From Acidovorax soli (GTDB lineage: Bacteria; Pseudomonadota; Gammaproteobacteria; Burkholderiales; Burkholderiaceae_C), in assembly GCF_900107605.1 (NCBI RefSeq), contig NZ_FNQJ01000012.1, forward strand, positions 1-64,000: a DNA stretch of 64,000 nt. The letters are read 5' to 3'. Positions 1 through 64,000 of this stretch are shown piece after piece (positions within the stretch are counted from its first letter, which is position 1; each line of letters begins with the position of its first letter). The notes below the pieces were generated by a model. That model was not told the origin of the DNA. It saw nothing but the letters and a program-made list of their open reading frames with translations, and did not search any database. Both the position numbers and the translations under genes were made by a program.

Positions 1-125
1 TGGAAGATGCCCTCAAGCTCGGCTGGCGTGACTGGCCCGGGAATGAGTTGCTCAAGCAGCTCGGCTGAGAATTGCGGCTGCGCCGCCTTGTCCGCCGCTG
101 CGGTTGTCTTCGTCTTGCGTGGCAT
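1..125 (-). CDS. IS256-family transposase, N-terminal fragment (cut by window edge)
   Basis: The minus strand starts with ATG at 125 and encodes about 41 residues before the window ends. The peptide begins MPRKTKT, is rich in Ala and Lys, and then reads SAELLEQLIPGPVTPAELEG. This resembles the N-terminus of IS256-family (mutator-type) transposases of Burkholderiales, where the DDE catalytic domain lies further downstream, here outside the window. An AAGGAG-like ribosome-binding site precedes the start. The family call rests on N-terminal resemblance and on the adjacent IS-end-like sequence; whether the element is intact cannot be seen. Confidence 0.65.
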   Translation of the reverse strand, partial: MPRKTKTTAAADKAAQPQFSAELLEQLIPGPVTPAELEGIF

Positions 126-154
126 TCATGCTCCTTGTTGACATGCTATGCCTC

Positions 155-178
155 ACACACAAACTTTCTGACAGGCTC
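155..178. mobile_element. Probable terminal end of the IS256-like element
   Basis: Read on the minus strand, the sequence starts GAGCCTGTCAGAAAGTTTG and lies about 30 bp upstream of the transposase start. This form, with TGTCAGA followed by a TTTGTGTG-like run, is typical of IS256-family terminal inverted repeats. The outer boundary is placed at 178. The partner end and the target-site duplication lie outside the window, so the boundary is an inference. Confidence 0.5.
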
Positions 179-321
179 GAAGTGTACAAACAGAACGGGT
201 CTAACGGGCTCCGCCCGGCTGCTTCTCTCCATCTGAAAGACGCCCGCACCTCTGCGTTACGACACGTATCGCATCGTTAGACTCCCCAGCGCATCCTGCC
301 ACGGCATTTGCCCCTCTACAC
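179..321. other. Intergenic stretch between IS end and type IIG gene
   Basis: This stretch holds no convincing gene. It contains a small GGGCtccGCCC hairpin near 207-218 and no clear Shine-Dalgarno before the ATG at 322. The insertion sequence therefore ends about 145 bp upstream of the restriction-modification gene and may supply or disrupt its promoter. Confidence 0.4.
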
Positions 322-3300
322 ATGACCTTTGCCCTCCCCGACGCCACCGCCGCCCAAGCCTTCATCCAGCGCTGGCAACACAACACTGCCAGCGAACTCG
401 CCACCGCGCAGAGCTTTGTGATGGACCTGTGCGAACTGCTGGGCGTGGCCAAGCCCCACCCCACGCAGGAGCAGGACTACATGTTCGAGCGCCCCGTGAT
501 CTTTGCCCACGGCGACGGCAGCACCAGCGCCGGGCGCATCGACTGCTACCGGCGCGGTCACTTCGTGCTGGAGGCCAAAAAGCTCAAGGCCGGCAGCCAC
601 ACCAAAGGCTTTGACGACGGCCTGCTGCGCGCCCGCAGCCAGGGCGAGGCCTACGCCCGCGCCCTGCCCGCTGGCGAAGGCCGCCCGCCCTTTGTGCTGG
701 TGGTGGACGTGGGCACCGTCATCGAGGTCTATGCCGAATTCAGCCAGACCGGCGGCACCTACACCCCCTACCCCGACCCGCGCAGCCACCGCCTGGCACT
801 CAGCGACCTGGCCCGCCCCGAGGTGCAAGACCGCCTGCGCCGCATCTGGACCGAGCCCGACAGCCTCAACCCCGCCCGCATCAGCGCGCAAGTCACCCGC
901 GACGTGGCCGCGCTGCTGGCGCAGCTGGCCAAGTCGCTGGAGGGGGGCACAGGAGTTTCCAGGGCCGATGCGCAGATGAGCGGCCAGCGCACCAACCCAC
1001 CCGTTCACCCTGAGCCTGTCGAAGGGCCGCGCACAGCCAGCGCCACGGCTTCGACAAGCTCAGCCCGAACGAACATGCCTGCAAGACCTGCAGCGCGCGC
1101 CACCCCTGAAGTGGTGGCCGCCTACCTCACCCGCTGCCTCTTTTCCATGTTTGCCGAAGACGTCGAGCTTCTGCCCAAAGGCGCCTTCCTCGGCCTGCTG
1201 CAAACCCACCGCAACGACCCCGCCACGCTGCAGCAAATGCTGCGCATTTTGTGGGCCGACATGGACCGGGGCGGCTTCAGCGCCGCGCTGGCCAAGCCTG
1301 TGCTGCACTTCAACGGCAAGCTCTTCAAGGGCGCGGGGCAAGACGGCTACAGCCTGTTGCTCACCCCCGCGCAGATTGATTTGCTGATTGCGGCCGCCCA
1401 GTCCAACTGGCGCGAGGTGGAGCCCGCCATCTTCGGCACCCTGCTGGAGCGCGCCCTCGACCCCACCGAGCGCCACGCCCTCGGCGCCCACTACACGCCC
1501 CGCGCCTATGTAGAGCGCCTGGTGCTGCCCACGGTGATAGAGCCCCTGCGCGCAGACTGGGCCAACGCCCAGGCCGCCGCCCTGGTGCTGGCCCACGAAG
1601 CCGCCGCGCTGGAGGGCAAGGCGCACGACGCCAAACTGGCCGAAGCCCGCACCGAGGTCAAAAAATTCCACCACCAGCTGTGCACCACCCGCGTGCTCGA
1701 CCCCGCCTGCGGTAGCGCCAACTTCTTGTACGTAACGCTGGAACATTTGAAGCGCCTGGAGGGCGAAGTCGTCAACCAGTTGGAAGCGTTGGGCCATACG
1801 CAAGACCAGCTCGGCTTTGAAGGCGAAACCGTCACCCTGCAGCAACTGCGCGGCATCGAGCTGAACGAACGCGCCGCCGCCCTGGCCGAACTGGTGCTGT
1901 GGATTGGCTACCTGCAATGGCACATCCGCACCCGTGGCAACGCCGCCGTGGCCGAGCCCGTGGTACACAACTACGGCAACATCGAATGCCGCGACGCCGT
2001 GCTGGCCTGGGACGCGCAAGAGCTGGCCTATGACGACGCCGGCCAACTGCTCAGCCGCTGGGACGGCAGCAGCTTCAAGACGCACCCCGTGACGGGCGAA
2101 CAAGTGCCCGACGAAGCCGCCCAGGTGCCCCAATGGCGCTACGTGGGCGCCCGGCAGGCGCAGTGGCCGCAGGCGGAATTCATTGTGGGGAACCCGCCGT
2201 TCATTGGCGCCGCCAGCATGCGCGCCGCCCTGGGCGACGGCTACGTGCAAGCCCTGCGCGGCGCCTGGCCCGAGGTGCCCGAAAGCGCCGACTTCGTGAT
2301 GTTCTGGTGGCACCACGCCGCCGCGCAGGTGGCCGCAGGCCACACCCGGCGCATGGGCCTGATCACCACCAACAGCCTGCGCCAGACCTTTAACCGCCGC
2401 GTGGTGCAAGCCGCTTTGGACAAGGGCACACACCTGGAAATGGCCGTTGCCGACCATCCGTGGGTCGATGGCGCCAACGGTGCTGCCGTGCGGATTGCCA
2501 TGACGGTGCTGGCGTCCGGTGCGGGCGAAGGCAGTGTGCAAACCGTGACCGACGAGCAGACCGGCGACTTTGGCGAAGTGGCGGTAACGCTGAATGAACG
2601 GCGCGGGCTGATACACGCGGATTTGAGCGCTGGGGCCAACGTGGCTGCAGCGAAACCCTTGCAAGCCATGGAGGACATTTCGTCGCCCGGCGTCAAGCTG
2701 CACGGAGCTGGCTTTCTGGTCACGCCCGCAGAGGCTGTTGCTCTTGGAAGCTCCGCACTTGTTCACGACTACCGCAACGGGCGTGACCTGACCGACAAGC
2801 CGAGAGGGGTTCGCATCATTGACGCCTTTGGTCTGGATGCCGAAACATTACGCGCTCAACACCCGGCGATATACCAATGGCTGCTGGAGCGGGTGAAACC
2901 AGAGCGCGACCAAAACAACCGGGCCACTTATCGCGACAACTGGTGGATTTTTGGTGAACCGCGCAGAGAACTGCGCCCTGCATTGGCTGGCCTGCCCCGC
3001 TACATCGCCACCGTCGAAACCTCCAAACACCGCACCTTCCAGTTCCTCGACGCCAGCATCCTGCCGGACAACATGCTGATCGCCATCGCCGTGGACGACG
3101 CCTTCGCCCTGGGCATCCTCTCCAGCCAGTTGCACATCGAATGGGCATTGGCAACGGGCGGCACGCTGGAAGACCGCCCGCGCTACAACAAATCCCGCTG
3201 CTTCGAAACCTTCCCCTTCCCCGACGAAGACACCGGCCTGACCCCGCCGCTGCGTGAGCGCATCGCCCACCTGGCCGAGCAGATCGACCAGCACCGCAAG

Positions 3301-3930
3301 CGCGTGCTGGCGCCCGAAGCGGGCCACACCGGCCTCACGCTCACCGGCATCTACAACGTGCTGGCGGCGCTGCGCGAAGGCCGCGCGCTCACCGCCAAAG
3401 AGAAAACCCAGCACACCCAGGGCCTGGTAGGGGTGCTGCGCGAGCTGCACGACGAGCTGGACGCTGCCGTGCTGGCGGCGTACGGCCTGCCCGCCACGGC
3501 CAGCACCGACGACATCCTGGCCCACCTGGTGCAGCTCAACACCCAGCGCGCGGCAGAAGAAGCCCAGGGCCGCGTGCGCTGGCTGCGGCCCGGGTTTCAA
3601 AACCCGCAAAATACGCTACCAAAACAAGAGCTTCTACCACAAGAAGAACAAGCGCCAGAGGCTGATTTTTATGGTGAAAAACCACTATCAAAACAAGAGC
3701 AAATCAAGCCCACCCAGCACCCCTGGCCCGCCACCCTGCCCGAGCAGGTGCGCGCCGTGGCCGCCGCCCTGGCCGCCAGCCCCGCGCCCCTCACATTGAG
3801 CGCCCTCGAAGCCCGCTTCAAAGGCCGCGGCCCCTGGAAGAAGGGCCTGCCCACCCTGCTGCAAACCCTGGAAGCCCTGGGCCGCGCGCAGGCGGTGTCG
3901 ACCGAAAGTGGCGCGGCTTGGCGCGGTTAG
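322..3930 (+). CDS. Type IIG (MmeI/YeeA-like) restriction-modification enzyme
   Basis: This 1202-aa single-chain enzyme is predicted to cut and to N6-adenine-methylate DNA. The N-terminus carries a PD-(D/E)xK nuclease signature, with D74 in GRIDCYRRG and E84-A-K86 in VLEAKK. The methyltransferase core follows, with motif I DPACGSANFLY near residue 460 and the adenine-type motif IV NPPF near 624. The rest should include the target-recognition domain. The protein is longer than MmeI (about 920 aa). Two stretches look like acquired repeat DNA: residues about 227-251 (a palindromic repeat) and about 1096-1130 (an AT-rich Gln/Glu/Lys linker). No ribosome-binding site is evident before 322, and no in-frame ATG just downstream is better. 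A separate specificity or nuclease gene is absent, as expected for type IIG. DISARM or BREX methylases share the fold, but their partner genes are missing here. Confidence 0.8.
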   Translation: MTFALPDATAAQAFIQRWQHNTASELATAQSFVMDLCELLGVAKPHPTQEQDYMFERPVIFAHGDGSTSAGRIDCYRRGHFVLEAKKLKAGSHTKGFDDGLLRARSQGEAYARALPAGEGRPPFVLVVDVGTVIEVYAEFSQTGGTYTPYPDPRSHRLALSDLARPEVQDRLRRIWTEPDSLNPARISAQVTRDVAALLAQLAKSLEGGTGVSRADAQMSGQRTNPPVHPEPVEGPRTASATASTSSARTNMPARPAARATPEVVAAYLTRCLFSMFAEDVELLPKGAFLGLLQTHRNDPATLQQMLRILWADMDRGGFSAALAKPVLHFNGKLFKGAGQDGYSLLLTPAQIDLLIAAAQSNWREVEPAIFGTLLERALDPTERHALGAHYTPRAYVERLVLPTVIEPLRADWANAQAAALVLAHEAAALEGKAHDAKLAEARTEVKKFHHQLCTTRVLDPACGSANFLYVTLEHLKRLEGEVVNQLEALGHTQDQLGFEGETVTLQQLRGIELNERAAALAELVLWIGYLQWHIRTRGNAAVAEPVVHNYGNIECRDAVLAWDAQELAYDDAGQLLSRWDGSSFKTHPVTGEQVPDEAAQVPQWRYVGARQAQWPQAEFIVGNPPFIGAASMRAALGDGYVQALRGAWPEVPESADFVMFWWHHAAAQVAAGHTRRMGLITTNSLRQTFNRRVVQAALDKGTHLEMAVADHPWVDGANGAAVRIAMTVLASGAGEGSVQTVTDEQTGDFGEVAVTLNERRGLIHADLSAGANVAAAKPLQAMEDISSPGVKLHGAGFLVTPAEAVALGSSALVHDYRNGRDLTDKPRGVRIIDAFGLDAETLRAQHPAIYQWLLERVKPERDQNNRATYRDNWWIFGEPRRELRPALAGLPRYIATVETSKHRTFQFLDASILPDNMLIAIAVDDAFALGILSSQLHIEWALATGGTLEDRPRYNKSRCFETFPFPDEDTGLTPPLRERIAHLAEQIDQHRKRVLAPEAGHTGLTLTGIYNVLAALREGRALTAKEKTQHTQGLVGVLRELHDELDAAVLAAYGLPATASTDDILAHLVQLNTQRAAEEAQGRVRWLRPGFQNPQNTLPKQELLPQEEQAPEADFYGEKPLSKQEQIKPTQHPWPATLPEQVRAVAAALAASPAPLTLSALEARFKGRGPWKKGLPTLLQTLEALGRAQAVSTESGAAWRG
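1002..1072. repeat. REP-like inverted repeat inside the type IIG gene
   Basis: The left arm starts CGTTCACCCTGAGCCTGTCG and the right arm ends in AAGCTCAGCCCGAACG. Each arm is about 23 nt and they pair as CTTCGACA(G/A)GCTCAG with a few mismatches. This type of CTTCGACAGGCTCAG palindrome is a common dispersed intergenic repeat in this bacterial group. Here it lies in frame within the coding sequence and encodes the HPEPVEGP...STSSARTN linker between the nuclease and methyltransferase parts. Confidence 0.7.
3608..3708. repeat. In-frame copy of the AGCGCTTAT-family repeat, partly duplicated
   Basis: This AT-rich patch in a GC-rich gene contains AAGCGCCAGAGGCTGATTTT, matching the right half of the dispersed family seen between genes elsewhere in the window. 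Two near-identical 16-mers, CTACCAAAACAAGAGC (3616-3631) and CTATCAAAACAAGAGC (3685-3700), flank it, which suggests partial duplication. It encodes a low-complexity Gln/Glu/Pro/Lys linker near the C-terminus of the type IIG enzyme. Confidence 0.55.
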
Positions 3931-3992
3931 CCCGCCCTGCGTTCAATCAAAGCCGGGCACCCCCTACAACAACGCACGCCACTGGAGGATCC

Positions 3993-4769
3993 ATGAACAA
4001 CGCCCTGCAACCCATCTTTGCCCTGTTGATGTCCACCCTATCGTGGTTGATCCCGCTCATGCTGGTGGTGTCGATCTTGCGCACACCATGGGCCAAGGGG
4101 CACATTGGCGAGTGGTTCGTTCGCTTCATGCTCAGGCTGCGCTTAGACAAGGCGGTGTACTTTCCGCTGCACAACGTCACCCTGGCCACGCCAGACGGCA
4201 GCACCCAAATCGACCATGTGATCGTGTCGCGCTTTGGCATCTTTGCCGTCGAAACCAAAAACATGCAGGGCTGGATCTTTGGCAGCGAACGGCAGGCCGA
4301 GTGGACGCAGAAGATCTACAAGCGGACCTTCAAGTTTCAGAACCCGCTGCGCCAGAACTACAAGCACACCAAGGCGCTGGAAGCCACGCTGCAGATGCCA
4401 CCTGATACGGTTCACTCCGTCATCGTCTTTGTGGGTGGCAGCACTTTCAAGACCGAGATGCCGACCAGCGTGACCTATGGCGGCGGGTGCGCAAGGTTCA
4501 TTTTGTCGTTCACGCAACCCGTGTTTGATGACCAGCAGGTGCAGGACCTGCTTCTAGCGCTACGTGCAGGCCGTATGGCACCGACCCGGGCGACGCATAT
4601 GGCGCATGTGCAACAGCTCAAAGAGCGCCACACCCCAAACGCCGAGCGCAAATGCCCCCAGTGCGGCAGCGCCATGGCCCTGCGCACTGCCAAAGCAGGC
4701 GCCAATGCGGGCAAGCAGTTTTGGGGATGTTCAACGTTCCCCAAATGCCGGGTGATGCAAAAGATGTGA
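3993..4769 (+). CDS. NERD-domain protein with C-terminal zinc-ribbon
   Basis: This 258-aa protein starts at an ATG 4 nt after a GGAGG. A longer reading from 3918 would lack that signal and overlap the upstream gene. Residues about 1-30 form a membrane segment (LMSTLSWLIPLMLVVSIL). A nuclease-related NERD domain follows: TQIDHVIVSRFGIFAVETKN contains the D...ExK-like pattern of the restriction-endonuclease fold. The C-terminus holds a topoisomerase-type C4 zinc finger, CPQCGS ... FWGCSTFPKC. NERD proteins are thought to act on nucleic acid, but their exact role is unsettled. Position directly after a type IIG enzyme and before HipBA fits a defence or stress island. It may be cotranscribed with the upstream gene. 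Confidence 0.8.
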   Translation: MNNALQPIFALLMSTLSWLIPLMLVVSILRTPWAKGHIGEWFVRFMLRLRLDKAVYFPLHNVTLATPDGSTQIDHVIVSRFGIFAVETKNMQGWIFGSERQAEWTQKIYKRTFKFQNPLRQNYKHTKALEATLQMPPDTVHSVIVFVGGSTFKTEMPTSVTYGGGCARFILSFTQPVFDDQQVQDLLLALRAGRMAPTRATHMAHVQQLKERHTPNAERKCPQCGSAMALRTAKAGANAGKQFWGCSTFPKCRVMQKM

Positions 4770-4852
4770 ATGGCAGATCGCCCTAGTCGGAGGGGCGGCA
4801 CGCCGGGTCGGGCAGCGCTGACAGAGCAATTGCTGGCCTCAGGGATAATAAT

Positions 4853-4898
4853 GAGTAAAAAATTACTCTTTTTTTATAAAAAGAGTATAAATACACTC
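4853..4898. promoter_or_regulatory. Two palindromic operator candidates in the hipBA promoter
   Basis: An AT-rich island precedes hipB. Site 1 (4853-4868) reads GAGTAAaaaaTTACTC, with perfect 6-bp arms. Site 2 (4883-4898) reads GAGTATAAATACACTC, with 6 of 8 pairs matched, and ends at the hipB ATG. The sites begin 30 bp apart, about three helical turns, so two HipB dimers could bind the same face. HipB-family antitoxins are known to autorepress through palindromes of this kind. Binding itself is inferred. Confidence 0.55.
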
Positions 4899-5201
4899 AT
4901 GTCAACCGATCTCATCCCCACCCTCGCCGCTGCCCGCAAGGCCCACCAGATGACGCAGGCCCAGCTCGCCGAAAGTGCGGGCCTGAGCCGCATGACGGTG
5001 CAGCGCACCGAAGGCGGCGACCTGGACCCCCGCTACTCCACCCTGGCCGAGATGGCGCGCGTGCTGGGCATGGACATCATCGCCGTACCCAACAGCCTGC
5101 GGCCCAGCCTGGAGGCATTCATCCAGTCGGGCGGCAAGTTTCTGGGTCAGCCCGAAGGGGTGGATGCCCCGCCCTCTGTCGTAGATGGCCTGCGCCGCTG
5201 A
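4899..5201 (+). CDS. hipB: HipB-like antitoxin (XRE-family HTH)
   Basis: This 100-aa helix-turn-helix protein starts at ATG 4899. An upstream in-frame start at 4770 would read through the AT-rich operator and is unlikely. Residues about 10-65 form a Cro/CI-type HTH (MTQAQLAESAGLSRMTVQRTEGG). The rest is a short tail. HipB proteins neutralise the HipA kinase and repress their own operon. The gene lies 39 bp upstream of hipA in the same direction, and palindromes overlap its promoter. Confidence 0.8.
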   Translation: MSTDLIPTLAAARKAHQMTQAQLAESAGLSRMTVQRTEGGDLDPRYSTLAEMARVLGMDIIAVPNSLRPSLEAFIQSGGKFLGQPEGVDAPPSVVDGLRR

Positions 5202-5240
5202 CCCTGGCGACGCCCCGCAAGTCCGACCGACCACCATGCC

Positions 5241-6572
5241 ATGAGCACCGCCATCCGCTACCTGCGCCTGTACCTGCACCGCCCGCCGCAGGCGGACGGC
5301 AGCGCGGGCGGTCGCGAGGCCATTGGCTACCTCTCGCAATACGGCGACATCCTGCGGGTCTCGTTTGACGAGGGCTACATCCGCAACCCGCAGCGGCCCA
5401 CCCTGTCGCTCAGCTACCGGGGTGCGGACGAGGCGGCCACGCAGCAGATCCTGGCGTCGGCGCGCGATGCGCGGCTGGTGCGCACCGATGGGCGCTGGCC
5501 CGTGTATTTTCAGAACCTGCTGCCTGAGGGCCACAACCGCGAGCGCCTTGCGCGCGAGCGCGGTTGTAGCCCTGATGACGAATTCGAGCTGCTGGCCGCC
5601 GCCGGTCACGACCTGATGGGCGCGCTGGAGGTGGAGCCCGTGCCCGCGCAAGACGGCATCCCCGATGTGGTGCGCCACTGGCACACCACCCAGGGCCTCG
5701 ATGTGCTGGAGCCCGGTTTTGTCGAATACCCCGTGGAAGACGCAGCATCGCTGCCCGGCGTGGTCACCAAGTTCAGCGCCGTGCCGGACGGCCGCCGCTA
5801 CACCGTGCACCGCCGGGGCACCGCGGGCAGTGTGATCCTCAAGCTGCCCACCACCGCCCACCCCGATCTGGTGGCCAACGAGTTCACCGGCTACCAGCTG
5901 TGCCAGGCGCTGGGCCTGAACGTAGCCGATGCGCGCGTCATCACCCGCGCCGAGGCCGACCTGCCCGACACCGTGCCCTTCAACGACATCCTGGCCGTGC
6001 AGCGCTTTGACCACCTGCCCGGCGGCGCCCGCGTGCACATGGAAGAGTTCAACCAGGTGCTGGGCTACACCCCGCGCCAGAAATACGGCAAAACCCATGG
6101 CAAAGGGGTGCTGCAAGACTGGGCCACCATGCTGCGCGTGCTCAACCGCCTGAGCAGCCAGCCCGTGCACGACACACGCGAGTTCCTGGCCCGCATGGTG
6201 GCCTTCATCCTCATGGGCAACACCGACGCCCATCTGAAGAACTGGGCCCTCATCTACCCCGACGGCCGCACGCCCCAGCTCGCCCCCGTGTACGACCCCG
6301 TCTGTGTGGCCGCCTTTTTTGACGGCCTGCCCGAGAGCCACTACGCCGTCAACCGCGCCATCGACCGCACCCTGCGCGCCTTCACCTGGCACGACATGGA
6401 AGCCCTGCTCAAAACTGCCGGCCTGCTGCGCGTGCCAAGGCACCTGGCATTGCTGCGCGATGTCGTGAGACTGGCCCGCGCCGACTGGCCGCAGCTGCTG
6501 CATACCGCCCCGCCCGCCATGCAGCGCACCGTGCTGCAACGCCTGCAAGGCGCCACCGCCCTGGGCCTCTGA
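5241..6572 (+). CDS. hipA: HipA-like serine/threonine kinase toxin
   Basis: This 443-aa protein has the HipA N-terminal coupling domain (FQNLLPEGHNRERLARERG, about residues 92-110) and the C-terminal kinase domain. The catalytic loop GNTDAHLKNW gives D329 and N334, and YDPV gives D352. The spacings (5 and 23 residues) equal those of E. coli HipA D309, N314 and D332. The segment LPGVVTKFSAV around residue 175 corresponds to the regulatory-loop region. HipA family kinases phosphorylate aminoacyl-tRNA synthetases such as GltX and induce persistence. The exact target here is unknown. All catalytic residues are present, so the toxin is probably active. Confidence 0.85.
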   Translation: MSTAIRYLRLYLHRPPQADGSAGGREAIGYLSQYGDILRVSFDEGYIRNPQRPTLSLSYRGADEAATQQILASARDARLVRTDGRWPVYFQNLLPEGHNRERLARERGCSPDDEFELLAAAGHDLMGALEVEPVPAQDGIPDVVRHWHTTQGLDVLEPGFVEYPVEDAASLPGVVTKFSAVPDGRRYTVHRRGTAGSVILKLPTTAHPDLVANEFTGYQLCQALGLNVADARVITRAEADLPDTVPFNDILAVQRFDHLPGGARVHMEEFNQVLGYTPRQKYGKTHGKGVLQDWATMLRVLNRLSSQPVHDTREFLARMVAFILMGNTDAHLKNWALIYPDGRTPQLAPVYDPVCVAAFFDGLPESHYAVNRAIDRTLRAFTWHDMEALLKTAGLLRVPRHLALLRDVVRLARADWPQLLHTAPPAMQRTVLQRLQGATALGL

Positions 6573-6904
6573 CCTTTGCCGCCCCCATTGCATGACCTCT
6601 AAAGTCACCGTCCCCACAGCCATCGACGCTACCGCCAGCGAGCTGGCCACTTTTCAGGGATCGCGGCAACAAGGGGTGTTCATTGGATCGATGGGCGGAA
6701 CAGTAAAGCCGAAGATTGCCCACTACCGGCGCCGCTGTCCCGCGGGTAATATGATCGGCTTGGCCATTGCCAATGGTTTTCGTGCCCTACCGCGCGCGTG
6801 CACATTGCCGGCGTGAATGCCAAGGCGGTGCGACAGATCACCCGGAACAACCCTGGCATGACCGGCCGCACGGTGCGCATTGCACGCCAGCAAAAGATTT
6901 TTGA
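6573..6904. other. Intergenic stretch with a possible gene remnant
   Basis: No recognised gene lies here. Frame 3 is open from 6750 to a TGA at 6906-6908, which overlaps the ATG of the next gene as ATGA. It ends in PGMTGRTVRIARQQKIFE. The candidate starts are GTG codons at 6798 or 6813. The ATGA overlap and the protein-like ending suggest the tail of a decayed or frameshifted upstream gene. An ATG at 6592 opens 74 codons in another frame but looks like noise. Confidence 0.3.
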
Positions 6905-7879
6905 ATGATCGACATCGCCGAAACCCTGCGCTCCCTGGTCGCCGAGCATGCGCTGGCCCTCCTGTTCCTCAATGTGCTGCTGGAGCAGGCCGGGCTGCCG
7001 ATTCCGGCCTACCCCTCGCTGGTGGTGGCCGGAACGCTGACCGCGGTGCGCAGCGATATTCCGGTGGCCAGCGTGTTCACGCTGTCGGTGCTGGCCTGCC
7101 TGATCGCCGATACGGCCTGGTTTTGGGCCGGGCGGCGGCATGGCACCTGGCTGATGCGGGGCGTGTGCCGCGTGTCGCTGTCGCCCGACAGCTGCATCCG
7201 CAAGAGCACGCATTTCTATCGCCAGATCGGCCCGCGGGTGCTGCTGGTGGCCAAGTTTCTGCCGGGGGCGGGCGCGCTGACCACGCTGATGGCGGGTACG
7301 GCGGGCACCTCGCTGACGCGGTTTGTGCTGTTTGACGCGGCGGGCTCGGCCATCTGGGTGGCCTCGGCGCTGATGATGGGCATTTTGTTTGAAGACGCCG
7401 TGGGCGCCTTGCTGGCACTGCTGGCGGCCTATGTAGTGCCGGGCTTCATCGCCATACTGGCCTGTTTTGCGGCCTTTCTGGCCTGGAAATGGGCGCGCCG
7501 CATGCAGGTGGTGCGCCGCAGCCACCGGGTGCCGCGCCTGCGGGTGCAGGAGCTCAAGGCCATGCAGTCGCAAGGCGTGCCGCATGTGGTAGTGGACGTG
7601 CGGCCCGATCTGACGGGCAGCGAGGCCAGCATTCCGGGCGCTATCCGCCTGGGGCTGGATGCCGGGCCGCGCGAACTGGCGGCGCTGCCAACCGATGCAT
7701 CGGTCATCGTTTATTGCGATTGCCCCAGCGAGGTATCGGCCGCCTACCTGGCCGAACGCATCCGCGCCGCCGGGCGCCCCCAGGTCTATGCCTTGCTGGG
7801 CGGCATCAGCGCCTGGACCGACGATGCACCGGGGCAAGCACCGGGTGATGCGGTGGCGCAGCCTGCGCGCGCGGCCTGA
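6905..7879 (+). CDS. DedA-family membrane protein fused to a rhodanese domain
   Basis: This 324-aa protein combines two domains. Residues about 1-200 form a DedA/VTT membrane domain with the typical amphipathic entry (NVLLEQAGLPIPAYPSLVVAG), the conserved FYRQIGPRVLLVAKFLPGAG segment and several transmembrane helices. Residues about 215-310 form a cytoplasmic rhodanese domain, with VVVDVRPDLTG and an active-site loop YCDCPSE containing the candidate sulfur-carrying Cys. DedA proteins are linked to lipid-carrier recycling and membrane potential. The role of the rhodanese partner is not known. No Shine-Dalgarno is clear, and the start overlaps an upstream stop as ATGA. Confidence 0.85.
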   Translation: MIDIAETLRSLVAEHALALLFLNVLLEQAGLPIPAYPSLVVAGTLTAVRSDIPVASVFTLSVLACLIADTAWFWAGRRHGTWLMRGVCRVSLSPDSCIRKSTHFYRQIGPRVLLVAKFLPGAGALTTLMAGTAGTSLTRFVLFDAAGSAIWVASALMMGILFEDAVGALLALLAAYVVPGFIAILACFAAFLAWKWARRMQVVRRSHRVPRLRVQELKAMQSQGVPHVVVDVRPDLTGSEASIPGAIRLGLDAGPRELAALPTDASVIVYCDCPSEVSAAYLAERIRAAGRPQVYALLGGISAWTDDAPGQAPGDAVAQPARAA

Positions 7880-7910
7880 GTTTTCCGGGCGCTGTGCGGG
7901 GGAAATTGCT

Positions 7911-7966
7911 CTTTTTTTAGCAGCTTTCAGCGCTTATTCTGAAAGCGCCAGAGCCTGTCTTCATCC
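7911..7966. repeat. Intergenic copy of the AGCGCTTAT palindromic repeat
   Basis: The copy reads AGCAGCTTTCAGCGCTTAT, then TCTG, then AAAGCGCCAGAGCC, preceded by a T-run. It matches the other dispersed copies in this window. It lies between the convergent dedA-rhodanese and VIT-family genes, where its hairpin could also end transcription. Confidence 0.65.
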
Positions 7967-7989
7967 ATATTTCGGGGCACCGCTCCGCA

Positions 7990-8700
7990 TCACCCCACTG
8001 GTGCCCCGAACAGCGCCCCCACGCCCGCCGTGACGGCCATGGCCAGCGCACCCCAGAAAGTGACGCGCCAGGCGCCCACCAGCACGCCCGCACCGCCGGT
8101 GCGCGCTGCCAGCGCCCCCAGCAGGGCCAGAAACACCAGCGCGGTGCCGGCCACCCAATAAAGCAGGCTGCCGGCGGGCGCCACAGTGGCCACCAGCAGC
8201 GGCAAGGCGGCGCCAGCGGCAAAGGCGGCTGCCGATGTGAGCGCGGCCTGCACCGGGCGGGCCGCCATGGCGCTGGAGATTTCGAGTTCGTCGCGCGCAT
8301 GGGCGCCCAGGGCGTCGTGCGCCATGAGCTGCTGCGCCACCTGCTGCGCCAGCGCGGGAGCAAGGCCCCGGCGCTCGTAGATGCTGGCCAGCTCGCGCTG
8401 CTCGGCCGGGAGGTCGGTGGCCAGCTCGTGGCGCTCACGATCGAGGTCGGCTTTTTCGGTGTCGGACTGCGAGTGCACCGAGACATATTCCCCCGCCGCC
8501 ATCGACATGGCCCCGGCCACCAGCCCGGCCACCGCCGTCATCACAATGGTGGACTGGCTGGCTTGCGCCGCCGCCACGCCCACCACCAGGCTGGCGGTGG
8601 ACACGATGCCGTCGTTGGCCCCCAGCACGGCGGCGCGCAGCCAGCCAATGCGATCGGTGCGGTGGCGCTCAGGGTGCAGGCGGCGTGTAGCGGAACTCAT
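7990..8700 (-). CDS. VIT family protein (CCC1/VIT1-like iron/manganese transporter)
   Basis: This 236-aa membrane protein belongs to the VIT/CCC1 family, which moves Fe(II) or Mn(II) across membranes. The family signature near the N-terminus is clear: LGANDGIVSTASLVVGVAAA, followed by the acidic first-helix region and AGAMSMAAGEYVSVHSQSDTEKAD. A charged cytoplasmic segment (about residues 75-150) separates two N-terminal helices from three C-terminal ones, as in the family. ATG 8700 was chosen; a TTG at 8745 would extend it by 15 residues. The gene is monocistronic and converges on the DedA gene. Confidence 0.85.
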   Translation of the reverse strand: MSSATRRLHPERHRTDRIGWLRAAVLGANDGIVSTASLVVGVAAAQASQSTIVMTAVAGLVAGAMSMAAGEYVSVHSQSDTEKADLDRERHELATDLPAEQRELASIYERRGLAPALAQQVAQQLMAHDALGAHARDELEISSAMAARPVQAALTSAAAFAAGAALPLLVATVAPAGSLLYWVAGTALVFLALLGALAARTGGAGVLVGAWRVTFWGALAMAVTAGVGALFGAPVG

Positions 8701-8929
8701 GGGGTGTCTTGGCGCGGGTGGTGAAGCTGGCAGGGTATGGGGCAATGAGGCAAAGAGTCAACCAGGCGTTGCATCGGCGATGCCCTATGCCCCTGCTGCC
8801 GCCAGCGCCATTGCGAAGCATTGCCTTTGCAGGTGCGCAAGCGTACCATGGCCATTCTCAAGGCCCCCAGCCATCCGCCGAGCTGGCTGGCGTGGCCGCG
8901 TGCCACGGCTCGGCATGGTGGAGGCTCTC

Positions 8930-9316
8930 ATGATCCGCATTGTGTTGGGGCTGGTTTTTGCGTTACAGGTGGCTGGCGCAGGGGCGCAGAATGCCGTGGC
9001 CACCGATGGCGACAAATACAAGGTGATACTTGAAAACCCCTGCGTGCGTGTGCTCGACTACCGCGACCAGCCGGGCGATAAGACACACCAGCATCACCAC
9101 CCAGGCTTCGTGCTGTATGCGCTGAGCGCTTTTGAGCGCATGCTCACGCTGCCCGACGGCAAGGTGCTCAGGCGCAGCTTCAAGGCGGGCGACGTGATGT
9201 GGTCCGACGCGCAGACGCATATCGGCGAAAACATTGGCACCACGCCCACGCATGTGGTGATCGTGGAGATGAAAAGCGCGCCAGTTGCAGGCTCCGGGGC
9301 ATGTGTCGTTCGGTGA
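8930..9316 (+). CDS. Secreted cupin-domain protein
   Basis: This 128-aa protein has a signal peptide (MIRIVLGLVFALQVAGAGAQ, cleavage after about residue 19). A small cupin fold follows: CVRVLDYRDQPGDKTHQHHHPGFVLYAL gives a His-rich first cupin motif and THVVIVEMK the closing strand. A GGTGGAGG stretch precedes the ATG. Such periplasmic single-domain cupins are widespread and their substrates are unknown. The His cluster suggests metal binding. The reading frame stays open far upstream opposite the VIT gene, but only this part is protein-like. Confidence 0.65.
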   Translation: MIRIVLGLVFALQVAGAGAQNAVATDGDKYKVILENPCVRVLDYRDQPGDKTHQHHHPGFVLYALSAFERMLTLPDGKVLRRSFKAGDVMWSDAQTHIGENIGTTPTHVVIVEMKSAPVAGSGACVVR

Positions 9317-9337
9317 TGGGCTGCGTAGTTTGCTTCG

Positions 9338-9374
9338 ATTTTTTGTAGCTTATGGCGCTTTGTGGACAAGGGCC
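9338..9374. repeat. Decayed copy of the AGCGCTTAT repeat
   Basis: GATTTTTTGTAGCTTATGGC followed by GCTTTGTGGACAAGGGCC keeps the TAGCT...GGCGCTT skeleton of the family with loss of the second arm. It lies just downstream of the cupin gene. Confidence 0.3.
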
Positions 9375-9542
9375 ACAAGCACCAATGAGCCAACGCCCCT
9401 CATTGTGTGAGGGCCGCACGCACGGTGCGGGGGCGCGGGTAAACACCGCTGCGCGGCGCGGCGGGGTTGCGCACGCTGTATCCAGGTGTCCGGTCCGATA
9501 ACATGCACCCGTTGGTTTTCGTCCTTTCGCAGGAGGTTGCGC

Positions 9543-9827
9543 ATGGCAAAGATTCTGGTGGCAACGCTGGCAAGCAAGGCCGACGCGAGCGTGTTCGAAG
9601 TGCCTTTTGAGACCCAGGCCGACCTGTGCTGGTATGAGCTGCCCTACCACCAGCAGGCCGATGGCGACACCGAGTGGTGCTTCGTGAATTACGAGGCCGA
9701 TGCCACGTTCAGGATCTTCCGGGTGAAATACGCCAGCCAGGCCGACCTCAAGACCTTCAAGGTCAAATACCGCGCCCAGGCGGGCTGGCGCAATGCCGGC
9801 CACAAGCTGCGCGGGCAGATCGGCTGA
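9543..9827 (+). CDS. DUF6150 family protein with Q-A-D repeats
   Basis: This 94-aa protein begins after a strong AGGAGG at 9531-9536. It is built from short repeated units of the type (F/Y)xxQAD: FETQADL, YHQQADG, YEADATF, YASQADL and YRAQAGW, alternating with aromatic beta-strand pieces such as FRIFRVKY. This layout matches the DUF6150 family, for which I know no function. The repeats suggest a small beta-meander. The gene stands alone, convergent with the FAH-family hydrolase gene 3 bp downstream. Confidence 0.65.
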   Translation: MAKILVATLASKADASVFEVPFETQADLCWYELPYHQQADGDTEWCFVNYEADATFRIFRVKYASQADLKTFKVKYRAQAGWRNAGHKLRGQIG

Positions 9828-9830
9828 TGT

Positions 9831-10676
9831 CTAGCCACCCACGCAGGTCTGGGTCTGCTCGCCCAGGCCCGTGGCCCCCAGCCGCATCACGTCGCCGGGC
9901 TTCAGAAACCATGGCGTGGGCTTCTGGCCCAGGCCCACGCCGGCGGGGGTGCCGGTCAGCACGATGTCGCCCGGCTCCAGCGCCATGAACTGGCTGATGT
10001 ACGACACCACAGTGGGCACGCCAAAGATGAAGTTGCGCGTGCTGCCGTTTTGCACGCGCCGGCCGTTCACCTCCAGCCACAGGTCGATGGCGTGCGGGTC
10101 GGGCACCTCGTCGGCGGTCACCAGCCAGGGGCCGATGGGGGCAAAGCTGTCGTAGCTCTTGCCCTTGTCCCACTGGCCGCCGCGTTCTGTTTGCCAGGCG
10201 CGCTCGGACACGTCGTTGGCCAGCACATAGCCCGCCACATGCTGCAGCGCGGCGGCTTCGCTGACGTGGCTGGCGCGGGTGCCGATGACGATGCCCAGTT
10301 CGACCTCCCAGTCGGTCTTGCGCGCACCAGGGGGAATGCGCACCGCGTCATGAGGGCCGCTCAGGGCGGTGACGGCTTTCATGAACAGCACGGGCTCGGC
10401 GGGCGCCTGCATGCCGGCTTCGAGCGCGTGGTCGGCATAGTTCAGCCCCACGCAGATGATCTTGCCCACGCCCGCCACCGGGCAGCCCAGGCGGGGTGCG
10501 CCATACACGGCGGGCAGGCGCGCCACATCGAGCGCTGCCAGTGCCGACAGGGTGCGCGGGCCGAGCTGGCCGGGGCCCAGTTCGGGCAACAGCATCGACA
10601 GGTCGCGCAGCACGCCCTGTGCATCCACCACGCCGGGGCGCTCCGCGCCGGGTTGACCATAACGAACCAGTTTCAT
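9831..10676 (-). CDS. Fumarylacetoacetate hydrolase family protein
   Basis: This 281-aa protein starts at ATG 10676 (MKLVRYGQPGAERPGVVD). It has a short N-terminal strand domain and the FAH catalytic domain: ICVGLNYADHALEAG, DWEVELGIVIG with the metal-binding Glu pair, VLANDVSERAWQ, and GDIVLTGTPAGVGLGQKP near the C-terminus. Family members are ureidoglycolate lyase, acylpyruvases and 2-keto-4-pentenoate hydratase-like enzymes in aromatic and sugar-acid breakdown. The exact substrate cannot be fixed, because no pathway gene adjoins it. Confidence 0.85.
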   Translation of the reverse strand: MKLVRYGQPGAERPGVVDAQGVLRDLSMLLPELGPGQLGPRTLSALAALDVARLPAVYGAPRLGCPVAGVGKIICVGLNYADHALEAGMQAPAEPVLFMKAVTALSGPHDAVRIPPGARKTDWEVELGIVIGTRASHVSEAAALQHVAGYVLANDVSERAWQTERGGQWDKGKSYDSFAPIGPWLVTADEVPDPHAIDLWLEVNGRRVQNGSTRNFIFGVPTVVSYISQFMALEPGDIVLTGTPAGVGLGQKPTPWFLKPGDVMRLGATGLGEQTQTCVGG

Positions 10677-10900
10677 GGGGGTGTCCTTGTGTGTCGGGTT
10701 GCCGTGCCGCCGCAAGCGGACGGCACGCAACGCATCCTACTGCGCCGGCACCGACGGCCCGCTGCTGCCCGCCGCGCCAGCCATCAGCAATCATGATGCC
10801 CCTGTCGCCGTTGACGATGCCGCGGCCGCCCGGCCACCCAGGCTTGCGGCTTACCATGGAGCGTCCTGCCAAGGGCCCATTCAAGCCACCGGTAAACTCC

Positions 10901-10953
10901 TTATTTCATAGCTGCCAGCGATTATGGTTATTGCGCCAGAGGCATATTTCTCT
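10901..10953. repeat. Degenerate copy of the AGCGCTTAT repeat upstream of chrA
   Basis: The copy reads TTATTTCATAGCTGCCAGCG, then ATTATGGTTATTGCGCCAGAGG, then CATATTTC. It ends about 11 bp before the start codon of the first chromate transporter gene, so it forms part of that leader. Confidence 0.55.
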
Positions 10954-10963
10954 ACTATTCACC

Positions 10964-11554
10964 ATGCCAGAGCCCCTGCCCTCTCCTGATGTCCCTGCAT
11001 CGCGGCCGCTGCCGCGCAACCCGGCCGACCTGTTCTGGTCGTTCACTTGGCTGGCGCTGCAGGGTTTTGGCGGCGTGCTGGCGGTGGTGCAGCGCGAGCT
11101 GGTGGAAAAAAAACGCTGGATGACGAACGAGGAGTTCGTCGAAGACTGGGCCGTGGCCCAGATCATGCCGGGGCCCAACGTGGTCAATCTCGCGGTGATG
11201 ATCGGTGACCGCCATTTCGGATTGCGCGGCGCGCTGGCGGCGATTGCAGGCATGCTCACCTTTCCCCTGCTGGTGGTGCTGGCGCTGGCGCTGGTGTATG
11301 CCCAATTTGCCAGCCACCCGGCGGTGGCGGGTGCGCTGCGCGGCATGGGCGCGGTGGCCGCCGGGCTGATTGCGGGCACGGGCCTCAAGCTGGCGGCGGC
11401 GCTGCGCAAACACCCTCTGGGCCCCTGGCTGTGCGCTGCCCTGGTCGCCCTCACCTTCGCCGGCATGGCGCTGCTGCGCTGGCCGCTGGCCTGGGTGCTG
11501 CCAGCGCTGGGCGGCATGGCCTGCGTGCTGACCTGGCGAAAGATGGCACCATGA
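10964..11554 (+). CDS. chrA1: Chromate transporter, N-terminal half-size subunit
   Basis: This 196-aa membrane protein is the N-terminal half of a split (short-chain) ChrA transporter, which uses the proton gradient to expel chromate. It contains the family motifs FGGVLAVVQRELVEKKRWM and AQIMPGPNVVNLAVMIGDRHFG, with several hydrophobic segments. ATG 10964 follows an AT-rich leader. Longer in-frame readings upstream overlap the opposite FAH gene and lack protein character. It overlaps its partner by 4 nt. Split pairs are thought to work as heterodimers. Confidence 0.85.
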   Translation: MPEPLPSPDVPASRPLPRNPADLFWSFTWLALQGFGGVLAVVQRELVEKKRWMTNEEFVEDWAVAQIMPGPNVVNLAVMIGDRHFGLRGALAAIAGMLTFPLLVVLALALVYAQFASHPAVAGALRGMGAVAAGLIAGTGLKLAAALRKHPLGPWLCAALVALTFAGMALLRWPLAWVLPALGGMACVLTWRKMAP

Positions 11555-12144
11555 CCCACGCCATTGCGCTGCAGCCGCTCGACTGGCTGAACCTGTTCCT
11601 GTACTTCATCTCGATCTCGCTGCTGGCCGTGGGCGGCGCGATTGCCACCGCGCCCGACATGCACCGCTTTCTGGTGGAGCGCCAGGGCTGGCTGACCGAG
11701 CTGCAGTTCAACGCCTCCATTGCCATCGCCCAGGCGGCACCGGGGCCCAATGTGCTGTTCATTGCACTGCTGGGCTGGAACGTGGGCATCAATGCCGGTG
11801 GCGCCGGCACCGCAGGCTGGGCCAGCGGTGCCCTGGGCATGCTGCTGAGCATGGTCGGCATCATGCTGCCCAGCACCACGCTGACCTGGCTGGCCACGCG
11901 CTGGGGCCACCGCAACCGCGAGCGGCGCAGCGTGCGCGCCTTCAAGCAAGGCATGGCGCCGGTGGTGATCGGCCTGCTGCTGGCCACCGCCTGGCTGCTG
12001 GGCAGCGCCCATGGCAACCCCGCCGCCGACTGGCCCTTGTGGTTGCTCACGCTGGTGTGCACGCTGCTGGTGTGGCGCACCCGGCTGCATCTGCTGTGGC
12101 TGCTGGGGGCCGGGGCGCTGCTGGGGGCGCTGGGGCTGGTGTGA
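11551..12144 (+). CDS. chrA2: Chromate transporter, C-terminal half-size subunit
   Basis: This 197-aa partner of the preceding gene starts in the ATGA overlap, so the two are translationally coupled. It repeats the family signature in variant form (SLLAVGGAIATAPDMHRFLVERQGWL and AQAAPGPNVLFIALLGWNVG) and has about six membrane segments. Together the two proteins correspond to one long-chain ChrA. No chrB regulator is nearby. Confidence 0.85.
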   Translation: MTHAIALQPLDWLNLFLYFISISLLAVGGAIATAPDMHRFLVERQGWLTELQFNASIAIAQAAPGPNVLFIALLGWNVGINAGGAGTAGWASGALGMLLSMVGIMLPSTTLTWLATRWGHRNRERRSVRAFKQGMAPVVIGLLLATAWLLGSAHGNPAADWPLWLLTLVCTLLVWRTRLHLLWLLGAGALLGALGLV

Positions 12145-12183
12145 TGCGGGCGGGTGCGATAGCGCCTGGATGGCAAACCCGCA

Positions 12184-12933
12184 TCAGGCAGCCGCCAGCA
12201 AGACCGGCAACACGCTGGCGGCCGTGCCACGCAGCAGCACATGGGCCACATCGTCGAGGGCGCTGGCGGCCGGGTTGACGATAACCACGCGAGCACCCGC
12301 CTGGCGCGCCACTTGCGCCAACCCCGCCGCCGGGTACACGGCCCCCGCCGTGCCCACCACCAGCATCAGGTCGCAGGCACGGGCGGCCTGCTGAGCCGCC
12401 TCCAGCGTGGCGTACGGCAGGGCCTCGCCAAACCACACCACACCCGGGCGCAGCAGGTTGCCGCAGCGGCTGCAATACGGCGGGTGGCCGGTGGCAGCGT
12501 GGTCGATATGGCAGCAGTTGCGCGGGGTGTCGAGCCAGCGGTTGGCAAAAATGTCGCCATGCAGGCACAGCACGCCGGTGCTGCCCGCGCGCTGGTGCAG
12601 GCCGTCCACGTTCTGGGTGATGAGCGTCAGCCGGCCGGGGTAGTGGCGCTGAAAATCCGCCAGCGCCACATGCCCTGCATGGGGCTGCACACCCGCCAGC
12701 AGGTCGCGCCGGTGCTGGTACCAGTCCCACACGCGCCCCGGGTGGGCACGAAAGCCGGCCTCGGTCGCCATGTCTTCGGCGCGAAACTGCGCCCAGTAGC
12801 CGGTGGGTGTATCGCGAAAGGTGGGTACACCCGATTCGGCACTGATGCCGGCACCGGTCAGCACGGCAATGTGGCCTGCGCCCTGCAGCCATTGCCGCAC
12901 CTCGCCAGCACCTGCAGGAAAAACGATGTTCAT
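12184..12933 (-). CDS. cobB: NAD-dependent protein deacylase, sirtuin family (CobB-like)
   Basis: This 249-aa protein has the class III sirtuin motifs: TGAGISAESGVPTFRD (NAD-binding loop), TQNVDGLHQRAG, the catalytic His in LHGDIF, and VVGTAGAVYPAAG. It removes acyl groups from lysines using NAD. The zinc site looks incomplete. One CxxC (YCSRC) is present, but the first pair is replaced by a NCC. The A-Y/R residues typical of desuccinylating class III enzymes were not confirmed. The gene is monocistronic. Confidence 0.85.
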   Translation of the reverse strand: MNIVFPAGAGEVRQWLQGAGHIAVLTGAGISAESGVPTFRDTPTGYWAQFRAEDMATEAGFRAHPGRVWDWYQHRRDLLAGVQPHAGHVALADFQRHYPGRLTLITQNVDGLHQRAGSTGVLCLHGDIFANRWLDTPRNCCHIDHAATGHPPYCSRCGNLLRPGVVWFGEALPYATLEAAQQAARACDLMLVVGTAGAVYPAAGLAQVARQAGARVVIVNPAASALDDVAHVLLRGTAASVLPVLLAAA

Positions 12934-13102
12934 GCGCGCAGCTTATCAAGCCGGGACGGGCGGCGGCGATGGCCTCTGGCGGTGCGGGAGGGTGCCATGC
13001 GCGGACCGTTCCTTCGGATCCCTTCTCCCACGCACCGCCCGGCCATGGCTGACAGCGTTCACGCAGCGCAAGCGGTTGTTTTTCTGTCGCTGCCTGGAGC
13101 GC

Positions 13103-13798
13103 TCAGCCCGCCAGCCCCTGCTCCACCATCGCCACGGCGCGCTGGGCCATGGCTTCGGTCTGCGCGGCGCTCAGCGCGCGCAGCGGGCCGTCGAGCGCCA
13201 GCATGGCCAGGCCGTGCACTGCCGACCAGGCCAGAAACTCGGCGCCCGGGCGTTGTGCCGCGCCCAGTGCGCCGGCAGCCACCATGTCGTCGAGGGTGCC
13301 GCAGAGGATCTCGAACGGATCGCGCCCGCTGTCGCCGCGGAAGTCGTCGCGGCTGCCGTTGGCCACGTCGAAGGGCTGGGCTACGAATGCCGTGCGAAAC
13401 AGCCCCGGCTCGGCCAGCGCAAAGCGCACGTAGCCCGTACCCACGGCCTTGAAGGCGGCACGCGCCCGAGCCACCGGTGCGCTCAGGTGGCGCGTGGCGC
13501 GGTCGATCTCGGCCTCCATGGCGCGTGCCATCAAGCCCAGTGCGGCGCCGCGCACGGCGTCAAGCAGCGCCGCGTGGCCGGCGAAGTGGCGGTAGGCGGC
13601 GTTGGGCACCACACCGGCGCGGCGTGTGGCCTCGCGCAATACCAGCGCCGCTGGCCCGCCCTCGCGCACCAGCGCAATGCCTGCGTCAAGCAGCGCGCGA
13701 CGCAGGTCGCCATGGCGGTAGGTGGGCCGCCGCGCGGTCTGGCCCGCGGGTGCGGCAGGAGTGGGGGGAGTGAGAGGAACCGGAAGTGAAGCGCTCAA
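13103..13798 (-). CDS. TetR-family transcriptional regulator
   Basis: This protein of about 231 aa has an N-terminal TetR HTH (RRALLDAGIALVREGGPAAL ... RRAGVVPNAAYRHFAGHAALLDAV) and a C-terminal TetR_C/WHG-type ligand domain. No ATG is in frame near the domain. TTG 13798 is used here, and the start is uncertain. It is transcribed away from the VOC/SRPBCC operon. The intervening 114 bp carries two operator-like palindromes, so it most likely represses itself and that operon until a small ligand binds. Confidence 0.8.
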   Translation of the reverse strand: MSASLPVPLTPPTPAAPAGQTARRPTYRHGDLRRALLDAGIALVREGGPAALVLREATRRAGVVPNAAYRHFAGHAALLDAVRGAALGLMARAMEAEIDRATRHLSAPVARARAAFKAVGTGYVRFALAEPGLFRTAFVAQPFDVANGSRDDFRGDSGRDPFEILCGTLDDMVAAGALGAAQRPGAEFLAWSAVHGLAMLALDGPLRALSAAQTEAMAQRAVAMVEQGLAG

Positions 13799-13829
13799 GA
13801 TGGCATCCCTGTTCTGCGAAGGGTTTAAT

Positions 13830-13875
13830 GTGGACTCTGTACATTTTACGGCAGAATGAAGTGGACGTCGTACAC
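13830..13875. promoter_or_regulatory. Paired TetR operator candidates in divergent promoter
   Basis: Site B (13861-13875) reads GTGGACGTCGTACAC, a 15-nt palindrome with 6 of 7 pairs matched. Site A (13830-13844) reads GTGGACTCTGTACAT and is a weaker version in the same orientation. The sites start 31 bp apart, about three helical turns. Both lie between tetR and the first VOC gene, fitting cooperative binding of two repressor dimers. Inferred from sequence only. Confidence 0.5.
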
Positions 13876-13912
13876 ATATTGCTCCATTGGCCGTTTCACA
13901 AAGGAGACTCGC

Positions 13913-14416
13913 ATGGATTCCAACCGCAGGATGACTCCACCCAAGAACACCATCTGCCTCTGGTACGACAACGATGCTGAAGCAGCAGCGCGGTTCTACG
14001 CCAGCACCTTTGCCGATTCGGCCGTCGGTGCCATCCACCGCGCGCCGGGTGACTATCCCGCAGGCAAGGCGGGCGACGTGCTGGTGGTCGAATTCACCGT
14101 GCTGGGCTTGCCCTGCATGGGCCTCAACGGTGGACCGGGCGTCCAGCACAGCGAGGCGTTCTCGTTCCAGGTGTCCACCGCCGACCAGGCCGAAACCGAC
14201 CGCTACTGGAACGCCATCGTTGGCCACGGGGGCCAGGAAGTGGAATGCGGCTGGTGCCGCGACAAGTGGGGCATCTCCTGGCAGATTACACCGGTGGTGC
14301 TGGCCCAGGCCTGGACCCACCCCGACCGCGCGGCCGCCAAGCGCGCCTTCGACGCCATGATGACCATGAAGAAGATCGACGTCGCCGCTATCGAGGCCGC
14401 GGTGGCGGGCCGCTGA
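13913..14416 (+). CDS. VOC-family protein (PhnB / 3-demethylubiquinone methyltransferase-like fold)
   Basis: This 167-aa protein starts 5 nt after AAGGAGA. It has the PhnB-type VOC fold: ICLWYDNDAEAAARFYASTF at the N-terminus, then HSEAFSFQVSTADQAETDRYW and CGWCRDKWGISWQITP at the C-terminus. The annotation 3-demethylubiquinone 3-methyltransferase is often given to this family but is not supported by biochemistry. VOC folds bind metals and small molecules. It is the first gene of a six-gene operon under a divergent TetR. Confidence 0.8.
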   Translation: MDSNRRMTPPKNTICLWYDNDAEAAARFYASTFADSAVGAIHRAPGDYPAGKAGDVLVVEFTVLGLPCMGLNGGPGVQHSEAFSFQVSTADQAETDRYWNAIVGHGGQEVECGWCRDKWGISWQITPVVLAQAWTHPDRAAAKRAFDAMMTMKKIDVAAIEAAVAGR

Positions 14417-14453
14417 CGCGCCGTACCTCAACCCTGTGCAACCCGGAGGCAGC

Positions 14454-14891
14454 ATGCAATTCACCCCTTACCTCCATTTCGACGGCAACTGCCGCGAGGC
14501 TTTTGCCTTCTACAAGGATCTGTTCAAGGGCACCGTGGTGCACCAGAGCAGCTTCGGCGAGATGCCGCCGGACCCGCAGAACCCGCCGATCCCGCCCGAG
14601 GCGAAAGACCGCCTGATGCACGTGCACCTGCAGGTCGGCGCGCAGGCGCTGATGGGCTCCGACGCCATGCCCGGCGCCAGCGACGCGTGCGCTGGCGGCT
14701 ATGCCAGACCGCAAGGCCTGTGGGTGTCGATCCAGGTGGCCGATGCAGTCGAGGGTCGGCGCGTGTTCGATGCGCTGGCGCAGGACGGCCAGGTGACCAT
14801 GCCGTTCGACAAGACCTTCTGGTCGGCCGGCTTCGGCATGGTGACCGACCGCTTCGGCACGCCGTGGATGGTCAACGTGAACGCCACTTGA
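14454..14891 (+). CDS. VOC-family protein (PhnB-like glyoxalase)
   Basis: This 145-aa protein follows GGAGG at 14443-14447; a GTG six codons earlier is less likely. It shows the PhnB/glyoxalase pattern: FTPYLHFDGNCREAFAFYKDLF, the DRLMHVHLQVGAQALMGSD strand, and FWSAGFGMVTDRFGTPWMVN at the end. It is distinct in sequence from the first VOC protein, so the operon holds three different VOC types. Its substrate is unknown. Confidence 0.85.
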   Translation: MQFTPYLHFDGNCREAFAFYKDLFKGTVVHQSSFGEMPPDPQNPPIPPEAKDRLMHVHLQVGAQALMGSDAMPGASDACAGGYARPQGLWVSIQVADAVEGRRVFDALAQDGQVTMPFDKTFWSAGFGMVTDRFGTPWMVNVNAT

Positions 14892-14907
14892 AACGGGAGA
14901 ACCGATC

Positions 14908-15354
14908 ATGCCCACTGGAACCATCCGCCTGCACCGCGTGCTGCGCACCACGCCCGACAAGGTCTACCGCGCCTTCACCTACGGCGCGGCCCTGGCCAAA
15001 TGGCTGCCGCCCTACGGCTTCGTCTGCCACGTCCATCAGTTCGATGGCCAAGTGGGTGGCAGCTTCAGGATGTCGTTCGAGAACTTCTCCAGCGGCCACC
15101 GCCATTCGTTCGGTGGCGAATACCTGAAGCTGGTCCCCGGCGAGCTGGTGGAGTACACCGACCGCTTCGACGACCCCAACCTGCCCGGCCAGATGCACGT
15201 GACCGTGAAGCTGCGCGCCGTGTCGTGCGGCACCGAGCTGGACATCGAGCAGGCCGGAATCCCCGAGGCGATCCCGGTCGAGATGTGCTACCTGGGCTGG
15301 CAGGAATCGCTGCTGCAGCTGGCGGCGCTGGTCGAGCCGGACATTCCGGGTTGA
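14908..15354 (+). CDS. SRPBCC (AHSA1-like) domain protein
   Basis: This 148-aa protein begins 16 bp after the previous stop, with a GGGAGA site. It has the AHSA1/START-like helix-grip fold: IRLHRVLRTTPDKVYRAFT, WLPPYGF, GGSFRMSFENFSSGHRHSF, and the C-terminal helix MCYLGWQESLLQLAALVEP. These domains bind hydrophobic ligands in a deep pocket. The family is often annotated as Hsp90 ATPase activator by homology only. It is cotranscribed with VOC proteins. Confidence 0.85.
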   Translation: MPTGTIRLHRVLRTTPDKVYRAFTYGAALAKWLPPYGFVCHVHQFDGQVGGSFRMSFENFSSGHRHSFGGEYLKLVPGELVEYTDRFDDPNLPGQMHVTVKLRAVSCGTELDIEQAGIPEAIPVEMCYLGWQESLLQLAALVEPDIPG

Positions 15355-15423
15355 TGGCTGCCGCGCACCAGACCGAGGCTGCATGCCCGACGCCAATCAG
15401 GTGCCGAAACCGAGGAAAAAACG

Positions 15424-16086
15424 ATGACAAGTGTTCGCGTGGAAAGCTTCACCCTCTCGCTCGACGGCTACGGCGCCGGCCCGGACCAGAGCCTTGATGA
15501 TCCGCTCGGCATCGGTGGAACGGAACTGCACCAGTGGCTGCTGCCGACCCGCACGCTCCAGCGCACACTGTTCGGCCAGGACGGTGGCACCACGGGGGTG
15601 GACGATGATTTCGCCGCGCGCGGCTTTCAGAACGTCGGCGCCTGGATTCTGGGGCGCAACATGTTCGCCCCTTTCCGCGGCGACTGGCAGGACAAGACCT
15701 GGAAAGGCTGGTGGGGCGAGGACCCGCCCTACCACGTTCCGGTCTTCATCCTGACCCACCATGCACGGCCGCCGATCGAGATGGAAGGCGGCACGACTTT
15801 CCACTTCGTCACCGGCGGCATCCATGAGGCGCTCGACCGTGCGCGCGATGCCGCTGCCGGCAAGGACGTGCGGATCGGCGGCGGGGCCAACACCATCCGG
15901 CAGTACCTGCGTGAAGGCCTCATCGACGAACTGCACATCGCCATCGCGCCGGTCCTGCTCGGCCGGGGAGAGCCGCTGTTCCAGGGGCTCGACCTGCGGG
16001 CGCTGGGCTACGAATGCGTGCGGTTCGTGGCGTCGGACAAGGCCACGCATGCCGTCCTGCGGCGCCACGCTTATACAGGCGCCTGA
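15424..16086 (+). CDS. Dihydrofolate reductase / RibD C-terminal family protein
   Basis: This 220-aa protein matches the RibD_C/DHFR-like family: VESFTLSLDGYGAG at the N-terminus, GAWILGRNMFAPFRGDW, the nucleotide-binding VRIGGGANTIRQYLREGLID and HIAIAPVLLGRGEPLF. It probably binds NADPH and reduces an unknown small molecule. True FolA is shorter (about 160 aa). It sits in the middle of the TetR-controlled operon and is the only member with a clear redox fold. Confidence 0.8.
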   Translation: MTSVRVESFTLSLDGYGAGPDQSLDDPLGIGGTELHQWLLPTRTLQRTLFGQDGGTTGVDDDFAARGFQNVGAWILGRNMFAPFRGDWQDKTWKGWWGEDPPYHVPVFILTHHARPPIEMEGGTTFHFVTGGIHEALDRARDAAAGKDVRIGGGANTIRQYLREGLIDELHIAIAPVLLGRGEPLFQGLDLRALGYECVRFVASDKATHAVLRRHAYTGA

Positions 16087-16111
16087 GCAGGCGCCGTCGA
16101 AAGGCATGACC

Positions 16112-16522
16112 ATGAAGATCACCATCGAAACCACTGTCCATGCGCCCATCGACCGCGTATGGGCCACCTGGAATGACCCGCGCGCCATCGAGCAGTGGAA
16201 CGCGGCCTCGCCCGACTGGCACACGCCGCGCGCCAGCGTCGATCTGCGCGAAGGTGGCAAGTTCTGCGCGCGCATGCAGGCGCGGGACGGCAGCGTCGGC
16301 TTCGACTTCGAGGGCACCTACACCCTGGTCGCACCGCAGCGCCTGATCGAATACACCCTGGGCGACGGGCGCGCGGTGCGGGTCGAGTTCATTCCAGTGG
16401 CCAATGGCATCACGGTGCGCGAGTCCTTCGACGCCGAGGACAGCCACGGCGCCGAACAGCAGCGCCAGGGCTGGCAGGCCATTCTGGACAACTTTGCGCG
16501 GCACGTCGAGCACCGCGCCTGA
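16112..16522 (+). CDS. SRPBCC-domain protein (polyketide cyclase/AHSA1-like)
   Basis: This 136-aa protein starts at ATG 16112, 8 nt after GAAAGG; ATG 16106 adds two residues. It has the helix-grip signature: TTVHAPIDRVWATWNDPRAI, WNAASPDWHTPRA, LREGGKFCARM, and the C-terminal helix HGAEQQRQGWQAILDNFARH. It is about 25% shorter in its loops than the other SRPBCC protein of the operon. The predicted role is ligand binding or catalysis on a hydrophobic compound. Confidence 0.85.
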   Translation: MKITIETTVHAPIDRVWATWNDPRAIEQWNAASPDWHTPRASVDLREGGKFCARMQARDGSVGFDFEGTYTLVAPQRLIEYTLGDGRAVRVEFIPVANGITVRESFDAEDSHGAEQQRQGWQAILDNFARHVEHRA

Positions 16523-16551
16523 TTCACCCCCAGCAACGCAAGGAGCAACCC

Positions 16552-16938
16552 ATGAAACCCAATCCCGTCGTCTGGTTCGAGATCCACGTGCAGGACATGG
16601 CCCGCGCTCGCAAGTTCTACGAAGCGGTGTTCCAGTGCCAGCTGGAGACGCTGAAATCACCCGCGGGCGAAGCCAGCGGCATGCAGATGCTGTCCTTCCC
16701 CGGCGACATGACCACCATGGGCGCCAGCGGCACGCTGGTCAAGATGGAAGGAGTGCCCTCTGGTGGTGGCGGCACGCTGGTCTACTTTGCCTGCGAGGAT
16801 TGCGCTGTCGAACAAGGCCGGGCCGAGAAAGCCGGTGGCAAGGTGTTCAAGCCCAAATTTTCGATCGGTGAGTATGGCCACTGCGCCCTGGTGACCGACA
16901 CCGAGGGCAACATGATCGGCCTGCATTCGATGCAATGA
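16552..16938 (+). CDS. VOC-family protein (glyoxalase/bleomycin-resistance fold)
   Basis: This 128-aa protein follows AAGGAG by 6 nt and closes the six-gene operon. It shows the classic VOC pattern: VVWFEIHVQDMARARKFYEAVF, then VYFACEDCAVEQGRAEKAGG, and GHCALVTDTEGNMIGLHS with the usual metal-site Glu position near the end. It resembles proteins often annotated as lactoylglutathione lyase-like. The next gene, rlmB, is convergent. Confidence 0.85.
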   Translation: MKPNPVVWFEIHVQDMARARKFYEAVFQCQLETLKSPAGEASGMQMLSFPGDMTTMGASGTLVKMEGVPSGGGGTLVYFACEDCAVEQGRAEKAGGKVFKPKFSIGEYGHCALVTDTEGNMIGLHSMQ

Positions 16939-16957
16939 CGCAGGCCGTACGGGCTTG

Positions 16958-17707
16958 CTAGCCGCCCCGCTGCCGCAGCGCTTCGTACAGGCACACGCCG
17001 CTGGCCACCGACACGTTGAGGCTCTCCACCGCGCCCTTCATGGGGATGCTGACCAGTTCGTCGCAGGTCTTGCGCGTGAGCTGGCGCATGCCGTCGCCCT
17101 CGGCGCCCAGCACCAGGGCCACGGGGCCTTTCAGATCGACCTGGTACACGGTTTTGGGCGCGTCGTCGCTGGTGCCGATGCACCAGATGTTGCGCTCCTT
17201 GAGCTCATTGAGGGTGCGCGAGAGATTGGTGACCATGAAGTACGGCATGGTCTCGGCCGCACCGCTGGCCACCTTGGCCACGGTGGCATTGATGCCCACG
17301 GCGTGGTCCTTGGGGGCAATGACGGCATGGGCACCCGCACCGTCCGCCACGCGCAGGCAGGCGCCCAGGTTGTGCGGGTCGGTCACGCCGTCGAGCACCA
17401 GCAGCAGGGGCTGCTCGATGCCGGCGGCTTCGAGGTTTTCCAGCAGTTCGTCGAGCGAGGCGACCTGGGCCACGGGCTCCACCCGCGCGGCCACGCCCTG
17501 GTGGCCGTGGCTGCCGGCCAGCTTGGCAATGCGCACGCTGTCGGCCTCGATCAGGCGCGCACCGGCCTCGCGGGCGCGGTCGAGAAACTGTCGCATGCGG
17601 GCGTCGCGCCGCGTGGCTTCGTAGTAAATCTCGATGATGGATTGCGGCGCGGTCTTCAGACGCACGCCCACGGCGTGAAAGCCGAAGAGAACTTTGGGGC
17701 TGGACAT
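16958..17707 (-). CDS. rlmB: 23S rRNA (guanosine-2'-O)-methyltransferase RlmB
   Basis: This 249-aa SPOUT methyltransferase methylates G2251 (E. coli numbering) in the peptidyl-transferase centre. It shows an N-terminal substrate-binding domain ([14 protein letters not shown] ...) and the SpoU knot motifs: [33 protein letters not shown] and [25 protein letters not shown]. Its start at 17707 was chosen because [13 protein letters not shown] matches the family beginning. It is convergent with the VOC operon and divergent from sstT. Confidence 0.93.
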
Positions 17708-17904
17708 GGGGGGATTATCCGGGCATTGCCAGGTCCACAGGTTGACGCGCACCCGGTCACCGGCCAAACCACGGCATCTTGCGCTCGAAGGTCTTGCGCC
17801 AAGGGTTTGCCCTCGTGCGCCTAAAATCGCGCCTTTCCATTGCTCGATCCGCAGGCGGCGTTGCTCTCTTTTGCGCCGATTCCTGTGTGCCGGTGTGGCT
17901 TTGC

Positions 17905-17928
17905 GGGCTGGCATCACGCCAGCCCTTT
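17905..17928 (+). promoter_or_regulatory. Hairpin in the sstT leader
   Basis: GGGCTGGC, a 5-nt loop, then GCCAGCCC and TTT form a perfect 8-bp stem about 70 nt upstream of sstT. The U-run is short. It could be an attenuator or simply end a short upstream transcript. No known riboswitch was recognised. Confidence 0.35.
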
Positions 17929-17998
17929 CGATTGGGGGGCGGCTGTTTTTTGCATTTGTTGCCGCACCCACTGGCCTGTTTTACCTTTGCTCAACACC

Positions 17999-19225
17999 AT
18001 GATTCTTCACCCGCTTCGCTGGGTACAGCGCACAAGCCTGGTCACGCAGATTGTGATAGCCCTGTTTGCAGGCATTGCTCTGGCCGTGTTCCTTCCGGCC
18101 GCCACACCCAAGGTGGCCATTCTGGGCACGCTGTTCATTTCTGCCCTCAAGGCCGTAGCCCCCGTGCTGGTGTTCAGCTTGGTGATTTCCGCCATCAGCA
18201 ACCACAAGCCCGGCGAAGCCACCCACATGCGACCGGTGCTGTTTTTGTACCTGGTGGGCACGCTGGCGGCGTCCGTCGTGGGCGTCACGGCCAGCCTGTG
18301 GTTTCCGTCCACCCTGGCGCTGCAGGCGCCTGCGAATGCGGCCAATGGCCCAACGAACATCCAGGATGTGCTGCTGGCGCTGCTCATGAACGTGGTGGAC
18401 AACCCCGTGCGGGCTCTGATGAATGCCAACTACATCGGCATCCTCGCCTGGGCGGTGGGCCTTGGCCTGGCCATGCGACACGCCAGCGCAGGCACGCGCG
18501 CCGTCATGCACGATGTGTCGGCCAGCATCTCCACCATCATCCAGGTCGTGATCCGCTTTGCGCCCCTGGGCATTCTGGGCCTGGTGGCCAGCACCTTCGC
18601 GGAAGCCGGCACGCAGGCGCTGTGGGGCTATGCGCACCTGCTGGCCGTGTTGCTGGGCTGCATGGTGTTTGTGGCGCTGGCGGTCAATCCGCTCATCGTC
18701 TTTCTGGCGCTGCGCGTCAATCCCTATCCGCTGGTATTCACCTGCCTGCGCGAAAGCGGCGTGACGGCGTTCTTCACGCGCAGCTCGGCGGCCAACATCC
18801 CCATCAACCTCGCGCTGGCCAAACGCCTGAACCTGAACGAAGACACCTACAGCATCGCCATTCCACTGGGCGCAACCATCAACATGGCCGGTGCGGCCAT
18901 CACCATCAGCGTGCTGTCGCTGGCGGCAGCGCACACCCTGGGCATTGCGGTGGACGCACCGACCGCCCTGCTGCTGTGCGTGGTGGCGGCCGTGTGCGCC
19001 TGTGGCGCCTCGGGCGTGGCCGGCGGCTCGCTGCTGCTGATTCCGCTGGCGTGCAGCCTGTTCGGTATAAGCAACGATGTGGCCATGCAGGTCGTGGCCA
19101 TCGGCTTCATCATCGGCATCCTGCAGGACTCGGCCGAGACAGCACTCAATTCATCCACCGATGTGCTGTTCACGGCCGTGGCCTGCCGCTGGGCAGATCC
19201 AGCGCACAAACACCCGGCCCCCTGA
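17999..19225 (+). CDS. sstT: Serine/threonine:sodium symporter SstT
   Basis: This 408-aa protein (E. coli SstT is 414 aa) belongs to the DctA/glutamate-transporter fold and takes up serine and threonine with Na+. Family marks are the first helix [16 protein letters not shown], the hairpin signature [20 protein letters not shown], and [24 protein letters not shown] 17999 was chosen; longer frames have no protein-like start. The 291-bp leader before it holds a hairpin and no gene. Confidence 0.92.
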
Positions 19226-19238
19226 AGCGTCGGCGGGG

Positions 19239-19931
19239 TCAGGGACTGACCTGGCCGGCCACGATGCTGATGAGGCGGTCGCAGCGCTGGGCAATGGCAC
19301 GATCGTGCGTGACCAGTACCAGCGTGGTGCCTTGCTCGCGGTTGAGGTCAAACATCAGCTGCATGATGGTCTCGCCGGTCGCGAAATCGAGGCTTCCGGT
19401 GGGCTCGTCGGCCAGCAGCACGGCCGGCCGCATCACGAAAGCGCGCGCCAGCGCCACGCGCTGTTGCTCCCCGCCGCTGAGCACCTTGGGGTAATGCCCC
19501 AGGCGCTGTCCCAGCCCGACATGCCTGAGCATCTCGGTGGCGGCCGCGCGGGCATCGCTGCGATTGGCCAGTTCGAGTGGCAGCATGACGTTTTCGAGCG
19601 CCGTGAGGTTGCCCATGAGCTGGAAACTCTGGAAAACGAAGCCCACTTTTTGCGCGCGCAGCGCGGCGCGGCCGTCTTCGCTCAGCGCAAACAGATCCTG
19701 GCCATCGAGCCGCACGGTGCCGCGCGTGGGGGTGTCAAGACCCGCAATGATGGACAGCAGGGTGCTTTTGCCCGAGCCTGACGCGCCAACAATCGCCACG
19801 GTTTCCCCAGGCGCCAGGCGGAAATCGATATCCCGCAGAATGTCCAGCGTGCCGGTGGAGTCGGTCACCGACTTGAATACATGCTCGACCGCAATAATGG
19901 GTGTGGCAGGCGTGGGGGAGGTTTCGGACAT
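19239..19931 (-). CDS. ybbA: ABC transporter ATP-binding protein, YbbA/LolD-type
   Basis: This 230-aa ATPase has Walker A GASGSGKST, signature LSGGEQQRVALARA, Walker B VLLADEPTGSLD and switch His in VLVTHD. It is closest to YbbA, which works with the large permease YbbP in lipid or lipoprotein-related export. Its gene diverges from tesA with only 15 bp between start codons, as in E. coli. No ybbP permease gene lies next to it on this side, since sstT is convergent. Its partner must be elsewhere or absent. Confidence 0.88.
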   Translation of the reverse strand: MSETSPTPATPIIAVEHVFKSVTDSTGTLDILRDIDFRLAPGETVAIVGASGSGKSTLLSIIAGLDTPTRGTVRLDGQDLFALSEDGRAALRAQKVGFVFQSFQLMGNLTALENVMLPLELANRSDARAAATEMLRHVGLGQRLGHYPKVLSGGEQQRVALARAFVMRPAVLLADEPTGSLDFATGETIMQLMFDLNREQGTTLVLVTHDRAIAQRCDRLISIVAGQVSP

Positions 19932-19946
19932 GAAAGGCTTTTTATT

Positions 19947-20627
19947 GTGATTTGCGATCTGCATCGACGCCACTTTATCCTGACAGCAGCAGCCGGCGCA
20001 CTGGTGGGCCTTTGCACCCCTGTGGCCATGGCACAACCGGGCGGCAAGGTACAGACAGCCTCGGCGCGGCCCAAGGTCATCCTGGTGCTCGGTGACTCGC
20101 TCAGCGCCGAATACGGCCTGGCGCGCGGCACCGGCTGGGTGGCTTTGCTGGAAAAGCGCCTGGCGCAGGAAAAGATCGCAGCCACCGTGGTGAATGCCAG
20201 CGTGAGTGGAGAAACCACCTCCGGCGGGCGTTCGCGCCTGGCGGCGCTGCTGGCACAGCACCAGCCCAGCCAGGTGGTGATCGAGCTCGGCGGCAATGAT
20301 GCCCTGCGGGGCCTGCCACTGAAAAATACCGAGGAAAACCTGGCGTGGATGGTGCAGGCAGCGCAGAAATCGGGAGCCAAGGTACTGCTGGTGGGAATGC
20401 AGGTGCCGCCCAACTACGGTACCGACTACGCCAACCGTTTTGCGTCCACCTTTGCGGCGGTAGCCAAGGCGCACAAGGCGGGTGTGGTGCCGTTTTTCCT
20501 CAAGGGCGTGGCCGATGGGCCCGACCCTACCCGGCTGTTCCAGCCAGACCGCATCCACCCGCGCGCCGAGGCGCATCCACAGATGCTGGCCAACGTGTGG
20601 CCGGAACTCCAGAAGCTCTTGCGTTAA
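19947..20627 (+). CDS. tesA: Periplasmic GDSL esterase / thioesterase I, TesA-like
   Basis: This protein of about 226 aa has a signal peptide (RRHFILTAAAGALVGLCTPVAMA). SGNH motifs follow: block I LVLGDSLSAEYGL with nucleophile Ser, block II VNASVSGETTSGG, block III ELGGNDALRG and block V DRIHPRAEAH with the catalytic Asp/His. GTG 19947 is chosen because GAAAGG lies 9 nt upstream; the open frame continues into the opposite ybbA coding region. It hydrolyses acyl esters or thioesters in the periplasm. Confidence 0.85.
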   Translation: MICDLHRRHFILTAAAGALVGLCTPVAMAQPGGKVQTASARPKVILVLGDSLSAEYGLARGTGWVALLEKRLAQEKIAATVVNASVSGETTSGGRSRLAALLAQHQPSQVVIELGGNDALRGLPLKNTEENLAWMVQAAQKSGAKVLLVGMQVPPNYGTDYANRFASTFAAVAKAHKAGVVPFFLKGVADGPDPTRLFQPDRIHPRAEAHPQMLANVWPELQKLLR

Positions 20628-20642
20628 GAGCCCTGGAAAAAA

Positions 20643-20831
20643 TCAATGGCCGGCAGGCTCCGAAGGTTCGGCGGGTGCGGGAGAGGCAAACGCTGCAGGC
20701 CCGCCGACCGGCTGGTCTTGTTGCGGCTCATCGGGCCTGCGCTGGGTTTTGGCTTTGAGCTTCTCTTCCTTTTTTTGCTTTTTGGCGAGCTCGCGCTGGC
20801 GCTTTTCGTATCCGTAGTTGGGTGTTGCCAA
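20643..20831 (-). CDS. Small Lys/Gln-rich conserved hypothetical protein
   Basis: This 62-aa protein starts at TTG 20831 behind an AGGA site. It begins ATPNYGYEKRQRELAKKQKKE and has a strongly basic coiled or helical N-half and a Pro/Ala-rich tail. I recall short proteins beginning this way in Burkholderiales, without known function. The charge suggests nucleic-acid or ribosome association. It converges on tesA. Confidence 0.55.
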   Translation of the reverse strand: MATPNYGYEKRQRELAKKQKKEEKLKAKTQRRPDEPQQDQPVGGPAAFASPAPAEPSEPAGH

Positions 20832-20886
20832 GGTATTTGCTTCCTGAAGTAGGAGTCCACTTTAACAGTTTGCCCTCAGGGCGCCC

Positions 20887-21684
20887 TCAAACCGCCACGC
20901 GTGGCACAGAAGACACCGCCGCGCGATAGGCATGCCAGCTGGCATGGCCCAGCACCGGGCCAGCGAGCAGCAGGCCGCCCCCCCACAGCCACAGCGACAC
21001 GGCGACGATCAGCGTGATCAACAGCCCCCACAACAGCATGACGGCGGAATTCTCCAGCACCACCCGCATGCTGGTGATGCCCGCGGTCAGCGCATCGGTG
21101 TCACGGTCCAGGATCATCGGAATGGAAACCACCGAAGTCGAGAAAACGAGCGCAGCAAAGGCACCGCCCACCACCAGATAAACGCCGACAAAGCCCCAGT
21201 TCTGGGGGTTGAAGATGGCCGCCATCACCCCGGTGGTGGAAGGCATGCCGGTATTGAAGAACACGGCAAACACCACCAGCGATGCCCTGCCCCACAGCAG
21301 CTCCAGCACCACCAGCACCAGCACCAGCATGCCCATGCTGCCCATGTGACTGTCCCAGCAGGTGATGGATTGCCCCAGATCGGACGGCTGGCCCGCCTCG
21401 CGGCGCCGGCTGGTGTCATACAGGCCCATCGCCAGAAATGGCCCCAGCAGCAGGCATCCGCTGGCCAGCGACATGGTGTATTCGGGCCGCGTGCGAAACA
21501 CCCAGCCCAGCACCAGCGCCATGCCCCAGAAAAATGCGCCATAAAAAAGGGCAATGCCCGGGGCGGCGGCGACATCCTGCATGCCCTTGCGCAACCAGCG
21601 AAAAGGATCGGTCAGGCGCAGGGGGTTGAGCGTGATCGCCACGGCTGTGGCAGGCGAAACCTGGGCGGAGGGATGTGCGGACAT
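20887..21684 (-). CDS. DUF2189 family membrane protein
   Basis: This protein of about 265 aa has six or so hydrophobic segments (for example ALFYGAFFWGMALVLGWVF, LVLVLVVLELLWG, LLWGLLITLIVAVSLWLWGG) and the DUF2189 layout, including WLRKGMQDVAAAPG near the N-terminus and GHASWHAYRAAV at the end. ATG 21684 is used; a GTG at 21756 lies over a TTGACA-like promoter element and is less likely. Function is unknown. It is monocistronic. Confidence 0.8.
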   Translation of the reverse strand: MSAHPSAQVSPATAVAITLNPLRLTDPFRWLRKGMQDVAAAPGIALFYGAFFWGMALVLGWVFRTRPEYTMSLASGCLLLGPFLAMGLYDTSRRREAGQPSDLGQSITCWDSHMGSMGMLVLVLVVLELLWGRASLVVFAVFFNTGMPSTTGVMAAIFNPQNWGFVGVYLVVGGAFAALVFSTSVVSIPMILDRDTDALTAGITSMRVVLENSAVMLLWGLLITLIVAVSLWLWGGGLLLAGPVLGHASWHAYRAAVSSVPRVAV

Positions 21685-21830
21685 GGCGGTAATGGCAACA
21701 AGTTGCGGAGACGGGCTGGGTCGGTGGGCGCAACGCCCGTTGATATATGTCAACACCCTAAGCCACCTGCCCGCTACGCGCCACTGAGGAAACTACCACC
21801 CCAGCGGCCAGCCCCCGTGCCATCAGGCCA

Positions 21831-23078
21831 TCAGACCGCGCCGAAAGCCCGGGCCATGGCCTGCTGCAAATCCTGGCGGAGGTCTTCCACCTCCTCCAGC
21901 CCCACAGAAAAGCGCACCAGCGTGCCAGGCTGCAGGTGCGGCACAGGGCGGCTGCGCATGGACGCCAGCTGGTAGGGCACCACCAGGCTCATGGGGCCGC
22001 CCCAGCTGTAGCCCAGCTTGAACAGGCGCAGGCCGTCGCAGAACGCATCGACCTGGGCCTGGCTGTAGCGCGCATCGATCATCACGCTGAACAAGCCAGC
22101 CGCAGCGCCGTCGCCATGGTTGGCAGCGCCGCACAGGGCCCGCCAGTGGGCGTGGCCCGGGGCGCCGGGCAGTGCCGGGTGCAGCACCTGGGCCACGGCG
22201 CTCTGCTGCCGCATCCACAGCGCCAGCTGGCGTGCCGCCGCGTCGTGCGCGCGGTAACGCAAGCCTATGCTGGGCAGGGCGCGCAGCACGGCTTCTGCGT
22301 CGTTGGCGGCAATGCCCAGGCCCAGCCGCATGTGCGTGAGCTTGATTTTCATGTGCAGGGCCAGGTCGCGCGTGATGACACTGCCCATCAGCACATCGCC
22401 ACCGCCGCTGGGGTATTTGGTGAGCGCATGGACCGATACATCGACCGCCAGGCTGCCGCTGCCATCCCCGCCCAGATCGAAGGGTGCAAACGCCAGGCCG
22501 GCGCCCCAGGTGTTGTCGAGTGCTGACATCACGCCCCGGGCACGGCAGATACGCACCTGTTCGCAGAGATCGGGAAACTCCATGGTCACCGACCCGGGTG
22601 CTTCCAGCCACACCAGCCGGGTTGCCGAAGTGATGCGCGCGGCCAGATCCGCGGGATCGAGGGGGTCATACAGTACGTGGCGAATGCCGAAACGGGCCAG
22701 CTCCCCGTTGGCCAGATCCTTGCTGGGGCCGTAGGCGTTGTCTGGAATCAGGACTTCATCCCCGGGCCGGAGCAAGGCCAGCGCCACGTTGGCAATCGCC
22801 GCCAGGCCGCTGGGAACCAGCACGCACTGCAGCCCGCCCTCCAGCGCGCACAGGCGCTCTTCCAGGATGAAGGTGGTGGGCGTGCCGTGCAGGCCATAGG
22901 TGTAGCCGCTCTTGTCTTTCCATTCGCGCGACCGCATCGCCGCCACGTTGGGAAAAATGACGGTGGAGGCCTTGAAAACGCCAGGCTGGGGTGCGACAAA
23001 CCCGGCGGGAGGTGTGTAGGCGTGGTGGACGATGCGGGTGGCGGGGCCGAAAGCGGAGTCTTCATTCATGCCTGGCAT
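21831..23078 (-). CDS. metC: Cystathionine beta-lyase (PLP-dependent)
   Basis: This 415-aa enzyme cleaves cystathionine to homocysteine, pyruvate and ammonia in methionine synthesis. Cys/Met-metabolism PLP motifs are present: YTYGLHGTPTTFILEERL, VPSGLAAIANVALALL, SALDNTWGAGLAFAPF, and the Schiff-base Lys in SVHALTKYPSGGGDVLMG. The start is either ATG 23078 or ATG 23069 three codons later. Cystathionine gamma-synthase is related, but the TKY pattern and length fit MetC-type proteins. Confidence 0.87.
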   Translation of the reverse strand: MPGMNEDSAFGPATRIVHHAYTPPAGFVAPQPGVFKASTVIFPNVAAMRSREWKDKSGYTYGLHGTPTTFILEERLCALEGGLQCVLVPSGLAAIANVALALLRPGDEVLIPDNAYGPSKDLANGELARFGIRHVLYDPLDPADLAARITSATRLVWLEAPGSVTMEFPDLCEQVRICRARGVMSALDNTWGAGLAFAPFDLGGDGSGSLAVDVSVHALTKYPSGGGDVLMGSVITRDLALHMKIKLTHMRLGLGIAANDAEAVLRALPSIGLRYRAHDAAARQLALWMRQQSAVAQVLHPALPGAPGHAHWRALCGAANHGDGAAAGLFSVMIDARYSQAQVDAFCDGLRLFKLGYSWGGPMSLVVPYQLASMRSRPVPHLQPGTLVRFSVGLEEVEDLRQDLQQAMARAFGAV

Positions 23079-23159
23079 GGTAGCGCGCGACAGCACCGTC
23101 CGACTGCCGCACGTCCGCGCCAAAGCGCATCCCCAGCGGCGCCCCCAGGATGCCGGATA

Positions 23160-23648
23160 TCAGCTGGCGACCTTGAGGTTGTTGGTCACCGACATCACAC
23201 CCTTGACGCCTTTGGCGATGGTTTCAGCACGCTCGCGGGCGCTTGCATTGGGTGCGGGGCCTGTGAGCGTGACGGCACCGGCACGGGTGTCCACATCGAT
23301 CTTGAACGCACTCAGGTCGGGGTCCTTGGCCAGGCCGGCAGACACTTGCACCGTGATGGTGGCGTCATCCACGGCACCCATCGCGGCACTGCCCATTTCC
23401 TGAGCGCCCGACTGCACCTTGGCGGCACCTTCCTCCACCTTGGTTTCCGCATTCTTGAGTGCGCTTTCGGCCTTTGTCTGCGCCTCTGCGGCTGCCTGTT
23501 CGGTTTTCTGCACAGCGGAATCGAGCTTTTGTCCCACGGTGGGTTCCTCCTGCTTGCTGCAGGCGGCCAGCCCAAACGCCAGGGCACTGGCACCGAGAAT
23601 GGTCCAGATGCGCTGCGAGCTGCTGTGCGGGAAATGGCGAATATTCAT
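23160..23648 (-). CDS. BON-domain lipoprotein
   Basis: This 162-aa protein has a lipoprotein signal (LAFGLAAC lipobox, Cys near residue 30), an Ala/Lys/Glu-rich coiled linker (about residues 40-90) and one BON domain (about 95-160: DDATITVQVSAGLAKDPDLSAFKIDVDTRAGAVTLTG ...). BON domains bind phospholipid or the cell envelope and often occur in stress-induced lipoproteins such as OsmY and DolP. The gene diverges from the SulP transporter gene, with about 170 bp between them. Confidence 0.83.
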   Translation of the reverse strand: MNIRHFPHSSSQRIWTILGASALAFGLAACSKQEEPTVGQKLDSAVQKTEQAAAEAQTKAESALKNAETKVEEGAAKVQSGAQEMGSAAMGAVDDATITVQVSAGLAKDPDLSAFKIDVDTRAGAVTLTGPAPNASARERAETIAKGVKGVMSVTNNLKVAS

Positions 23649-23817
23649 GTGCGACTCCTTAAAGATGGTGTGAATGTAGGCAAGCTACACACCCGCCAGG
23701 GTCGGAAAGCGCCGAATGGACTGTAGGACAACATCGCCAGTCACTACCCTCCCGCAGAGGGAGCGCGCAGCGCGGCGCGCAAGGCGCCGAGCCCGCACAA
23801 CAGCGACAATAGTGGGG

Positions 23818-25494
23818 ATGTCGATTCACCCTTTGTCCCGCTGGCTGCCTTTTCTGGCCTGGCCGCGCCCTGACCGCGCCTTGCTCAGGGGGGAGTTCTG
23901 GGCCGGCATGACCGTGGGCCTGATGCTGGTGCCGCAGGGCGTTGCCTACGCCGCCCTGGCGGGTATGCCGCTGGTAACAGGCATCTATGCCTCCCTCGTA
24001 CCGGCGCTGGTGGCCGTGCTGTTCAGCGCTTCCACGCGCCTGGGAGTGGGGCCCACGGCCCTCACCAGCCTGTTGATCGGCGCGTCGCTCTCGGGCCTGG
24101 CCGAGCCCGGCAGCGCGCAGTGGGTGGCCATGGCCGCCTGGATGGCGATCCTGTCGGGCCTGCTGCAGCTGGTGATGGGACTGGCGCGCTTTGGCTGGCT
24201 GCTCAACCTCGTGACCTCGCCGGTGCTCAACGGCTTCACCCAGGCGGCGGCGCTGCTGATTCTGTCGTCTCAGCTCGGCGCGCTGACAGGTCTGCGCTCC
24301 GATCTGGGGGCCTTGTGGACGACCCCCTCGCTGGGCCACTTCGACCTGACCGCAGCAGCCTTCGGGCTGGGCAGCCTGGTGTTACTGATGCTGGCGCGCA
24401 GGCTGCGTCCGGGTTTTCCGGCCGCGATCGTGGTGCTGGGGGCGGCCGGGGCCCTCAGCTGGGCCCTGGGCTACGCCGAGGCCGACGGCGCAGTGGTGGG
24501 CGCCTTGCCTGCCGGCCTGCCCAGCCTTTACTGGCCGGGCGTCCTGCCCTGGTCCAGCTTTGCGGCCCTGGTGATGCCGGTGCTGGTGGTCACGCTGGTG
24601 AGCTTCCTGGAGACAGCGTCCAGTGCCAAGGTGGACAGCCAGCGCTCGGGCGAGCGCTGGAACGAGAACCAGGACCTGATCGGCCAAGGCCTGGCCAAGA
24701 TCAGCAGCGGCCTGTGCGGCAGTTTCGCCACCAGCGCCTCGTTCTCGCGCTCGGCCATCAACCTGTATGCCGGGGCCCGCAGCGGCTGGGCCACCGTGTT
24801 TGCCATCGCGCTGGTGCTGGTGGTGCTGCTGTGGCTGACCCCAGCGCTCTACCATGTGCCGCAATCGGTGCTGGCAGCCGTGGTGGTGACAGCCGTCACC
24901 AGCCTGATCCAACCCGCCAGCTTCCTGCGGCTGTGGCGCATTTCCCGCGTCGAGGCGGTCATCTCCGGCATCACCTTTGGCCTGACGCTGGCCACGGCCC
25001 CCCGCATGTACTGGGGTGTGCTGGTGGGCCTGCTGATGAACCTGAGCCATTTCCTCTACCAGCGCCTGCACCCGCGCATCATCGAAGTGGGGCTGCATCC
25101 CGACGGCAGCCTGCGCGACCGGCACCTGTGGCAACTGCCGGCACTGGCGCCGCACCTGCTGGCCTTGCGCATGGACGCCGAACTCGACTTTGCCTCCGCC
25201 AGCGCACTCGAACGCCGGGTGATGGACCACCTGGCTGCACACCCCGATGTGGTGCATGTCTGCCTGCTGGCCCAGCCCATCAACCGCATTGACATGACCG
25301 GTGTGGAAACCTTCGCCAACCTGCTGGCCACCATGCGCACCCGAACAGGCACGCTGCATCTGAGCGGCCTCAAGCTTCCGGTGGAGCAGGTGCTGCGCCG
25401 CGCAGGGGTGCTGGCGCCCGGCGCGGGGCTGGCCATGTACCGCACCGATGCCGAGGCCCTGCGTGCACTGCAGCAACTGAAGGTTATGCAATGA
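23818..25494 (+). CDS. SulP-family anion transporter with STAS domain
   Basis: This 558-aa permease has the SulP membrane core with about 12 helices, from MTVGLMLVPQGVAYAALAGMP (sulfate-transporter signature) to MYWGVLVGLLMN. A C-terminal cytoplasmic STAS domain follows (about residues 440-550; VCLLAQPINRIDMTGVETF). Substrates in the family include sulfate, bicarbonate and dicarboxylates; they cannot be told from sequence. An ATGA overlap joins it to a short open frame downstream. Confidence 0.9.
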   Translation: MSIHPLSRWLPFLAWPRPDRALLRGEFWAGMTVGLMLVPQGVAYAALAGMPLVTGIYASLVPALVAVLFSASTRLGVGPTALTSLLIGASLSGLAEPGSAQWVAMAAWMAILSGLLQLVMGLARFGWLLNLVTSPVLNGFTQAAALLILSSQLGALTGLRSDLGALWTTPSLGHFDLTAAAFGLGSLVLLMLARRLRPGFPAAIVVLGAAGALSWALGYAEADGAVVGALPAGLPSLYWPGVLPWSSFAALVMPVLVVTLVSFLETASSAKVDSQRSGERWNENQDLIGQGLAKISSGLCGSFATSASFSRSAINLYAGARSGWATVFAIALVLVVLLWLTPALYHVPQSVLAAVVVTAVTSLIQPASFLRLWRISRVEAVISGITFGLTLATAPRMYWGVLVGLLMNLSHFLYQRLHPRIIEVGLHPDGSLRDRHLWQLPALAPHLLALRMDAELDFASASALERRVMDHLAAHPDVVHVCLLAQPINRIDMTGVETFANLLATMRTRTGTLHLSGLKLPVEQVLRRAGVLAPGAGLAMYRTDAEALRALQQLKVMQ

Positions 25495-25652
25495 GCGACG
25501 TGCTGCCCCCTTCATCCAGCCACCCAACCCCCTCCGTAGCGCCCACTGCAAAAGCGCTGCTGCGGACACCGGGCTGTGCCGCGTCACCGGCCCTTGCCCA
25601 GCTGGCCAGCAAGATCGAATCCCCGCTGCGGGTACCCAACGCCGGAGAGTGA
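25491..25652 (+). CDS. Short hypothetical ORF overlapping sulP end
   Basis: This 53-aa open frame starts in the ATGA overlap with the SulP gene and is Pro/Ser/Ala-rich with no recognised domain. The overlap favours translation by coupling, but composition is weak evidence for a real protein. It could equally be chance. Confidence 0.25.
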   Translation: MSDVLPPSSSHPTPSVAPTAKALLRTPGCAASPALAQLASKIESPLRVPNAGE

Positions 25653-25703
25653 CCCCGGCGCAGTGCCCGGATGCGGGCAAGGTGCCATCGCGAAATTTCT
25701 GCC

Positions 25704-26471
25704 ATGAATACTGTTCTGAACATCTCCTGCTACAAGTTCGTGCCCCTGCCGGATGCAGCGGCATTGCGCGATCTTCTGCACGAGCGCGCCCTGGCCGCTG
25801 CGCTCAAGGGCACCATCTTGCTGGCCCATGAAGGCATCAACATGTTTCTGGCGGGCCCGGCAGCGGCGGTGCACGGCTTTGTCGATGCCCTGCGCACCGA
25901 CCCGCGCTTTGCCGACCTCGCCCCCAAGGAGAGCTGGTCAGACACCGTGCCGTTTCGCAAGATGCTCGTCAAGGTCAAGCGCGAGATCATCCGCATGGAC
26001 CACCCCGCGATCCAGCCCTCCGAGGGCCGGGCGCCTGCCGTCACGCCGGCCACCCTGCGCCGCTGGCTGGAACAGGGCCATGACGACACGGGCCGCCCCG
26101 TGGTGACGCTGGACACGCGCAACGCCTTCGAGGTGGATGAAGGCACATTCGACAACGCCATCGACTGGCGTATCGACAAATTCACCGAGTTCCCCCCGGC
26201 GCTGCGGGCCCACAAGAGTGATCTGGCGGACAAGACGGTGGTGAGCTTTTGCACGGGCGGCATCCGCTGCGAAAAGGCCGCCATCCTGATGCGCGAAGAG
26301 GGCCTCACCCACGTGTACCAGCTCGAAGGCGGCATCCTGAAATATTTCGAGGAAACAGATGGCGCGCACTACCACGGCGGCTGTTTCGTGTTCGACGAGC
26401 GCCGCACGCTGGCCACCGACCTGTCCTCCGGCACCCTGCGCACCGCGCCTGAAAACGCTATTGAGAAGTGA
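25704..26471 (+). CDS. trhO: tRNA uridine(34) hydroxylase TrhO (rhodanese domain)
   Basis: This 255-aa protein matches TrhO/YceA, which hydroxylates U34 of some tRNAs on the way to cmo5U/mo5U. An N-terminal acylphosphatase-like domain ([19 protein letters not shown]) precedes a rhodanese domain with catalytic C183 in [13 protein letters not shown]. It is somewhat shorter than E. coli YceA and ends with a sequence (ENAIEK) that overlaps the start of a downstream repeat copy. It is convergent with the pirin gene. Confidence 0.9.
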
Positions 26472-26517
26472 GCAGAAAGCGCTTATCCCATAAGCGCTAG
26501 ACCCTTATTTCATCAAA
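26455..26517. repeat. Well-preserved copy of the AGCGCTTAT palindromic repeat
   Basis: The copy reads AAAGCGCTTATCCCATAAGC followed by GCTAGACCCTTATTTCATC. The palindrome AGCGCTTAT-ccc-ATAAGCGCT is perfect. It lies between convergent trhO and the pirin gene and seems to provide the last codons of trhO. A hairpin here could act as a shared terminator. Confidence 0.75.
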
Positions 26518-26547
26518 ATACGCTCGCGCGCGGCCTGGCCACCGGCA

Positions 26548-27477
26548 TCAGGGTTTGAAACGGCGCTCGGGCAATGGAATCCACTCCACCTCGCCCGGCA
26601 CCTTGCCCATAGCCTGGTCTTCCCAGTCCTGCGCCGCCTGCACGATGCGCTCCTTGCGGCTGGAGACAAAGTTCCACCACATGTGGCGCGGCCCATCCAG
26701 CGGTGCACCACCGATGACCACGATGCGCGCACCAGCACCTGGAGGGGTCGGCGGGCTGGTCACGGCGTCTGCCGGGCAGCGCACCGTGGTGCCCTGCCCC
26801 TGGGGCAGAACGCCCAGGGTGAGCGCCGGCAGGGGCGCGGCCTCGCCGTCGAGCAACAGGTCGGCATTCACGCTGTAGATCGCCATTTCGGGGGCCAGCG
26901 CGGGCAGATCCAGAGCGGCACCAGCGGGCAGTTGCACGTCCAGGTACAGCGTGGGGGCGAAAGTAGCCACGGGGGAGGTCTGCCCAAAAGCGGTGCCAAT
27001 GAGCACACGCACCACGGCGTCGCCCACGCGCACCTCGGGGATGGCCTCGGCGGGCGTGTGCACAAAGGCGGGCGCCACCTCCTCGTGCTCACGCGGCAGC
27101 GCAGCCCACAGCTGCACGCCATGGTTCACGTAGTCGCGACCGGCCAGGGTCTCGGGGCGGCGCTCGGAATGCACGATGCCACGCCCCGAGGTCATCCAGT
27201 TGATGGCGCCGGGCTCGATCTGCTGCAGGGAACCCAGGCTGTCGCGGTGCATCATCGCACCCTCGAACTGATACGTCACCGTGGCCAGGCCGATGTGTGG
27301 ATGCGGGCGCACGTCGTACTCGTCCCGCGGGTGCACCGTGACGGGGCCAAAGTGGTCAAAGAACAGAAAAGGCCCTACGGTCCTGCGCTGCAGCGAAGGC
27401 AGCAGGCGGCGCACAGTGAAGCCACCGCCCAGATCCTTGTCGTGCCCCTTCAGCCGCAGGAGAGGTTCGCCGCTCAT
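26548..27477 (-). CDS. Pirin-family protein
   Basis: This 309-aa bicupin carries the pirin N-terminal cupin with metal ligands in VRPHPHIGLATVTYQFEG and GRGIVHSE, and a C-terminal pirin_C domain (about residues 190-290). Some pirins are quercetin dioxygenases; others act as redox-sensing regulators. It overlaps the OsmC gene by 4 nt and is the last gene of a five-gene operon controlled by a divergent LysR regulator. Confidence 0.87.
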   Translation of the reverse strand: MSGEPLLRLKGHDKDLGGGFTVRRLLPSLQRRTVGPFLFFDHFGPVTVHPRDEYDVRPHPHIGLATVTYQFEGAMMHRDSLGSLQQIEPGAINWMTSGRGIVHSERRPETLAGRDYVNHGVQLWAALPREHEEVAPAFVHTPAEAIPEVRVGDAVVRVLIGTAFGQTSPVATFAPTLYLDVQLPAGAALDLPALAPEMAIYSVNADLLLDGEAAPLPALTLGVLPQGQGTTVRCPADAVTSPPTPPGAGARIVVIGGAPLDGPRHMWWNFVSSRKERIVQAAQDWEDQAMGKVPGEVEWIPLPERRFKP

Positions 27478-27881
27478 GCCATGCGCTCCACGGTGGTGGT
27501 GATTTCCGTGGTGACGGCCGTCATGAGCTTGTGCACCGGGCATTTGTGCGCCACGGCCTGCAGCTCCTGCAGCTGGGCGTCGCTGAGATCCCCGCTGATC
27601 TGCATGCGGGCCGCAAGGCGGTAGGTGCCCGCGCGTTCGGCCGACGCGTCGCGCTCGATCACCGTGCGCACGTCGGTCACCGGGATGCCCTTGCGGCGCG
27701 CATACCAGAGCACGGTAAGGGCCTTGCACGAACCCAGCGCCGCGTCATACAGGTCGTGCGGATTGGGGCCGGCGTCGTCTCCACCCTCTTCGGCAGTGCC
27801 ATCGACCACCAGCGCGTGGCTGCGGATGGTCAGCGTCTGCGCCATGGGCGCGGATGTGATGCGATTGAGCTCAATGGCCAT
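27474..27881 (-). CDS. OsmC-family peroxiredoxin-like protein
   Basis: This 135-aa protein has the OsmC/Ohr fold. The first redox Cys lies in YDAALGSCKALTVLWYARR and the second in HKCPVHKLM. These thiols reduce organic hydroperoxides in the family. ATG 27881 follows a GGAG at good spacing. It overlaps the pirin gene by 4 nt and lies 26 bp after the flavodoxin gene, in the LysR-linked redox operon. Confidence 0.86.
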   Translation of the reverse strand: MAIELNRITSAPMAQTLTIRSHALVVDGTAEEGGDDAGPNPHDLYDAALGSCKALTVLWYARRKGIPVTDVRTVIERDASAERAGTYRLAARMQISGDLSDAQLQELQAVAHKCPVHKLMTAVTTEITTTVERMA

Positions 27882-27907
27882 TTCGGACTCCAAAAGGGTT
27901 CAGTGGA

Positions 27908-28468
27908 TCAGGAACCAAGCCGCGCCGCAACCGCTGCCACGCGCTGGCCCAGCCGCCGGCCGGTTTCCAGGTCGCCGGCAAACATCTCGGACGCAGAGGC
28001 ATCGGAGGGCGACTGTGCCATGGCTCCGCTGAACGCACCCAGCCAGTTCACATCGCTGCGCGTGGCCGCTTTCGCATTGGCGGGCAGGGTCCCCGCGCCC
28101 ACCCACAGGCCACCGTGCTGCATGGCCAGATGGAACAGATAGTCCAGCGTGATCTGCTTGTCGCCACTGGGGCTGGCGCTGTTGGTGAAGCCCGCAAACA
28201 GCTTGTCTTTCCAAGCCTGGTTGTACCAGGGCCTGGACGAGGCATCCGCAAATTTCTTGAACTGCCAGCTGGGGCCCGCCATGTAGGTCGGGGAACCCAG
28301 GATGATGGCCTGGGCGGCCAGCAGGGTGTCCCAGCCGCCTTCGGGCAGGTTGCCGTCGGCATCAATCGCGATGAGCTGGGCATCGGCACCGGCGCCGTCG
28401 GCCACGGCCTGCGCCAGGCGCTGGGTGTGGCCATAGCCCGAGTGATAAACCACTGCAATCAGGGACAT
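27908..28468 (-). CDS. Flavodoxin-family NAD(P)H-dependent quinone reductase (WrbA-like)
   Basis: This 186-aa flavoprotein binds FMN through VVYHSGYGHTQRLAQAVADG and ILGSPTYMAGPSWQFKKF. It resembles WrbA and related two-electron quinone reductases that keep quinones from redox cycling. It is a little shorter than WrbA (198 aa) and its family assignment is tentative between WrbA and NADPH-dependent FMN reductase. It lies third in the redox operon. Confidence 0.83.
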   Translation of the reverse strand: MSLIAVVYHSGYGHTQRLAQAVADGAGADAQLIAIDADGNLPEGGWDTLLAAQAIILGSPTYMAGPSWQFKKFADASSRPWYNQAWKDKLFAGFTNSASPSGDKQITLDYLFHLAMQHGGLWVGAGTLPANAKAATRSDVNWLGAFSGAMAQSPSDASASEMFAGDLETGRRLGQRVAAVAARLGS

Positions 28469-28542
28469 GGAGGGTGGTGCTTTCTGCGTGGAAACAAGAA
28501 CTCCGGACCCCGCCCAGGGGACGGGGGCCGGACCATCGAGGC

Positions 28543-28956
28543 TCAGCGGCCTTCGCGCTGGCCGTCAACGCTCCAGGCGCCGGCACCAAACGCCGTCAGC
28601 GCCAGCAAGCCACCCACCACGGCGATGTTCTTGAAGAACAGCAGCTGCGTGATCATTACTTGATCGGCTGGCACCGCCCAGTAGGGATGAAAGGAGAAGC
28701 TGGCCACCAGCGTGAAGAAGGCCAGAACCAGCGCGGCAAAGCGCGTGCCAAAGCCCACGATCAGCGCCAGGCTGCCCACCACCTCGACCACTGCGGCAAC
28801 GGCCGCCGCCACGGTGGGCATGGGCAGCCCCACCGAAGAGATATAGCCCACCGTGCCGGCAAAGCCGGTGAACTTGCCAATGCCCGCGGGCAGAAACAGC
28901 ACGGCGAACAGCAGGCGAGACACAAGGGCCAGGGGATTTTGCAGAGAAGAAAGCAT
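28543..28956 (-). CDS. DoxX-family membrane protein
   Basis: This 137-aa protein has four membrane helices and the DoxX/DoxD layout (SRLLFAVLFLPAGIGKFTGFAG, VVEVVGSLALIVGFGTRFAAL, FFTLVASFSFHPYW). DoxX proteins are linked to membrane thiol or quinone chemistry; some form complexes in oxidative-stress defence. It lies second in the operon between the YhaK-like pirin and the flavodoxin genes. Confidence 0.86.
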   Translation of the reverse strand: MLSSLQNPLALVSRLLFAVLFLPAGIGKFTGFAGTVGYISSVGLPMPTVAAAVAAVVEVVGSLALIVGFGTRFAALVLAFFTLVASFSFHPYWAVPADQVMITQLLFFKNIAVVGGLLALTAFGAGAWSVDGQREGR

Positions 28957-28997
28957 GGTGGACTCCTGAAAAAGATGAAGGAAAAAAACTCAATAAC

Positions 28998-29699
28998 TCA
29001 AGCGGCCAGATCAAACACCAACACCTCGGCGTCGTGGCCATCGGTCAACGCCAGGGAGGACTCGTTTTCAAGCAGCGCGGCATCGCCGCCGGCCAATGGC
29101 TGGCCATTGACACGCAGCGCACCGCGCACCAGGTGCACATAGGTCTTGCGAGCCGGGTTCAGGGGCTGGGTGACGGCCTCCAGGCCATCCAGCAGCCCGG
29201 CATACAGCGCGGCATCGGCATGCACCACGACCGAGCCCTGCGCACCATCGGGAGATGCCACCAGCCGCAGCACACCGCGCTTTTCAGCGTCGGCAAAAGT
29301 CTTTTGCTCGTAGCTGGGCGCAATGCCCCGCACGTTGGGCAGGATCCATATCTGCAGGAAATGCGTGGTCTGGCCGGCAGCATGGTTGAACTCGCTGTGC
29401 GTCACGCCAGTGCCGGCGCTCATGCGTTGGACATCGCCCGGGGGAATGCCCTTCACGTTGCCCATGCTGTCCTTGTGGGCCAATTCTCCCGACAGCACAT
29501 AGCTGATGATTTCCATGTCGCGGTGGCTGTGGGTACCAAAGCCGGTGCCGGATGCAATGCGGTCTTCGTTGATGACGCGCAGGTTGCCAAAGCCCATATG
29601 GCGGGGATCGTAGTAACCCGCAAACGAGAAACTGTGGAAGGAATTGAGCCAGCCATGGTCGGCGTGGCCCCGGTCTTGCGATTTACGAACAGTCAGCAT
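28998..29699 (-). CDS. Pirin-family protein, YhaK-like
   Basis: This 233-aa bicupin is close to YhaK. It contains HGWLNSFHSFSFAGYYDPRH at the N-terminus, metal-site residues in FGTHSHRDMEIISYVLSGEL and MSAGTGVTHSEFNH, and a shorter C-terminal cupin. YhaK is reported to react to oxidants. This is the promoter-proximal gene of the redox operon, and its start lies 105 bp from the divergent lysR. It shares only the fold with the second pirin at 26548. Confidence 0.87.
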   Translation of the reverse strand: MLTVRKSQDRGHADHGWLNSFHSFSFAGYYDPRHMGFGNLRVINEDRIASGTGFGTHSHRDMEIISYVLSGELAHKDSMGNVKGIPPGDVQRMSAGTGVTHSEFNHAAGQTTHFLQIWILPNVRGIAPSYEQKTFADAEKRGVLRLVASPDGAQGSVVVHADAALYAGLLDGLEAVTQPLNPARKTYVHLVRGALRVNGQPLAGGDAALLENESSLALTDGHDAEVLVFDLAA

Positions 29700-29772
29700 G
29701 GTGATTGCTCCTTTCAAGACTCCACTGTATTGGGCGGGCCGCCATCGCGGAGCCTGCAGGATTGTCGGAATC

Positions 29773-29789
29773 GTTCAAAATATCTGAAC
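29773..29789. promoter_or_regulatory. LysR-type binding site (T-N11-A inverted repeat)
   Basis: GTTCAAAATATCTGAAC is an inverted repeat with 5-bp arms and a 7-nt AT-rich centre, placed 15 bp upstream of lysR in the divergent promoter. It fits the T-N11-A rule for LysR regulators. The regulator should control itself and the five-gene redox operon. Confidence 0.6.
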
Positions 29790-29804
29790 TAATATTTCCG
29801 CACC

Positions 29805-30743
29805 ATGCCCCACCCCTACGATGTTCTCACGCCGGACAGCCTTGCCATGCTACAGGTGATTTCGGAAACCGGCAGCTTTGCTGCAGCGGCCCGGCACCTG
29901 GGCCTGGTCCCCAGCGCGCTGACCTACCGGGTGCGCCAGATCGAGGACGCCCTGGATGTGCTGCTCTTTGACCGCACGGCCCGCCAGGCACGGCCCACCG
30001 AAGCCGGCGCCGAGCTGCTGCGCGAGGGCGCACGGCTGCTGCGCGAGATCGATGCCGTGGCCAACCGCGTGCGCCGCGTGGCCACGGGCTGGGAACCCCA
30101 GTTCACGATTGCCGTGGACGGCGTGGTCTCGCCCCACACCCTGCTGGAGCTCGTGGATGCGTTCTACGCCATGGCCCCGCCCACGCACCTGAAGCTGCGC
30201 GACGGCATCATGACCGGCACCCTGGAAGCACTGACATCGGGCCATGCCGACCTGGCCATCGGCGTCTCGGTCGAGGGCTCCAACGTGGCCGGCCTGCAGC
30301 AGGGGCTGCTGGGCGAGCTTTTGTTCACTTACGTGGTGGCGCCCCACCACCCGCTGGCCTCGGTGCCCGAACCCATCACCGACGCCACCTTGCTGCAGCA
30401 CCGCGCCGTGGCCGTGGCCGACTCTGCGCGGCGCGGTGGCGCCACCATGGGCCTGCTGGGCGGGCAGGACGTGCTCACCGTGGACACCATGCAGGCCAAG
30501 GTGCAAGCGCAGCTGCGCGGCCTGGGCGGCGGCTTTCTGCCCGAACCCATGGTGCGCCCCTACCTGGAAGCCGGCCACCTGGTGGCGCGCCGCGTGGCCC
30601 GCCCTGAGCGCAACATGCGCATCCACTACGCATGGGGTGGACCTGGCTTCACGGCGCCCGGGCGGGCACTGCAGTGGTGGCTGAACCAGCTGCAAAGCCC
30701 GACCACGCGCAGGGCCCTGCTGGAAAACCACCACCATTTCTGA
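29805..30743 (+). CDS. LysR-family transcriptional regulator
   Basis: This 312-aa regulator has an N-terminal winged HTH (LAMLQVISETGSFAAAARHLG ... TYRVRQIEDALDVLLFDR) and a C-terminal periplasmic-binding-like effector domain (about residues 95-300). It is divergent from the pirin/DoxX/flavodoxin/OsmC/pirin operon, with a LysR-type palindrome between them. LysR proteins near such genes usually respond to quinones or electrophiles. The effector is not deducible. Confidence 0.88.
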   Translation: MPHPYDVLTPDSLAMLQVISETGSFAAAARHLGLVPSALTYRVRQIEDALDVLLFDRTARQARPTEAGAELLREGARLLREIDAVANRVRRVATGWEPQFTIAVDGVVSPHTLLELVDAFYAMAPPTHLKLRDGIMTGTLEALTSGHADLAIGVSVEGSNVAGLQQGLLGELLFTYVVAPHHPLASVPEPITDATLLQHRAVAVADSARRGGATMGLLGGQDVLTVDTMQAKVQAQLRGLGGGFLPEPMVRPYLEAGHLVARRVARPERNMRIHYAWGGPGFTAPGRALQWWLNQLQSPTTRRALLENHHHF

Positions 30744-30818
30744 TGTCCGACCCCGCGCCGGGCGTGTAGAGTGGCCCTTGTCATATTTCTGTAGCCGACC
30801 GTCTCCGAAAGGCCTTCC

Positions 30819-31961
30819 ATGACTTCACCTGTTTCCCGCCCCGCCAAACGGCCCCGACGCCCCGGCACCCAGGCATCAGCACCCGCACAACGCCCATCCG
30901 GCAAGGCCGGGAAGACAGCAAAGGCACCGCGCCATTTCGCCATCATTGGCGCCGGCATGGCGGGCGTGGCCTGCGCGCGCACGCTGGTGCAAGCGGGCCA
31001 CCAGGTCACCATTTTTGAAAAATCGCCCCGGGCCGGCGGGCGCACCACCACCATCGATTCGCCGTTCGGCAGCTTCGATGCGGGCGCGCAATATTTCACC
31101 GTGCGGGACCCGCGCTTCGCCAAGGCGATCGAAACCGTGCCCGGTCTGTGCCGCCCCTGGAGCGCCAACGCCGTGCGCGTGCTCGACGCGGCAGGCCGCG
31201 TGGCAGCGGCGGGCCTGCCTACCCGCGAACCACACTGGGTGGCCAGTCCGGGCATGAACGCCCTCGTCACCACCTGGGCCGCCCCGCTGCTGCAGGCCGG
31301 CCAGCTCATCACCGACACCCGCGTGAGCAGCATCGAACGCGACCCCCTCAACAACGCCCACTGGCAGCTGCGTACCGAAGGATCCGGCGGCGCACAGCAT
31401 GTCTACGCCGGCTTCGATGCGGTGCTGCTGGCCCAGCCCGCCACGCCCGCCCAGGCGCTGCTGGCGGCTTCAGCTCTGGACACCCCTCTGACGGCCGCCC
31501 TTTCCAGCGTGCACACCGCCCCCTGCTGGACATTGATGCTCGCCTATCCACAGGCCGTGCGCCCGGGCCTGACCACCCTGGGGCCGCAGTGGAACGCCGC
31601 GCGCAGCACCCACCACCGCATTGCATGGCTGGCACGCGAGTCGTCCAAACCCGGCCGCACCACCATCGAGCGCTGGACGGTGCAAGCCAGTCCGGCCTGG
31701 TCGGCAGAACACCTCGAAGACGATGTGGAGCGCGTGCAATCGAAGCTGCTCAAAGCCTTTGCCGAGGTGACCGGCATCCGTGCGCAACCCACCCATGCCG
31801 ACACGCGCCGCTGGCGCTATGCGCAAACCACCCAGCCCCTGGGCCAGAGCCACCTGTGGGATGCCAGCCTGGCCCTGGGCGCCTGCGGCGACTGGTGCCT
31901 GGGCCACCGCCTGGAAGATGCCTTTGTGTCCGGTCTGGAGCTGGCACTCGCCGTGGCATGA
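30819..31961 (+). CDS. FAD-dependent amine-oxidase/renalase-like oxidoreductase
   Basis: This 380-aa flavoprotein has a basic, Pro-rich N-terminal extension (residues 1-38), then the dinucleotide-binding motif [17 protein letters not shown] and [10 protein letters not shown], which are typical of NAD(P)/FAD oxidases of the renalase/YgiM-like group. The C-terminal [19 protein letters not shown] forms the second FAD contact. It overlaps gluQRS by 4 nt (ATGA). Substrate unknown. Confidence 0.83.
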
Positions 31962-32956
31962 CGAATGGAGAAGGGGCCCAGCGGCAGACCGGCACCTACC
32001 AGGGCCGCTTTGCCCCCTCGCCCACCGGCCCGCTGCATGCGGGCTCCTTGGTCGCTGCGCTGGCCAGCTGGCTGGATGCGCGCGCCTGGAATGGCGGCCA
32101 AGGCGGGCGCTGGCTGGTGCGCATCGAGGACGTGGACACACCGCGCTGCATTCCTGGCGCTGCCGAGCTCATCCTGCAGCAGCTGGCCACCTGCGGGCTG
32201 GTGCCCGATGAACCACCGGTGTGGCAATCGACCCGCGGCGCGCTGTACCAGCAGGCGCTGGAGCAGCTCATCGTGCAAGGCCATGCCTACCCCTGTGCCT
32301 GCTCGCGCAAGGACATCGAAGACGCCCACGCGGCGCAAGGCCATGGCCGCGCGCGCCATGCCGCGTTGCCGTACCCCGGCACCTGCCGCCACGGCCTGCG
32401 CGGGCGGTCCGCGCGATCCTGGCGCTTCAACGCCACGGATTTCCTGAAAAATCAGCCGCTCGAACCTGTAGATAAGGCGCAAGCAGCAATATTTTCAATA
32501 GCCAATGACACGGTGCACTGGACGGACCGCCGCCTCGGCCTGCAGTCACAACAGGTGGCCAGTGCGGTCGGCGACTTTGTGCTGCGCCGCGCCGACGGCC
32601 TGTGGGCCTACCAGCTAGCCGTGGTGGTGGACGATGCGGCCCAGCACATCACGCACGTGGTACGCGGCGAAGACCTGGCCGACAACACGCCACGCCAGAT
32701 TTTGCTGCAGCAGGCGCTGGGTGTTGCCACGCCCCGCTACCTGCACACCCCGCTGGTCTGCGGCGCCAATGGCGAAAAGCTTTCCAAGCAAAACGGCGCT
32801 GCAGCGCTCGATCTTCGCGACCCCTTGCAGGCCCTGGGCGAAGCCGCCCAGGTGCTGGGCCTGCCGGCGCTGGCGCCAGCGCACCAAAAATCACTGCCGC
32901 AGGCCCTGGAGATGTGGGTCAGCGCCTGGGCGCGAAACTACAATCGACAACCGTGA
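31958..32956 (+). CDS. gluQRS: Glutamyl-Q tRNA(Asp) synthetase
   Basis: This 332-aa enzyme attaches glutamate to queuosine in tRNA(Asp). It is a truncated GluRS without the anticodon-binding domain. The HIGH-like motif is [15 protein letters not shown], the KMSKS-like motif is EKLSKQNGA, and a zinc-type Cys cluster occurs in [10 protein letters not shown]...C. Residues about 163-182 ([20 protein letters not shown]) are AT-rich and match a dispersed repeat, probably an in-frame insertion. It is translationally coupled at both ends. Confidence 0.9.
32445..32503. repeat. In-frame copy of the AGCGCTTAT repeat inside gluQRS
   Basis: Read on the minus strand, the segment gives ATTGCTGCTTGCGCCTTATC, then GAGCGGCTGATTTTT. 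This follows the family order (GCTGCT-n-GCGCTTAT ... AGCGGCTGATTTTT). It is markedly more AT-rich than its surroundings and preserves the reading frame. Confidence 0.5.
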
Positions 32957-33711
32957 TCGATCCCACCCTTGCCCCAGCCCCCGCGCACCCTGCAGCCACT
33001 GCAGCCGATGCGACCGCCGGCACACCACCTGCCGGTGTGGCCTATCCCAAAACCATCAAGAGCTTTGTGCGCCGTGCGGGCCGCACCACCACGGGCCAGG
33101 CCAAGGCCTTTGAAGACCTCGGGCCGCGCTTTGTACTGCCTTACAAGGCGGCGCCGCTCGACGCCGATGCCGCTTTTGGCCGCAGCGCCCCGCTGGTGCT
33201 CGAAATCGGCTTTGGCATGGGCGAGGCCACGGCCCATATCGCCCGCGTGCGCCCGAACGACAATTTCCTGTGCTGCGAAGTACACGAACCCGGTGTCGGC
33301 GCCCTGCTCAAGCGCATCGGCGAACAAGGCCTGACCAACATCCGCATCCTGCAGCACGATGCCGTCGAGGTGATCGACCACATGCTCGCGCCCGCGTGCC
33401 TGGACGGCATCCATATCTTCTTTCCCGATCCCTGGCACAAGAAAAAGCACAACAAGCGCCGCCTGATCCAGGCACCGCTGGTTGCCAAGCTGGCCGCGCG
33501 CCTCAAGCCCGGCGGCTACCTGCACTGCGCCACCGACTGGCAACCCTATGCCGAGCAGATGCTGCAGGTACTGGGCGCAGAGCCGCTGCTCGCCAACACC
33601 GCCCAGGGCTTTGCACCGCAACCCGAATACCGCCCCCTGACCAAGTTCGAAAACCGCGGCCTGCGGCTGGGGCACGGCGTCTGGGACGTGGTCTTCGTAC
33701 GACGCCACTGA
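32953..33711 (+). CDS. trmB: tRNA (guanine-N7-)-methyltransferase
   Basis: This 252-aa SAM enzyme makes m7G46 in tRNAs. SAM motif [16 protein letters not shown], the acidic motif [16 protein letters not shown] and the [10 protein letters not shown] segment are present. The start is GTG 32953, overlapping the gluQRS stop as GTGA. The first 30 residues are an Ala/Pro/Thr-rich extension, typical of betaproteobacterial versions. Confidence 0.93.
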
Positions 33712-33936
33712 GTGCCTGCCCCCACCCGCACCGCGAGCCCCAGCAAAACTCCCCGGCCCTGCTCTGACGCCACCGACTCCAGGAGAACGGGCCGCGGCAC
33801 CCGCGCCCCGGCCTATGGTGTCGGCAGGAATCGGGCTCTGGGACGGTGCCTCGGCAGGAATTCCTGCACCCGATCGTGGGCGCACCTGGTTACAGGCCAC
33901 CCTGCGGTGTGGGTCAACGGCCCCAGCCGCTGACGA

Positions 33937-36558
33937 TCACAGTTTCTGGGCAACCCAATCCTGCACCGAGGCCAGCGCTGCGGGCAACCTGGCCGCATCG
34001 GTGCCACCGGCCATGGCCATGTCGGGCTTGCCACCGCCCTTGCCACCCACCTGCTGGGCGACAAAGTTCACCAGCTCGCCGGCCTTGACCTTGCCCACGC
34101 TGTCGGCCGTCACGCCAGCGGCGATCTGCACCTTGTCGCCATCCACCGCGGCCAGCACGATGGCGGCGGTCTTGAGCTTGTCCTTGAGCTTGTCCATGGT
34201 GTCGCGCAAGGTCTTGGCGTCGGCACCCTGCAGGGCTGCGGCCAGCACCTTGAGGCCCTTGATATCGACAGCCTGCGTCACCAGCTCGTCGCCCTGGCTG
34301 GAAGCGAGCTTGCCCTTCAGTGCCGCCACTTCTTTTTCGAGCGCACGCGCATGGTCGAGCGCCTGGCCGATGCGGCCATTGAGCTCGGCCACGGGCGCCT
34401 TCAAGGTGCTGGCGGCCTGGTTCACCGTGTCTTCCAGGTTCTGCAGGTAAGCCAGCGCATTCGCGCCCGTCACGGCCTCGATGCGGCGCACGCCGGCGGC
34501 CACGCCGCCCTCGCCCACCACCTTGAACAGGCCGATGTCGCCCGTGCGCTGCACATGGGTTCCGCCGCACAGTTCGCGGCTGGTGCCGATGTCGAGCACG
34601 CGCACGGTCTCGCCGTACTTCTCGCCAAACAACATCATGGCGCCGGTCTTCTGGGCCGACTCGATGTCCATCACACGGGCCTGCGTGGGCTGGTTGGCCA
34701 GGATTTCCTCGTTCACGCGGCGCTCGATCTCGCGGATCTCGGCATCGGTCACCGCGGCGTTGTGGGCAAAGTCGAAACGGGTGCGGTCGGCATTGACCAG
34801 GCTGCCCTTTTGCTGCACATGGCTGCCCAGCACTTCACGCAGGGCCTTGTGCATGATGTGCGTGACCGAGTGATTGCGCATGGTGGCCGCGCGCACGGCG
34901 GTATTGACCTGCGCCTGCACCGTGTCGCCCACGTTCAGCGTGCCCTCTTCGAGCGTGCCGTGGTGGCCGAACACGTCGGCCTTGATCTTGAGCGTATCGC
35001 CCACCGCAAAGCGGGCCGAGCCGCTGGTGATGACGCCTTCGTCGCCCACCTGGCCGCCACTTTCGGCGTAGAACGGCGTGGTATCGAGCACCACCACACC
35101 GTTTTGACCGGCCTTCAGGACAGCAGCGCTGGTGCCATCGACGTAGATAGCTATGATTTTTGCAGTCTCTGCCAGATGATCGTAGCCCGTGAACTGGTTG
35201 GCGGCACCCGCGTATTCCAGCGCCTTGTCCATCTTGAACTTGCCAGCGGCACGGGCCTGGGCCTTCTGCTTTTCCATGGCCGTCTTGAAGCCGGTCTCGT
35301 CCACTTCCACATCGCGCTCGCGGCACACGTCGTTGGTCAGGTCGAGCGGGAAACCGTAGGTGTCGTGCAGCTTGAAGGCCACGTCGCCGGGCAGCACCTT
35401 GGCACCGCCGTCCAGCGCTGCATCGAGGATTTCCATGCCATTGGCCAGCGTTTCAAAAAAGCGCTCTTCCTCGGCCTTGAGCACGTCGGTGATGCGCTGC
35501 TCCTGCGCACGCAGCTTAGGGTAGGCATCGCCCATCACGCGCACCAGATCGGCCACCAGCTTGTGGAAGAACGGCGTCTTCTGGCCCAGCTTGTAGCCGT
35601 GGCGGATGGCGCGGCGCACGATGCGGCGCTGCACGTAGCCACGGCCTTCGTTGCTGGGGATCACGCCGTCGCTCACCAGGAAGGCGGTCGCGCGGATGTG
35701 GTCGGCGATCACGCGCAGACTCTTGTTGTTGAGGTCGGTCACGCCGGTTTCGCGCGCCGCGGCCTTGATGAGCGCCTCGAACAAGTCGATCTCGTAGTTG
35801 CTGTGCACGTGCTGCAGGATGGCAGCCAGGCGCTCCAGGCCCATGCCGGTGTCCACGCAGGGGGCGGGCAGCGGCGTGACGGCGCCGGTCTCGTCCATGT
35901 TGAACTGCATGAACACGTTGTTCCAGATCTCGATGAAGCGGTCGCCATCTTCATCGGGACTGCCCGGAGGGCCGCCGGGGATGTGGTCGCCGTGGTCGTA
36001 GAAGATTTCGCTGCACGGGCCGCAGGGGCCGGTGTCGGCCATCATCCAGAAGTTGTCGCTCTTGTAGCGGCCGCCCTTGTTGTCGCCGATGCGGATCACA
36101 CGCTCCGGCGGCAAGCCGATCTCCTTGGTCCAGATGTCATAGGCCTCGTCGTCCTCCTGGTACACCGTGGCCAGCAGGCGGTCGGCGGGCAGCTTGTAGA
36201 CCTCGGTCAGCAGCTCCCAGGCCCACTTGAGCGACTCGCGCTTGAAATAGTCGCCAAACGACCAGTTGCCCAGCATCTCGAAAAACGTGTGGTGGCGCGC
36301 GGTGTAGCCCACGTTTTCCAGGTCGTTGTGCTTGCCGCCCGCACGCAGGCAGGCCTGCACGGACACCGCCCGGTTGTAGGGGCGCTTGTCGGTGCCCAGA
36401 AACACGTCCTTGAACTGCACCATGCCCGAGTTGGTGAACATCAGCGTGGGATCGTTACCAGGCACCAGCGGGCTCGATGCCACGACGGTGTGGCCCTTGG
36501 AGGCAAAAAAGTCCAGAAAGGTCTTGCGGATGTCGGCAACGGTGAAAGTGGGAGTCAT
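33937..36558 (-). CDS. alaS: Alanyl-tRNA synthetase
   Basis: This 873-aa class II synthetase is full length (E. coli 876 aa). It shows the N-terminal catalytic domain ([25 protein letters not shown]), the RNA-recognition domain, the editing domain with the HxxxH pair in [13 protein letters not shown] and the zinc Cys/His in RELCGGTHV, and the C-terminal C-Ala domain. A short AT-rich stretch encoding [10 protein letters not shown] (35146-35165) resembles the dispersed repeat. An upstream PepSY-like gene is on the same strand. Confidence 0.96.
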
Positions 36559-36683
36559 GGGCTTTTTCTTCACGAACAGAGATGCTGCGGCAGGCCTGCC
36601 CGCAGGCGAACAGGGGATTTTAGGGGGTTTCACGCACGCCCATCCCCACCCCTTCTGCCCAGCCCCCACCCTGAAACACGGCG

Positions 36684-36971
36684 TCAACCCTGCCGGGAGG
36701 TCATTTCGAGTTTCACGATGCGGCCGTCCACGGGATGGTGGACGATCTCGACGCGGTTGCCGTCCTTGTCCCAGCCATGCATCTTGTAGCAGTTGGCTTT
36801 GGTGGTGGCGAAACGCTCGATCGAGTAGCCGGCATCCACCAGCTTTTGCAGCATTTGCGCCTGCGTCAGCCGGGTGTCCTTCTGGGTCGCGGTGCACGAT
36901 GGCGAATCGGCAAAGGCGGATGTACCAAGCAGCAGTGCAGCGGCTGCGGCGCAAAGGGTACGAGTCTTCAT
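36684..36971 (-). CDS. Secreted PepSY-like small protein
   Basis: This 95-aa protein has a signal peptide ([21 protein letters not shown]) and a mature part of about 73 residues with a PepSY-like pattern ([50 protein letters not shown]). PepSY-type domains inhibit peptidases or sense the envelope. One Cys pair (SCTATQ, NCYKM) could form a disulfide. The gene is about 125 bp upstream of alaS and convergent with nothing. Confidence 0.65.
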
Positions 36972-37123
36972 GATGATCTCCTGTTGGCATGCCGGATTGG
37001 CATGGAGGCCATTGTGAAAACGCCCCCTGAAGATCGCCTGAACACACCGCGCCCTGACCCTGCGCTGCGCCCGCTTTTGCCGGGTGCTACGCTCTGTCCT
37101 TTACCCACCCACACGAGACAGCC

Positions 37124-38614
37124 ATGGACACCAAAGCCTCTCCCCTCGCCCAGCTCAACGACCCCAGCCTGCTCAAAACCGACGCGCTCATCAACGGCCA
37201 GTGGGTGGCGGGCGCCAGCCGCTTTGCCGTGCACGACCCGGCCACGGGCCTCCAGCTTGCCGACGTGGCCAACCTCGGCCCGCAGGATGCCGAAGCGGCC
37301 ATTGCCGCCGCCAACGCCGCCTGGCCTGCCTGGCGTGCCAAGACGGCCAAGGAGCGCAGCATCATCCTGCGCAAGTGGTACGACCTGCTCATGGCCCACC
37401 AGGATGACCTGGGCCGCATCATGACCGCCGAGCAGGGCAAGCCGTTCCCCGAAGCCAAGGGCGAAGTGGCCTATGGCGCCAGCTTTGTGGAGTGGTTTGC
37501 CGAAGAGGCCAAGCGCGTCAACGGCGAGACCCTGCCCCAGTTCGACAACAACCGGCGCCTCTTGGTCCTGAAGCAGCCCATCGGCGTGTGCGCCGCCATC
37601 ACGCCCTGGAACTTCCCCCTGGCCATGATCACGCGCAAGGTGGCCCCGGCCCTGGCCGCGGGCTGCCCGGTGGTCATCAAGCCGGCAGAGCTGACGCCGC
37701 TCACGGCCCTGGCCGCCGCCGAGCTGGCGGTGCGCGCAGGCATTCCGGCGGGCGTGCTCAACATCCTCTCGGCCGATGCCGCCAACTCGATTGCCATCGG
37801 CAAGGTGCTGTGCGCCAGCGACGTGGTGCGCCACATCAGCTTCACCGGCAGCACCGAGGTGGGCCGCATCCTGATGGCGCAGTCGGCCCCCACGGTCAAG
37901 AAGATGAGCCTGGAGCTGGGCGGCAACGCGCCCTTCATCGTGTTTGACGATGCCGATATCGACAGCGCCGTCGAAGGGGCGTTTGCCAGCAAATACCGCA
38001 ACGCGGGCCAGACCTGCGTGTGCTCCAACCGCTTCTATGTGCAGGAAGGCGTGTACGACGCCTTCGTGGCCAAGTTCGCTGCCAGGGTGAAGACGGCCAA
38101 GGTGGGCAACGGCTTCGAGGATGGCGTGAACCAGGGCCCGCTGATCGAGGAAGCAGCCCTCGTGAAGGTACAGCGCCATGTGGACGACGCCATTGCCAAG
38201 GGTGGCCAGGTGGTCGCCGGGGGCCAGCGCCTGAAAAACCTGGGAAGTGGCCAGTTCTTCGAGCCCACGGTGGTGTCCAATGCCTCGGCCGACATGCTGT
38301 GCGCACGCGAGGAAACCTTCGGCCCCTTCGCCCCGGTGTTCAAGTTCAAGACCGAGCAGGAAGCCATAGCCGCGGCCAACGCCACCGAGTTTGGGCTGGC
38401 CAGCTATTTTTACAGCCGCGACGTGGGCCGCATCTTCCGCGTGAGCGAGGCGCTCGAATACGGCATGGTCGGCATCAACGTGGGCATCCTGGCCACCGAG
38501 CATGTACCGTTTGGCGGCGTCAAGCAGTCCGGCCTGGGCCGCGAGGGATCGCACCATGGCATGGATGACTATGTGGAGATCAAGTACCTGTGCATGGGCG
38601 ATATCCAGAAATAG
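37124..38614 (+). CDS. gabD: NAD(P)-dependent succinate-semialdehyde dehydrogenase
   Basis: This 496-aa aldehyde dehydrogenase closely follows GabD. It shows SFVEWFAEEAKRVNGE, the NAD-binding FTGSTEVGRILM, the general base Glu in LELGGNAPFIVFDD, the catalytic Cys (about residue 298) in NAGQTCVCSNRF and EETFGPFAPVFKF. It oxidises succinate semialdehyde to succinate in GABA breakdown. It is monocistronic; gabT is not in the window. Related aldehydes cannot be excluded. Confidence 0.9.
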   Translation: MDTKASPLAQLNDPSLLKTDALINGQWVAGASRFAVHDPATGLQLADVANLGPQDAEAAIAAANAAWPAWRAKTAKERSIILRKWYDLLMAHQDDLGRIMTAEQGKPFPEAKGEVAYGASFVEWFAEEAKRVNGETLPQFDNNRRLLVLKQPIGVCAAITPWNFPLAMITRKVAPALAAGCPVVIKPAELTPLTALAAAELAVRAGIPAGVLNILSADAANSIAIGKVLCASDVVRHISFTGSTEVGRILMAQSAPTVKKMSLELGGNAPFIVFDDADIDSAVEGAFASKYRNAGQTCVCSNRFYVQEGVYDAFVAKFAARVKTAKVGNGFEDGVNQGPLIEEAALVKVQRHVDDAIAKGGQVVAGGQRLKNLGSGQFFEPTVVSNASADMLCAREETFGPFAPVFKFKTEQEAIAAANATEFGLASYFYSRDVGRIFRVSEALEYGMVGINVGILATEHVPFGGVKQSGLGREGSHHGMDDYVEIKYLCMGDIQK

Positions 38615-38633
38615 GCGAATTGCCTGGATAGCT

Positions 38634-38690
38634 CTGTTTTTTTATAGCTTGCAGCGCTTATTGCGTAAGCGCTGCATGCCAAAAATTTCC
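38634..38690. repeat. Intergenic copy of the AGCGCTTAT palindromic repeat
   Basis: TTTTATAGCTTGCAGCGCTT is followed by ATTGCGTAAGCGCTGCATGCC. The palindrome GCAGCGCTTA-ttgcg-TAAGCGCTGC is perfect over 10 bp. It lies just downstream of gabD and before the terminator. Confidence 0.75.
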
Positions 38691-38733
38691 AAAACCGGCA
38701 GCTTCCCCTGGGCCAGGGATCTGCCGGTTTCCT
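38690..38733 (+). terminator. Rho-independent terminator after gabD
   Basis: AAACCGGCAG (38692-38701) pairs perfectly with CTGCCGGTTT (38721-38730), with a 19-nt loop holding the small inner hairpin CCCTGggcCAGGG. A U-rich end follows. It separates gabD from the tRNA gene. Confidence 0.7.
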
Positions 38734-38776
38734 CATCCCGGCGGCCGCGCAAGAAAATCAGCCCCGGGGAGCTGCC

Positions 38777-38782
38777 TATAAT
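38777..38782 (+). promoter_or_regulatory. -10 element of the tRNA-Gly promoter
   Basis: TATAAT lies 11 bp upstream of the tRNA start, a perfect -10 consensus. A good -35 box at 17-bp spacing was not seen. Confidence 0.5.
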
Positions 38783-38792
38783 TCGCTGCTTC

Positions 38793-38866
38793 GCGGGTGT
38801 AGTTCAATGGTAGAACGGCAGCTTCCCAAGCTTCATACGAGGGTTCGATTCCCTTCACCCGCTCCA
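38793..38866 (+). tRNA. glyU: tRNA-Gly (anticodon CCC)
   Basis: This 74-nt tRNA folds to a cloverleaf: acceptor GCGGGTG/CACCCGC, D arm GTTC...GAAC, anticodon loop TTCCCAA giving CCC, T arm with TTCGATT, and an encoded CCA end. It closely matches E. coli glyU. The anticodon stem has one C28-U42 mismatch. No integrase gene is adjacent. Confidence 0.92.
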
Positions 38867-38974
38867 GTTTTCATGGCTTCCAGCACTCTCCCGGCAAGGG
38901 CTGCCAGCACATTTCGCTGAAAACTGCCCCCCTTCTCGTTTCCCGCAATTTCCCGCCGATGAGGCCGCTGTCGC

Positions 38975-39889
38975 TCAAGCCACGGGCAGCACCAGGCGCT
39001 GCTGGCTTTCGAACGCCCGCGGTTCTCCGGTGAGCGGATCGACAAACTCCAGCGAGCGCGCCAACAGCTGCAGCGGGCGCGAGTAGTCACCCTCGGGCGG
39101 ATCGTTGACGACCGGGTAGAACGGGTCGTTGCGCAGCGGCAGGCCCAGGGCGGCCATGTGCACGCGCAGCTGATGGCGCTTGCCCGTGATGGGCGACAGG
39201 CGGTAGCGCGCCCAGCTACCCGCCACCTCCAGCAGCTGCATGTGGGTGTGGCTGTTGGGCTCGCCGGGCGCTTCCTGCATGCGAAAGAACTGAGGGCTTT
39301 CCTCCAGCCGGCTGGCGTGCTCGCGCGGGAAGACCAGGTCCGCCCGCCAGGGGGCAATCGCGTCGTAGTGCTTGGTGATCTGGCGGTCGCGAAACAGCGC
39401 CTGGTAGGCGCCGCGTGTGCGCTGCTGCACCGAGAGCAGCACCAGCCCGGCGGTGTCGCGGTCGATGCGGTGCAGCGGTGACAGCTGTGGCAGCCCGAGC
39501 TGGCGCTTGAGCCGCACCAGCAGCGTGGCGTGCAGATAGCGGCCCGAGGGCGTCACGGGCATGAAGTGCGGCTTGTCGGCCACCACCAGGTGCTCGTCCT
39601 GGTACAGCACCGTCTCGCTGAACGGCAGCACCGGCTCCGCGGGCAGGCTGCGGTAGTAATACAGGCGCAGGCCGCCTTCGAATGGCCGTTCTGGCGCCAC
39701 CGCCTGCCCGCGCTCATCCACCACCTCGCCCGCCAGCATGCGCTGGCACCACGCATCGCGCGCCACCACCGGCAAGCGCTGGGCCAAAAAATCCAGCATG
39801 CTGCCCTGACCGCGCGAGGGCAGCACCACGCAACTGGGACTCACGCCGTCGCGCACGGGCAGTACATGGGGGTGGTGGGGGTTGTGCAT
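38975..39889 (-). CDS. RluA-family pseudouridine synthase
   Basis: This 304-aa protein has the RluA/TruC catalytic motif LHRIDRDTAGLVLLS with the essential Asp, the KPHFMPVTPSG active-site segment and the RLSPITGKRHQLRVHMAALGLP signature. The substrate (rRNA or tRNA site) is not defined by sequence; the layout is closest to YqcB/TruC-like or RluA-like enzymes. It is transcribed convergently with the tRNA gene and divergently from the AsmA gene. Confidence 0.85.
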   Translation of the reverse strand: MHNPHHPHVLPVRDGVSPSCVVLPSRGQGSMLDFLAQRLPVVARDAWCQRMLAGEVVDERGQAVAPERPFEGGLRLYYYRSLPAEPVLPFSETVLYQDEHLVVADKPHFMPVTPSGRYLHATLLVRLKRQLGLPQLSPLHRIDRDTAGLVLLSVQQRTRGAYQALFRDRQITKHYDAIAPWRADLVFPREHASRLEESPQFFRMQEAPGEPNSHTHMQLLEVAGSWARYRLSPITGKRHQLRVHMAALGLPLRNDPFYPVVNDPPEGDYSRPLQLLARSLEFVDPLTGEPRAFESQQRLVLPVA

Positions 39890-39991
39890 GGCGTGCGGAT
39901 TTTAGGAGGCTGTAGGACAACTGCGCCAATGGGCCCTTTGGCGCGCAAGATCGGCCAAAAACCGCGCGCTGCGGGCTAGCATGACGATTCC

Positions 39992-42136
39992 ATGACAGAA
40001 CTCCCGACGGATTCCCGCACCGCACAGTCCTTGTCAGCGCCCCCGCCACCGCATCGGCGCAGGCTGCGCACGGCAGTGGGCATGGCCGGTGCGTTGGTGG
40101 GCTTGCTGCTGATCGGCGCCATCGTGCTCGGCCAGTTGAACTGGAACCATGCCAAACCCTGGCTCAACCAGACGATCAGCGACGCCACGGGCCGGCACTT
40201 TGCCGTGGAAGGCGATCTCACCGCCTCCTGGCAATGGCCGCAGCCACTCGATACGGGCTGGCGCCGCTGGGTGCCAGGCATCACGCTGCAAGGCACGCAG
40301 CTGGTCATGCAAGACCCGCCCGGTTTTGCCCGCCCCGGCAAGGCCGCCGCCCCCCGGCCGATGGCCAGCGCCGAGATGGCACGGGCATCGCTGCGCCTTT
40401 GGCCCCTGCTGGCGCGCGAAGTGGCCATCGACACCCTTGAACTCACCGGGCCCGACATCGCCCTGGCCCGCCTCGGCGATGGCCGCAACAACTGGACCCT
40501 GGAGCGCCAGCGCGCACCCGACGACCTCACGCCGCGCTGGACGGTCCACATCGATCAGCTGGTGGTGCGCCAGGGGCAGCTGGCCTACACGGATGCCGGC
40601 AGGGGCCTGGACCTGCAAGCGCACATCGACACCATCGACGAAGCCGCACCGCCCCCCGAGGCCGGCGGCCCGGCAATGCCCGCCTCGGCCACCGCCCGCG
40701 CAGCCACCGCCCCGATCTACGGCGTGCGCTTTGACCTGAAAGGCACCCTGGGCAAGGCCCGCATCGCGGGCCAGGGCAAGGCAGGCCCCGTGCTCACGCT
40801 GCGCGACAAGGAGGTGAACTACCCGCTGCAATTCACCGCCAGGGCAGGCAGCGTGGAGACCGCCGTGCAAGGCATTCTGGCCAACCCCGGTGCGCTGTCG
40901 GGCATGGATCTGCAGGTGATGCTCAAGGGCGCCAGCATGGCCGACCTGTATGCGCTGACCGGCCTGGTGCTGCCGAACACGCCCGCATTTCAGACCCGGG
41001 GCCGGCTGCAGGGCAGCCTGCAACCAGGCCAGGCGGTATGGGACTACCGCGACTTCACCGGCACCTTGGGCCAGAGCGATCTGCATGGCAACCTGCGCTT
41101 TGTCTCGGGTACCCCGCGCGGCAAGCTGTCGGGCAGCGTCACCTCCCGGCAATTGCGCCTGGCGGATCTGGGACCGGTGCTCGGCACAGCCGCCACGCCT
41201 TCTTCCAAGGCGGGCCGCAGCGGCAAGGTGCTGCCCGATGCCGCGTTTGCCACCGACCGCTGGAGCGCCATGGACTTGGACCTGAAATTCTCGGGCCAGC
41301 GCGTGATCCGGCCTGACAGCCTGCCGCTCGAAGACCTCAGCGTGCATGCCCTGCTCAGCGATGCGGTGCTGCGCCTGGATCCCCTGCGTTTCGGCGTGGC
41401 CAGGGGCCAGATCAAATCCAGGGTGGTACTGGACAGCCGCAGCAAACCGCTGACCGCGCGCATGGACACGCGGGTGCAGAACCTGCGGCTGGCCGCGCTC
41501 TTTCCCGAGGTCGAGCTCACCAGAAAAAGCCTGGGCCAGCTCGATGGCGCCCTGGCGCTCAACGGTCAGGGCAACTCGGTGGCGCAATGGCTGGGCACCA
41601 GCAGCGGCGAGGCGCGCCTGTATGTGCGCGACGGCACCCTGAGCCGCGAACTGCTGAACCGCGCAGCGCTCAACGTGGGCAGCATTGTGGTGGGCAAACT
41701 GTTTGGCCAAGACAAGGAGGTGCAGCTGCGCTGCGCCGTGGCCGACCTGGCCGTGCGCGAAGGCGTGGCCACCGTGCGCACCGGCAAGCTCAGCACCAGC
41801 GAGGCCATCGTGGACGCCAGCGGCACCATCAACATGGCGCAGGAGCGCCTGAACCTGCACATCCAGCCCGAATCGCTGCAGTGGAAGTTCTTCTCGCTGC
41901 GCACCCCGCTCTATGTGCGCGGCAGCTTTGCCCAACCCGACGTGGGCGTGCAACCCGGCCCCCTGCTGCTGCGCGCAGGCGCCGCGCTTGCCGCCGTGGT
42001 GGCGGCCCCTGCGGCCCTGGCGCTGCTGCCCGTGACCGTGCCGGGCGCCGACGACGATGCGCAGTGCACGCCTTTGCTGGCGCAGGCCAGGCAGCCGGTG
42101 AAGGCGGGCCGGGCGGGCAGGCCGGCGGCGCGCTGA
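39992..42136 (+). CDS. AsmA-family protein
   Basis: This 714-aa protein is anchored by an N-terminal helix (AVGMAGALVGLLLIGAIVLG, about residues 29-48). The remainder is periplasmic, with the AsmA N-terminal domain pattern (WLNQTISDATGRHFAVEGDL) and the AsmA_2 C-terminal region (about residues 480-660; SGEARLYVRDGTLSRELLN). AsmA proteins affect outer-membrane assembly and phospholipid transport. Length and layout are typical of bacterial AsmA homologues. Confidence 0.87.
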   Translation: MTELPTDSRTAQSLSAPPPPHRRRLRTAVGMAGALVGLLLIGAIVLGQLNWNHAKPWLNQTISDATGRHFAVEGDLTASWQWPQPLDTGWRRWVPGITLQGTQLVMQDPPGFARPGKAAAPRPMASAEMARASLRLWPLLAREVAIDTLELTGPDIALARLGDGRNNWTLERQRAPDDLTPRWTVHIDQLVVRQGQLAYTDAGRGLDLQAHIDTIDEAAPPPEAGGPAMPASATARAATAPIYGVRFDLKGTLGKARIAGQGKAGPVLTLRDKEVNYPLQFTARAGSVETAVQGILANPGALSGMDLQVMLKGASMADLYALTGLVLPNTPAFQTRGRLQGSLQPGQAVWDYRDFTGTLGQSDLHGNLRFVSGTPRGKLSGSVTSRQLRLADLGPVLGTAATPSSKAGRSGKVLPDAAFATDRWSAMDLDLKFSGQRVIRPDSLPLEDLSVHALLSDAVLRLDPLRFGVARGQIKSRVVLDSRSKPLTARMDTRVQNLRLAALFPEVELTRKSLGQLDGALALNGQGNSVAQWLGTSSGEARLYVRDGTLSRELLNRAALNVGSIVVGKLFGQDKEVQLRCAVADLAVREGVATVRTGKLSTSEAIVDASGTINMAQERLNLHIQPESLQWKFFSLRTPLYVRGSFAQPDVGVQPGPLLLRAGAALAAVVAAPAALALLPVTVPGADDDAQCTPLLAQARQPVKAGRAGRPAAR

Positions 42137-42282
42137 AAAGTGGCTGCGCTGCGGTGGTGCGGCAGTATTTGTGCGATCCGATCCCTCTTGTTTGGATCGT
42201 TCGAAGCGTTTTCTGCGGGAGCGCTCCATACCATTTCAACGCCATTTCCGTAAACGGAACGGCGCACCGCCGGTGGTCGGGT

Positions 42283-45200
42283 TCAATGGAAATCCCGGCT
42301 GCCCTGCAGCGCCTGCGCCATGCGGCCCAGCAGCGGTGTGAGGTCTTTGCAGCGCTGGGCCACCAAGTGGCGCACCACGGCCTGGCCGCCGGGGCCATGG
42401 GCGCTGCATTGCCACAGGCCCTCCACCGCCAGCAGTTGCGAGCCGAGCAGCGCCTGGCGCCAGGTCTCGACCAGCGCGGGCCAGACGATCACGTTGACCG
42501 GGCCGGTCTCGTCCTCCAGCGTGACAAACATCGTGCCCTTGGCCGTGCCGGGGCGCTGGCGCACGGTGACGATGCCACAGGCGCGCACCTTGCGACCGTG
42601 GGGGACGCTGTGCAATTGCAGAGCGGTCTGCAAACGCCAGCGCGCCAGGCGCGGACGCAGCAGGGCCAGCGGGTGGCGGCGCAGCGTGAGACCGGTGGCG
42701 GCGTAGTCGAACACAATTTCTTCGCCCTCGGGCGCGGCGGGCAGGGCCAGCGGCGCTTCGTGCACCGGTACCTCGCGCCACAGGGCGGGGGCGGTGTGCT
42801 GCGCGGCCGCCTCCCACATCTGCTGGCGCCGGTGGCCCGACAGGCTGGCCAGCGCATCGGCGGCGGCCAGGGCCTGCAGGTCTTGTGTACCCAGCTGGGC
42901 GCGCAGGGCCAGGTCTTCTGTGCTGGTGAACGGCGCAGCGGCACGGGCCTGCACCAGGCGCTGCGTGGCGCTGGCCTGCAGGCCGCCGACCAGGCGCAGG
43001 CCCAGGCGCACGGCCGGTTGCGGCAGCGGCGGCGTGGGCAGCCCCCTGGCGGGCCGCAGGCGTTCGGCCGGGCCTTCGAGCGTGCAATCGCTGTCGCTGC
43101 AGGTCACGTCGATGGGCAGCACGCGCACGCCGTGGCGGCGCGCGTCCTGCACCAGTTGCGAAGCGGTGTAAAAGCCCATGGGCAGCGCGTTGAGCAGCGC
43201 CGCCAGAAAACACGCGGGCTCGTGGCACTTGAGCCAGCTGCTGGCATAGGCCAGCAGGGCAAAGCTGTGGGCATGGCTTTCGGGAAAGCCGTATTCGCCA
43301 AAACCGAGCATCTGCTGGAAGATGGCTTGCGCAAACGCGGGGCGGTAGCCCTTGGCCAGCATGCCTTTCACCAGGGGTTCCTCGAACCGGTGCACGCCGC
43401 CCTTGCGCGTCCAGGCCGCCATGGAGCGGCGCAGGTCATCGGCCATGCCCGGCGTGAAGTCCGCCGCAATCATGGCGATCTGCATCACCTGCTCCTGGAA
43501 GATCGGCACGCCCAGCGTGCGCGCCAGGGCGGCTTCGAGCTCGGGCTTTTCGAGCTGCAGCGCCTCACCCCTGCGCCGGCGCTCACGCGCCTGCAGGTAG
43601 GGGTGCACCATGCCGCCCTGAATGGGCCCGGGCCGCACGATGGCCACTTCGACCACCAGGTCGTAGAACACGCGCGGCTGCAGGCGCGGCAGCATGCTCA
43701 TCTGCGCGCGGCTCTCGATCTGGAACACGCCAACGGTGTCGGCGGCGCAAATCATGTCGTAGGTGGCGGCATCCTCGCGCGGGATGTCGGCCAGGCCCCA
43801 GCGTTCGCCGCGCAGCGCAGCACGCAGATCCAGGCAGCGGCGCAACGCGCTGAGCATGCCCAGCGCCAGCACATCGACCTTGAGCAGGCCCATGGCATCG
43901 AGGTCGTCCTTGTCCCACTGGATGACGCTGCGCCCTTCCATGCTGGCGGGCTCCACGGGCACCAGCCGCGTGAGCTTGCCCTGGGTGAGCACAAAGCCGC
44001 CCACATGCTGGCCCAGGTGGCGCGGAAAGCCCTTGAGCTGCGCGGCCAGCTCCAGCCACAGCGCGGCCTGGTGCGCCGACAGCGGCACGCCCCGGTCGCC
44101 AGCCAGCTGCTGCAGGCGGTCGGCGGCCATGTCTTCGTCAAACCAGTGGTGGTCTTTGGCAAAGGCATCGACCAGCACCGGTGCCACGCCCAGCGCCTTG
44201 CCCACGTCGCGCAGGGCGCTGCGCGTGCGGTAGCTGGTGACCACGGCGGTGATGGCGGCGCGCTCGCGGCCGTATTTGGCGTAGATGTACTGGATGACCT
44301 CTTCGCGCCGGTCGTGCTCGAAGTCCACATCGATGTCCGGCGGCTCGCTGCGCTCCTTGCTGATGAAGCGCTCGAACAGCAGGTGCGAATCCTCGGGGTT
44401 GACCGCCGTGATGCCCAGCACATAGCAGACCACCGAGTTGGCGGCCGAGCCCCGCCCCTGGCACAGGATGCCCCGGCTGCGCGCAAAGCGCACGATGTCG
44501 TGCACGGTCAGGAAGTACATCTCGTACTGGCAGTGCGCAATCAGCGCAAGCTCCTTGTCGATCTGCGCGGCAATCCAGTCGGGCACCCCCTGGGGATAGC
44601 GGCCTTGGGCCCCCTCTTGTGCCAGCCACGCCAATGCCTGGGCAGGCGTCATGCCGGCGGGCACGGTCTCTTGCGGGTAACGGTATTTGATTTCATCCAG
44701 GCTGAAGCTGCAGCGCGCGGCCACCGTGAGCGTGGCGGCCAGCAGTTCGGGCGGGTAGATGCCGGCCAGGCGCACGCGCTGGCGCAAATGGCGTTCGGCA
44801 TTGGGCTGCAGCGCAAAGCCGCATTCGGCCACGCTGCAGCCCCGCCGCACGGCGGTGATCACGTCCTGCAACGGCTTGCGCGAACGGGCATGCATGTGCA
44901 CATCGCCCGCTGCCACCAGCGGCAGGCCCAGCGCCGCGCCCGCGCGCTGCAGCGTGGCCAGCCACAGGCTGTCGTCGGGGGCCAGGTGCAGCTCTGCCGC
45001 CAGCCAGAGGTGGGCATCGAAATTTGAACAAAATTGACCTATAGCGCTTGATATGCAAGCGCTGAAAGCTACAAAATCAGAAGCATCAAAGCACTCGCGG
45101 CGGGGGACGAGCAGCAGCTCGCAGCCCTCCAGGAGGTTGAACGGGCTGCCCGGGCCGACCTGGTATTGCCCCTTGGGCACCGCCGCCCGCGCTGCGGTGA

Positions 45201-45507
45201 TGAACTCGCACAGATTGCCCCAGCCCTCGCCATCCCGAGCCAGGGCCACCAGGCGCAGCTTTCCCCACGCAAACTCGCTGCCCACGATAAGGTGCAAGCC
45301 CCATTCCCTGGCGGCCTCCCAGGCGCGCACCACGCCTGCCACCGAGCATTCATCGGTCAGCGCCAGGGCCCGGTAGCCCAGTTGGGCAGCACGCGCCACC
45401 AGCTCTTTCGGATGGGAGGCGCCGCGCTGGAAACTGAAGTTGGACAGGCAATGCAGCTCGGCATAGCCCGGCAAGGGCGCAGGGGACGGCACTGTGACAG
45501 ACGCCAT
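42283..45507 (-). CDS. dnaE2: Error-prone DNA polymerase DnaE2 (ImuC)
   Basis: This 1074-aa alpha-subunit-type polymerase performs SOS-induced translesion synthesis with ImuA and ImuB. PHP domain (ELHCLSNFSFQRGASHP, residues about 15-31), palm motifs (GRGSAANSVVCYVLGIT, PPDIDVDFEHDRREEV), the HhH region and an OB fold near the C-terminus are present. Residues about 143-162 come from an in-frame repeat copy, in a variable part of the PHP region. ATG 45507 has only a weak AAGG nearby. The gene is separated from imuB by a 268-bp MITE-like element. Confidence 0.93.
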   Translation of the reverse strand: MASVTVPSPAPLPGYAELHCLSNFSFQRGASHPKELVARAAQLGYRALALTDECSVAGVVRAWEAAREWGLHLIVGSEFAWGKLRLVALARDGEGWGNLCEFITAARAAVPKGQYQVGPGSPFNLLEGCELLLVPRRECFDASDFVAFSACISSAIGQFCSNFDAHLWLAAELHLAPDDSLWLATLQRAGAALGLPLVAAGDVHMHARSRKPLQDVITAVRRGCSVAECGFALQPNAERHLRQRVRLAGIYPPELLAATLTVAARCSFSLDEIKYRYPQETVPAGMTPAQALAWLAQEGAQGRYPQGVPDWIAAQIDKELALIAHCQYEMYFLTVHDIVRFARSRGILCQGRGSAANSVVCYVLGITAVNPEDSHLLFERFISKERSEPPDIDVDFEHDRREEVIQYIYAKYGRERAAITAVVTSYRTRSALRDVGKALGVAPVLVDAFAKDHHWFDEDMAADRLQQLAGDRGVPLSAHQAALWLELAAQLKGFPRHLGQHVGGFVLTQGKLTRLVPVEPASMEGRSVIQWDKDDLDAMGLLKVDVLALGMLSALRRCLDLRAALRGERWGLADIPREDAATYDMICAADTVGVFQIESRAQMSMLPRLQPRVFYDLVVEVAIVRPGPIQGGMVHPYLQARERRRRGEALQLEKPELEAALARTLGVPIFQEQVMQIAMIAADFTPGMADDLRRSMAAWTRKGGVHRFEEPLVKGMLAKGYRPAFAQAIFQQMLGFGEYGFPESHAHSFALLAYASSWLKCHEPACFLAALLNALPMGFYTASQLVQDARRHGVRVLPIDVTCSDSDCTLEGPAERLRPARGLPTPPLPQPAVRLGLRLVGGLQASATQRLVQARAAAPFTSTEDLALRAQLGTQDLQALAAADALASLSGHRRQQMWEAAAQHTAPALWREVPVHEAPLALPAAPEGEEIVFDYAATGLTLRRHPLALLRPRLARWRLQTALQLHSVPHGRKVRACGIVTVRQRPGTAKGTMFVTLEDETGPVNVIVWPALVETWRQALLGSQLLAVEGLWQCSAHGPGGQAVVRHLVAQRCKDLTPLLGRMAQALQGSRDFH
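45024..45080. repeat. In-frame copy of the AGCGCTTAT repeat inside dnaE2
   Basis: On the minus (coding) strand it reads TGATTTTGTAGCTTTCAGCG, then CTTGCATATCAAGCGCTATAG, then GTCAATTTTG. AGCGCTTG-catat-CAAGCGCT is a clean palindrome. It encodes SDFVAFSACISSAIGQF without breaking the frame. Base composition is far more AT-rich than the surroundings. Confidence 0.8.
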
Positions 45508-45514
45508 GGCCTTA

Positions 45515-45782
45515 GAGACTGTTCTCGATCTCGCAGGGGATCGCGTTGGAGCGCAATCGGGATGAGTGGATGCTTCGGATGCGCCGCATGGGCTGGTGCC
45601 CATGCAAGCAGCCGGGGCGTCCAATCGCCCGATTTCGCTCCAACCCATCGGGCAGTGGTCTTTGCGGGCGGTCTGCGGCGTTGCGGCGCTTGTGGATAGC
45701 CGGGCTATCCACTGCACACCGCGCCTTGCATCCCATCCCGCAAAGACCGCTGCGCGACCCCTGGGAGATCGTGAACAGGCTC
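45515..45782. mobile_element. MITE-like element between imuB and dnaE2
   Basis: This 268-bp non-coding element has terminal inverted repeats of about 30 bp. The left arm (45515-45545) begins GAGACTGTTCTCGATCTCGC; the right arm (45753-45782), on the complement, begins GAGCCTGTTCACGATCTCCC. About 27 positions match. A TTA triplet lies directly outside each end (45512-45514, 45783-45785), consistent with a 3-bp target duplication. The right TTA is the TAA stop codon of imuB. Inside are nested hairpins, including GTGGATAGCC-g-GGCTATCCAC (45692-45712). No transposase is encoded. Confidence 0.7.
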
Positions 45783-47303
45783 TTACCCATAGATGCCGTG
45801 CAGGAACCAGCGGTGCGGCTGCGCGGCCGTGAACGCGCTTTGCATCGCGCCCTCCTGCATCGCGCCGCCAGCGGGCGGCACCCACCGCTCGCGGAACACC
45901 CACACCAGCCCCGCCACATCGTTGTGCGCCACAAAATAATCGCGCAGCGCCAACCCCGCACAGGAATGGCCCGGGTCGCCAGCGCCCTCGCCTGCGGCCG
46001 ACCACCAGCCCGCCTCGAACCGGTGCGGCCCCGCCAGCAGGCGCAGCAAGCCGTGGTGACAGGGACGGTTGCCCTGCACCGCCAGCCGCCGGGGTGGGCG
46101 CAGCAGCCAGGTGGGCCACAGGGTGGCGTCGGGGGCATGCGTGTCGGCGGCAGGGGTGCCGGGGTGGGCGCGGTCATGGTTCAGCACCTCGGTCGCCGGG
46201 CGCCATTGCTGCATGTGCTCGGGCCGGTGGTCGGCCTGCAGCACGGGGGCCACCACCTGGCTGGACCCCAGGCGGGCCGACAGGCGCTCCAGCAACTGGT
46301 GCAAGGCCTCGCCTGGCGCTGAAGCCGGGTCGTCACGGCCACCGCCCACAAGATCGCCGGGCGGCAGCAGGCTCGCGCTGCGGTGCGGCAATGGGGCCGA
46401 CTCCAGCAGGCGCAGCGTGATCTGGTTGACCGGTGCCGCCAGGGCCGTGCGCGCCAGGTTTTCCGACAGCAGGCGCCGCAGGTGCGCCATGTCCTGCGTG
46501 GCCTGGGCGGTGCGCACCGGCAGGGCCTGCGTGGGGGCAATGGCCACACCGTCGATGCGCCGCAGGTCGTGGCGCCAGGCCAGCTCCAGCGCCACTGCGC
46601 CCTGCTGCCGCGCCTGCAGCCAGCCCTGCAGGGCCGCGAGGCAGCGGCTGGCACTCCAGAGCAGCGCATCGGCCGATTCGGCCAGTGCGGGCAGCTCGGC
46701 GGTCAGCACAAACTGCTCGGGCAGCTCCAGCCAGGCGTGGGCTTCGGGAGCGTCGCCCAAGGCCTGGTCCAGCACCCGCAACACCTGGCCACCAAAACGC
46801 CTGGCCACCCCGGCACGCGGCAGCGCCCGCAACGCCCCCCAGGTGCGACAACCCATGCGCTCCAGGCTGGCCACATGCGGGCGCAGTGCGGTCAGCGTGT
46901 GCAAGGGCAAGCCGTCCACACCCGGCTCCACGCCCTGCCCTGGTGGCACACGCCCCGCCTGCGCCATACGCAACCAGGCCTGCGCCACCAGGGCTGTCGG
47001 CCCGCAGCCCCACGCCGTCTGTGTGCCTGGTGGTTGCACCCGCACTTCCCGGGTGGCCGTGTGTGCAGGCGGTCCGCCAGATGCATCGGCCCAGGCCTGC
47101 AGCACCTGCGCCCGCAAGGCATCGCGCCCGCCCCAGAGCCGCTCGGTGGTGGACACCTCCAACAGCACGGCGTCGCCATCCACCAGGGCCACGCGCGGCG
47201 TAAAGCGCAAAGCCCACCAGCCCGCCGCCGCGGCTTGCACAGCGGCGCCCGGAGGTGCCGCAGGCTCATCGCACCATGGCAACGGCAGTGCGATCCAGTG
47301 CAT
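45783..47303 (-). CDS. imuB: ImuB, Y-family polymerase-like mutasome hub
   Basis: This 506-aa protein has the UmuC/DinB fold but lacks the usual acidic polymerase triad, as expected for ImuB, which links ImuA and DnaE2 to the beta clamp. N-terminal MHWIALPLPW, the HhH segment LERMGCRTWGALRALPRAG and the C-terminal FEAGWWS ... DYFVAHN ... WFLHGIYG are family marks. It overlaps imuA by 38 nt. Its stop codon abuts the MITE-like element. Confidence 0.88.
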   Translation of the reverse strand: MHWIALPLPWCDEPAAPPGAAVQAAAAGWWALRFTPRVALVDGDAVLLEVSTTERLWGGRDALRAQVLQAWADASGGPPAHTATREVRVQPPGTQTAWGCGPTALVAQAWLRMAQAGRVPPGQGVEPGVDGLPLHTLTALRPHVASLERMGCRTWGALRALPRAGVARRFGGQVLRVLDQALGDAPEAHAWLELPEQFVLTAELPALAESADALLWSASRCLAALQGWLQARQQGAVALELAWRHDLRRIDGVAIAPTQALPVRTAQATQDMAHLRRLLSENLARTALAAPVNQITLRLLESAPLPHRSASLLPPGDLVGGGRDDPASAPGEALHQLLERLSARLGSSQVVAPVLQADHRPEHMQQWRPATEVLNHDRAHPGTPAADTHAPDATLWPTWLLRPPRRLAVQGNRPCHHGLLRLLAGPHRFEAGWWSAAGEGAGDPGHSCAGLALRDYFVAHNDVAGLVWVFRERWVPPAGGAMQEGAMQSAFTAAQPHRWFLHGIYG

Positions 47304-48123
47304 GGCCCCTCCTCTCTGGCGCGCCCCGCCCAGGCGCCAGCACCGGACGCATAGTCAGCGCTGGCACCGCACTGTGACGCACCGCTGTTGCACCGGTCAC
47401 CCCCTGCGCTGCGCGCCGCCGCGCGGCCTGCGCCGCCAGCACCTGGGCCAGACGGGGGTGGCAGCCCGGCAGATCCAGCCCCTGCACCAGGGGCGGCCCT
47501 CGGCGCTTGAGGATCTGCACCTGCATGCCAGGCGATAGGACGGCATCCCCTGGCAGGGCCAGCCCCTGCACCTGCAGCCGCAGCAAGGCCGGCGACGCCT
47601 GCGGTGCGGCACGGACCGGGCGAAACACCCACAGCAACTGCTGTTGTTGCGCCGCCGCCAGCTGCAAGCGGCGCAAGGCCGCAGGGAGTGCCTGCGGCAG
47701 CCAGGCCATGACGGCCAGCACATCGCGGCAGCGCAGCGCCTGCTCGGCCGCCCAGAGCGCCGCCTTGGCGTTGTCGGGCCGCACGACGCACAAGCGCTGT
47801 GCCGGCAACCCCTGCGCCCTGAGCGCCGGGCCAAAGGGCTCGCACGGTGGCGCCACCACCACCACGGCCCCCACGCGCCGAGCCACTGCCTGCGCCAGTG
47901 CAGGCAGCACCAGTTGCCATTCGTGCAGGCCCACCATGGGTTGCAATACCTCGCTCATCGCCCCCACGGGCCAGCCACCGCCCGGCAGTTGCGCATCCAG
48001 CAGCGCGTATCCGGTGGGCTGCGCGGACTGCGGGCCCGCGCCCAATGCGTCTGCATGCCAGACACCAGGCATGGCGGACGGCAAATCGAGCGCAACCCGC
48101 AAAGTGGAGCGTGGCGCAATCAT
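47266..48123 (-). CDS. imuA: ImuA, RecA-like SOS mutagenesis protein
   Basis: This 285-aa protein corresponds to ImuA (SulA/RecA-like): GYALLDAQLPGGGWPVGAMSEVL near residues 38-60 and VVVVAPPCEPFGPALRAQGL. It binds ImuB and tunes the mutasome. The ATG at 48123 is 18 bp after a palindrome holding a LexA box. It is the first gene of the imuA-imuB-dnaE2 operon. Confidence 0.87.
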   Translation of the reverse strand: MIAPRSTLRVALDLPSAMPGVWHADALGAGPQSAQPTGYALLDAQLPGGGWPVGAMSEVLQPMVGLHEWQLVLPALAQAVARRVGAVVVVAPPCEPFGPALRAQGLPAQRLCVVRPDNAKAALWAAEQALRCRDVLAVMAWLPQALPAALRRLQLAAAQQQQLLWVFRPVRAAPQASPALLRLQVQGLALPGDAVLSPGMQVQILKRRGPPLVQGLDLPGCHPRLAQVLAAQAARRRAAQGVTGATAVRHSAVPALTMRPVLAPGRGAPERRGHALDRTAVAMVR

Positions 48124-48141
48124 GGTGGTGGCAAGGGTTCA

Positions 48142-48183
48142 GAAGACAGGAATACTGTGAATATACACAGTATTCCTGTCTTC
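48142..48183. promoter_or_regulatory. LexA box inside a 42-nt palindrome, imuA promoter
   Basis: CTGTGAATATACACAG (48155-48170) is a perfect CTGT-N8-ACAG LexA operator. It is the centre of a much longer palindrome: GAAGACAGGAATACTGTG on the left matches CACAGTATTCCTGTCTTC on the right over 18 bp. The box controls the SOS operon imuA-imuB-dnaE2, which starts 19 bp away. The outer arms are not required by LexA. Confidence 0.88.
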
Positions 48184-48546
48184 CACCACCAACCACCCAG
48201 CCAGAAGAAAAGAGACGCTTTGGGGCCGCTACAACATGCGCATCACCCCATCGCACCAGTCGGCCACAGTGCTTCACGCCCACCAGAGCCACTTCGGCCA
48301 GGCCCACGGCCTCGCCTTGCCACTGTTCGAGCAGATCGCCCTGGTGCCCAGGGTGGGAGCCAGCCGGCCTCGATCAACGCCTTTTGCCATGCCTGCAGCC
48401 GGGTGTCGGCAAAGGCGAGCGCGCGGCCGGCCTCCTGCCTGGCGGAGGCCGGCAAGCTTGCCTGGACTGTTTCCACTGCGCAAAGGCGTCCGCCAGCAAA
48501 AGGCCCGCTTGCGCGGGCCCGTGCTATGGCAGGTCAAGCAGTGCCT
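48184..48546. other. Intergenic stretch between imuA and scoB
   Basis: No supported gene is present. A minus-strand open frame (48243-48476, GTG start) begins with natural-looking sequence (FADTRLQAWQKALIEAGWLPP) but then turns into Arg/Gly-rich noise, so it may be a decayed gene tail. A 10-bp GC hairpin lies at 48426-48453. The scoB terminator lies at 48498-48519. Confidence 0.3.
48498..48519 (-). terminator. Rho-independent terminator after scoB
   Basis: On the minus strand GGCCCGC-gcaa-GCGGGCC is followed by TTTT. The 7-bp GC stem with a 4-nt loop and U-run lies about 30 bp after the scoB stop codon. Confidence 0.75.
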
Positions 48547-49185
48547 TCAGGGCAGCAGCGTGACACCCGTCTTGGCCTGGAGGGCATCGAACGTGACGCC
48601 CGGCGCCAGCTCCACCACCTTGAGGCCCAGCGGCGTCACGTCCATCACGGCCAGGTCGGTGATGATGCGGTCGACCACGCCCACGCCCGTGAGGGGCAGC
48701 GTGCACCGGGGCAGGATTTTCAGGTCTTCGGTGCCGTCTTTCTTGCGCGCCACATGCTCCATGAGCACGATCACACGCTTGACGCCGGCCACCAGGTCCA
48801 TGGCGCCGCCCATGCCCTTGACCATCTTGCCGGGGATCATCCAGTTGGCCAGGTCACCCTGCTCGCTGACCTGCATGGCGCCCAGGATGGACAGGTTGAT
48901 CTTGCCGCCGCGGATCATCGCGAAGGACTGGTCCGAACTGAAGATGGACGAGCCGGGGATGGTGGTCACGGTCTGCTTGCCAGCGTTGATGAGGTCGGCA
49001 TCCACCTTGTCCTCGGTGGGGAAGGCCCCGATGCCCAGCATGCCGTTCTCGGACTGCAGCCACACCTCCTTGTCACCGGTGAAGTTGGCCACCAGCGTGG
49101 GAATGCCGATGCCCAGGTTCACATAGAAGCCGTCTTCGAGTTCTTGGGCCGCACGGGCGGCCATCTGGTCTTGGGTCCAGGACAT
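48547..49185 (-). CDS. scoB: 3-oxoacid CoA-transferase subunit B
   Basis: This 212-aa subunit has the CoA-transferase family I marks: [22 protein letters not shown] with the catalytic Glu region SENGMLGIG, and [13 protein letters not shown]. It moves CoA from succinyl-CoA to a 3-oxoacid such as acetoacetate. ATG 49185 follows AAAGG by 8 nt. A PcaC-like decarboxylase gene lies 1.5 kb away, so a role as 3-oxoadipate CoA-transferase (PcaJ) is also possible. Confidence 0.88.
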
Positions 49186-49252
49186 GTTCAAGCCTTTCTA
49201 ATCGATTGAGGACAGGGCTTGCCGATTCGCGGCTGCGGCCTGTCCCGCAAGG

Positions 49253-49957
49253 TTATTTCGTTTCGGTGATGGTTCTTTTCTCGATGCGCTTTTCAGGGTG
49301 GGCGTTGAGCACGATGCGGTGCACATAGATGCCGGGCAGGTGAATCTGGTCGGGGTCGATCGCGCCCGTCTCCACCACCTCTTCCACCTCCACGATGCAG
49401 ATCTTGCCGGCCATGGCGGCGGCCGGGTTGAAGTTGCGTGCCGTCAGGCGAAACTGCAGGTTGCCCGACTGGTCGGCGCGCCAGGCCTTGACCAGCGACA
49501 CTTCGGGCACCAGCGAGCGCTCCATCACATAGGTTTCGCCATCGAACTCGCGCAGCTCCTTGCCCTCGGCCACGATGGTGCCCACGCCGGTCTTGGTGAA
49601 GAAGGCCGGGATGCCCGCGCCGCCCGCGCGCAGCTTCTCGGCCAGCGTACCCTGGGGCGTGAATTCCAGCTCCAGTTCGCCCGCCAGGAACTGGCGCTCG
49701 AATTCCTTGTTCTCGCCTACATAGGACGAGATCATCTTCTTGATCTGGTGCGTTTCGAGCAGCTTGCCCAGGCCAAAGCCGTCCACGCCCGCGTTGTTGG
49801 AGATCACGGTGAGGTTCTTCGCCCCCGAATCGCGCAGCGCATCGATGAGTGCCTCGGGAATACCGCACAGGCCGAAGCCGCCCACGGCCAGCAACTGGCC
49901 ATCGGCCACCACGCCTTCAAGGGCCTTGGCTGCGGAAGGAAATAACTTTTTCACCAC
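49253..49957 (-). CDS. scoA: 3-oxoacid CoA-transferase subunit A
   Basis: This 234-aa subunit carries VADGQLLAVGGFGLCGIPEALIDAL, the CoA-binding NNAGVDGFGLG and KICIVEVEEVVETG segments. It starts with GTG 49957 and pairs with the B subunit 67 bp downstream. It is similar in length to both ScoA and PcaI. Transcription is divergent from a PAS-LuxR regulator with an inverted repeat in between. Confidence 0.88.
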   Translation of the reverse strand: MVKKLFPSAAKALEGVVADGQLLAVGGFGLCGIPEALIDALRDSGAKNLTVISNNAGVDGFGLGKLLETHQIKKMISSYVGENKEFERQFLAGELELEFTPQGTLAEKLRAGGAGIPAFFTKTGVGTIVAEGKELREFDGETYVMERSLVPEVSLVKAWRADQSGNLQFRLTARNFNPAAAMAGKICIVEVEEVVETGAIDPDQIHLPGIYVHRIVLNAHPEKRIEKRTITETK

Positions 49958-49987
49958 GATCTCCTTGATAGTTTTGATGCGCTACGA

Positions 49988-50011
49988 TACTACGTAGATG
50001 GATAAGTAGTA
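49988..50011. promoter_or_regulatory. Inverted repeat in scoA/PAS-LuxR divergent promoter
   Basis: TACTAC (49988-49993) and GTAGTA (50006-50011) form a perfect inverted repeat with a 12-nt centre, and CTACGTAG at 49990-49997 is itself a palindrome. It is 19 bp upstream of the regulator start and 30 bp upstream of scoA. It is a natural operator for the LuxR protein. Confidence 0.5.
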
Positions 50012-50030
50012 CCCCGTAAAGATTTGCACT

Positions 50031-50576
50031 ATGGACGTTGATTACAGACTGGCTTTCGAATTTGCCCCCGTGGGTCTGGTGCTCTCGCGCAACCGCACCA
50101 TGATGGACTGCAACCGGCTGGTCTGTGAAATGTTCGGCGCCTCGCGCGAAGTGTTGATCGGGCAATCGTTCGAGGTGCTCTACCCCAGCACCGACGAGTA
50201 CGAACGCCTGGGGGCGCACATGGAACCCATTTTGAACGCCAAGGGCCACTATGCCGACAGCCGCATCATGAAGCGGGCCAACGGCGAAGTGTTCTGGTGC
50301 CACGTGTCGGGCCGCGCCCTCAATCGCGAAGCCCCCCACGAATCGGGCATCTGGAGCTTTGAAGACCTCAGCTCGCAGCGCACCGTCAAGGCCGAACTCA
50401 CGGGGCGCGAACGCGAAGTGGCCGCCAAGCTGCTGGAAGGCCTGACCTCCAAGGAAATCGGCAAGACCCTGGAGATCAGCCACCGCACCGTGGAAATCTA
50501 CCGTGCCCGCCTGATGCGCAAGTACAACGCCTCCACCGCGGCCGATCTGGTGCACAAGCTGGTGGCGGGAGCATAG
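50031..50576 (+). CDS. PAS-LuxR transcriptional regulator
   Basis: This 181-aa regulator has an N-terminal PAS domain (AFEFAPVGLVLSRNRTMMDCN ... EVFWCHVSGRALNR, residues about 8-110) and a C-terminal LuxR HTH (ELTGREREVAAKLLEGLTSKEIGKTLEISHRTVEIYRARLMRK). The single-chain PAS sensor has no kinase partner nearby, so it probably senses a ligand directly. It is divergent from scoAB and most likely controls it. Confidence 0.85.
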   Translation: MDVDYRLAFEFAPVGLVLSRNRTMMDCNRLVCEMFGASREVLIGQSFEVLYPSTDEYERLGAHMEPILNAKGHYADSRIMKRANGEVFWCHVSGRALNREAPHESGIWSFEDLSSQRTVKAELTGREREVAAKLLEGLTSKEIGKTLEISHRTVEIYRARLMRKYNASTAADLVHKLVAGA

Positions 50577-50577
50577 G

Positions 50578-50640
50578 CTCCCCCTGAGTCGTTTCGCGCC
50601 TTCCCCCTGAGGGGGACACTACCACTGGCCTGGCCAAGCC
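50578..50640. repeat. GC-rich CCCCCTGAG-type intergenic repeat
   Basis: CTCCCCCTGAGTCGTTTCGC is followed by GCCTTCCCCCTGAGGGGGAC. TCCCCCTGAGGGGGA is a strong short hairpin. Sequences of this type recur between genes in Comamonadaceae, by my recollection. Here it separates the convergent LuxR and CMD genes and could act as a bidirectional terminator. Confidence 0.45.
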
Positions 50641-50685
50641 AGTTCTACGGGCGACAGGAAGCAGTCCAAGCGCAAGAGCGCACCG

Positions 50686-51081
50686 TCAGCCCTTTCCATG
50701 ACCGTCCACCACCTCGGACGCTGTGCGAAAAGCCTCCACCGCGGCCGGCAGGCCGCAGTAGATGCTGGCATGCAGCAGCACTTCCTGAAGCTCCTGGGCC
50801 GTGGCGCCATTGTTGAGCGCACCGCGCACATGGCCCTTGAGCTCGTGCTGCCGGCCCAGTGCCGTGAGAAATGCCACCGTGATCAGGCTGCGCGTTTTCA
50901 TTTCCAACCCCGGGCGCTGCCACACATCGCCCCAGGCATTGCGGGTGATGAACTCCTGGATGGGCTGGGTGAACGCCGTGGCATTGCCAAAGGCCTTGGC
51001 CACGAAGTCCTCGCCCATGACCTGCTTGCGCGTGGCCAATCCTTGGTCGAAATCTTTGGTGGATGGGGGTTGCTGCGTCAT
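50686..51081 (-). CDS. pcaC: 4-carboxymuconolactone decarboxylase family protein (PcaC-like)
   Basis: This 131-aa protein has the CMD/AhpD-like fold and the PcaC arrangement: GRQHELKGHVRGALNNGATAQELQEVLLHASIYCGLPAAVEAFRTA. PcaC decarboxylates 4-carboxymuconolactone in the beta-ketoadipate pathway. Length equals true PcaC (about 130 aa). The CxxC pair of peroxidase-type AhpD proteins is absent. pca structural genes are not adjacent, except possibly scoAB acting as pcaIJ. Confidence 0.75.
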   Translation of the reverse strand: MTQQPPSTKDFDQGLATRKQVMGEDFVAKAFGNATAFTQPIQEFITRNAWGDVWQRPGLEMKTRSLITVAFLTALGRQHELKGHVRGALNNGATAQELQEVLLHASIYCGLPAAVEAFRTASEVVDGHGKG

Positions 51082-51134
51082 GCGGGCACTCCTGTTCGAT
51101 TGGGAGAGCCATGGTATCCGCCTCCATCATGCGC

Positions 51135-51178
51135 AAAAAGAAACACCCCCTGCGGCATCCATCAGGACTCGCAGGGGG
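51135..51178 (-). terminator. Rho-independent terminator after katG
   Basis: On the minus strand CGCAGGGGG-type arms form a 9-bp stem (51146-51154 with 51170-51178) followed by TTTCTTTTT. It ends about 25 bp after the katG stop codon. Confidence 0.7.
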
Positions 51179-51202
51179 CGTGGACCATTCGCTCAGGCCT
51201 TG

Positions 51203-53386
<2,184 letters not shown>

Positions 53387-53526
53387 TTATGGCGAGTTGC
53401 AAGCCAAATGATAGGCAGTGACCTCCGAATCAAAAAGTCAATTAATACAAATTTACCGATAGTTTTTATTAACCCACTCCCTAAGAAGATAGCCAGAAAG
53501 AGCGCGGCAGTACGCCCGTGATTGCA

Positions 53527-54459
53527 CTATTTTCGATAGCCGCCTGCGGCCTTATCCGTTTGCAGGCCCGGTGTGCCCAGGTCCGCTTGCAGGATATGGC
53601 CGTGGGTCGAGTCGGTGACGTACACCACCCTGCGCCCTTCTCCGCCGAAAGCCAGATTGGTGGTGGAGGCCCCGGCGGGTCCGCGCAACACGCATTCCGG
53701 CTCGGCCCGGTGGTTCAACACCCACACATAGCCCAGGCCCGGGTTGGCCACCAGCAGGCGCCCTGCCCCATCCACCGCCAACCCATCGGGGCCACTGGGG
53801 CCGTAGGAGGTGAAGAACTGGCCCACCTTGGCCACGCTGCCGTCGGGCAGCAGCGGCACGCGCCACACGCAGTTGCCGCGCGTCACGGCCAGGTAGAGCA
53901 CGCGGCCGTCGGGCGACAGGGCCACGCCGTTGGGGCTGGGCACATTGGCCAGCAGCAGGTCCAGCTGGCCGCTGGGGCGCAGGCGGTACAGGCGGCCGCT
54001 CGGATCGTGCAAGCCGCTCTGGCCCTGGTCGGTGAAGTAGAGGTTGCCTTCGGCGTCGAAGATCAGGTCGTTCACGCCCTTGAAGCGCTCGCTGTTGCGG
54101 CGCAGCAGGTAGGGCGCGACCTGGCCCGTGGCCACGTCGAGCTGCATCAGGCCGTTCTTGTAGTCGGTGATGAGCAGCGTGCCGGGCTTCAGGAACTTCA
54201 TGCCGTTGGGCTCGCCGTCGTACTCAGCCACCAGCGCCCATTCGCCTTGCGGGTTGATGCAGAAGATGCGCCCCCAGGGAATGTCGCTCACATACAGGTG
54301 GCCCGTGTCGTCGAACACCGGGCCTTCGAGGAAGGAATCGGTGATGGCGCCGCCCCGGTTGGCGTCAGCCCAGTCGCTGCGCTCGCGGCGACGAAAGTGC
54401 TCGGGCATCGTGGTGAACACATCGAGTTCACGAACCTGGGGGGCTTGCAGCAGAAACAT
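53527..54459 (-). CDS. SMP-30/gluconolactonase family protein
   Basis: This 310-aa beta-propeller hydrolase has the family metal site: SFLEGPVFDDTGHLYVSDIP (Glu), RFKGVNDLIFDAEGNLYFTD (Asn), and SGPDGLAVDGAGRLLVANPG (Asp). It opens lactone rings. It is the last gene of the eight-gene operon and lies 17 bp after the amidohydrolase gene. The substrate is likely an organic-acid lactone of that pathway. Confidence 0.87.
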   Translation of the reverse strand: MFLLQAPQVRELDVFTTMPEHFRRRERSDWADANRGGAITDSFLEGPVFDDTGHLYVSDIPWGRIFCINPQGEWALVAEYDGEPNGMKFLKPGTLLITDYKNGLMQLDVATGQVAPYLLRRNSERFKGVNDLIFDAEGNLYFTDQGQSGLHDPSGRLYRLRPSGQLDLLLANVPSPNGVALSPDGRVLYLAVTRGNCVWRVPLLPDGSVAKVGQFFTSYGPSGPDGLAVDGAGRLLVANPGLGYVWVLNHRAEPECVLRGPAGASTTNLAFGGEGRRVVYVTDSTHGHILQADLGTPGLQTDKAAGGYRK

Positions 54460-54476
54460 GGTGGGGTCTTTCGTGT

Positions 54477-55379
54477 TCAAGGAAGGGCATCGAAACCATA
54501 CAGCCGCGCCGGGTTGTCGACCAGGATGCCATCCATGGCCGCGTCGCTGCCGGCCCAGACCTGCAGCAGGTCCACCAGATCGGCATCGTTCACGGTGCCG
54601 GGCGTCTCGGTGGTGTGCGGCCAGTCGCTGCCCCACACCAGGCGGTCGGGCGCAGCTTGCACCAAGGCCTGGCCCAGCGGCAGCGTGTCGGCATAGCTCG
54701 GGCCATGCACGGTCGAGCGCATGTAGGCGCCCGAGAGCTTGACCCAGGTGTTGCCCCCATCAAGCAAGCCGCGCACCACGCCATAGGCCTCCGCGGCCGG
54801 TCCTTGGGCCGGGTCGATGCGGCCCAGGTGGTCGATGACCAGGGGCACAGGCAAGGTGTGCAGCTGCGGCGCGAGCGCGATGAGTTGCTCCGGGTGCGCA
54901 AAGATCTGGATGTGCCAGCCCGCGCAGGCCGGGTGCTCCGCCACCTTGCGGGCCAGCGTGGCCAGCATGGCGGGCGTGGTGGTGCCCCACGATTGGGGCG
55001 AGACAAAGTTGACCCGCAGCCCGCGCACGCGGCGCGCAGCCAGGCGGGCCAGCTCGTCGGCGCTCACGTCCTCGCCCACCACGGCCACGCCGCGCGCAGC
55101 ATCGCCCAGTGGGTCCAGCGCATCGAGCGTGCAGGCATTGTCGGTGCCGTAGGTCGATGGCGTGACCAACACCGTGCGTGTGGTGCCCAGGCGTGCCTGC
55201 AGCTGCCGGTATGCCGCCACGGGCGCCACCGGCGGTGTGCGCGGCCAGTGGGCCGACGGCGCAAAGCGCGGGTCGAAGATGTGCATGTGGCTGTCGCACG
55301 CGCCGGGTGGCAACTGGCGCTGCGGGCGGTTCACCCCCACAGAGTGCGGGACGGGCGTGGTCAGCGCAGGCAATGCCAT
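54477..55379 (-). CDS. Amidohydrolase, LigI-like (2-pyrone-4,6-dicarboxylate hydrolase family)
   Basis: This 300-aa TIM-barrel protein of the COG3618 type has ACDSHMHIFDP (HxH), VVIDHLGRID (metal/catalytic His) and LVWGSDWPHT (Asp). Family members hydrolyse lactones, including 2-pyrone-4,6-dicarboxylate (LigI). Its start lies 4 bp after the stop of the upstream TctC gene, so the two are tightly coupled. Confidence 0.85.
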   Translation of the reverse strand: MALPALTTPVPHSVGVNRPQRQLPPGACDSHMHIFDPRFAPSAHWPRTPPVAPVAAYRQLQARLGTTRTVLVTPSTYGTDNACTLDALDPLGDAARGVAVVGEDVSADELARLAARRVRGLRVNFVSPQSWGTTTPAMLATLARKVAEHPACAGWHIQIFAHPEQLIALAPQLHTLPVPLVIDHLGRIDPAQGPAAEAYGVVRGLLDGGNTWVKLSGAYMRSTVHGPSYADTLPLGQALVQAAPDRLVWGSDWPHTTETPGTVNDADLVDLLQVWAGSDAAMDGILVDNPARLYGFDALP

Positions 55380-55383
55380 CGGC

Positions 55384-56340
55384 TCAATCCAGTTTGATAT
55401 TGCCCTTGCGCACCACATCGCCCCACTTCGCGTCTTCCTTCTTCAGGAAGGCGGCAAAGTCTGCGGGCGTGGAGCCTACGGGCTGTGCGCCGAGGTCGGC
55501 CAAGCGCTGCTTCACTTCGTCTTCCTTCAGCACGTCTTGCAGGGCTTGCTGCAGCTTGGTGGCGATGGGGGCTGGCACGCCTGCGGGCAGGAACACGCCG
55601 TTCCACTCATAAGCCTCGTAACCGGGGATGGCGGCCTCGGCCACCGTGGGCACATCGGGCAGGCGCTTGGAGCGCTCGGGCGCCGACACGGCCAATGCGC
55701 GCAGCTTGCCGCCCGACACATGCGGGTAGGTGGCGGCCACGGTGCCGAACATGAAGTCCACCTGGCCGGCGATCACATCGGTGATGGCGGGTCCGCCGCT
55801 CTTGTAGGGCACATGCACCATGTCCAGGCCCAGCTTCTGGGCCATCAGTTCCGCTGCCAGGCGCTGCACCGTGCCGCTGCCGCCCGAGGCAAAGTTGATC
55901 TTGCCCGGCTGGGCCTTGGCCTTGGCGATCAGCTCGCCCACGTTCTTGTAGGGCGCATCGCTTTTGACGATCAGCACATTGGGCGCCAGCAGCACCAGCG
56001 ACAACGGCTGCAGCGCGTTGGCGGCATACGGCATCTTGGGGAACAGGTGCGGGTTGATGGAGTACGGCGTGGCGTCGTACAGCATGGTGTAGCCGTCGGC
56101 CGGTGCCTTGGCCACGTAGCTGGCGCCAATGGTGCCGCTGGCACCGGCCTTGTTGTCCACGATCACGCTGCCGCCCAGCTTGGCGCCCAGGCGGGTGGCG
56201 ACCACGCGGGCCACGGCATCGGCCGCGCCGCCGGGGGCGTAAGGCACGACGATGGTGATGGGCCGCTCGGGGAAAGCGGCATGGGCCACGCCAGCAGCCA
56301 GGGCACAGGCAGCGATCAGGGGTTTGAGGAAGCGGAACAT
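55384..56340 (-). CDS. TctC/Bug-family solute-binding protein (1 of 4)
   Basis: This 318-aa periplasmic protein has a signal peptide (residues 1-21), then AFPERPITIVVPYAPGGAADAVARVVA (family signature) and AKAPADGYTMLYDAT. It binds a carboxylate for a tripartite tricarboxylate-type transporter. Its gene stands between the second TctC gene and the amidohydrolase gene. No tctA/tctB membrane genes are in the window. Confidence 0.9.
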   Translation of the reverse strand: MFRFLKPLIAACALAAGVAHAAFPERPITIVVPYAPGGAADAVARVVATRLGAKLGGSVIVDNKAGASGTIGASYVAKAPADGYTMLYDATPYSINPHLFPKMPYAANALQPLSLVLLAPNVLIVKSDAPYKNVGELIAKAKAQPGKINFASGGSGTVQRLAAELMAQKLGLDMVHVPYKSGGPAITDVIAGQVDFMFGTVAATYPHVSGGKLRALAVSAPERSKRLPDVPTVAEAAIPGYEAYEWNGVFLPAGVPAPIATKLQQALQDVLKEDEVKQRLADLGAQPVGSTPADFAAFLKKEDAKWGDVVRKGNIKLD

Positions 56341-56385
56341 GGGTTCTCCAATCAATACAGGGTTCTACAACAGCGACAGGGCCGC

Positions 56386-57384
56386 TCAATCTGCTTTCAG
56401 ATCCAGTGCCTTGGCAATCTGGCTGTGGGTGGCCACCTCCCGCGCCACGCGGGCGGCAAAGGGGGCGCCGCACTGCGATTCGGGTGTCATGCCCAGGCCG
56501 CTGAGTTTTTCAGCGGCCGCAGCGCTCTTGGCAAATTCGGCGGCGGCCTGCTCCAGCGCCTGGGCAACGGGCTCGGGCAGGCCCGCAGGGGCCAGCACGC
56601 CGTACCACACGTCGGCGGCGTAGTTGCCACCGCCGGCCTCGGCAAAGGTGGGCAGGTCGGGCACCAGGGCCGAGCGCTGGGGCGCGCCCACGGCCAGCGC
56701 GCGCAGCTTGCCGCTCTTGATCTGCGGCAGCACCGAACCCAGGGTGGCGAAAGAGCTGTCGAGCTGACCGCCCATCAGGTCCGTCACCACGGGTGCCGCG
56801 CCCTTGTAGGGCACATGGTTGAGCTGCAGGCCCTGGGCGCGGGCAAACACCTCGGTGGCGAAGTGGCCCGAGCTGCCCACTCCGGCCGTGCCGGCGGTCA
56901 CGCGGCCGGGCTCGGCGCGGGCCTTGGCCAGGTAGTCGGCCAGGGTCTTCACGGGCAGGCCGGGGGCCACCACCAGCACCGTGGGGCTGCTGGCCACGGT
57001 GCACAGGGGGCGGAAGGACTTCACTGCATCGAACTTGACCCGATTCTGGTACAGCCCCGGAATCATGGTGTGGTTGGTGGCGCCAAACAGCAGCGTGTAG
57101 CCATCGGCCGGGGCACTGGCCACGGCCTGCGCGGCAATGATGGTGCCCGCGCCGGGCTTGTTGTCGATGATGAAGGGCTGGCCCAGCGCCTTGCTGGCGT
57201 GGTCGGCAAACGCACGCGCCACCACATCGGTGGGGCCGCCTGCGGCAAAGCCCACCACCAGCTTCACGGGCTTGGTCGGGTAGGCTGCTGCGCCCGTTTG
57301 CGCATGGGCCGCGCCAGACGCTACCAAAGTAATAGCTATCAGTGCTTGATAGACGGTCGCCATAGGCATTTTTTGCTTCAACAT
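56386..57384 (-). CDS. TctC/Bug-family solute-binding protein (2 of 4)
   Basis: This 332-aa protein starts at ATG 57384, 9 nt after GGAG. A signal peptide (cleavage after AHAQ) precedes YPTKPVKLVVGFAAGGPTDVVARA. The signal peptide core (YQALIAITLVAS) is encoded by an AT-rich stretch matching half of the dispersed repeat. It is diverged from its three sister proteins in the operon, so it probably binds a different carboxylate. Confidence 0.9.
   Translation of the reverse strand: MLKQKMPMATVYQALIAITLVASGAAHAQTGAAAYPTKPVKLVVGFAAGGPTDVVARAFADHASKALGQPFIIDNKPGAGTIIAAQAVASAPADGYTLLFGATNHTMIPGLYQNRVKFDAVKSFRPLCTVASSPTVLVVAPGLPVKTLADYLAKARAEPGRVTAGTAGVGSSGHFATEVFARAQGLQLNHVPYKGAAPVVTDLMGGQLDSSFATLGSVLPQIKSGKLRALAVGAPQRSALVPDLPTFAEAGGGNYAADVWYGVLAPAGLPEPVAQALEQAAAEFAKSAAAAEKLSGLGMTPESQCGAPFAARVAREVATHSQIAKALDLKAD
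57320..57352. repeat. Repeat-derived segment encoding a TctC signal peptide
   Basis: On the coding (minus) strand TATCAAGCACTGATAGCTAT is followed by TACTTTGGTAGC, half of the AGCGCTTAT family (AAGCRCT-n-TAGCTATTA-TTTTG-TAGC). It encodes the hydrophobic core of the signal peptide. Confidence 0.55.
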
Positions 57385-57397
57385 GGTGAAGACTCCT

Positions 57398-58408
57398 TCA
57401 ATCAATGCGGATGCCGCTGGTGCGAATGACCTCGGCCCACTTCGTGGTTTCGGTTTTCAGGAAGGCGCTGAACTCCTGCGCGCTGGAGCCCACGCCCTGC
57501 ACGCCCAGCTCGGCAAAGCGCTTCTTCATCTCGGGGCTGGCCACGATGGCACGGGTTTCGGCCTCCAGCCGCTCCAGCACGGGGCGCGGCGTGCCCGCGG
57601 GGGCGAACAGGCCATTCCACTCGCTGACCTGGAAGCCGGGCACGCCGGACTCGGCCACGGTGGGCACGGCCTCCCAGCCCTCGGCGCGGCGGGGCGAGGT
57701 GATGGCCAGCGCACGCAGCTTGCCGCTTTTGACGAATGGGCCGCTAGCCGTGGTGGCGCTGAACATCACGTCCACCTGTCCACCGATCAGGTCGGTGAGC
57801 GCGGGCGCGCCGCCCCGGTAGGGGATGTGGGTGATGGCCACTTTTTGCCCCTGCTTGAACAGCTCGCCCGCCAGGTGCTGGGCGCCACCGTTGCCGGCCG
57901 ATGCATAGGTCAGGTTACCGGGGCGAGCCTTGGCGGCCTTGGCCACATCGGCCACCGACTGGAAGGGCGACATGGCCGGCACCACCATCAGCAGCGGCAC
58001 TTGCAGCACGAGCGAGATGGGTGCGAAGTCCTTGCTGGCTTCGAACGGCAGCTTGGGGAACAGACTAGGGTTGACGGTGAAGGCCGTGGCATCGAGCAGC
58101 AGCGTGTAGCCATCGGCGGGTGCCTTGGCCACGGCCGCCGCGCCAATGGTGCCGCTGCCGCCGGGGCGGTTGTCCACCACCACCTGCTGGCCCAGGCGTT
58201 GGCCCAGTTGTGTGGCCAGCAGGCGTGCGGTGTTGTCGGCATTGCCGCCGGCCGGGTACGGCACCACCAGCTTGAGGGGCTTGTCGGGCCAGGTCGCCTG
58301 CGCCAGTGCGGGCAGTGCAGCCGTGGCACCGATTGCTACGAAACCAATCGCTGCCAGCGCATTACGGATAAGCGCTACAGGCCGTTCAGGCTTGAAACTT
58401 TTGTTCAT
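57398..58408 (-). CDS. TctC/Bug-family solute-binding protein (3 of 4)
   Basis: This 336-aa protein has a signal peptide (residues 1-36, cleavage after ALAQA) and the motifs WPDKPLKLVVPYPAGGNADNTARLL and AKAPADGYTLLLDAT. The signal peptide (VALIRNALAAIGFVAIGA) is encoded by an almost complete repeat copy (58334-58386). It lies 13 bp before the next TctC gene and 150 bp after the dehydrogenase gene. Confidence 0.9.
   Translation of the reverse strand: MNKSFKPERPVALIRNALAAIGFVAIGATAALPALAQATWPDKPLKLVVPYPAGGNADNTARLLATQLGQRLGQQVVVDNRPGGSGTIGAAAVAKAPADGYTLLLDATAFTVNPSLFPKLPFEASKDFAPISLVLQVPLLMVVPAMSPFQSVADVAKAAKARPGNLTYASAGNGGAQHLAGELFKQGQKVAITHIPYRGGAPALTDLIGGQVDVMFSATTASGPFVKSGKLRALAITSPRRAEGWEAVPTVAESGVPGFQVSEWNGLFAPAGTPRPVLERLEAETRAIVASPEMKKRFAELGVQGVGSSAQEFSAFLKTETTKWAEVIRTSGIRID
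58334..58386. repeat. Repeat copy encoding a TctC signal peptide
   Basis: On the coding strand GGCCTGTAGCGCTTATCCGT is followed by AATGCGCTGGCAGCGATTGG and TTTCGTAGC. This is a full, slightly diverged member of the family: TAGCGCTTAT-n-GCGCTGGCAGC-n-TTGTAGC. It supplies the leader residues VALIRNALAAIGFVA. Confidence 0.65.
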
Positions 58409-58461
58409 GGGAAATGTCTCCTGTCATGGACTGCGCAGACCGCAGCCGCTGGTTTTGGCGC

Positions 58462-58483
58462 GGGCCGGTGCTGACACCGGCCC
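58462..58483. other. Strong hairpin between dehydrogenase and third TctC gene
   Basis: GGGCCGGTG-ctga-CACCGGCCC is a perfect 9-bp stem in the 150-bp gap. No U-run follows on either strand, so it is not a classic terminator. It may protect or process the operon mRNA. Confidence 0.4.
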
Positions 58484-58558
58484 CGTCCAGTCGGGCACAC
58501 AACGCTGGCGTACCCTGCCCTGCTTCACTTCATTCACACGGTAGGGTTCAGCCCCAAC

Positions 58559-59500
58559 TCAAGCCGTTTCAATGGCAGTCGCCGGCACACGGTCCAGCAC
58601 GGCCAGCAGGTTCTGGGCAGCACCCACACCCATGTTCACGTAGGCGTCACTTGTCACGCCGCCGATATGGGGGCTGAGGATGATGTTTTTCTCGCCCTGG
58701 AAGGGGTGGCCGGCCGTCATGGGCTCCACCGCAAAGCTGTCCAGCCCGGCGGCCATGACCTGGCCCGAGCGCACGGCGGCCAGCAGCGCGGCCTCGTCGA
58801 TCAGGCCCCCACGTGCGGTGTTCACCACGATCACGCCGCGCCTGCATTGCGCCAGCGTGATGGCGTTCAGCAGGTTGCGGTTGTCGTCGGTCAGCGGGCA
58901 GTGCAAAGACACCGCATCCGATTCGCGCCAGATCGTTTCCAGGTCCACCGCCTGTACATAGGCGGGCAGGTTTTTGGCAAATGGGTCGAAGCCGATCACG
59001 CGCATGCCCAGGGCGTCGGCCATCTTGGCAAAGCGCAGGCCAATGGCGCCCAGGCCCACCAGGCCCACGGTGCGGCCACCCAGTTCCAGGCTCTTGTGCG
59101 TGGCCTTGTCCCAGTGGCCGGCGTGCATGCGCGCATCCAATACCACCACGGATTTGGCGCAGGCCAGCAGCAGGGCCAGGGCCTGCTCGGCCACGGCAGT
59201 GGCGTTGGCGCCCACGGCGGCCACCACCTCGATGCCACGGGCTTTCGCGGCCACCTTGTCGATGGTGTCGGTGCCGCTGCCGTGCTTGGAGATGACCTTG
59301 AGCGCGGGCGCCGCATCCATCACCGCAGCGCCCACCTTGCCGTAGCGCACGATGATGGCCACCGGGTTGTGGCGCTGGCACAGGGCCACCATGTCGTCTT
59401 CGGTGGGCGTCTTGCCCGCGTAGACGACTTCGTAGCCCGTGAGCAGGTCGAGGGCTTGTTGCGCCAGATCGGCGCCGGTCACGATGATGGTTTGGCTCAC
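58559..59500 (-). CDS. D-2-hydroxyacid dehydrogenase family protein
   Basis: This 313-aa NAD-dependent enzyme has the Rossmann motif GLVGLGAIGLRFAKMADALG and the catalytic set: Arg in NTARGGLIDE, the downstream Glu and His in LSPHIGGVTSDAY. It resembles D-3-phosphoglycerate dehydrogenase and glyoxylate/hydroxypyruvate reductases. The start is GTG 59500, overlapping the RraA-family stop by 4 nt (GTGA). It probably interconverts a 2-oxo and 2-hydroxy acid of the operon's pathway. Confidence 0.88.
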   Translation of the reverse strand: MSQTIIVTGADLAQQALDLLTGYEVVYAGKTPTEDDMVALCQRHNPVAIIVRYGKVGAAVMDAAPALKVISKHGSGTDTIDKVAAKARGIEVVAAVGANATAVAEQALALLLACAKSVVVLDARMHAGHWDKATHKSLELGGRTVGLVGLGAIGLRFAKMADALGMRVIGFDPFAKNLPAYVQAVDLETIWRESDAVSLHCPLTDDNRNLLNAITLAQCRRGVIVVNTARGGLIDEAALLAAVRSGQVMAAGLDSFAVEPMTAGHPFQGEKNIILSPHIGGVTSDAYVNMGVGAAQNLLAVLDRVPATAIETA

Positions 59501-60183
59501 AGCGATTCCCCTTCCTTCAACACGCCCGCAGCGCGCAAGGCGGCGGGCAGCCACTTCGATGCGGTGTCGCCACGGGCAATGGCTTCGATGCGGGCGGCTT
59601 CGTCGGCCACCTTCTTGTCGGCCAGGGCCAGCATGGCGGGGGCTTTTTCGCGCTCGATGACGACCACGCCATCGGCGTCACCCACCACCAGGTCGCCGGG
59701 GTTCACCACCGCACCACCGGCGCTGATGGGATGGTTGATGCGGCCGGGCACGAACTTGGTGGGCCCTGCGGGGTTGAAGCCAGCGCTGAACACGGGGAAG
59801 TCCAGCTCCAGGATCTCCAGCTTGTCGCGGATGGCGGCGTCCACGATCACGCCGGCCAGGCCGCGCTTCTTGCAGGCGCTGAGCATCAGCGTGCCCATCA
59901 GCGCCGCCGTCTGGTCGCCCTTGCCGTCGATCACCAGCACGTCGCCCGGCTGGGCCAGGGCGATGGCGGCGTGGATCATGAGGTTGTCACCAGGGCGCAC
60001 TTCCACGGTGAAGGCGGGCCCGGCCACTTTCATGGCCTGGTGCACGGGCGCCACGCGGCCATGCATCGTGCCGCGGCGGCCGGCCACATCGGCCAGGATG
60101 GCGGCCTGGTAGGTAGCGGCTTGTTGCACCACGTCGGCGCTCACGCGGTCGATGGCGCGGATGATTTCAGGGAGTTGGCTCAT
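59497..60183 (-). CDS. RraA-family / HMG-CHA aldolase-like protein
   Basis: This 228-aa protein carries GDVLVIDGKGDQTAALMG and VIVDAAIRDKLEI with the conserved Arg-Asp pair of 4-hydroxy-4-methyl-2-oxoglutarate (or 4-carboxy-4-hydroxy-2-oxoadipate) aldolases. It would split a 2-oxo-4-hydroxy acid to pyruvate plus oxaloacetate or pyruvate. RraA, the RNase E inhibitor, has the same fold but is shorter (about 160 aa) and not expected in a catabolic operon. Confidence 0.85.
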   Translation of the reverse strand: MSQLPEIIRAIDRVSADVVQQAATYQAAILADVAGRRGTMHGRVAPVHQAMKVAGPAFTVEVRPGDNLMIHAAIALAQPGDVLVIDGKGDQTAALMGTLMLSACKKRGLAGVIVDAAIRDKLEILELDFPVFSAGFNPAGPTKFVPGRINHPISAGGAVVNPGDLVVGDADGVVVIEREKAPAMLALADKKVADEAARIEAIARGDTASKWLPAALRAAGVLKEGESL

Positions 60184-60360
60184 GGTGAATCTTTGTGAAG
60201 AACGGTGGTAACAGTGAAATCAGCACTGCGCAGCAGGCTTGGCCTTGCCTGCAAAGCGCCCATGCCGCGGCGCCACCACCCAACGATGGGCGGCTGTCGG
60301 CGAGATGCATGGAAAAAAAGGACTGGGGCATGCGCAGTGCGCTCTGCCCCAGCGAGCGCG

Positions 60361-61368
60361 TCAGTCCAGGCTGGCGCCCGAGTCCTTGACGATCCTGGCC
60401 CAGCGCGGCACCTCGGCGCGCAACAGCTGGCCGAACTGCTCGGCCGAGCCGCCCAGCACGTCACCGCCCTCGGAGCGCAGCTTGTCAGCCACCTCGGGCT
60501 GCTGCAGGGCCGCGTTGATGGCCTTGTTGAGCTGCGCCACGATGGGCGCAGGCGTACCAGCGGGCGCCAGGATGCCAAACCAGGTCACGGCCTCGAAGCC
60601 CTTGTAGCCCGACTCGGCGAGCGTGGGCACATCGGGCAACTGGGATGAGCGCTTGGCCGAGGTGATGGCCAGCACCTTGAGCTTGCCGTTGCGCACCTGG
60701 CCCAGCAGCGTGGGCACGGACGACATGTACAGGTCGATCTGCCCGCCCACCAGGTCCGTCATGGCCTGGGCCGCGCCCTTGTAGGGGATGTGGCGCAACT
60801 GGATGCCCGCGGCATTCTCGGCCAGTTCGCCCGCCAGGTGGGCCACGGTGCCGTTGCCCGAGTAGCCCAGCGTCAGCGCATCGGGCTTGCCTTTGGAGGC
60901 CGCCACCACATCGGCGAAGGTCTTGAAAGGCGAGTTGGCCGGTGCGGCCATCACGATGGGCGAAGAAGACACCAGGGCCACGGGCACCAGGTCCTTGAGC
61001 GGGTCGTAGGGCAGCTTGGGGTACAGCGTGGGGTTGATGGCCAGGTTACTGGTCTGGCCCATGACCAGGGTGTAGCCGTCGGCCGGCGACTTGGCTGCAG
61101 CGTCCACACCCAGGTTGCCACCCGCACCGGGCCGGTTGTCCACGATCACATTCCACTTGTTCTGGTCGGCGAGCTTTTGCGCCACGGTGCGCGCAATCAT
61201 GTCGGTACCGCCACCGGGCGGGAATGGCACGATCAGGCGGATGGGCTTGGCTGGATAGGCAGCCTGTGCCAGGGCGGCGCCGGTGGGTATGGCAGCAGAG
61301 GCAAGGCCCAGGAGGGCAGCGCAAAGCTGTGCACTGAAGGAACGCGAAAGCGATGAAAGCACTGGCAT
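60361..61368 (-). CDS. TctC/Bug-family solute-binding protein (4 of 4)
   Basis: This 335-aa protein is the promoter-proximal gene of the operon. A signal peptide (residues 1-35) precedes YPAKPIRLIVPFPPGGGTDMIARTVA and AKSPADGYTLVMGQT. ATG 61368 follows GGAG by 8 nt. It is divergent from iclR by 132 bp. The 177-bp gap to the aldolase gene holds no gene. Confidence 0.9.
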   Translation of the reverse strand: MPVLSSLSRSFSAQLCAALLGLASAAIPTGAALAQAAYPAKPIRLIVPFPPGGGTDMIARTVAQKLADQNKWNVIVDNRPGAGGNLGVDAAAKSPADGYTLVMGQTSNLAINPTLYPKLPYDPLKDLVPVALVSSSPIVMAAPANSPFKTFADVVAASKGKPDALTLGYSGNGTVAHLAGELAENAAGIQLRHIPYKGAAQAMTDLVGGQIDLYMSSVPTLLGQVRNGKLKVLAITSAKRSSQLPDVPTLAESGYKGFEAVTWFGILAPAGTPAPIVAQLNKAINAALQQPEVADKLRSEGGDVLGGSAEQFGQLLRAEVPRWARIVKDSGASLD

Positions 61369-61435
61369 GGATTTGTCTCCGTTATGGTGGTTCGTCACGC
61401 CGTTGTGCAAGAGTTCTTCAAGCCCAGCGCCGTGG

Positions 61436-61490
61436 GTGCAACTTTACGCAGACGTTTCAACCCATACAATGCAGTTGCACACAATGAAAC
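61436..61490. promoter_or_regulatory. Interleaved inverted repeats in the IclR divergent promoter
   Basis: GTGCAACT (61436-61443) pairs with AGTTGCAC (61473-61480), and GTTTCA (61454-61459) pairs with TGAAAC (61485-61490). Both lie between iclR and the first TctC gene. They are candidates for IclR operators, but the centre distances (29 and 25 nt) are large for one dimer. Confidence 0.4.
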
Positions 61491-61500
61491 GAATTCCGCC

Positions 61501-62316
61501 ATGAGCAACAGCCCTGCCCAACCCCTGCGCCCCGCCCCACCCAGGGCCCCGGAGCTACCTGCCACAGGCGCTGCGGCGGCAGCCAAAGACACCGGTGGCG
61601 TCATCGCCGTCACACGCGCCCTGCAGGTGCTGGAGGCCTTTGCGCTGGGTGAATCCAGCCTGCCGCTGGCCGAACTGAGCCGCCGCTGCGGTCTGCACAA
61701 GACCACGGTGCTGCGCCTGGCGCGCACACTGGCGCACTCGGGCTTCATGGTGCAGCGCGAGGACGGCGACTGGCGCCTGGGCCCCGCCGCAGGCTGGCTG
61801 GGCGCGCGCTACCAGGCGGGCTTTGATGTGCAGAACGTGCTCGAACCCGCGCTGCGTGAGCTGACCCTCGCCACCGGCGAAAGCGCGGCGTTCTATGTGC
61901 GCGAGGGCAATGTGCGGACCTGCCTGGTCCGCGTGGAAGGCCCGCAGGCCCTGCGCCACCACGCGCGCATGGGCGAAGGCCTGCCGCTGGACAAGGGCTC
62001 GCCAGGCCGCGTGATCCTGGCCTTCTCGGGCGAGCCAGGCAAGGCCTACGAAGAGATCCGCAAGAAGGGCTACCACTGGTCCATCGGCGAGCGCGAACAG
62101 GGCGTGGCCACCGTGTCGGCCCCGGTGTTCGGCATGCACTGGCGCCTGATGGGCTCGGTGTGCATCTCGGGCCCGGCCTCGCGCCTGCCGGCCGAAAAAC
62201 TGGAGTCTCTGGCACAGACCGTGATCGCTGCGGCCACGCAGTTGTCGTATGCGCTGGCGGGCAATTCGGCAGCGCCTGCCCACGCCCCGGTGCGGGCCAC
62301 CCAATGGCATCCTTGA
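61501..62316 (+). CDS. IclR-family transcriptional regulator
   Basis: This 271-aa regulator has an N-terminal winged HTH (about residues 35-95; LPLAELSRRCGLHKTTVLRLARTL) and an IclR effector domain (about 110-255; GEGLPLDKGSPGRVILAF ... VSAPVFG). It is divergent from the eight-gene TctC/lactonase operon and is the natural candidate to control it, responding to an organic acid. It may also read into the AhpD-like gene 46 bp downstream. Confidence 0.9.
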   Translation: MSNSPAQPLRPAPPRAPELPATGAAAAAKDTGGVIAVTRALQVLEAFALGESSLPLAELSRRCGLHKTTVLRLARTLAHSGFMVQREDGDWRLGPAAGWLGARYQAGFDVQNVLEPALRELTLATGESAAFYVREGNVRTCLVRVEGPQALRHHARMGEGLPLDKGSPGRVILAFSGEPGKAYEEIRKKGYHWSIGEREQGVATVSAPVFGMHWRLMGSVCISGPASRLPAEKLESLAQTVIAAATQLSYALAGNSAAPAHAPVRATQWHP

Positions 62317-62362
62317 TACTTGCATCCGTTATCAACCACGTACAAAAACCGAGGAGACTGCC

Positions 62363-62935
62363 GTGAGCCGCTACCCCTTCCCCGACCTGAACACCCTGCC
62401 CGAGGACATCCGCGCGCGGATTCTGGAGGTGCAGGAGAAGGCGGGATTCATCCCCAACGTGTTCCTCGCCTTTGCCCGCCGTCCGGCCGAATGGCGCGCG
62501 TTTTTCGCGTACCACGATGCGCTCATGCTCAAGGAGGAAGGCAGCCTGACCAAGGGCGAGCGCGAGATGATCGTCACCGCCACCAGCGCGGCCAACCAGT
62601 GCCTGTACTGCGTGGTGGCGCATGGCGCCATCCTGCGCATCTACGAAAAGAAACCCTTCGTGGCCGACCAGGTGGCCGTGAACCACCGCAAGGCGGACAT
62701 CACGCCGCGCCAGCGCGCCATGCTCGACTTCGCCATGAAGGTCTGCCAGCGCGCGCACGAGGTGGAAGACGCCGACTTCACCGCCCTGCACGCCCATGGC
62801 CTGGACGACGAGGACATCTGGGACATTGCCGCCATCACGGCATTCTTTGGTCTCTCCAACCGCATGGCCAGTTTTGCGGGCATGCAGCCCAACCCCGAGT
62901 TCTATCTGATGGGGCGGGTGCCCAAGCAGAAATAA
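62363..62935 (+). CDS. Peroxidase-related AhpD/CMD-family protein
   Basis: This 190-aa protein follows GAGGAGA with a GTG start. It has the AhpD-type catalytic motif NQCLYCVVAHGAIL (CxxC...H) and the uncharacterised-peroxidase-related profile (PEDIRARILEVQEKAGFIPNVF at the N-terminus). It probably reduces peroxides using its two Cys residues. It lies 46 bp after iclR in the same direction. Confidence 0.85.
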   Translation: MSRYPFPDLNTLPEDIRARILEVQEKAGFIPNVFLAFARRPAEWRAFFAYHDALMLKEEGSLTKGEREMIVTATSAANQCLYCVVAHGAILRIYEKKPFVADQVAVNHRKADITPRQRAMLDFAMKVCQRAHEVEDADFTALHAHGLDDEDIWDIAAITAFFGLSNRMASFAGMQPNPEFYLMGRVPKQK

Positions 62936-62967
62936 GAAAAGAGGCCGGCTCCGCAGGATTACGACTT

Positions 62968-63019
62968 GCTTGATAGCTTCAAGCGCTTAACTCATAAGCA
63001 CTTGAGCCCTATTTCATTC
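62968..63019. repeat. Intergenic copy of the AGCGCTTAT repeat
   Basis: CTTGATAGCTTCAAGCGCTT is followed by AACTCATAAGCACTTGAGCC and CTATTTCATTC. TCAAGCGCTTA-actca-TAAGCACTTGA is a palindrome with one mismatch. It separates the convergent peroxidase and thioesterase genes and borders the thioesterase stop codon. Confidence 0.7.
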
Positions 63020-63443
63020 AGTCAGCCGAGACCAAGGCCCGCATCCAGTCGGGCAAGGGCGCGGCCTTCTGCTGCGGGAAATCCACCCAGATGGTGGTGG
63101 CGCCACCAGCGGCACAAATCACACCGGGCTGGTCCACCCGCTCCATCGTGCCCCAGGTCTCGAACGTGGTGCGCGCCGGGTCGCTCACATACAGCTTGAG
63201 CAGCACATCGGCCGGGTATTCCAGCTGCCGGTAGAAGTTGCAGAACGCATTGACGATCACCGGGCCCTGGCCATTCGGGTCGGGGTTGCAGCCCACCGAC
63301 GCCATCCACTCGATGCGCGCCGTCTCCAGGTAGCGAAAGTAAACGGTGTTGTTGACATGGCCCATGGCGTCCATGTCGCCCCAGCGCACGGGGAAGCGCA
63401 TCTCAAAAACCAGTTTCTTGGTCTCGGGGATTTCCATCTTCAT
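63018..63443 (-). CDS. Acyl-CoA thioesterase, YbgC/4HBT hotdog family
   Basis: This 141-aa protein has the hotdog motif VRWGDMDAMGHVNNTVYFRYLETARIEW, with the catalytic Asp. It hydrolyses short acyl-CoA thioesters. ATG 63443 overlaps the SDR stop by 4 nt, so it is translationally coupled to the upstream SDR gene. Confidence 0.88.
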   Translation of the reverse strand: MKMEIPETKKLVFEMRFPVRWGDMDAMGHVNNTVYFRYLETARIEWMASVGCNPDPNGQGPVIVNAFCNFYRQLEYPADVLLKLYVSDPARTTFETWGTMERVDQPGVICAAGGATTIWVDFPQQKAAPLPDWMRALVSAD

Positions 63444-64000
63444 ACCGCAAAGCCGTCGTCGGCCGCAATCACCGCGCCATTGACAAAGTGGCTCTGGTCG
63501 CTGGCCAGCATCACGATGAGGGCATCCAGGTCCTGCGGCTGCCCCACGCGCTTGCGCGGCAGCATGGCGATGAGCTTCTGGCCCTGCTCGGTGTCCCAGT
63601 GATGGTGGTTGAGCTCGGTATCGATATAGCCCGGGCAGATGGCATTCACGTTGATGCCAAAGCGCCCCCACTCCAGCGCCATGGCGCGGGTCATCTGCAC
63701 CACGGCGGCCTTGCTCATGCTGTAGGCACCAATCTGCGGCAGCACCTTGAGTCCGGCCATCGAGGCGATGTTGATGATGCGCCCGCCCGTGAAGCTGCCC
63801 GGCGCCGCGCCGCGCGAGCGGGCCAGCATGCGCTTGCCCACCTCTTGCGCCACAAAGAAGGCGCCCTTCACGTTGGTATCGAAGATGAAGTCGTAGTCCT
63901 CGGGCGTCACATCCTGGATGCGCTGCGTGGTGCTCACGCCCGAGTTGTTGACCAGGATGTCGATGGAGCCCATTTCCGTCTCGGCATGGGCCACGGCGGC
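63440..64000 (-). CDS. SDR-family NAD(P) oxidoreductase, 5' end beyond the window
   Basis: The last 186 residues are visible. They include ILVNNSGVSTTQ (NNxG motif), INIASMAG with the catalytic Ser region, YSMSK with catalytic Tyr and Lys, and ICPGYIDTELN. The N-terminal Rossmann TGxxxGxG part lies past position 64000. Overlap with the thioesterase gene suggests a shared step on an acyl-CoA or alcohol. Confidence 0.87.
   Translation of the reverse strand, partial: AAVAHAETEMGSIDILVNNSGVSTTQRIQDVTPEDYDFIFDTNVKGAFFVAQEVGKRMLARSRGAAPGSFTGGRIINIASMAGLKVLPQIGAYSMSKAAVVQMTRAMALEWGRFGINVNAICPGYIDTELNHHHWDTEQGQKLIAMLPRKRVGQPQDLDALIVMLASDQSHFVNGAVIAADDGFAV

Follow-up and report, generated by a model that had tools for sequence, protein, structure and literature searches.

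The locus lies within a 64,000-nucleotide window and comprises seven genes at positions 13103-16938. On the minus strand, tetR (13103..13798, with a probable TTG start at 13798) encodes a TetR-family repressor with TetR_N and TetR_C_33 domains, as assigned from Pfam, its orthologues and an AlphaFold model. Six genes diverge from it on the plus strand and were assigned to families by Pfam. Gene A (13913..14416) encodes a VOC protein of the 3-dmu-9_3-mt family resembling its structure relative 1u69, and gene B (14454..14891) a YjdN/PhnB-like VOC protein resembling 1u6l (Pfam, NCBIfam). These are followed by gene C (14908..15354), an AHSA1/SRPBCC protein like 1z94; gene D (15424..16086), a RibD_C/DHFR-like reductase like 3kgy; gene E (16106..16522, with a start that may be at 16112), an AHSA1/SRPBCC protein like 2lcg; and gene F (16552..16938), a Ble-like_N/Glyoxalase VOC protein whose closest relative of known structure is one half of Rv0577 (3oxh). 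The codirectional genes A-F stand beside a single regulator. The flanking genes, an upstream sir2-family deacylase (12184..12933) and downstream rlmB (16958..17737), both on the minus strand, are common to part of the relatives. A TetR gene with six divergent genes encoding three VOC, two SRPBCC and one DHFR-like protein had been proposed in an earlier sequence-only reading, and Pfam bore out both the coordinates and the folds.

Gene D matches RibD_C at 67.5 bits in Pfam (cut-off 24.1) and the NCBIfam RibD C-terminal model at 19.3 bits, far under its cut-off of 150. Gene B scores 106 bits against the NCBIfam YjdN model, under the cut-off of 122. As regards a glyoxalase I, the PF00903 matches among the operon VOC proteins (28 and 24.7 bits) hold at superfamily level only. 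When the whole 4.13-Mb draft genome was searched, both AHSA1 matches (2/2), both PF06983 matches (2/2) and one of two RibD_C matches fell within this 3-kb stretch; the second RibD_C match, C48, is the stronger at 163 bits. Since the genome's only AHSA1 and PF06983 matches cluster here, the six-gene set is more than a chance assembly.

The six-gene operon of the sequence-only reading holds for the window, but not as the general state of the locus. Genes D and E are one uninterrupted RibD_C-AHSA1 reading frame in all four close relatives compared (G003, G004, G041 and the Ottowia MAG contig L005), which are not fully independent because G004 is almost the same sequence as L005. Relative to these sequences, the window has one extra base and some substitutions at the D/E junction, and two frames. 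Gene C is absent from G004 and L005. A DUF1428 gene, first in the operon and intact in G003, is reduced to a truncated copy in G004 and L005 (alignment, Pfam); the window and G041 retain no more than its first codons, which are now fused with the beginning of gene A. This scar of the lost gene occupies 13913..13927 (plus strand) in the window, where alignment with G003, G004 and L005, together with Pfam, identifies it as the present start of gene A.

The window TetR scores above the cut-offs of both family models (TetR_N, 29.4 bits, cut-off 24; TetR_C_33, 57.3 bits, cut-off 26.8), and its AlphaFold model (mean pLDDT 78) has an all-helical TetR fold that matches TetR structures. The best PDB match, 3on2, is uncharacterised, and the structure search returned no informative ligand among its matches. 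In the 62 complete rows of the TetR alignment, from which the incomplete L158 and L208 were excluded, the recognition-helix residues PNAAYRHF and a WSxVHG motif are invariant. No cysteine is conserved in these rows, 40 of which lack cysteine altogether, and the position of the window protein's only cysteine carries C in 14, G in 34 and S in 8 of 64 rows. A NemR-kind electrophile switch, in which cysteine modification opens the repressor and the controlled genes clear aldehydes or quinones, would account for glyoxalase-fold genes under a TetR protein, as in the E. coli NemR system, but the missing cysteine leaves us giving it scarcely any credence. Because TetR has no conserved cysteine, thiol-based sensing by this protein is unlikely as judged from the alignment, and cysteine-based electrophile sensing was rejected as a candidate.

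Between tetR and the operon, a 17-bp palindrome, TGTGGAC-N3-GTCCACA, is present twice, with a spacing of about 32 bp. Imperfect palindromes in this position (13829-13876), between a regulator and its divergent operon, are a feature of the TetR family and predict an operator. The left candidate operator, TGTGGACTCTGTACATT (13829..13845, plus strand), has 3 mismatches to TGTGGACNNNGTCCACA and overlaps a putative -35 element, TGGACT (13831-13836); the right one, AGTGGACGTCGTACACA (13860..13876, plus strand), has 2 mismatches, and the pair is conserved. A weak -10 element, GAATGA (13854..13859, plus strand), may lie 17 bp past the -35-like element, as suggested by its position. A scan of the region for consensus sigma-70 promoters found none, and a terminator scan found one terminator-like site, as against a mean of 1.9 in shuffled sequences.

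In 61 TetR loci (the window and 60 fetched), totalling 634,149 bases, the strict operator pair occurs 41 times within the tetR gap and nowhere else, although the pattern was derived from these same loci and its presence at tetR is therefore partly by construction. A recognisable pair is missing from 14 of the 61, several of which keep one site. Across 399 genomes drawn from the family, the strict pair occurs at 45 places in 41 genomes, all of which also have this TetR, and the pattern read backwards occurs at none. Forty-one of the 45 places lie within 169 bp of a TetR match, and each of the four that lie away from tetR precedes a VOC gene (Pfam on two of the four). A lone palindrome is not specific, since a single-site scan of the window's own genome gave 19 sites versus 29 for the control pattern; of three single sites with one mismatch, two are inside genes and one, at window position 9361, is intergenic and has no partner site. 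The pair is specific enough for regulon mapping in genomes of the group.

TetR orthologues (E ≤ 1e-30) were found in 62 of the 399 family genomes; the 62nd match, G345 (43% identity), is outside the 61 loci. The sequence-only reading had proposed that the gene set be sought in other genomes, where it proved to be kept together, so that non-conservation can be set aside as an objection: 55 of the 61 loci have at least one homologue of genes A-F or DUF1428 (hereafter palette genes) within 5 kb, co-oriented and divergent from tetR. Two or more palette homologues are present in 36/61, at least three kinds in 25/61 and at least five kinds in 16/61. The remaining six loci (L171, L188, L190, L195, L202 and L204) have no palette homologue beside tetR; the first gene in L190 is another VOC-like gene. 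Three TetR loci from outside the family (G760, G687 and G447) likewise have none; of these, G447 alone carries the operator pair. Together with the operator pair and the four distant pairs that precede VOC genes, the 55 loci strongly support a dedicated TetR-linked set.

The content of this set varies freely. We counted 27 non-empty palette arrangements among the 61 loci, two of which include a letter doubled by a split match, and on a TetR tree of 59 of the 61 rows (L158 and L208 left out) the minimum numbers of content changes are 8 for DUF1428, 9 for A, 4 for B, 6 for C, 4 for D, 5 for E and 7 for F. With both content and order variable, a fixed six-gene pathway was rejected. A dedicated catabolic pathway for a single compound, each gene supplying one step, would suit codirectional genes beside one regulator; such losses would break it, however, and with B the sole palette gene in 18/61 loci we consider it very improbable. 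The same variability could instead mean that functionally unrelated genes have accumulated next to tetR, through drift or through insertion where the site permits it, a reading that also draws on relatives of D elsewhere: among the best 80 of at least 538 such relatives, 66 of 79 loci have no other palette gene in their flanks, some of which end early at contig ends. Against this, palette genes in the 61 loci are always on the operator side: the 118,501 bases on the opposite side of tetR contain none, no palette gene is antisense, and the operator pairs away from tetR likewise precede VOC genes. We therefore regard passenger accumulation as quite improbable.

The history of gene D was traced on a tree built without L005. 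The best tree has 5 changes for entry into the TetR operon, of which the starred branches force no more than one, and an AU test did not reject a single recruitment of D into the operon (one clade; p 0.135). In plasmid collections, homologues of D, A and C stand mostly without palette genes in 11 annotated neighbourhoods; a C homologue adjoins an A homologue in Paracoccus methylovorus and a VOC gene in Azoarcus KH32C.

Same-strand runs behind tetR in the relatives add GFA, DUF1428, DUF1579, GST, DUF899 and MFS genes. These families were assigned by Pfam on one representative per cluster, so that family counts are cluster sizes, and the gene calls come from a codon-usage script that may split one gene in two. 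The earlier observation that no transporter or classic enzyme is present thus stands for the window but fails for the relatives, whose runs hold MFS transporters, glutathione transferases and GFA-family proteins; their presence behind tetR favours a role in detoxification. A housekeeping alternative is metabolite repair, in which the operon would act on one of the cell's own cofactors or metabolites after damage (a by-product of folate, flavin or ubiquinone, for instance), with TetR as its sensor. The RibD_C and 3-dmu families are related by name to cofactor enzymes, and some relatives have the operon at a shared chromosomal position flanked by sir2 and rlmB. Of 65 oriented loci, 18 have rlmB on the downstream side and 12 have sir2 on the upstream side, as counted over fetched stretches of roughly 2 kb and 8 kb (less at some loci). 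The patchy spread of the system in the family, with a close D homologue in 4 of 47 genus genomes, its variable content and its MFS, GST and GFA partners fit an accessory defence set better, and we judge metabolite repair unlikely.

On balance we favour, as the probable reading of these sequence features, a ligand-responsive rather than cysteine-based TetR repressor of a modular xenobiotic/electrophile-defence operon. TetR would repress its own gene and the divergent operon through the two 17-bp palindromes, which would flank a single promoter region; judged by position, the left palindrome would provide the -35 element and the right one span the transcription start. A small organic ligand, not thiol oxidation, would free TetR, and the presumably co-transcribed genes would then yield a suite of small, soluble proteins with binding or catalytic roles, of VOC, SRPBCC and RibD_C-kind reductase types, which in relatives would also take in GST, GFA, DUF899, DUF1428 and an MFS transporter. 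These proteins may act on a toxic organic compound, or on reactive products formed from it, by binding, reduction, conjugation or export. Overall the interpretation given in the sequence-only reading is supported in part, with sensing, binding and neutralising of a toxic small molecule as a putative role of the gene set.

In this scheme the regulator and operator would be the constant part, and the effector genes exchangeable cassettes. More tentatively, and with less than even confidence, we suggest that the operon is one of exchangeable cassettes, defined by a single kept repressor with its operator pair: small VOC, SRPBCC, reductase and related genes from a common pool would be swapped, lost, fused and re-split behind a sensing unit and promoter that stay, in part of the genomes at a fixed chromosomal site. 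If so, the cassette locus would be chromosomal and anchored by its promoter (no recombinase has been seen there to date), and DUF1428, DUF1579, DUF899, AHSA1-type SRPBCC and PhnB-like VOC proteins would share an inducer and, through it, a chemical role. VOC, SRPBCC and reductase-type families are widespread and mostly lack an assigned substrate; their recurrent assembly behind one recognisable operator, with a single regulator, offers an entry point to those substrates, and the variable content tells which families may replace or supplement one another. The tetR switch and its trigger chemical are directly testable because a recognisable pair of putative docking sites adjoins a set reshuffled between species, and identifying what lifts the repressor would reveal what these families act on.

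Titles and abstract openings, a partial coverage that is weak evidence of absence, yielded no description of this operon. In E. coli NemR/nemA-gloA, a TetR repressor adjoins a glyoxalase-fold gene, as it does here, but NemR senses through cysteines, whereas the window TetR family has none conserved; Pfam detected no old-yellow-enzyme among the six window operon proteins. Gene sets linked to ECF41 and ECF42 hold YCII/DGPF and SnoaL proteins, and so place a comparable range of small folds next to a regulator of their own. The regulator here is instead a TetR with a palindromic operator pair, and Pfam found no sigma factor among the seven proteins of the locus or the relatives' operon representatives. 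The SigG regulon of Mycobacterium tuberculosis also places glyoxalase-fold proteins under a dedicated regulator: in the available text of PMC3776920, its top two induced genes, Rv0887c and Rv0911, encode glyoxalase/bleomycin-resistance-like domains, and a role in methylglyoxal detoxification was proposed, although methylglyoxal susceptibility of a sigG mutant was not different. SigG is an alternative sigma factor rather than a TetR with a paired operator, and that text contains no comparable mixed operon (PMC3776920). Among the matches listed in our own searches, palette clusters occur in Cyclobacteriaceae (L078) and Melioribacter (L083) close to DJ-1/PfpI-AraC regulators; a further one, in Variovorax (L059), follows a TetR-DUF1428 fusion. 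These clusters have effector families in common with the window (among A, B, C, D and E), under regulators of other families or classes.

In the window, tetR (13103-13798, minus strand) is divergent from six plus-strand genes, A to F. A (13913-14416) encodes a VOC protein of the 3-dmu-9_3-mt family, B (14454-14891) a YjdN/PhnB-like VOC protein, C (14908-15354) an AHSA1/SRPBCC protein, D (15424-16086) a RibD_C/DHFR-like protein, E (16106-16522) a second AHSA1/SRPBCC protein, and F (16552-16938) a further VOC protein. Among solved structures, the nearest to A to E are 1u69, 1u6l, 1z94, 3kgy and 2lcg, respectively, none with an experimentally named function; F best matches one half of Rv0577 from M. 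tuberculosis. The operon is a non-chance cluster, since both AHSA1 genes and both PF06983 genes found by searching the genome (4.13 Mb in 90 contigs) fall within it. RibD_C has two matches in the genome: D itself, and a much stronger one on a different contig. The neighbors are sir2 upstream and rlmB downstream; a chromate-transporter half (PF02417; 11551-12144) lies upstream of sir2.

TetR orthologues (E≤1e-30) were found in 62 of 399 genomes drawn from the family Burkholderiaceae_C and, across the phylum, in 7 of 398, four of which belong to the family. Of the 61 other loci in the family, 60 were retrieved and set in a common orientation relative to tetR, which with the window gives 61. Homologues of A-F or of DUF1428 (together, the palette) lie divergently from tetR and at most 5 kb away at 55/61 loci, with two or more at 36, three or more kinds at 25 and five or more kinds at 16. 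None was found on the far side of tetR (118,501 bases), and none was antisense at the 61 loci. The palette occurs in 27 different non-empty arrangements. B is the sole palette gene at 18/61 loci, and six have none, including L190, whose first gene encodes another VOC-like protein. Mapped onto a 59-protein TetR tree, gene content requires at least 8 changes for DUF1428, 9 for A, 4 for B, 6 for C, 4 for D, 5 for E and 7 for F. The constant part of the system is the regulator. With three genus relatives and L045 added (65 oriented loci), rlmB is found downstream at 18 and sir2 upstream at 12; part of the loci therefore occupy the same chromosomal site with differing contents. Further members of the same-strand runs, grouped by similarity with Pfam applied to one representative per cluster, were other AHSA1 (17 gene calls), GFA (13), DUF1579 (12), MFS (11), GST (6), DUF899 (6), YCII (3) and DUF1697 (1). 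At L163, two proteins judged by eye to resemble chromate-transporter halves lie directly behind the TetR operon.

Alignment of the gaps between tetR and the operon reveals a shared motif, TGTGGAC-N3-GTCCACA, present in two copies. Such pairs (≤3 mismatches per site, 30-34 bp apart) are present at 47/61 loci and were not found outside the gap in the 600,599 bases of these loci. By eye, the left site at many loci reads TGGACA, followed after 17 bp by a TATTCT-like hexamer and immediately by the right site, so a repressor bound to both would cover the promoter. The window -10 is poor, and a promoter scan of this region found no site. A strict pair pattern matched 45 places in 41 of 399 whole genomes, and read backwards it matched none. 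All 41 genomes carry the TetR (hypergeometric 1e-40, with the pattern built from these same loci), and 41 of the 45 places are within 169 bp of a TetR match. The other four, all in one genus (L225:3776, L226:5211, L227:5636, L228:4346), each directly precede a VOC gene, followed in one case by MFS and DUF1428 genes; two of these VOC genes were assigned by Pfam, and one and the same relative matches the remaining two at 66-71% identity. These four pairs, lying away from tetR, count as independent evidence. A recognizable pair is absent from 14/61 TetR loci, several of which retain one good site. Closely related TetR orthologues at L188, L195 and L202 have one operator-like site and no adjoining palette gene. 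An intergenic palindrome with one mismatch at 9361-9377 of the window has no partner site; lone sites are non-specific.

Three TetR loci outside the family (G760, G687, G447) contained no A-F or DUF1428 homologues, and the TetR-palette linkage is thus, as far as seen, a family feature. Only G447 among them has the operator pair, which precedes a gene without a Pfam-named relative.

In all 62 complete TetR rows, the recognition-helix residues PNAAYRHF and the ligand-domain motif WSxVHG are invariant. No cysteine is conserved across these rows, and 40 have none at all, which speaks for a switch operated by a bound ligand rather than by thiol chemistry. The TetR structure model (mean pLDDT 78, from a three-sequence alignment) best matches 3on2, which is uncharacterized, and so gives no clue to the ligand.

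D is present at 92-96% identity in G003, G004 and G041, which with the window makes 4 of 47 genus genomes, and at 94% in L005, an Ottowia MAG contig. We aligned the window with these four loci (the G041 contig is just 5.6 kb; G004 and L005 are near-identical and count as about one). D and E form a single uninterrupted reading frame in 4/4 relatives, whereas at the junction the window carries one additional base along with some substitutions, and its D and E end and start separately, each with a complete domain. In G003 the space separating tetR from A holds a DUF1428 gene (Pfam), of which G004 and L005 retain a truncated piece; in the window and G041 just its first codons are left, now the beginning of A. 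C is absent from G004 and L005. By parsimony, these differences suggest that the lineage's earlier operon was probably DUF1428-A-B-C-(D-E)-F, with the window a later state.

D is widespread, with at least 538 relatives confirmed. Of these, 80 were retained; L005 aside, 13 of the 79 loci carry a further palette gene within the flanks retrieved. DJ-1/PfpI-AraC regulators lie near palette clusters in a Cyclobacteriaceae (L078:8913-9911) and in Melioribacter (L083:5381-6361). In Variovorax sp. PCZ-1 (L059:5939-6973), a TetR of the TetR_C_13 class, different from that of the window TetR, shares a reading frame with a DUF1428 domain; it stands ahead of D, SRPBCC, VOC, C, A, SRPBCC and DUF1801 genes. 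The palette has therefore probably come under several unrelated regulators, and the fusion raises the possibility that DUF1428 acts as a ligand-binding module.

The operon encodes kinds of protein that bind or modify small organic molecules; genes added in relatives (GST, GFA, MFS) are of detoxification type. Defense against xenobiotics or electrophiles is the most likely role, with metabolite repair as its main rival. Rv0801, a mycobacterial glyoxalase-like protein, is reported to confer methylglyoxal tolerance (PMC12982171). Neither this case nor that of SigG demonstrates what the window proteins do. Among the published cases consulted, the SigG regulon of M. tuberculosis is the nearest to the window operon: the two genes induced most strongly both code for proteins of the glyoxalase fold, and SigG is proposed, without a phenotype, to handle methylglyoxal (PMC3776920).
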